The translations under genes and the position numbers were made by a program. DNA of 10,191 nucleotides from Anaerolineae bacterium (GTDB lineage: Bacteria > Chloroflexota > Anaerolineae > B4-G1), in the NCBI GenBank assembly GCA_030612185.1, contig JAUWOI010000111.1, forward strand, positions 1 to 10,191, read 5' to 3'. The notes below the pieces were generated by a model. It saw only the letters and a program-made list of their open reading frames with translations. It was not told the origin of the DNA and did not search any database. Of the stretch, positions 1-10,191 are shown in pieces. Each line of letters begins with the position of its first letter. The stretch's first letter is position 1.

Positions 1-256
1 AGCGGTGCCAGAGGCGAGCCATCCACTCGTCGCTTATCGGAATCGTGCGGAACTTGACGGTTGACGCCTGACGGTAGACGCTTGACGTTTGACGTTTGAC
101 GCTTGACGCCTGACGCCTGGTTCCTCCGGTGGCAGCGAAGAGAACATACTGGTGCGGGTTCTCCAATGCCAGGAGCGCTGCCACCAGTTCGCGTGTGTAG
201 CGGCCGATGCCAGCACGCTGGCGGACCGCGGCGGTGTAGTCAATGCCGATGATCAT
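1..256 (-). CDS. GT4-type glycosyltransferase, N-terminal fragment (runs off left edge)
   Basis: Reading the minus strand from ATG at 256 gives a protein beginning MIIGIDYTAAVRQRAGIGRY, followed by TRELVAALLAL and later FRTIPISDEWMARLWHR. This is the usual start of GT4/GT-B glycosyltransferases that add sugars to envelope polysaccharides; the GIGRY segment lines the nucleotide-sugar cleft. About 85 codons are present and the catalytic C-terminal half lies outside the window. Between the first beta-strand unit (about residue 45) and the ISDEW segment, the reading frame passes through nine tandem heptamers (54-116), encoding a low-complexity RQASxVK-like stretch of 21 residues. There is no strong Shine-Dalgarno. 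The gene follows gtrA after a 187-bp gap filled by a repeat element, so it may be the last visible gene of the operon starting at 3941. Family assignment is good; donor and acceptor sugars cannot be told. Confidence 0.72.
   Translation of the reverse strand, partial: MIIGIDYTAAVRQRAGIGRYTRELVAALLALENPHQYVLFAATGGTRRQASSVKRQTSSVYRQASTVKFRTIPISDEWMARLWHR
54..116. repeat. Tandem heptamer array (TTGACGC-like, 9 units) inside the GT4 gene
   Basis: Nine consecutive 7-bp units with plus-strand consensus YTGACGY (mostly TTGACGC) run without interruption. The total of 63 bp equals 21 codons, so the glycosyltransferase frame is kept, but adding or removing a single unit would shift it. Confidence 0.93.
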
Positions 257-282
257 TAGAACTCGGATTTCAAGACAAATGA

Positions 283-423
283 TGTCATTGCGAGCGTAGC
301 GAAGCACCGCCACGCCTGCCACGAGAGTACTCTCGCAGTGGAGCCCCGCCACGAGTACTCGCGGTGGCAATCTCCCGCCAGCAAGTTGGAGATTGCTTCG
401 TCACTTCGTTCCTCGCAATGACA
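283..423. repeat. Palindromic dispersed element, copy 1 (TGTCATTGCGAG ends)
   Basis: The element begins TGTCATTGCGAGCG and ends in the inverted form CCTCGCAATGACA. Internal palindromes include CGAGAGTACTCTCG and a nested CCGCCACGAGTACTCGCGGTGG. Translated, the end gives the CHCEERSDEAIS string well known as a spurious protein motif made by this class of bacterial repeat. It fills most of the gap between gtrA (ends 443) and the GT4 gene (starts 256). A second copy with the same ends lies at 7604-7911. The rest of 257-442 shows no gene. Confidence 0.85.
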
Positions 424-442
424 GGGTGAGTATTCAAGAAGT

Positions 443-928
443 TCAACTGACATGGCGGAAGGTCCATAGCCGGTTGATAAAAAAGTTCCAGAACAGTACC
501 ACGCCGGTGGCGATCACTTTCGCGCCGTTGTAAGCCAGGTCGAAGTGGGCCATCCCGGTCGCGAGAGCCAGCGCGCCGACGGGACCAGCCAGCAGGCCCG
601 CCTGACACAAGAGCCAGCGGTCAGAACTATAGAAGACCGCCGTGTTGATGGCCAGTCCGGCCACGTTGACGACTGAGAACTGCACGAACTGTTTACGCAA
701 CGGCTCCCCCCACGTTTCCGGGTAGACCCACAGCCGGTTCCAGATAAAGTTGCTGATGACCGCAGCGGTGAAGGAGCAGGTATTGGCAAGCAACTTGGGG
801 AAGCCGGCCAGTTGCACCAGCAGGTTGAGCAGGCCAAAGTCAATCACAGCGCCCAACGTGCCGACGGCGGCGAACTTGAGAAACCGGACGATCTCTTTCT
901 GATTGATGCGAGTAAGTCTAGCGATCAT
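443..928 (-). CDS. GtrA-family membrane protein
   Basis: A 161-residue protein, the usual GtrA length, with four predicted membrane segments (about residues 18-37, 42-64, 82-100 and 134-153). The N-terminal FLKFAAVGTLGAVIDFGLLN and the C-terminal NFFINRLWTFR are the two family signatures. GtrA proteins are thought to flip polyprenyl-phosphate-linked sugars, or otherwise help move them across the cytoplasmic membrane for envelope glycosylation. The ATG (926-928) overlaps the stop of the upstream ligase gene as ATGA, so translation is probably coupled. AAGGAGG (931-937) lies only two bases from the ATG, an unusually tight spacing. Position in a sugar-nucleotide, ligase and glycosyltransferase operon agrees with the role. 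The precise substrate is unknown. Confidence 0.9.
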   Translation of the reverse strand: MIARLTRINQKEIVRFLKFAAVGTLGAVIDFGLLNLLVQLAGFPKLLANTCSFTAAVISNFIWNRLWVYPETWGEPLRKQFVQFSVVNVAGLAINTAVFYSSDRWLLCQAGLLAGPVGALALATGMAHFDLAYNGAKVIATGVVLFWNFFINRLWTFRHVS

Positions 929-2538
929 ATCCTCCTTTGCTGTCCTGCCACCCGTGTTCTCCGGACAACGAAGGCCAGGAGACCCAGCAGGACGCCGATG
1001 TACAAGTGGACGTTGTTGACGTAGAGGTTGTCAAGGAAATGGTGCACGCTGAGGTGGGTCCATGTGCCGAGGAGCCCGATGGCGATCCCACGCCAGAGGC
1101 CCTCAGCGCGGCGCGTGGCCTGCCAGGTCTGCCAGAAGACCGCGCCCCAAAGGAGCATGTAGGCGACCAGGCCGGTGAGACCGGTCTCGGCGGCGACGTT
1201 CAGGTAGTAGTTGTGGGCGTGCCCCAGCGCGATGGACCAGTTGATGAGCGCGAACTCGTGGTAGGCCGGTTCGTAGCAGCCAAAGCCGACGCCGGTCCAC
1301 AGGTTGTAGCGTATCATCTCCAGCGCCGCCTGCCAGTGGGCCAGCCGCTCGATGACGGCGAAGTTGGCATTGTTGATGCCCACCCCGCGCACGTCCTCAA
1401 ACCGCACGTCCTGGGCAAAATCGGTCAGGCGGGCCACGACAGGGGCAGGCAGCAGGCCGGCCGCGTACAGGCCCAAACCCCCGACGAGAAGCACGGCGAC
1501 CAGCAGCACTCCCCAGCGCGCCCTACGCGGCAGCGCGACCGCCATCACCAATGCCGCCGCCCCGAAGCCCAACCAGGCCCCCCGGCTCCAGGACATCGCC
1601 AGGGCGGTGAGCATTATGAGGGCAGCACTTGCAATGAGCAGGCCGGTAGATTGGTAGATTGGTAGATTGGTAGATTGGTGAGTTGGGCGACGTTTTCCCA
1701 ATTTACCGGTGTACCAATTTCCCAATTTACCAGTATACCAATTTCCCAATTTACCAGTGTACCAATTTCCCAATATACCGATAGCCAGCGACAAAGTTAT
1801 CCCGATGTACCCCGCATACGGGTTCGGCTGCTCAAAGGTGCCGTAGGCGCGGTAGAAGCGTTCACCGAGGACGAGGATGGCGAAGTGCTCCGGCCCCTCA
1901 CCGCGCAGCCCGAATTGCCAGATGCCGATGCCCGCCTGGAAGAGCCCGGCCACGAGCAAGACGGACAGCAGCCAGGGCAACCGCTGGGACGTGAGATGGT
2001 CGCTGACGAATAGAAAAATGAGCAAGATTTGCACCCACTTGATGAACTCCGGCACGCCATAGACAGGCAGTTCGACCGCGTCCCACAGAGACAGCAGCGC
2101 CGCGCCAAGGAAGACGAGCAGCGGCAACAGTAGGGGCAATCCCTTGTGGTTGCCCCTGTGATTGCCCTCGTGCTCGCCCTCGTGACTACCCTCGTGCTCG
2201 CCCAGCGGGTGGGGGAAACGCAAATCCCGGCGGGCCAACCCCCGCGCCAGCCAGACGGCCAGCGTCAGTACGACAAAGACCTGGGCGATCTGGGCCGGTA
2301 CCTGCGGAACCTCGGCACGCAGGTAGGCCCACAGGGGGCCAAGGAAGAGCGCGGCGGCCAGCCCGGCCAGCGGCTCGATCAGCGTGGCCACGCCGCCGAC
2401 AGCCAGCACGACAAAGAGCAGTCCGCCCAAGGGCGTGAGCCGGATAAGCAGCAGTCCAGCAGCGAGGGCCAGCGCCAGCGCCAGGAGTGTGATCAGCGGG
2501 CCGTTCCAGGCCCACGCACGGTTCAGTACTCTATCCAT
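925..2538 (-). CDS. O-antigen ligase/Wzy polymerase-like membrane protein
   Basis: A 537-residue polytopic membrane protein. It shows the Wzy_C/O-antigen ligase pattern: a membrane segment with the SWSRGAWLG motif (about 316-324), then a large loop with IRYNLWTGVGFGCYEPAYHE (about 409-428) and GHAHNYYLNVAAETGLTGL (about 439-457), followed by two or three helices. Such enzymes polymerise or transfer lipid-linked glycans on the outer face of the membrane; ligase and polymerase cannot be separated by sequence alone. Two odd insertions are present. One is a histidine-rich tetrapeptide repeat at residues 113-133. The other, about residues 253-298, is made by octamer arrays and gives GNWYTGKL repeats. 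The start overlaps the Nudix gene by 16 bp and the end overlaps gtrA, so it sits tightly inside the operon. The Shine-Dalgarno (GGTGGA directly before ATG) is weak. Confidence 0.88.
   Translation of the reverse strand: MDRVLNRAWAWNGPLITLLALALALAAGLLLIRLTPLGGLLFVVLAVGGVATLIEPLAGLAAALFLGPLWAYLRAEVPQVPAQIAQVFVVLTLAVWLARGLARRDLRFPHPLGEHEGSHEGEHEGNHRGNHKGLPLLLPLLVFLGAALLSLWDAVELPVYGVPEFIKWVQILLIFLFVSDHLTSQRLPWLLSVLLVAGLFQAGIGIWQFGLRGEGPEHFAILVLGERFYRAYGTFEQPNPYAGYIGITLSLAIGILGNWYTGKLGNWYTGKLGNWYTGKLGKRRPTHQSTNLPIYQSTGLLIASAALIMLTALAMSWSRGAWLGFGAAALVMAVALPRRARWGVLLVAVLLVGGLGLYAAGLLPAPVVARLTDFAQDVRFEDVRGVGINNANFAVIERLAHWQAALEMIRYNLWTGVGFGCYEPAYHEFALINWSIALGHAHNYYLNVAAETGLTGLVAYMLLWGAVFWQTWQATRRAEGLWRGIAIGLLGTWTHLSVHHFLDNLYVNNVHLYIGVLLGLLAFVVRRTRVAGQQRRI
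1645..1684. repeat. Octamer array GGTAGATT (5 units) inside ligase gene 1
   Basis: Four exact GGTAGATT units (1645-1676) and one variant, GGTGAGTT (1677-1684), follow one another without gaps. On the coding strand they encode the HQSTNLPIYQST stretch of the O-antigen-ligase-like protein. Confidence 0.93.
1695..1782. repeat. Octamer array TTACCAAT-like (11 units), inverted relative to the neighbouring array
   Basis: Eleven consecutive 8-bp units of the types TTCCCAAT, TTACCAGT and RTACCAAT, ordered in a 24-bp higher repeat. On the coding strand they give three copies of GNWYTGKL. The core TACCAAT is the reverse complement of ATTGGTA in the 1645-1684 array, so the two arrays face each other across a 10-bp spacer and could fold back on one another. 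Confidence 0.92.
2140..2202 (-). repeat. 12-bp coding repeat giving a histidine-rich loop
   Basis: Five degenerate 12-bp units encode EHEG, SHEG, EHEG, NHRG and NHKG (residues 114-133 of the ligase-like protein). The unit is a multiple of three, so copy-number change would keep the frame. The stretch lies in a loop between predicted membrane helices. Confidence 0.85.
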
Positions 2539-2990
2539 TCCACCAGATTCAGATCAACGTCGCAGACGAACTTGGCCTGGAAGCAGCCCTCGGTCATCGC
2601 CAGGACCCTGAGGGCGAAGATCGCGTCGGCCTGAGGGATGGGAAGATCGGTGAAATACTCTTCCAGGGGAACCCAGGCCAAATTCCCCTCTCGCTCGTCG
2701 GCCTCCAACGTCCCTTGGAAGCATGTGGTCACAAAAACAAAGAGATACCACGACCACTCCTGAAGCGGGGAGACCAGGGTGCAAATGCCGCGCAGGTAGA
2801 GGTCTCCCACCTCCAGGCCAGTCTCCTCCGCCATCTCACGCCGAGCCGTCTCATGGGGAGACTCACCTGATTCTATCTTGCCTCCTGGTGCGATCCACAG
2901 TCCCAGGTTGGGCTCCTTGTTACGATGCATCAGCAACACCTTACCCTCGCGGCGGGCATAGACCACTACAGTTGAGACCTCATGCCCCAT
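2523..2990 (-). CDS. Nudix hydrolase (MutT-like)
   Basis: A 155-residue single-domain Nudix protein. The full Nudix box GX5EX7REUXEEXGU is visible from G37 to L59 (E43, R51, E52, E55, E56, G58), the site that binds the metals cleaving a nucleoside diphosphate linkage. The beginning, VSTVVVYARREGKVLLMHRN, resembles 8-oxo-dGTP diphosphatase/MutT branches. The start ATG lies directly after the stop of the upstream decarboxylase (TAA ATG) and the end overlaps the next gene by 16 bp, so it is co-expressed with polysaccharide genes. Substrate is not determined by the box: a damaged nucleotide, a nucleotide sugar or another nucleoside diphosphate are all possible. The C-terminal 40 residues are not recognisable as a separate domain. 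Confidence 0.9.
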   Translation of the reverse strand: MGHEVSTVVVYARREGKVLLMHRNKEPNLGLWIAPGGKIESGESPHETARREMAEETGLEVGDLYLRGICTLVSPLQEWSWYLFVFVTTCFQGTLEADEREGNLAWVPLEEYFTDLPIPQADAIFALRVLAMTEGCFQAKFVCDVDLNLVEWIEY

Positions 2991-3941
2991 TTATACTAGC
3001 CCTAGCTTCTTTCGGAAGTACGCCACCGTCTGCCGCAGCCCTTCCTCCAGCCCCACCTGCGGCTCCCACTCCAGCACACGCCGCGCCTTGCCGATGTCGG
3101 GGCAGCGCACCTTGGGGTCGTCGGCGGTGCGCGCGTCGGTGGGCTCGATGAAGGTGAGAGGTGAACTACTACCGGTCAACTCCAGCACCTTGTGGGCGAA
3201 CTCCAGGATAGTCATCTCGTCTGGGTTACCCAGGTTAACCGGCATAGTCTCGTCAGAGTGAAACAAGCGCACCATCCCTTCGACCAGATCGGACACGTAG
3301 CAGAAGGAGCGAGTGCGGGAGCCGTCGTCGTAGATGGTGAGGGGTTCGCCGCGTAGCGCCTGGCAGACGAAGTTGGGCACTACGCGGCCATCGTCCAGGC
3401 GCATCCTCGACCCGTAGGTATTGAAGATACGAGCGATGCGTGTATCCACGCCGTGGTAACGATGGTAGGCCATCGTGAGCGCCTCAGCGAAACGTTTGCT
3501 CTCGTCATAGACGCCGCGCGGGCCGACGGGGTTGACGTTGCCCCAATAGTCCTCGTGCTGGGGATGCGTCAGTGGATCGCCGTAGACCTCGGAGGTGGAG
3601 GCCAGCAGGAAACGGGCTCCCTTCTCCAGCGCCAGGCCCAGTGTCTTGTGCGTGCCCAGCGCACCCACCTTGAGCGTCTGGATGGGCAGGTTGAGGTAGT
3701 CCACCGGACTGGGCAGGCTGGCCAGGTGGAGCACCGCGTCAAGGTGACCTTCGACGAAGATGTAGTCGGTCACGTCGTGCTTGATGAAATGGAAGTGATC
3801 GTGGCCGGCCAGACGTGCGATGTTATCCACGTTACCGGTGCTCAGATTGTCTATCGCGATGACCTCGTGACCGTCGGCCAGTAACCGGTCGCAGAGGTGG
3901 GAGCCGATGAAGCCGGCCCCGCCGGTGATGAGAATGCGCAT
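2991..3941 (-). CDS. UDP-glucuronate decarboxylase (UDP-xylose synthase), SDR family
   Basis: A 316-residue extended short-chain dehydrogenase/reductase. It has the NAD-binding GGAGFIG at 7-13, STSEVYG at 115-121 with the UXS-type glutamate E118, the catalytic Y145xxxK149, and [14 protein letters not shown] at 209-222. The run [21 protein letters not shown] and [20 protein letters not shown] are characteristic of UDP-glucuronate decarboxylases, which convert UDP-glucuronate to UDP-xylose in the cytosol for envelope glycans. The start at 3941 is preferred over the longer frame (to 4025) because AAGGAG (3948-3953) sits six bases upstream and the Rossmann fold starts at once; the longer form would also read through the promoter. 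It is the first gene of the minus-strand polysaccharide operon. Other UDP-sugar epimerases/dehydratases are less likely. Confidence 0.92.
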
Positions 3942-3996
3942 TACCCACTCCTTATGTATGAGGTTGTTTGTGTCCCTTACGGCACCACTCGACCAG

Positions 3997-4025
3997 ATTA
4001 TATCATACCTCAAGGCGATTCCCAA
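3997..4025 (-). promoter_or_regulatory. Sigma70-type promoter for the polysaccharide operon
   Basis: On the minus strand TTGGGA (4025-4020) is followed after 17 bases by a perfect TATAAT (4002-3997). The TGA just before the -10 makes it an extended -10. The predicted start lies about 50 bases before the decarboxylase ATG at 3941. Seen by eye only. Confidence 0.72.
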
Positions 4026-4039
4026 ATCGGCAGTCGTTT

Positions 4040-4137
4040 AGACCTCCGAGGTTTAGGCAATGCAGTTGGCCTGGAAATCAATCTGGGTGCTGCTAACAAC
4101 TTCCTGGAGAGCACCAATTCGTAAACCTCGGAGGTCT
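4040..4137. repeat. Inverted pair of AGACCTCCGAGGTTTA palindromic repeats
   Basis: The 16-mer AGACCTCCGAGGTTTA at 4040-4055 returns as its exact reverse complement at 4122-4137. Each arm is itself nearly palindromic (ACCTCSGAGGT). Related copies lie at 5388-5402, 7723-7738 and 7805-7819, so this is a dispersed family. Here the pair sits between two divergent promoters, so it is unlikely to be a terminator for either gene. Confidence 0.88.
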
Positions 4138-4151
4138 TGCCCCAACTGTAT

Positions 4152-4179
4152 TTGACACCAGGCACAATCTGGTTATACT
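4152..4179 (+). promoter_or_regulatory. Near-consensus sigma70 promoter directed at tatA
   Basis: TTGACA (4152-4157), a 16-bp spacer and TATACT (4174-4179) form a near-perfect housekeeping promoter. The next gene on this strand, tatA, begins 213 bases downstream, with a MITE-like element between. Without that element the leader would be only about 30 bases. Confidence 0.78.
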
Positions 4180-4185
4180 ATCTAT

Positions 4186-4357
4186 GACTCCACTGAAAAA
4201 AGGGCTAATCTTAACGCAGAGACGCAAAGGCGCAGAGATTCTTGAATGACGCTTCAATATTTTTGAGAATCAAGGCCTTTGACGGAACAAATCTTCTTCT
4301 ACTTTTCAATTCTCTTTGCGCCTCTGCGTTGAAGATTTTGGTTTTTTCAGTAGAGTC
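4186..4357. mobile_element. MITE-like element (172 bp) with long terminal inverted repeats and ATCTAT duplication
   Basis: The left end GACTCCACTGAAAAAA is matched, inverted, by TTTTTTCAGTAGAGTC at the right end. Imperfect similarity continues inward for about 45 bp, through AACGCAGAGRCGCAAAG. The hexamer ATCTAT flanks both ends directly (4180-4185 and 4358-4363), as expected of a target-site duplication. The interior has no open frame of note, so any transposase would have to act from elsewhere. Inside the left arm three RCGCARAG octamers stand in tandem (4214-4237). Another reading is a non-mobile folded repeat; the hexamer alone could be chance. Confidence 0.75.
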
Positions 4358-4366
4358 ATCTATACT
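4338..4366 (+). promoter_or_regulatory. Possible second tatA promoter formed at the element's right junction
   Basis: TTGGTT (4338-4343), contributed by the right inverted repeat, is followed after 17 bp by TATACT (4361-4366), contributed by the flank and the duplicated hexamer. The start would be about 20 bases before tatA ATG. The -35 is weak, so this is tentative. Confidence 0.45.
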
Positions 4367-4392
4367 CAAGAAAAGAGAGAAGGAGAAGCGAG

Positions 4393-4581
4393 ATGCCGAG
4401 TTTTGGTGTGTGGGAGTGGGGGATCATCCTGGTCATCGTGCTAGTGATCTTCGGCGCGAGCCGGCTGACAGACATAGGTAAGGGCCTGGGCGGGGCCATC
4501 AGTGAGTTCAAGAAAGCCGTGCAGGAGGAGCAAGAGGAGCAAGACGAATCCGCCAGCGAAGCGGGAGAAGAAGGCGCGTAG
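4393..4581 (+). CDS. tatA: Twin-arginine translocase subunit TatA/TatE
   Basis: A 62-residue protein with the TatA layout. A short N-terminal membrane helix (about 7-21, EWGIILVIVLVIFG) is followed by the FG hinge, an amphipathic helix (RLTDIGKGLGGAISEFKKAV, about 24-43) and an acidic tail rich in glutamate. TatA subunits gather around TatC to form the passage for folded proteins across the cytoplasmic membrane. The glutamate at residue 8 is where many TatA proteins have another polar residue and TatB proteins have Glu. No separate TatB is seen, so a minimal TatA-TatC system is likely. AAGGAG (4380-4385) lies seven bases before the ATG. tatC follows 44 bases downstream, so the two are probably one transcript. 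Confidence 0.93.
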   Translation: MPSFGVWEWGIILVIVLVIFGASRLTDIGKGLGGAISEFKKAVQEEQEEQDESASEAGEEGA

Positions 4582-4587
4582 GCGGGC

Positions 4588-4629
4588 ATGGATGTCCTGA
4601 AGAACTCCACCAGGTCGCCAAGCCGATGA
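4588..4629 (+). CDS. Possible 13-codon leader peptide overlapping tatC start
   Basis: A short frame MDVLKNSTRSPSR ends in TGA (4627-4629), overlapping the tatC ATG (4626-4628) as ATGA. The tatC start has no convincing Shine-Dalgarno of its own (only AGG, 11 bases away), so coupling through this frame is conceivable. Its own ribosome site is also weak. This is an idea from geometry alone. Confidence 0.2.
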   Translation: MDVLKNSTRSPSR

Positions 4630-5375
4630 CAGCAGAGGTTTCCCCGGAACACCAGAAACTGCTGTCTATTCTCGGGCACTTGGCGGAGGTGCGCGAGCGG
4701 TTGGTGAAATCAGTCGTTGCGCTGCTCGTCTGCAGTGCCATCTGCTTCTTCGTCTCCAAGCCCATCCTGCTTTTCCTGCTGGCCCCGATGGGCGATTATC
4801 CGGTCATCGCGCCACGTCCGACGACCACCGTCAGTATCTTCATGAGGATATCGCTGGTGTCGGGTGCGATTCTGGCGACGCCGATCATCGTCTACCAATT
4901 GTTGTGCTTCGTCACACCAGGGCTCATGCCGAAGGAGCGTCGATCGCTCTACTGGATCATCCCCGGCGTGACGATCTCTTTCGTGGGGGGCGCGGCCTTC
5001 GCCTACTTCGTGATGGTGCCGGCGGCGATCCCCTTTCTGCTGGGGTTCCTCTCCGACGTGATCCAGCCAACCTGGATGGTTGACGAGTACATCCCCTTTA
5101 TCACCTCGTTGATCTTCTGGGTGGGTGTCAGTTTCGAGACGCCGCTGATCCTCTACTTCCTGGCCTGGTTGGGACTGGTTGATGCTAAGATGCTACTCAA
5201 GGGCTGGAGGTTCGCCATCGTGGGCATCGCCGTCCTGGCTGCGGCCATCACACCCACGCCTGACCCCTTCAACATGATGTTGGTGATGCTGCCGTTGCTG
5301 TTGTTGTACCTCCTGGGGGTGTTCCTGGCCTGGGTGGCGGGGCGACAGAGACGCAAGAGGGATAATGCCGGCTGA
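4626..5375 (+). CDS. tatC: Twin-arginine translocase subunit TatC
   Basis: A 249-residue, six-helix membrane protein of normal TatC length. Key parts are visible: HLAEVRERLVKSV (18-30), the cytoplasmic N-terminal signature used in signal-peptide recognition; FVTPGLMPKERR (95-106) in the first cytoplasmic loop; VSFETP (168-173) with the conserved glutamate E171; and ITPTPDPFNMMLVMLPLLLLY (208-228) with D213 near the fifth helix. TatC binds the twin-arginine signal and recruits TatA. The ATG at 4626 fits family length. The gene overlaps the next one by 11 bases, making a tatA-tatC-EEP transcript likely. Nothing looks damaged. Confidence 0.95.
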   Translation: MTAEVSPEHQKLLSILGHLAEVRERLVKSVVALLVCSAICFFVSKPILLFLLAPMGDYPVIAPRPTTTVSIFMRISLVSGAILATPIIVYQLLCFVTPGLMPKERRSLYWIIPGVTISFVGGAAFAYFVMVPAAIPFLLGFLSDVIQPTWMVDEYIPFITSLIFWVGVSFETPLILYFLAWLGLVDAKMLLKGWRFAIVGIAVLAAAITPTPDPFNMMLVMLPLLLLYLLGVFLAWVAGRQRRKRDNAG

Positions 5376-6435
5376 GTCTAGACCTCGAGACCTCCGAGGT
5401 CTGGGTTACACTCCACCCCCGCCGGGCTTCCTCAAGCGGCTTGCTATTGCTGGCGTCAACCTGCTGACGCCACTCCATGCCGGTCTGATTTTCATCTACT
5501 TTGCCTTGCGCTGGTTGGGTGGGGGTGACCTGTGGTTCGTTGATGCCCTCGGTTACGTCTTGCCCTGGCTATTTGTCCCACTGGTCGTGTTGCTGCCAGC
5601 GTGCTGGCTCCGCCGCTCCCGCCTCCTGCTGATTCTCGTCGCCGTGCCCACCGCTCTCTTTCTGCTCACCTACGGCCATCTCTATCTCCCCCGCTGGCCG
5701 GTCCGCGCCGCTGGCCCGACGTTCACTGTGATGACCTACAACGTTCTTTACGTGAATCCGCACGCCGATCAGGTCGCGGCTGTTATCGAAGCACACGACC
5801 CGGACTTCTTCGGCCTGCGCGAGTTGGAACCGCCTATGGCCCAGGCGATCGCAAGCCGGTTCGCCGACCGTTACCCCTACTACAAGTTGGAACCCGACTG
5901 CGGCTTTTTCAGCCGCTACCCGATCCTGCAATACGAGGCTTTCCGGCTCGGTCAGGGTGAGGGGAGTTGGGCGCAGCAGTGTGTCTTGGATATAAACGGC
6001 TACCAGGTGAACGTCCTCAGTGTCCATCCGCGCTCGCCGCCGCTGCTGGGTTTCCATCCCTTCGGCTTACCGCTGGGCGTCCCCACGGGGTTTGCCAATC
6101 AGGGGCGCGACGCCGACGTGCACGACCTGTTATCGCGCCTGGAGCAGATGGACAGCCCGCTGGTCGTCATCGGCGACTTCAACCTGACCGACCAGCAGAG
6201 CCTGTACGCGCTGCTGACCCACCACCTGCACGATACGCATCGCGAGTGTGGATGGGGGACGGGCTTCACGTTCACTCGCTTCCCGCGGCTCGGCCTCCCG
6301 ACGTGGCGCATTGACTACGTGTTTCACTCGCCAGACATAGTGGCGCTCTCCACGGCGGTGGGAGACTATGGCGGGTCCGATCACCGGCCGGTGATCGCCA
6401 GGCTGGCCTTTGGTGCGCCAGAAAGCATACGTTGA
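5365..6435 (+). CDS. Membrane-anchored endonuclease/exonuclease/phosphatase-family protein (VanJ-like)
   Basis: A 356-residue protein. Three N-terminal membrane helices (about 36-51, 60-81 and 87-103) precede an EEP-fold catalytic domain (about 119-347). Active-site landmarks are present: TYN126, E153 in GLRELE, H221, GDFN at 270-273, D317 in IDYVF, and SDH at 338-340. The three-helix plus EEP layout matches VanJ-type proteins, where an extracytoplasmic domain hydrolyses undecaprenyl pyrophosphate or related lipid pyrophosphates. That role here is an inference; a phosphodiesterase or lipid phosphatase of another kind is possible. AAGAGG (5355-5360) precedes the ATG, which lies inside tatC. 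Residues about 5-17 (SRPRDLRGLGYT) are encoded by a copy of the dispersed AGACCTCCGAGG palindrome, so the extreme N-terminus seems to be repeat-derived. Confidence 0.85.
   Translation: MPAESRPRDLRGLGYTPPPPGFLKRLAIAGVNLLTPLHAGLIFIYFALRWLGGGDLWFVDALGYVLPWLFVPLVVLLPACWLRRSRLLLILVAVPTALFLLTYGHLYLPRWPVRAAGPTFTVMTYNVLYVNPHADQVAAVIEAHDPDFFGLRELEPPMAQAIASRFADRYPYYKLEPDCGFFSRYPILQYEAFRLGQGEGSWAQQCVLDINGYQVNVLSVHPRSPPLLGFHPFGLPLGVPTGFANQGRDADVHDLLSRLEQMDSPLVVIGDFNLTDQQSLYALLTHHLHDTHRECGWGTGFTFTRFPRLGLPTWRIDYVFHSPDIVALSTAVGDYGGSDHRPVIARLAFGAPESIR
5380..5402. repeat. AGACCTCCGAGGTCT palindrome within the EEP gene
   Basis: AGACCTCG followed by AGACCTCCGAGGTCT (5388-5402) is the same palindromic family found at 4040, 4122, 7723 and 7805. 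It lies in coding sequence just after the tatC stop and supplies codons of the next gene. Confidence 0.85.
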
Positions 6436-6463
6436 GCGAGATCGAAGGGGTGACCGGACGGCT

Positions 6464-6688
6464 TTACCTGCCCTCTAACGGGAAGGTGCTAGCGGCGATC
6501 ATAACGTCTAGCAGATCAACTACCGCCCACGCTACTGTCTTGGGCGAAGGTGCGTCAGGTTGATCAAAACCCCAGGACGCAATGGCGTCGTCTGTCATAC
6601 CGTAGTCATGATACTCGCTCCGGTAATGACCGCTAGGTAACAGGTCATCCGCATTGCTAAGCTGAAGCGAATCCAGAAACGTGCTCAT
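6464..6688 (-). CDS. Small hypothetical protein (74 aa)
   Basis: Not recognised. The predicted protein starts MSTFLDSLQLSNADDLLPSG and is acidic, with a hydrophobic C-terminal stretch (KTVAWAVVDLLDVMIAAS, about 50-67) that could be a weak membrane or amphipathic helix. A strong Shine-Dalgarno, GGTGGAGG (6696-6703), stands seven bases before the ATG, the main reason to believe the gene is real. It converges with the EEP gene, whose stop is 28 bases away. Three 12-bp repeats each holding TTGACA lie upstream (6791-6826). The DDLLPSGHYRSEYHDYG part has no metal- or nucleic-acid-binding motif I can name. It could be a lineage-specific gene or an accessory regulator. Confidence 0.6.
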   Translation of the reverse strand: MSTFLDSLQLSNADDLLPSGHYRSEYHDYGMTDDAIASWGFDQPDAPSPKTVAWAVVDLLDVMIAASTFPLEGR

Positions 6689-6770
6689 AATTCTGCCTCC
6701 ACCTATGATATCCTTACCTCTGAATCCTTTTCCCTGTCGCAGAGAACTGCTTCAGGTGGTGACAACTTTC

Positions 6771-6798
6771 AGCCTAGTATACTACACGAGCGTGTCAA
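6771..6798 (-). promoter_or_regulatory. Possible promoter for the small hypothetical gene
   Basis: On the minus strand TTGACA (6798-6793), a 16-bp spacer and TAGGCT (6776-6771) point at the gene starting at 6688. The palindrome TAGTATACTA (6775-6784) overlaps the spacer and -10 and could be an operator. The -10 is a poor match, so this is tentative. Confidence 0.4.
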
Positions 6799-6826
6799 GA
6801 TGCGTGTCAAAATGCGTGTCAAGATG
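6791..6826. repeat. Three direct 12-bp repeats CGTGTCAAGATG
   Basis: Units at 6791-6802, 6803-6814 and 6815-6826 are identical apart from one base in the middle unit. On the minus strand each holds TTGACA. They fill the short gap directly after the macro-domain gene stop and upstream of the small hypothetical gene, an arrangement like an operator or iterated -35 element. Confidence 0.9.
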
Positions 6827-6829
6827 GGC

Positions 6830-7372
6830 CTATTCGGCCTGGGCCATCAGTTCTCTGGTGAAAACTTCGAACGCGGGCTGACCGTAAAGGCAGAATACAA
6901 CCCGCTCTAGACCTGTCTCTCCCTGCAAGTACTCAATGGCCGCCCGCAGCATCACCCCGGCAGCCTCCTCTATCGGGTAGCCGAAGATGCCGGTGCTGAT
7001 GGCCGGCAGCGCGATGGAGCGCAAATCATGCTCATCCGCCATCCGCAGTGCGGCGCGCACCGCTGAGGCCAGCAGTTCCGCTAAACGCGGTCTGCCGTCG
7101 TAAATCGGTCCCACGGCGTGTATCACGTACCGCGCCTTCAGGTTGCCGCCGGAGGTGATGGCCGCCGAGCCGGTAGCCACCGGGCCGTGCTGGCGCACCC
7201 ACTCATCGCTCTCCCGCTGGATGGCCGGGCCGCCCTTGCGGGAGATGACCCCCGCCACCCCGCCGCCATGGACCAACCGCTCGTTGGCGGCGTTGACGAT
7301 AGCGGCGCTGTCCATCTCCGTGATGTCGCCTTGCACCAATTCCAGGACGGCACGGTTGATCTGGATGCGCAT
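6830..7372 (-). CDS. Macro-domain ADP-ribose-binding protein
   Basis: A 180-residue protein that is essentially one macro domain. It has GDIT with D16 (adenine contact), IVNAANERL (25-33), the GGGVAG loop (36-41), and the phosphate-binding loop ISTGIFGYP (125-133). Such proteins bind ADP-ribose and many hydrolyse O-acetyl-ADP-ribose or remove mono-ADP-ribose from proteins. Those activities are known for the family and not shown for this member. The ATG at 7372 is chosen because AAGGGGG (7377-7383) precedes it and the fold begins within a few residues. A frame extension to 7423 would run into repeat DNA. It stands alone between repeat-rich gaps, with no partner ADP-ribosyltransferase in the window. 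Confidence 0.92.
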   Translation of the reverse strand: MRIQINRAVLELVQGDITEMDSAAIVNAANERLVHGGGVAGVISRKGGPAIQRESDEWVRQHGPVATGSAAITSGGNLKARYVIHAVGPIYDGRPRLAELLASAVRAALRMADEHDLRSIALPAISTGIFGYPIEEAAGVMLRAAIEYLQGETGLERVVFCLYGQPAFEVFTRELMAQAE

Positions 7373-7413
7373 ATTGCCCCCTTGTGATACATAGGACGTG
7401 AAACGTGATAGGT

Positions 7414-7500
7414 CTTGGATCACGAAACACGCGAAAGGGCGCGAAAAGCGCGAAAGGCATTCGTGGCTTTCATGTTGCTTCGTGACTTTCGTGGTCCAAG
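7414..7500. repeat. Inverted-repeat element with CACGAAA/GCGAAA motifs
   Basis: CTTGGATCACGAAA (7414-7427) matches, inverted, TTTCGTGGTCCAAG (7487-7500) at 13 of 14 positions. The interior repeats GCGAAA several times. It lies just upstream of the macro-domain gene. No gene is seen in 7373-7956 as a whole; this stretch is repeat DNA. Confidence 0.8.
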
Positions 7501-7559
7501 CGGCCCCTGCCCCAGTGCTTTGTCAAGACTGTTATGCTGGCCGTCATTCTGAGCTATGC

Positions 7560-7577
7560 GTGGCGCGAATACGCCAC
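7560..7577. repeat. Small hairpin GTGGCG/CGCCAC
   Basis: A perfect 6-bp stem with a six-base loop in the gene-free region. There is no following T-run on either strand, so it is not a clear intrinsic terminator. Confidence 0.5.
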
Positions 7578-7603
7578 TCATTGTGCAAGAAACAGAGTCA
7601 ACC

Positions 7604-7911
7604 TGTCATTGCGAGGAGCCGAAGCCGCGAGCGAAGCGTGGCGGCCAGCGACGAAGCAATCCCCGAAGCAATCCCCAATAGCCCAGGTGGAGATTGGGCG
7701 TATCTACCACTTGGGGAGCAGCAGACCTCGGAGGTTTACACTGTGTTTTGCTTAACCAGATGCGCTGGTTGGAGTGTTTTTTGAGCCTGAAGATGGTCTT
7801 ACAGAAACCTCCGAGGTCTTTACTTGTGATACTCCCCCAGGTTTTGTATGCACCCGTGGAGATTGCCACCGCGAGTACTCGTGGCGGTGCTTCGCTGCGC
7901 TCGCAATGACA
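7604..7911. repeat. Composite palindromic element, copy 2 (TGTCATTGCGAG ends)
   Basis: TGTCATTGCGAGGAGC at the left and GCGCTCGCAATGACA at the right mark the ends, as in the copy at 283-423. The right part again contains CCGCGAGTACTCGTGGCGG. Nested inside is an inverted pair of the other family: AGACCTCGGAGGTTTA at 7723-7738 and AAACCTCCGAGGTCT at 7805-7819. The structure looks like one repeat family inserted within, or flanked by, another. Confidence 0.82.
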
Positions 7912-7956
7912 GATATTCCCCCATCATAGCCCCGCAACTTGGGGGCATTGCTGGTC

Positions 7957-8005
7957 GCTGTCTGCTAACGGCTGACTGCTAACGGCTGACTGCTAACGGC
8001 TAAAC
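7957..8005. repeat. Heptamer array GCTAACG/GCTGACT (7 units) over the DUF4230 stop codon
   Basis: Seven 7-bp units alternate between GCTAACG and GCTGACT-like forms, giving a 14-bp higher repeat. The stop codon of the DUF4230 gene (7993-7995) and its last few codons lie inside the array. Confidence 0.92.
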
Positions 8006-8646
8006 ATGACCTCGCGGAAGCCCAGCGACAGGATGAGGTGCCGCACGTAGGTCTCGGCGCTTCGCTGGGCCATCTCCAGGATGCCATCCTCCAGCGCCGC
8101 GTTCAGTATTTCCTCCTCGGCCACTTGCCTTGCCTCCGTCTCCAACGCCGGATTCGGCCCGATCAGCCCCGTGTCCCGGTCGAAGACGTAGGACTTCTGG
8201 TTGTTCAGCGTGACGACGAGAACCTCAGCCGGGGGCATCGTGACGACCACCGTCCCCGCCTCGGCAACGATGATGTCATCCTCCTCCATCTTGCTCAGGT
8301 CCACGCCGGCGATGACCTGGCCGTGGGCGACCAGAATCAATCGGTCGCCGAAGAGAAAGGCGAAGTGTCCCTGCCCCGATTCGGCGGTGATGATCTTCTC
8401 GACGGTGTAGGAGGCCGTCTCCAGCCGGCTGAGGCTGCGCACCTGGCGGATGATCGTCACCGGGTCAGCGATGATGGTGGGCGTGGGGTTAGTGATCTCC
8501 TTCCACTGCTCCTCCAGCGCCCGCTCAGCCTCCTCCAGCGGTTGTGTCAGTCGCTGGATCGAACGGACCAGCATCACACCGCCGGCGACCAGGGCGATCA
8601 AGATCAGCACCAGAATCACTGTGTTGAGGTTAGGTTTTGAATTCAT
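7993..8646 (-). CDS. DUF4230 domain-containing membrane-anchored protein
   Basis: A 217-residue protein with one N-terminal membrane helix (about 9-27) and a short coiled-coil-like region (QRLTQPLEEAERALEEQWKEI, about 31-51). It continues into a DUF4230 domain, recognised from IIRQVRSLSRLETASYTVEKII (about 65-86), GDRLILVAHGQVIAGVDLSKM and VVVTMPPAEVLVVTL. The domain is common but its biochemical role is not established. The mostly beta C-terminal domain is probably outside the membrane. GGAG (8654-8657) lies seven bases before the ATG. The gene begins 42 bases after the second O-antigen-ligase-like gene and is probably in its transcript. The last residues and stop lie in a heptamer array, so array changes could alter the C-terminus. 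Confidence 0.85.
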   Translation of the reverse strand: MNSKPNLNTVILVLILIALVAGGVMLVRSIQRLTQPLEEAERALEEQWKEITNPTPTIIADPVTIIRQVRSLSRLETASYTVEKIITAESGQGHFAFLFGDRLILVAHGQVIAGVDLSKMEEDDIIVAEAGTVVVTMPPAEVLVVTLNNQKSYVFDRDTGLIGPNPALETEARQVAEEEILNAALEDGILEMAQRSAETYVRHLILSLGFREVMFSR

Positions 8647-8688
8647 TCCCTATCTCCAATCGCTTGCTAGAATGCGTTCCCTCCAAGA

Positions 8689-10191
8689 TCATTCTCCTGC
8701 TGTTATCGCTCCCGACGTAGTACTGTCGTTTGCTGCCAGCCACTCCATGACACCCAATGTTAGGAAGAAAGCGAACGCCAAATCAATAAGAAAGTAGGAC
8801 GCATCCACCAGGCCGTGGGCCAAGAAGTAAGCCATTGAGCCCATCAGGCCCAGCGCCAGAGCGCGACGGTCAGCGTCAGTCAAGCGGCGCAGCGGCAGGG
8901 CCAGCCGCCAGAAGGCCACCTGAAGCCAGGTCCCAGCCGCCAGGCCCGCGAGACCCATCCGCGTCGCATAGTCGAGCAGGATGTTGTGTGCCTGGGAGAT
9001 GTCCGGCTCCTGCCAGGCGGCGGGCAGGATGTAACGCCCCCGGTAGTGGTACAGGAAGTTATCGGGACCGACGCCGAGCCACAGATGTTCGCGGAACATC
9101 GTCCATGACGCACGCCAGAGTTGCAGGCGGAAAAAGGTGGTGCCACTTTGCGTGTTCAGAAGGGAGGCAAAGCGCGGGGTGCGCAGGAGCGGGACAGCGG
9201 CTACGGCAGCTGCGGCCACCGCCCCCAGCGAAGCCCAGAGCCACCGCCCGCCCGCCAGCACGCCCAACGCCAGCAGCGAGAGGGGGACACCCAGGACAAG
9301 CGCGCCTTTGGAGAAACTGAGCAGCACCGCCAGCCCCAGCGGGACGACGGCCAGGCCATAAGCGACGCGGCGGCCACGCGAACCGCCGAACAGGGTGACA
9401 GCCACCAGTACCGGCAGTACCCGTCCCAGGTAGAGGCCGACGCTGTTGGGCGAGCCGTAGACGGAGCGCAGGCGGCGGAAGCCCTCCTCGGCGGTGATGA
9501 TATTCACGCCGAGGCCGTACTGCACCAGGCCGATGAGCGCCACAGCGACAGCCCCCAGCACGAAGAAATCCACCACGCGCCATAAAGCCTTGCCGTCGAG
9601 CCGGCTTGTGCGCAGCATCAGGTAAAAGAGCGCCGGCTCCAGGACAACGAGACGCAACTCACGCAGTGCGACGTGGCGGTATTCGGCGACGAAGAAAGAA
9701 GCAACGCTCACCAGCACAAAGAACAGGGCAGCGAGGTCGAGGTTGGAGAATGGTTGGGTGGGTGGGTGGTTAGTTGGTTGGTTAGTTGGTTGGTTGGTTG
9801 GTTGGTTGGTTAGTTGGGTGGTCAGTTGGCGGAGGCCCCACGACAGCAGGCACAGCAGCGTTGTTATCTCCACCATCGAGAACGCTTTGCCGAACAGAGG
9901 GCGGGGGTACAGGTAGAAGGGGGCCGTCGCTGCGACGAGCGCCAGGCCCAGGTCGAGTCGCAGAACAACAAGCGCGGCCAGCGCCAGACCACTGACGAGC
10001 GTGAGCGCAGTAGCCACCAGGCCACTGACCAGCGTGGGTGGGAGCCAGGACGAGAAATAGAATACGCCGGCGGTGAGAAGAATGGAGAATGGAGAGCAGA
10101 GAGTGGAGAGTGGAGAATAGAGAGCAGAGAATAGAGAATGGAGAGTAGAGAATAGAGAATGGAGAACAGAGACTGCACAACACCTTTTGCC
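8689..10191 (-). CDS. O-antigen ligase/Wzy polymerase-like membrane protein 2 (N-terminus beyond right edge)
   Basis: A second polytopic membrane protein of the Wzy_C type. It shows LSFSKGALVLGVPLSLL, then a large loop with FREHLWLGVGPDNFLYHYRGRY and SQAHNILLDYATRMGLAGL, with C-terminal helices after it. The GTG at 10017 is a possible start, but the frame stays open from there to 10191 and encodes a believable first membrane segment (LLTAGVFYFSSWLPP then TLVSGLVATALTLV). Starting at the GTG would cut that helix, so I annotate the gene as partial. Two tandem arrays lie in frame. A heptamer array (10078-10175) gives LHSLFST-like repeats, and a GTTG array (9751-9829) gives PTNQ repeats between early helices. 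It probably acts on lipid-linked glycans outside the membrane; polymerase or ligase cannot be decided. Confidence 0.85.
   Translation of the reverse strand, partial: GKRCCAVSVLHSLFSTLHSLFSALYSPLSTLCSPFSILLTAGVFYFSSWLPPTLVSGLVATALTLVSGLALAALVVLRLDLGLALVAATAPFYLYPRPLFGKAFSMVEITTLLCLLSWGLRQLTTQLTNQPTNQPTNQPTNHPPTQPFSNLDLAALFFVLVSVASFFVAEYRHVALRELRLVVLEPALFYLMLRTSRLDGKALWRVVDFFVLGAVAVALIGLVQYGLGVNIITAEEGFRRLRSVYGSPNSVGLYLGRVLPVLVAVTLFGGSRGRRVAYGLAVVPLGLAVLLSFSKGALVLGVPLSLLALGVLAGGRWLWASLGAVAAAAVAAVPLLRTPRFASLLNTQSGTTFFRLQLWRASWTMFREHLWLGVGPDNFLYHYRGRYILPAAWQEPDISQAHNILLDYATRMGLAGLAAGTWLQVAFWRLALPLRRLTDADRRALALGLMGSMAYFLAHGLVDASYFLIDLAFAFFLTLGVMEWLAANDSTTSGAITAGE
9751..9829. repeat. Tetranucleotide array (GTTG)n inside ligase gene 2
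   Basis: The stretch is composed of GGTT-type tetramers with a few GGTG and AGTT variants. The longest exact run is 27 bp (9785-9811, 6.75 units). On the coding strand it reads CCAA repeats and encodes PTNQPTNQ-like sequence. The unit is not a multiple of three. Confidence 0.93.
10078..10175. repeat. Heptamer array GAGAATG-like (14 units) at the window's right end
   Basis: Fourteen successive units fit GAGARYR closely (GAGAATG, GAGAATA, GAGAGTG, GAGAGCA, GAGAACA), the first being AAGAATG. On the minus strand, in the ligase-like frame, three units make a seven-residue repeat such as LHSLFST, and no stop occurs. Confidence 0.93.

Follow-up and report, generated by a model that had tools for sequence, protein, structure and literature searches.

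In-frame, often self-complementary tandem arrays of non-triplet units in variable loops of Chloroflexota O-antigen-ligase-like genes

Introduction

Within the 10,191-nucleotide stretch of Anaerolineae contig JAUWOI010000111.1 analysed here (the window), three genes for polysaccharide enzymes carry tandem arrays with a unit length that is not a multiple of three inside the reading frame. This arrangement raises the question of whether such arrays switch the genes on and off, reshape their products or are without function. Across related Chloroflexota genomes, arrays of this kind are dispersed, lie in frame in variable loops that change length in 8-residue steps, and in part pair with reverse-complement copies. 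They are best read as STRR-like arrays, often self-complementary, that are found in spacers and tolerant loops and are held in frame by selection. In the loops, the arrays likely act to diversify the protein by three-unit steps, with switching a rare by-product at most.

Results

Tandem arrays in the large glycan genes of the window

The genes concerned are as follows.

2..256, minus strand: GT4-type glycosyltransferase gene, present as an N-terminal fragment because the window ends within it; all 10 relatives searched have longer genes that match
443..928, minus strand: GtrA family gene, without an array (Pfam PF04138)
925..2538, minus strand: ligase 1, an O-antigen-ligase-like (Wzy_C) membrane protein of 537 aa (Pfam PF04932)
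8689..10191, minus strand: ligase 2, an O-antigen-ligase-like (Wzy_C) gene with its 5' end outside the window (Pfam; longer homologs)

The Wzy_C family covers both ligases and polymerases, and it matches the two ligase genes with 82.3 and 62.6 bits at a cut-off of 31.7. Other Pfam families in the window are GtrA, NUDIX, epimerase/dehydratase, TatC, Exo_endo_phos, Macro and DUF4230; the fragment at 2..256, which we take to be of the GT4 family, has no Pfam match. The predicted model of ligase 1 has WaaL (PDB ID: 7tpg) as its closest fold (E 1.7e-6, TM 0.51/0.65), and by this model ligase 1 is WaaL-like, an assignment that covers ligase 1 only. In contrast to WaaL, ligase 1 is longer, contains an array-built loop and gives no PDB sequence-profile match at E 0.001. 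A plasmid search with ligase 1 returned no match. Close homologs of ligase 2 are mostly 650-760 aa long, so this gene continues upstream of the window and its array at 10079-10172 is mid-gene. The arrays, as reported by TRF, are listed below.

53-116, minus strand: 7-bp array, 9.1 copies, 80% matches, in the 5' part of the GT4 gene; placed between the conserved GT4 blocks LFAATGG and IPISDEWLARLWHR, in a stretch that is variable in alignment with relatives
1645-1679, minus strand: second arm of ligase 1, 8 bp, 4.4 copies, 100% matches
1694-1779, minus strand: first arm of ligase 1, 8 bp, 10.8 copies, 71% matches; also 24 bp, 3.6 copies, 93%
2141-2203, minus strand: 12/24-bp triplet-compatible array (HEGSHEGEHEGNHRGNHKG) in another part of ligase 1
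7957-8001: 14-bp-period array, by eye two variant heptamers
9751-9822, minus strand: loop B of ligase 2, 4-bp array of AACC type, 18 copies, 85% matches
10079-10172, minus strand: loop A of ligase 2, 7-bp array of CTATTCT type, 13.4 copies, 79% matches

Five non-triplet arrays in the three named genes score 70-95, against a best score of 42, and none of 50 or more, for non-triplet arrays of period 4-12 in 200 dinucleotide shuffles of the window. The tandem arrays that an earlier note had described in the GT4 gene, ligase 1 and ligase 2 are thereby confirmed. Its wording that every large polysaccharide gene carries such arrays fits the large glycan genes, but the epimerase and GtrA genes, also glycan genes, carry none; the carriers are therefore the large glycan genes. 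Four of the five arrays are degenerate (71-85% matches) and the only pure one, at 1645-1679, has 4.4 units, so the long pure tract of an SSR contingency locus is absent from the window. The array at 7957-8001 lies in a spacer and overlaps the DUF4230 ORF, of which it covers the final 9 bases.

In ligase 1, the first arm is built of the units GGTAAATT, GGGAAATT and GGTAYACT in a 24-bp superunit and encodes residues about 254-282, while the second arm reads (ACCAATCT)4.4 on the coding strand and encodes residues about 287-299. These two opposed arrays are near reverse complements of each other, and the RNA of 1635-1790 folds with a z of -3.99. By parity from a presumed periplasmic loop in the predicted model, the loop would be cytoplasmic. 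In ligase 2, the array at 9751-9822 gives a peptide period of TNQP (4 aa, 12 bp). Two close homologs of ligase 2 (P0121 and P0124) have charged repeat-like residues just upstream of the position of the 10079-10172 array, which suggests that a first arm of loop A may lie beyond the window.

Frameshift potential and frame conservation

In silico, a change of -2, -1, +1 or +2 units in any of the four ligase arrays leads to an early stop, and +3 units stay in frame. Truncation by one or two units, with three more leaving the frame open, means that the frameshift potential is genuine. In the GT4 array, -1 and +2 units produce a stop inside the window and other changes produce none in the available stretch; the proposal that a single unit gained or lost would break the frame thus stands for the ligase arrays and, within the window, only in part for GT4. 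The arm at 1694-1779 is open in the frame in use and has three stops in one other frame, and in its 24-bp superunit TAC/TAT takes the place of the TAA that the unit would give. The arm at 1645-1679 is free of stops in all three frames.

The relatives compared are Chloroflexota MAGs. Where the ligase arrays lie, the alignments of both ligases have gaps, and homologs carry other arrays there; the array loops vary in length between relatives, and homologs rebuild the same loops from unrelated units. A non-triplet array scoring at least 40 is present in 19 of 91 ligase 1 loops and 8 of 39 ligase 2 genes (0.2 and 0.5 expected from shuffles). At a threshold of 30 the counts rise to 31/91 and 13/39 (3.2 and 4.6 expected) and include chance arrays, for which reason score 40 is used in the argument. 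Most ligase 1 homolog loops (72/91) are below score 40 and count as having no array.

No split ligase 1 gene was found among 94 distinct rows: both blocks lie in one open frame in 91, and the other three contain the C block only, two of them (L278, L099) flagged near a contig edge and one (L100) not. For ligase 2, an explicit test found no split pair among 61 ORFs with any block; the 39 ORFs with all three blocks could not by themselves reveal a split gene, and the 11 of 50 distinct ORFs that lack at least one block comprise contig edges, distant homologs, one ligase 1 gene and the window itself. These counts refer to MAG consensus sequences, which hide minority OFF alleles.

A wider screen covered 104 arrays with homology on both sides and found the frame kept at 100, mixed at 3 and shifted at 1; the 104 include the same ligase loops many times, some spanning matches rest on one or a few proteins, and spanning matches may cross repeats by chance. 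One mixed site (L085) has a single shifted match of 162, and the other two (L049) sit in the GtrA-GT4 spacer rather than in a gene body, though still counted in the 104. The shifted site is a GT4 gene (L035) that is out of frame exactly at its 7-bp array (10675-10701), with 57 of 57 homolog match pairs shifted; frame loss was thus tolerated at least once. Among the homologs examined, shifted frames of the kind that the earlier note had named as support were seen in this one GT4 gene, and no split ligase gene was found.

Loop lengths in the 8-bp types step by 8 residues (24 bp, three units). For the two main 8-bp types, 13 of 23 and 11 of 22 loops fall in one length class mod 8 (0 and 1 of 5000 in a jittered null), and in the remaining 68 loops this class is weak (17/68; 157 of 5000). 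The set consists of in-frame proteins only, after 7 of 120 proteins without anchors were dropped, so the steps show change by whole units and not the absence of OFF alleles; their use as evidence against OFF alleles was rejected, and that argument rests with the DNA counts above. An expected excess of three-unit superperiodicity in coding arrays was also not found: lag 3 came out best for 14 of the 47 arrays in ORFs and for 12 of the 38 other arrays, which counts against loop diversification.

Reverse-complement pairing and dispersal

Across relatives, a reverse-complement partner lies within 150 bp of 37 of 122 arrays of 7-8 bp (3.3 expected), compared with a same-orientation partner for 5 (3.5 expected). 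This census left out arrays with less than 100 bp of flank, including the GT4 and 10079-10172 arrays of the window, and its purine counts (24, 10 and 3) include both arms of some pairs. Opposed pairing is alike in ORFs (20/62) and outside them (17/60), is found at 27 of 101 distinct sites, and extends to 20 of 82 arrays (16 of 72 sites) outside ligase ORFs; at the threshold used, the other 85 arrays have no opposed partner. The pairing is present although units differ between lineages. For 18 ligase 1 loops, the opposed similarity of a loop's own arrays is 19.2 versus 9.0 for cross-locus pairs (p = 5e-5), whereas direct similarity gives p = 0.18; in three of the 18 pairs the direct orientation gives the higher similarity, and two pairs tie. 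As RNA, two-array loops fold only modestly better, with a median z of -1.69 (9/18 at -2 or below), compared with -0.43 (6/65) for other loops (p = 0.012). In one relative (L049), the spacer immediately ahead of the GT4 start codon is taken up by a GGAGATT/AATCTCC pair.

Of 55 arrays on contigs sampled from five relatives, 19 fall within ORFs, 13 at the edges of ORFs and 23 outside them; the G007 sample excludes the targeted contigs L179 and L198. The ORF and edge classes of the lag, pairing-similarity, location and partner censuses come from a simple purpose-made ORF caller. Among the 14 array-bearing ORFs are SelB, an Fe-S/FAD oxidoreductase, a P-type ATPase and three glycosyltransferase-type genes, and the arrays of S1, MiaA and CtpB-like ORFs, at 0.10, 0.01 and 0.00 of the ORF, may be leaders. 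The glycosyltransferase-type share of 3/14 compares with GT2 families in at least 3 of 110 random genes, a background tallied over the 25 commonest families, in which other glycosyltransferases are therefore undercounted. A unit of the type AATCTACC occurs in tandem at six arrays, in the window, G007/L008 and G015.

Discussion

Loop diversification and alternative explanations

Under loop diversification, slippage would change the unit number and purifying selection would remove alleles that are out of frame, while template switching between hairpin arms, inferred rather than observed, may make and maintain the opposed pairing. Loops would then change in frame-preserving three-unit steps, and enzymes would be reshaped stepwise rather than switched on or off. 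A change in enzyme activity or surface glycan would be a putative consequence.

The strongest alternative, to which we give an even chance, is that the arrays are neutral passengers: slippage-prone arrays would arise anywhere, survive without function in spacers and unconstrained loops, and owe their pairing to template switching as a by-product. This explanation agrees with loop diversification on all structural points; the two part only over whether changes in the loops have any consequence. The position of 36 of 55 arrays outside or at the edge of ORFs, the occupation of variable loops and the change of units between lineages are consistent with it, as is template switching, by which reverse-complement copies have been reported to arise (PMC8794818). 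The recurrence of array-built loops in homologs of both ligases, perhaps above what chance passengers would give, argues against it.

A more tentative proposal is a self-templating element: an array and its reverse-complement copy would fold into a hairpin, and template switching would rewrite one arm from the other. Unit sequences would then turn over between lineages without loss of the palindromic architecture. Where such an element lands in a membrane enzyme, its purine-rich arm would encode a charged loop and its pyrimidine-rich arm the residues leading into the following membrane helix, and by such arms bacteria may repeatedly build new protein loops.

Selection for the opposed pairs as RNA or DNA hairpins that modulate, for example, translation or transcription, with leaders in spacers, is unlikely. 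Opposed pairing in and outside genes while units change, the fold of the window arms and the L049 pair before the GT4 start codon would suit such a role, but only half of the two-array loops reach a z of -2 and most arrays (85/122) have no partner.

The earlier note read the arrays as candidate contingency loci. On this reading, slipped-strand change of unit number would turn both ligases and the glycosyltransferase on or off, and the surface glycan would vary as a result. We consider this improbable. Non-triplet units, in-silico truncation, the pure 4.4-unit octamer tract in ligase 1, array length variation among relatives and the natural frameshift in the L035 GT4 gene do agree with that reading; the arrays are, however, mostly degenerate and mid-gene, and no split ligase gene was found among the homologs examined. 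SelB, an oxidoreductase, the P-type ATPase and spacers also carry arrays, and for the enrichment of glycan genes that the note had suggested counting, the glycosyltransferase-type share is set against an undercounted background. An assembly or gene-call artefact is very improbable: short-read assemblies handle repeats badly and ligase 1 of the closest relative (L008) is truncated by the end of its contig near the arrays, but in-frame array loops recur in the 19/91 and 8/39 DNA-checked homologs at score 40 and also in protein sets from several sources.

Comparison with known systems

STRR are cyanobacterial heptamers that form short tandem arrays dispersed at several loci. They were reportedly described by Vioque in 1997 in the RNase P RNA gene of heterocyst-forming cyanobacteria, and the RNase P STRRs may pair in a helix. 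The present arrays resemble STRR as short tandem arrays at several loci, with the same unit at more than one locus and occurrence outside genes. They differ in their Chloroflexota hosts, in having 8-bp and 4-bp as well as 7-bp units, in their place in protein-coding loops and in the measured reverse-complement pairing.

The NeuO gene of E. coli K1, for a polysaccharide-modifying enzyme, contains a poly-psi heptanucleotide array in which one peptide heptad corresponds to three units, full-length product arises only in multiples of three, array length is reported to tune activity and the array is reported to switch (PMC3046976). The likeness lies in the heptanucleotide array in a polysaccharide gene and in the three-unit frame rule. 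In contrast, the NeuO array has one stated unit and begins two nucleotides after the start codon, whereas the window arrays are mostly degenerate and mid-gene, with one opposed pair; the ligase 1 arms lie at residues 254-299 and the ligase 2 arrays are mid-gene by homology.

Dispersed 7-bp arrays are also reported in Xanthomonas and Nostoc, where they vary in length and are over-represented between genes and under-represented on coding strands (PMC4692102), and in Beggiatoaceae, where all but 25 sets of TAACTGA repeats are stated to be fully intergenic, with one inverted case (PMC4679880). Compared with these accounts, mid-gene in-frame arrays and opposed pairs are common here. Reverse-complement copies that form stems are described for template-switch hairpins (PMC8794818), and palindromes with both arms encoding protein for nematomorph mitochondria (PMC6649704); here the arms are themselves tandem arrays, a feature absent from both abstracts. 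No paper on opposed arrays or ligase arrays in Chloroflexota was found in the open-access literature searched.

Significance

The presence of non-triplet arrays in surface-glycan genes is, alone, no evidence of phase variation. Simple repeats are suppressed in the middle of prokaryotic genes according to Lin and Kussell, as cited in PMC4692102. In contrast, several of the relatives described here have non-triplet arrays in frame in the middle of genes, and among the arrays of 7-8 bp 37 of 122 are accompanied by a reverse-complement partner. New protein sequence might arise through slippage and hairpin templating, and these bacteria offer a natural setting in which to test how.

Arrays in length-variable loops

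All five arrays named in the earlier note were found at their described places and exceed chance expectation: none of 200 shuffles produced a TRF score as high as 50. The array-bearing genes are as follows:

2-256, minus strand: GT4-type glycosyltransferase gene fragment
925-2538, minus strand: ligase 1, O-antigen-ligase-like (Pfam)
8689-10191, minus strand: ligase 2, O-antigen-ligase-like (Pfam), open at the window edge

In ligase 1, both arrays encode residues about 254-299, and in its homologs the stretch between FEQPNPYAG and SWSRG varies in length and aligns poorly. Of 121 relatives found for ligase 1, 80 were retained. Their titles label nearly all of them as Chloroflexota MAGs, Anaerolineae and Thermoflexia among others, which makes this group the window's most probable source too. 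Non-triplet arrays scoring at least 40 occur in 19 of 91 distinct DNA-checked ligase-1 loops, where shuffles expect 0.2, and at score 30 in 31 of 91 (3.2 expected). Ligase 2 houses both of its window arrays in two length-variable, poorly aligning loops, and a score-40 array is present in either loop in 8 of 39 DNA-checked homologs (0.5 expected). By comparison with relatives, the GT4 array likewise occupies a variable stretch. In the best of five AlphaFold2 models of ligase 1 (mean pLDDT 78.9, pTM 0.81; range over five 52.5-78.9), for which the closest solved fold is WaaL (7tpg), the first array, or arm (1694-1779), lies at the end of helix 240-280 and the second arm (1645-1679) at the start of helix 294-316, with a low-confidence turn at 281-293. 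If the long 361-443 stretch is periplasmic, as assumed here, the helix count backwards from it would place this loop in the cytoplasm.

Ligase-1 loop lengths differ among relatives and, in two 8-bp loop types, cluster in steps of eight residues, equal to 24 bp or three 8-bp units. Lengths were taken from the 113 of 120 proteins with both anchors, the conserved stretches flanking the loop, and the two loop types were chosen by peptide patterns. Loops of the GGTAAATT/CCAATCTA type (n=23) cluster at 62, 70, 78 and 86 residues, with one class modulo 8 common to 13 of 23; one class is common to 11 of 22 loops of the GAGACAAG/CTTGTCTC type and to only 17 of 68 others. The window loop segment has 61 residues vs 53 in a close homolog (P0003, 86% identical), a difference of eight. 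The first arm has a 24-bp superunit (identity 0.94 at lag 24 vs 0.72 at lag 8), a three-unit superperiod that the lag comparison did not find to be general across arrays. This arm carries TAC or TAT where a pure GGTAAATT array would give TAA codons, and three stops lie in one of the other frames; together these features point to translation in one frame for a long time.

Reading frames at the arrays

The frameshift potential claimed earlier holds in silico, where one or two units gained or lost truncate both ligases and three added units leave the frame open. In relatives, both ligase-1 blocks share a single open frame in 91 of 94 distinct rows (120 of 124 intact before duplicate removal), only the C block is present in 3, and no split gene occurs among the 94. 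All three ligase-2 blocks are present in 39 of 50 distinct ORFs, and an explicit search among 61 ORFs found none with blocks divided over neighbouring ORFs. The ligase loci were taken from translated matches to either part, and broken genes were therefore findable. In a wider screen of 239 arrays, two-sided homology was available at 104, many of them the ligase loops already counted; 100 keep the frame, 3 give mixed results and 1 is shifted. The shifted array, (GATTTGC)3 at L035 10675-10701, is a three-unit 7-bp array in a GT4 gene belonging to the same family as that of the window; the frame changes exactly there in all 57 homolog match pairs, and no other array of the 104 has all its matches shifted. 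This single case, from a MAG consensus, shows that arrays are capable of breaking a glycan gene. Phase variation, as put forward in the earlier note, may still operate in particular genes, GT4 foremost.

Distribution across genomes

The contigs sampled from five relatives (1,090,942 bp in total, coding share 82-90%) contain 55 non-triplet arrays, with 19 inside ORFs, 13 at edges and 23 outside; by genome, G009 has none, G003 4, G008 11, G007 18 and G015 22. Three of 14 array-bearing ORFs are glycosyltransferase-type (PMT, PMT with DUF2298, GT2), six are SelB, FAD/Fe-S oxidoreductase, S1, MiaA, CtpB-like and P-type ATPase, and five have no Pfam hits. In G007, a pure 7-bp array of 4.7 units is in frame in the SelB gene, between two domains (L160, 10796-10828), and an opposed 8-bp pair is in frame within the 1565-aa oxidoreductase ORF (L162, 3489-3619). 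The arrays are not confined to glycan genes, as those in SelB, oxidoreductase and P-type ATPase genes show. Among 110 random genes, 3 match GT2 families; a mild bias to glycan genes may exist.

Window spacers hold further repeats. A 14-bp-period array (7957-8001), by eye two variant heptamers (GCTGACT/GCTAACG), covers spacer and the final 9 bases of the DUF4230 ORF (7993-8646), a gene with the macro-domain gene on one side and ligase 2 on the other. Inverted repeats at 4040-4137 (GACCTCCGAGGTTT pair, 76% complementary) and 4213-4330 (AACGCAGAGACGCAAAG pair, 94%) occupy the spacer lying upstream of the tatC region. By eye, the GACCTCCGAGGTTT motif recurs near 5385-5400, 7723-7738 and 7805-7820, and dispersed TCATTGCGAG...GAAGCAATC-like repeats occupy about 280-420, 7600-7680 and 7855-7915.

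Pairing of opposed arms

The opposed orientation of the two ligase-1 arrays, spotted in the earlier note, is a trend across relatives. In 18 ligase-1 loops with at least two non-triplet arrays, reverse-complement similarity of the second array to its own first is 19.2, vs 9.0 for other loops, a value not reached in any of 20,000 permutations. By orientation, 13 loops are opposed, 3 direct and 2 tied. Pair units vary by locus: GGTAAATT/ACCAATCT in the window, AAGGGGAC/GTCTCCCT in L014, TCGTAAAT/ACGAATCT in L035 and GAGTTAG/CTCCTCA in L214. Neighbouring pairs are mostly opposed both within one ORF (18 opposed, 4 direct, 1 tied; n=23) and otherwise (13, 4 and 2; n=19). An opposed partner lies within 150 bp of 37 of 122 unique 7- or 8-bp arrays, where the flanks of other arrays predict 3.3, and a same-orientation partner near 5 (3.5 expected); by site the opposed count is 27 of 101, and 16 of 72 with ligase ORFs excluded. 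Left arms tend towards purines: the purine share exceeds one half in 24, is lower in 10 and exactly half in 3, with some pairs counted by both arms. As RNA, the window ligase-1 array region folds well (z -3.99 on 156 nt; z -2.05 for the 204-nt loop, 60 shuffles), and the effect over ligase-1 loops in general is modest. Opposed GGAGATT-type and AATCTCC-type arrays also occur at L049 10171-10232 and L031 10223-10289; the former pair fills the spacer from GtrA stop to GT4 start codon and may form a leader hairpin.

Proposed origin and possible role of the arrays

The simplest account that fits is that the arrays belong to an STRR-like class, often self-complementary, living in spacers and tolerant loops. 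Unit number would be altered by slippage, coding copies would be held in frame by selection, and pairing may persist despite unit turnover through template switching, described in PMC8794818 as a source of reverse-complement copies and of stem maintenance. That the array loops are neutral as to function is a strong rival, and it shares every structural point of this account. For STRR-like arrays in coding loops, the closest precedent for a putative function is NeuO, whose activity is reported to be tuned by array length (PMC3046976).
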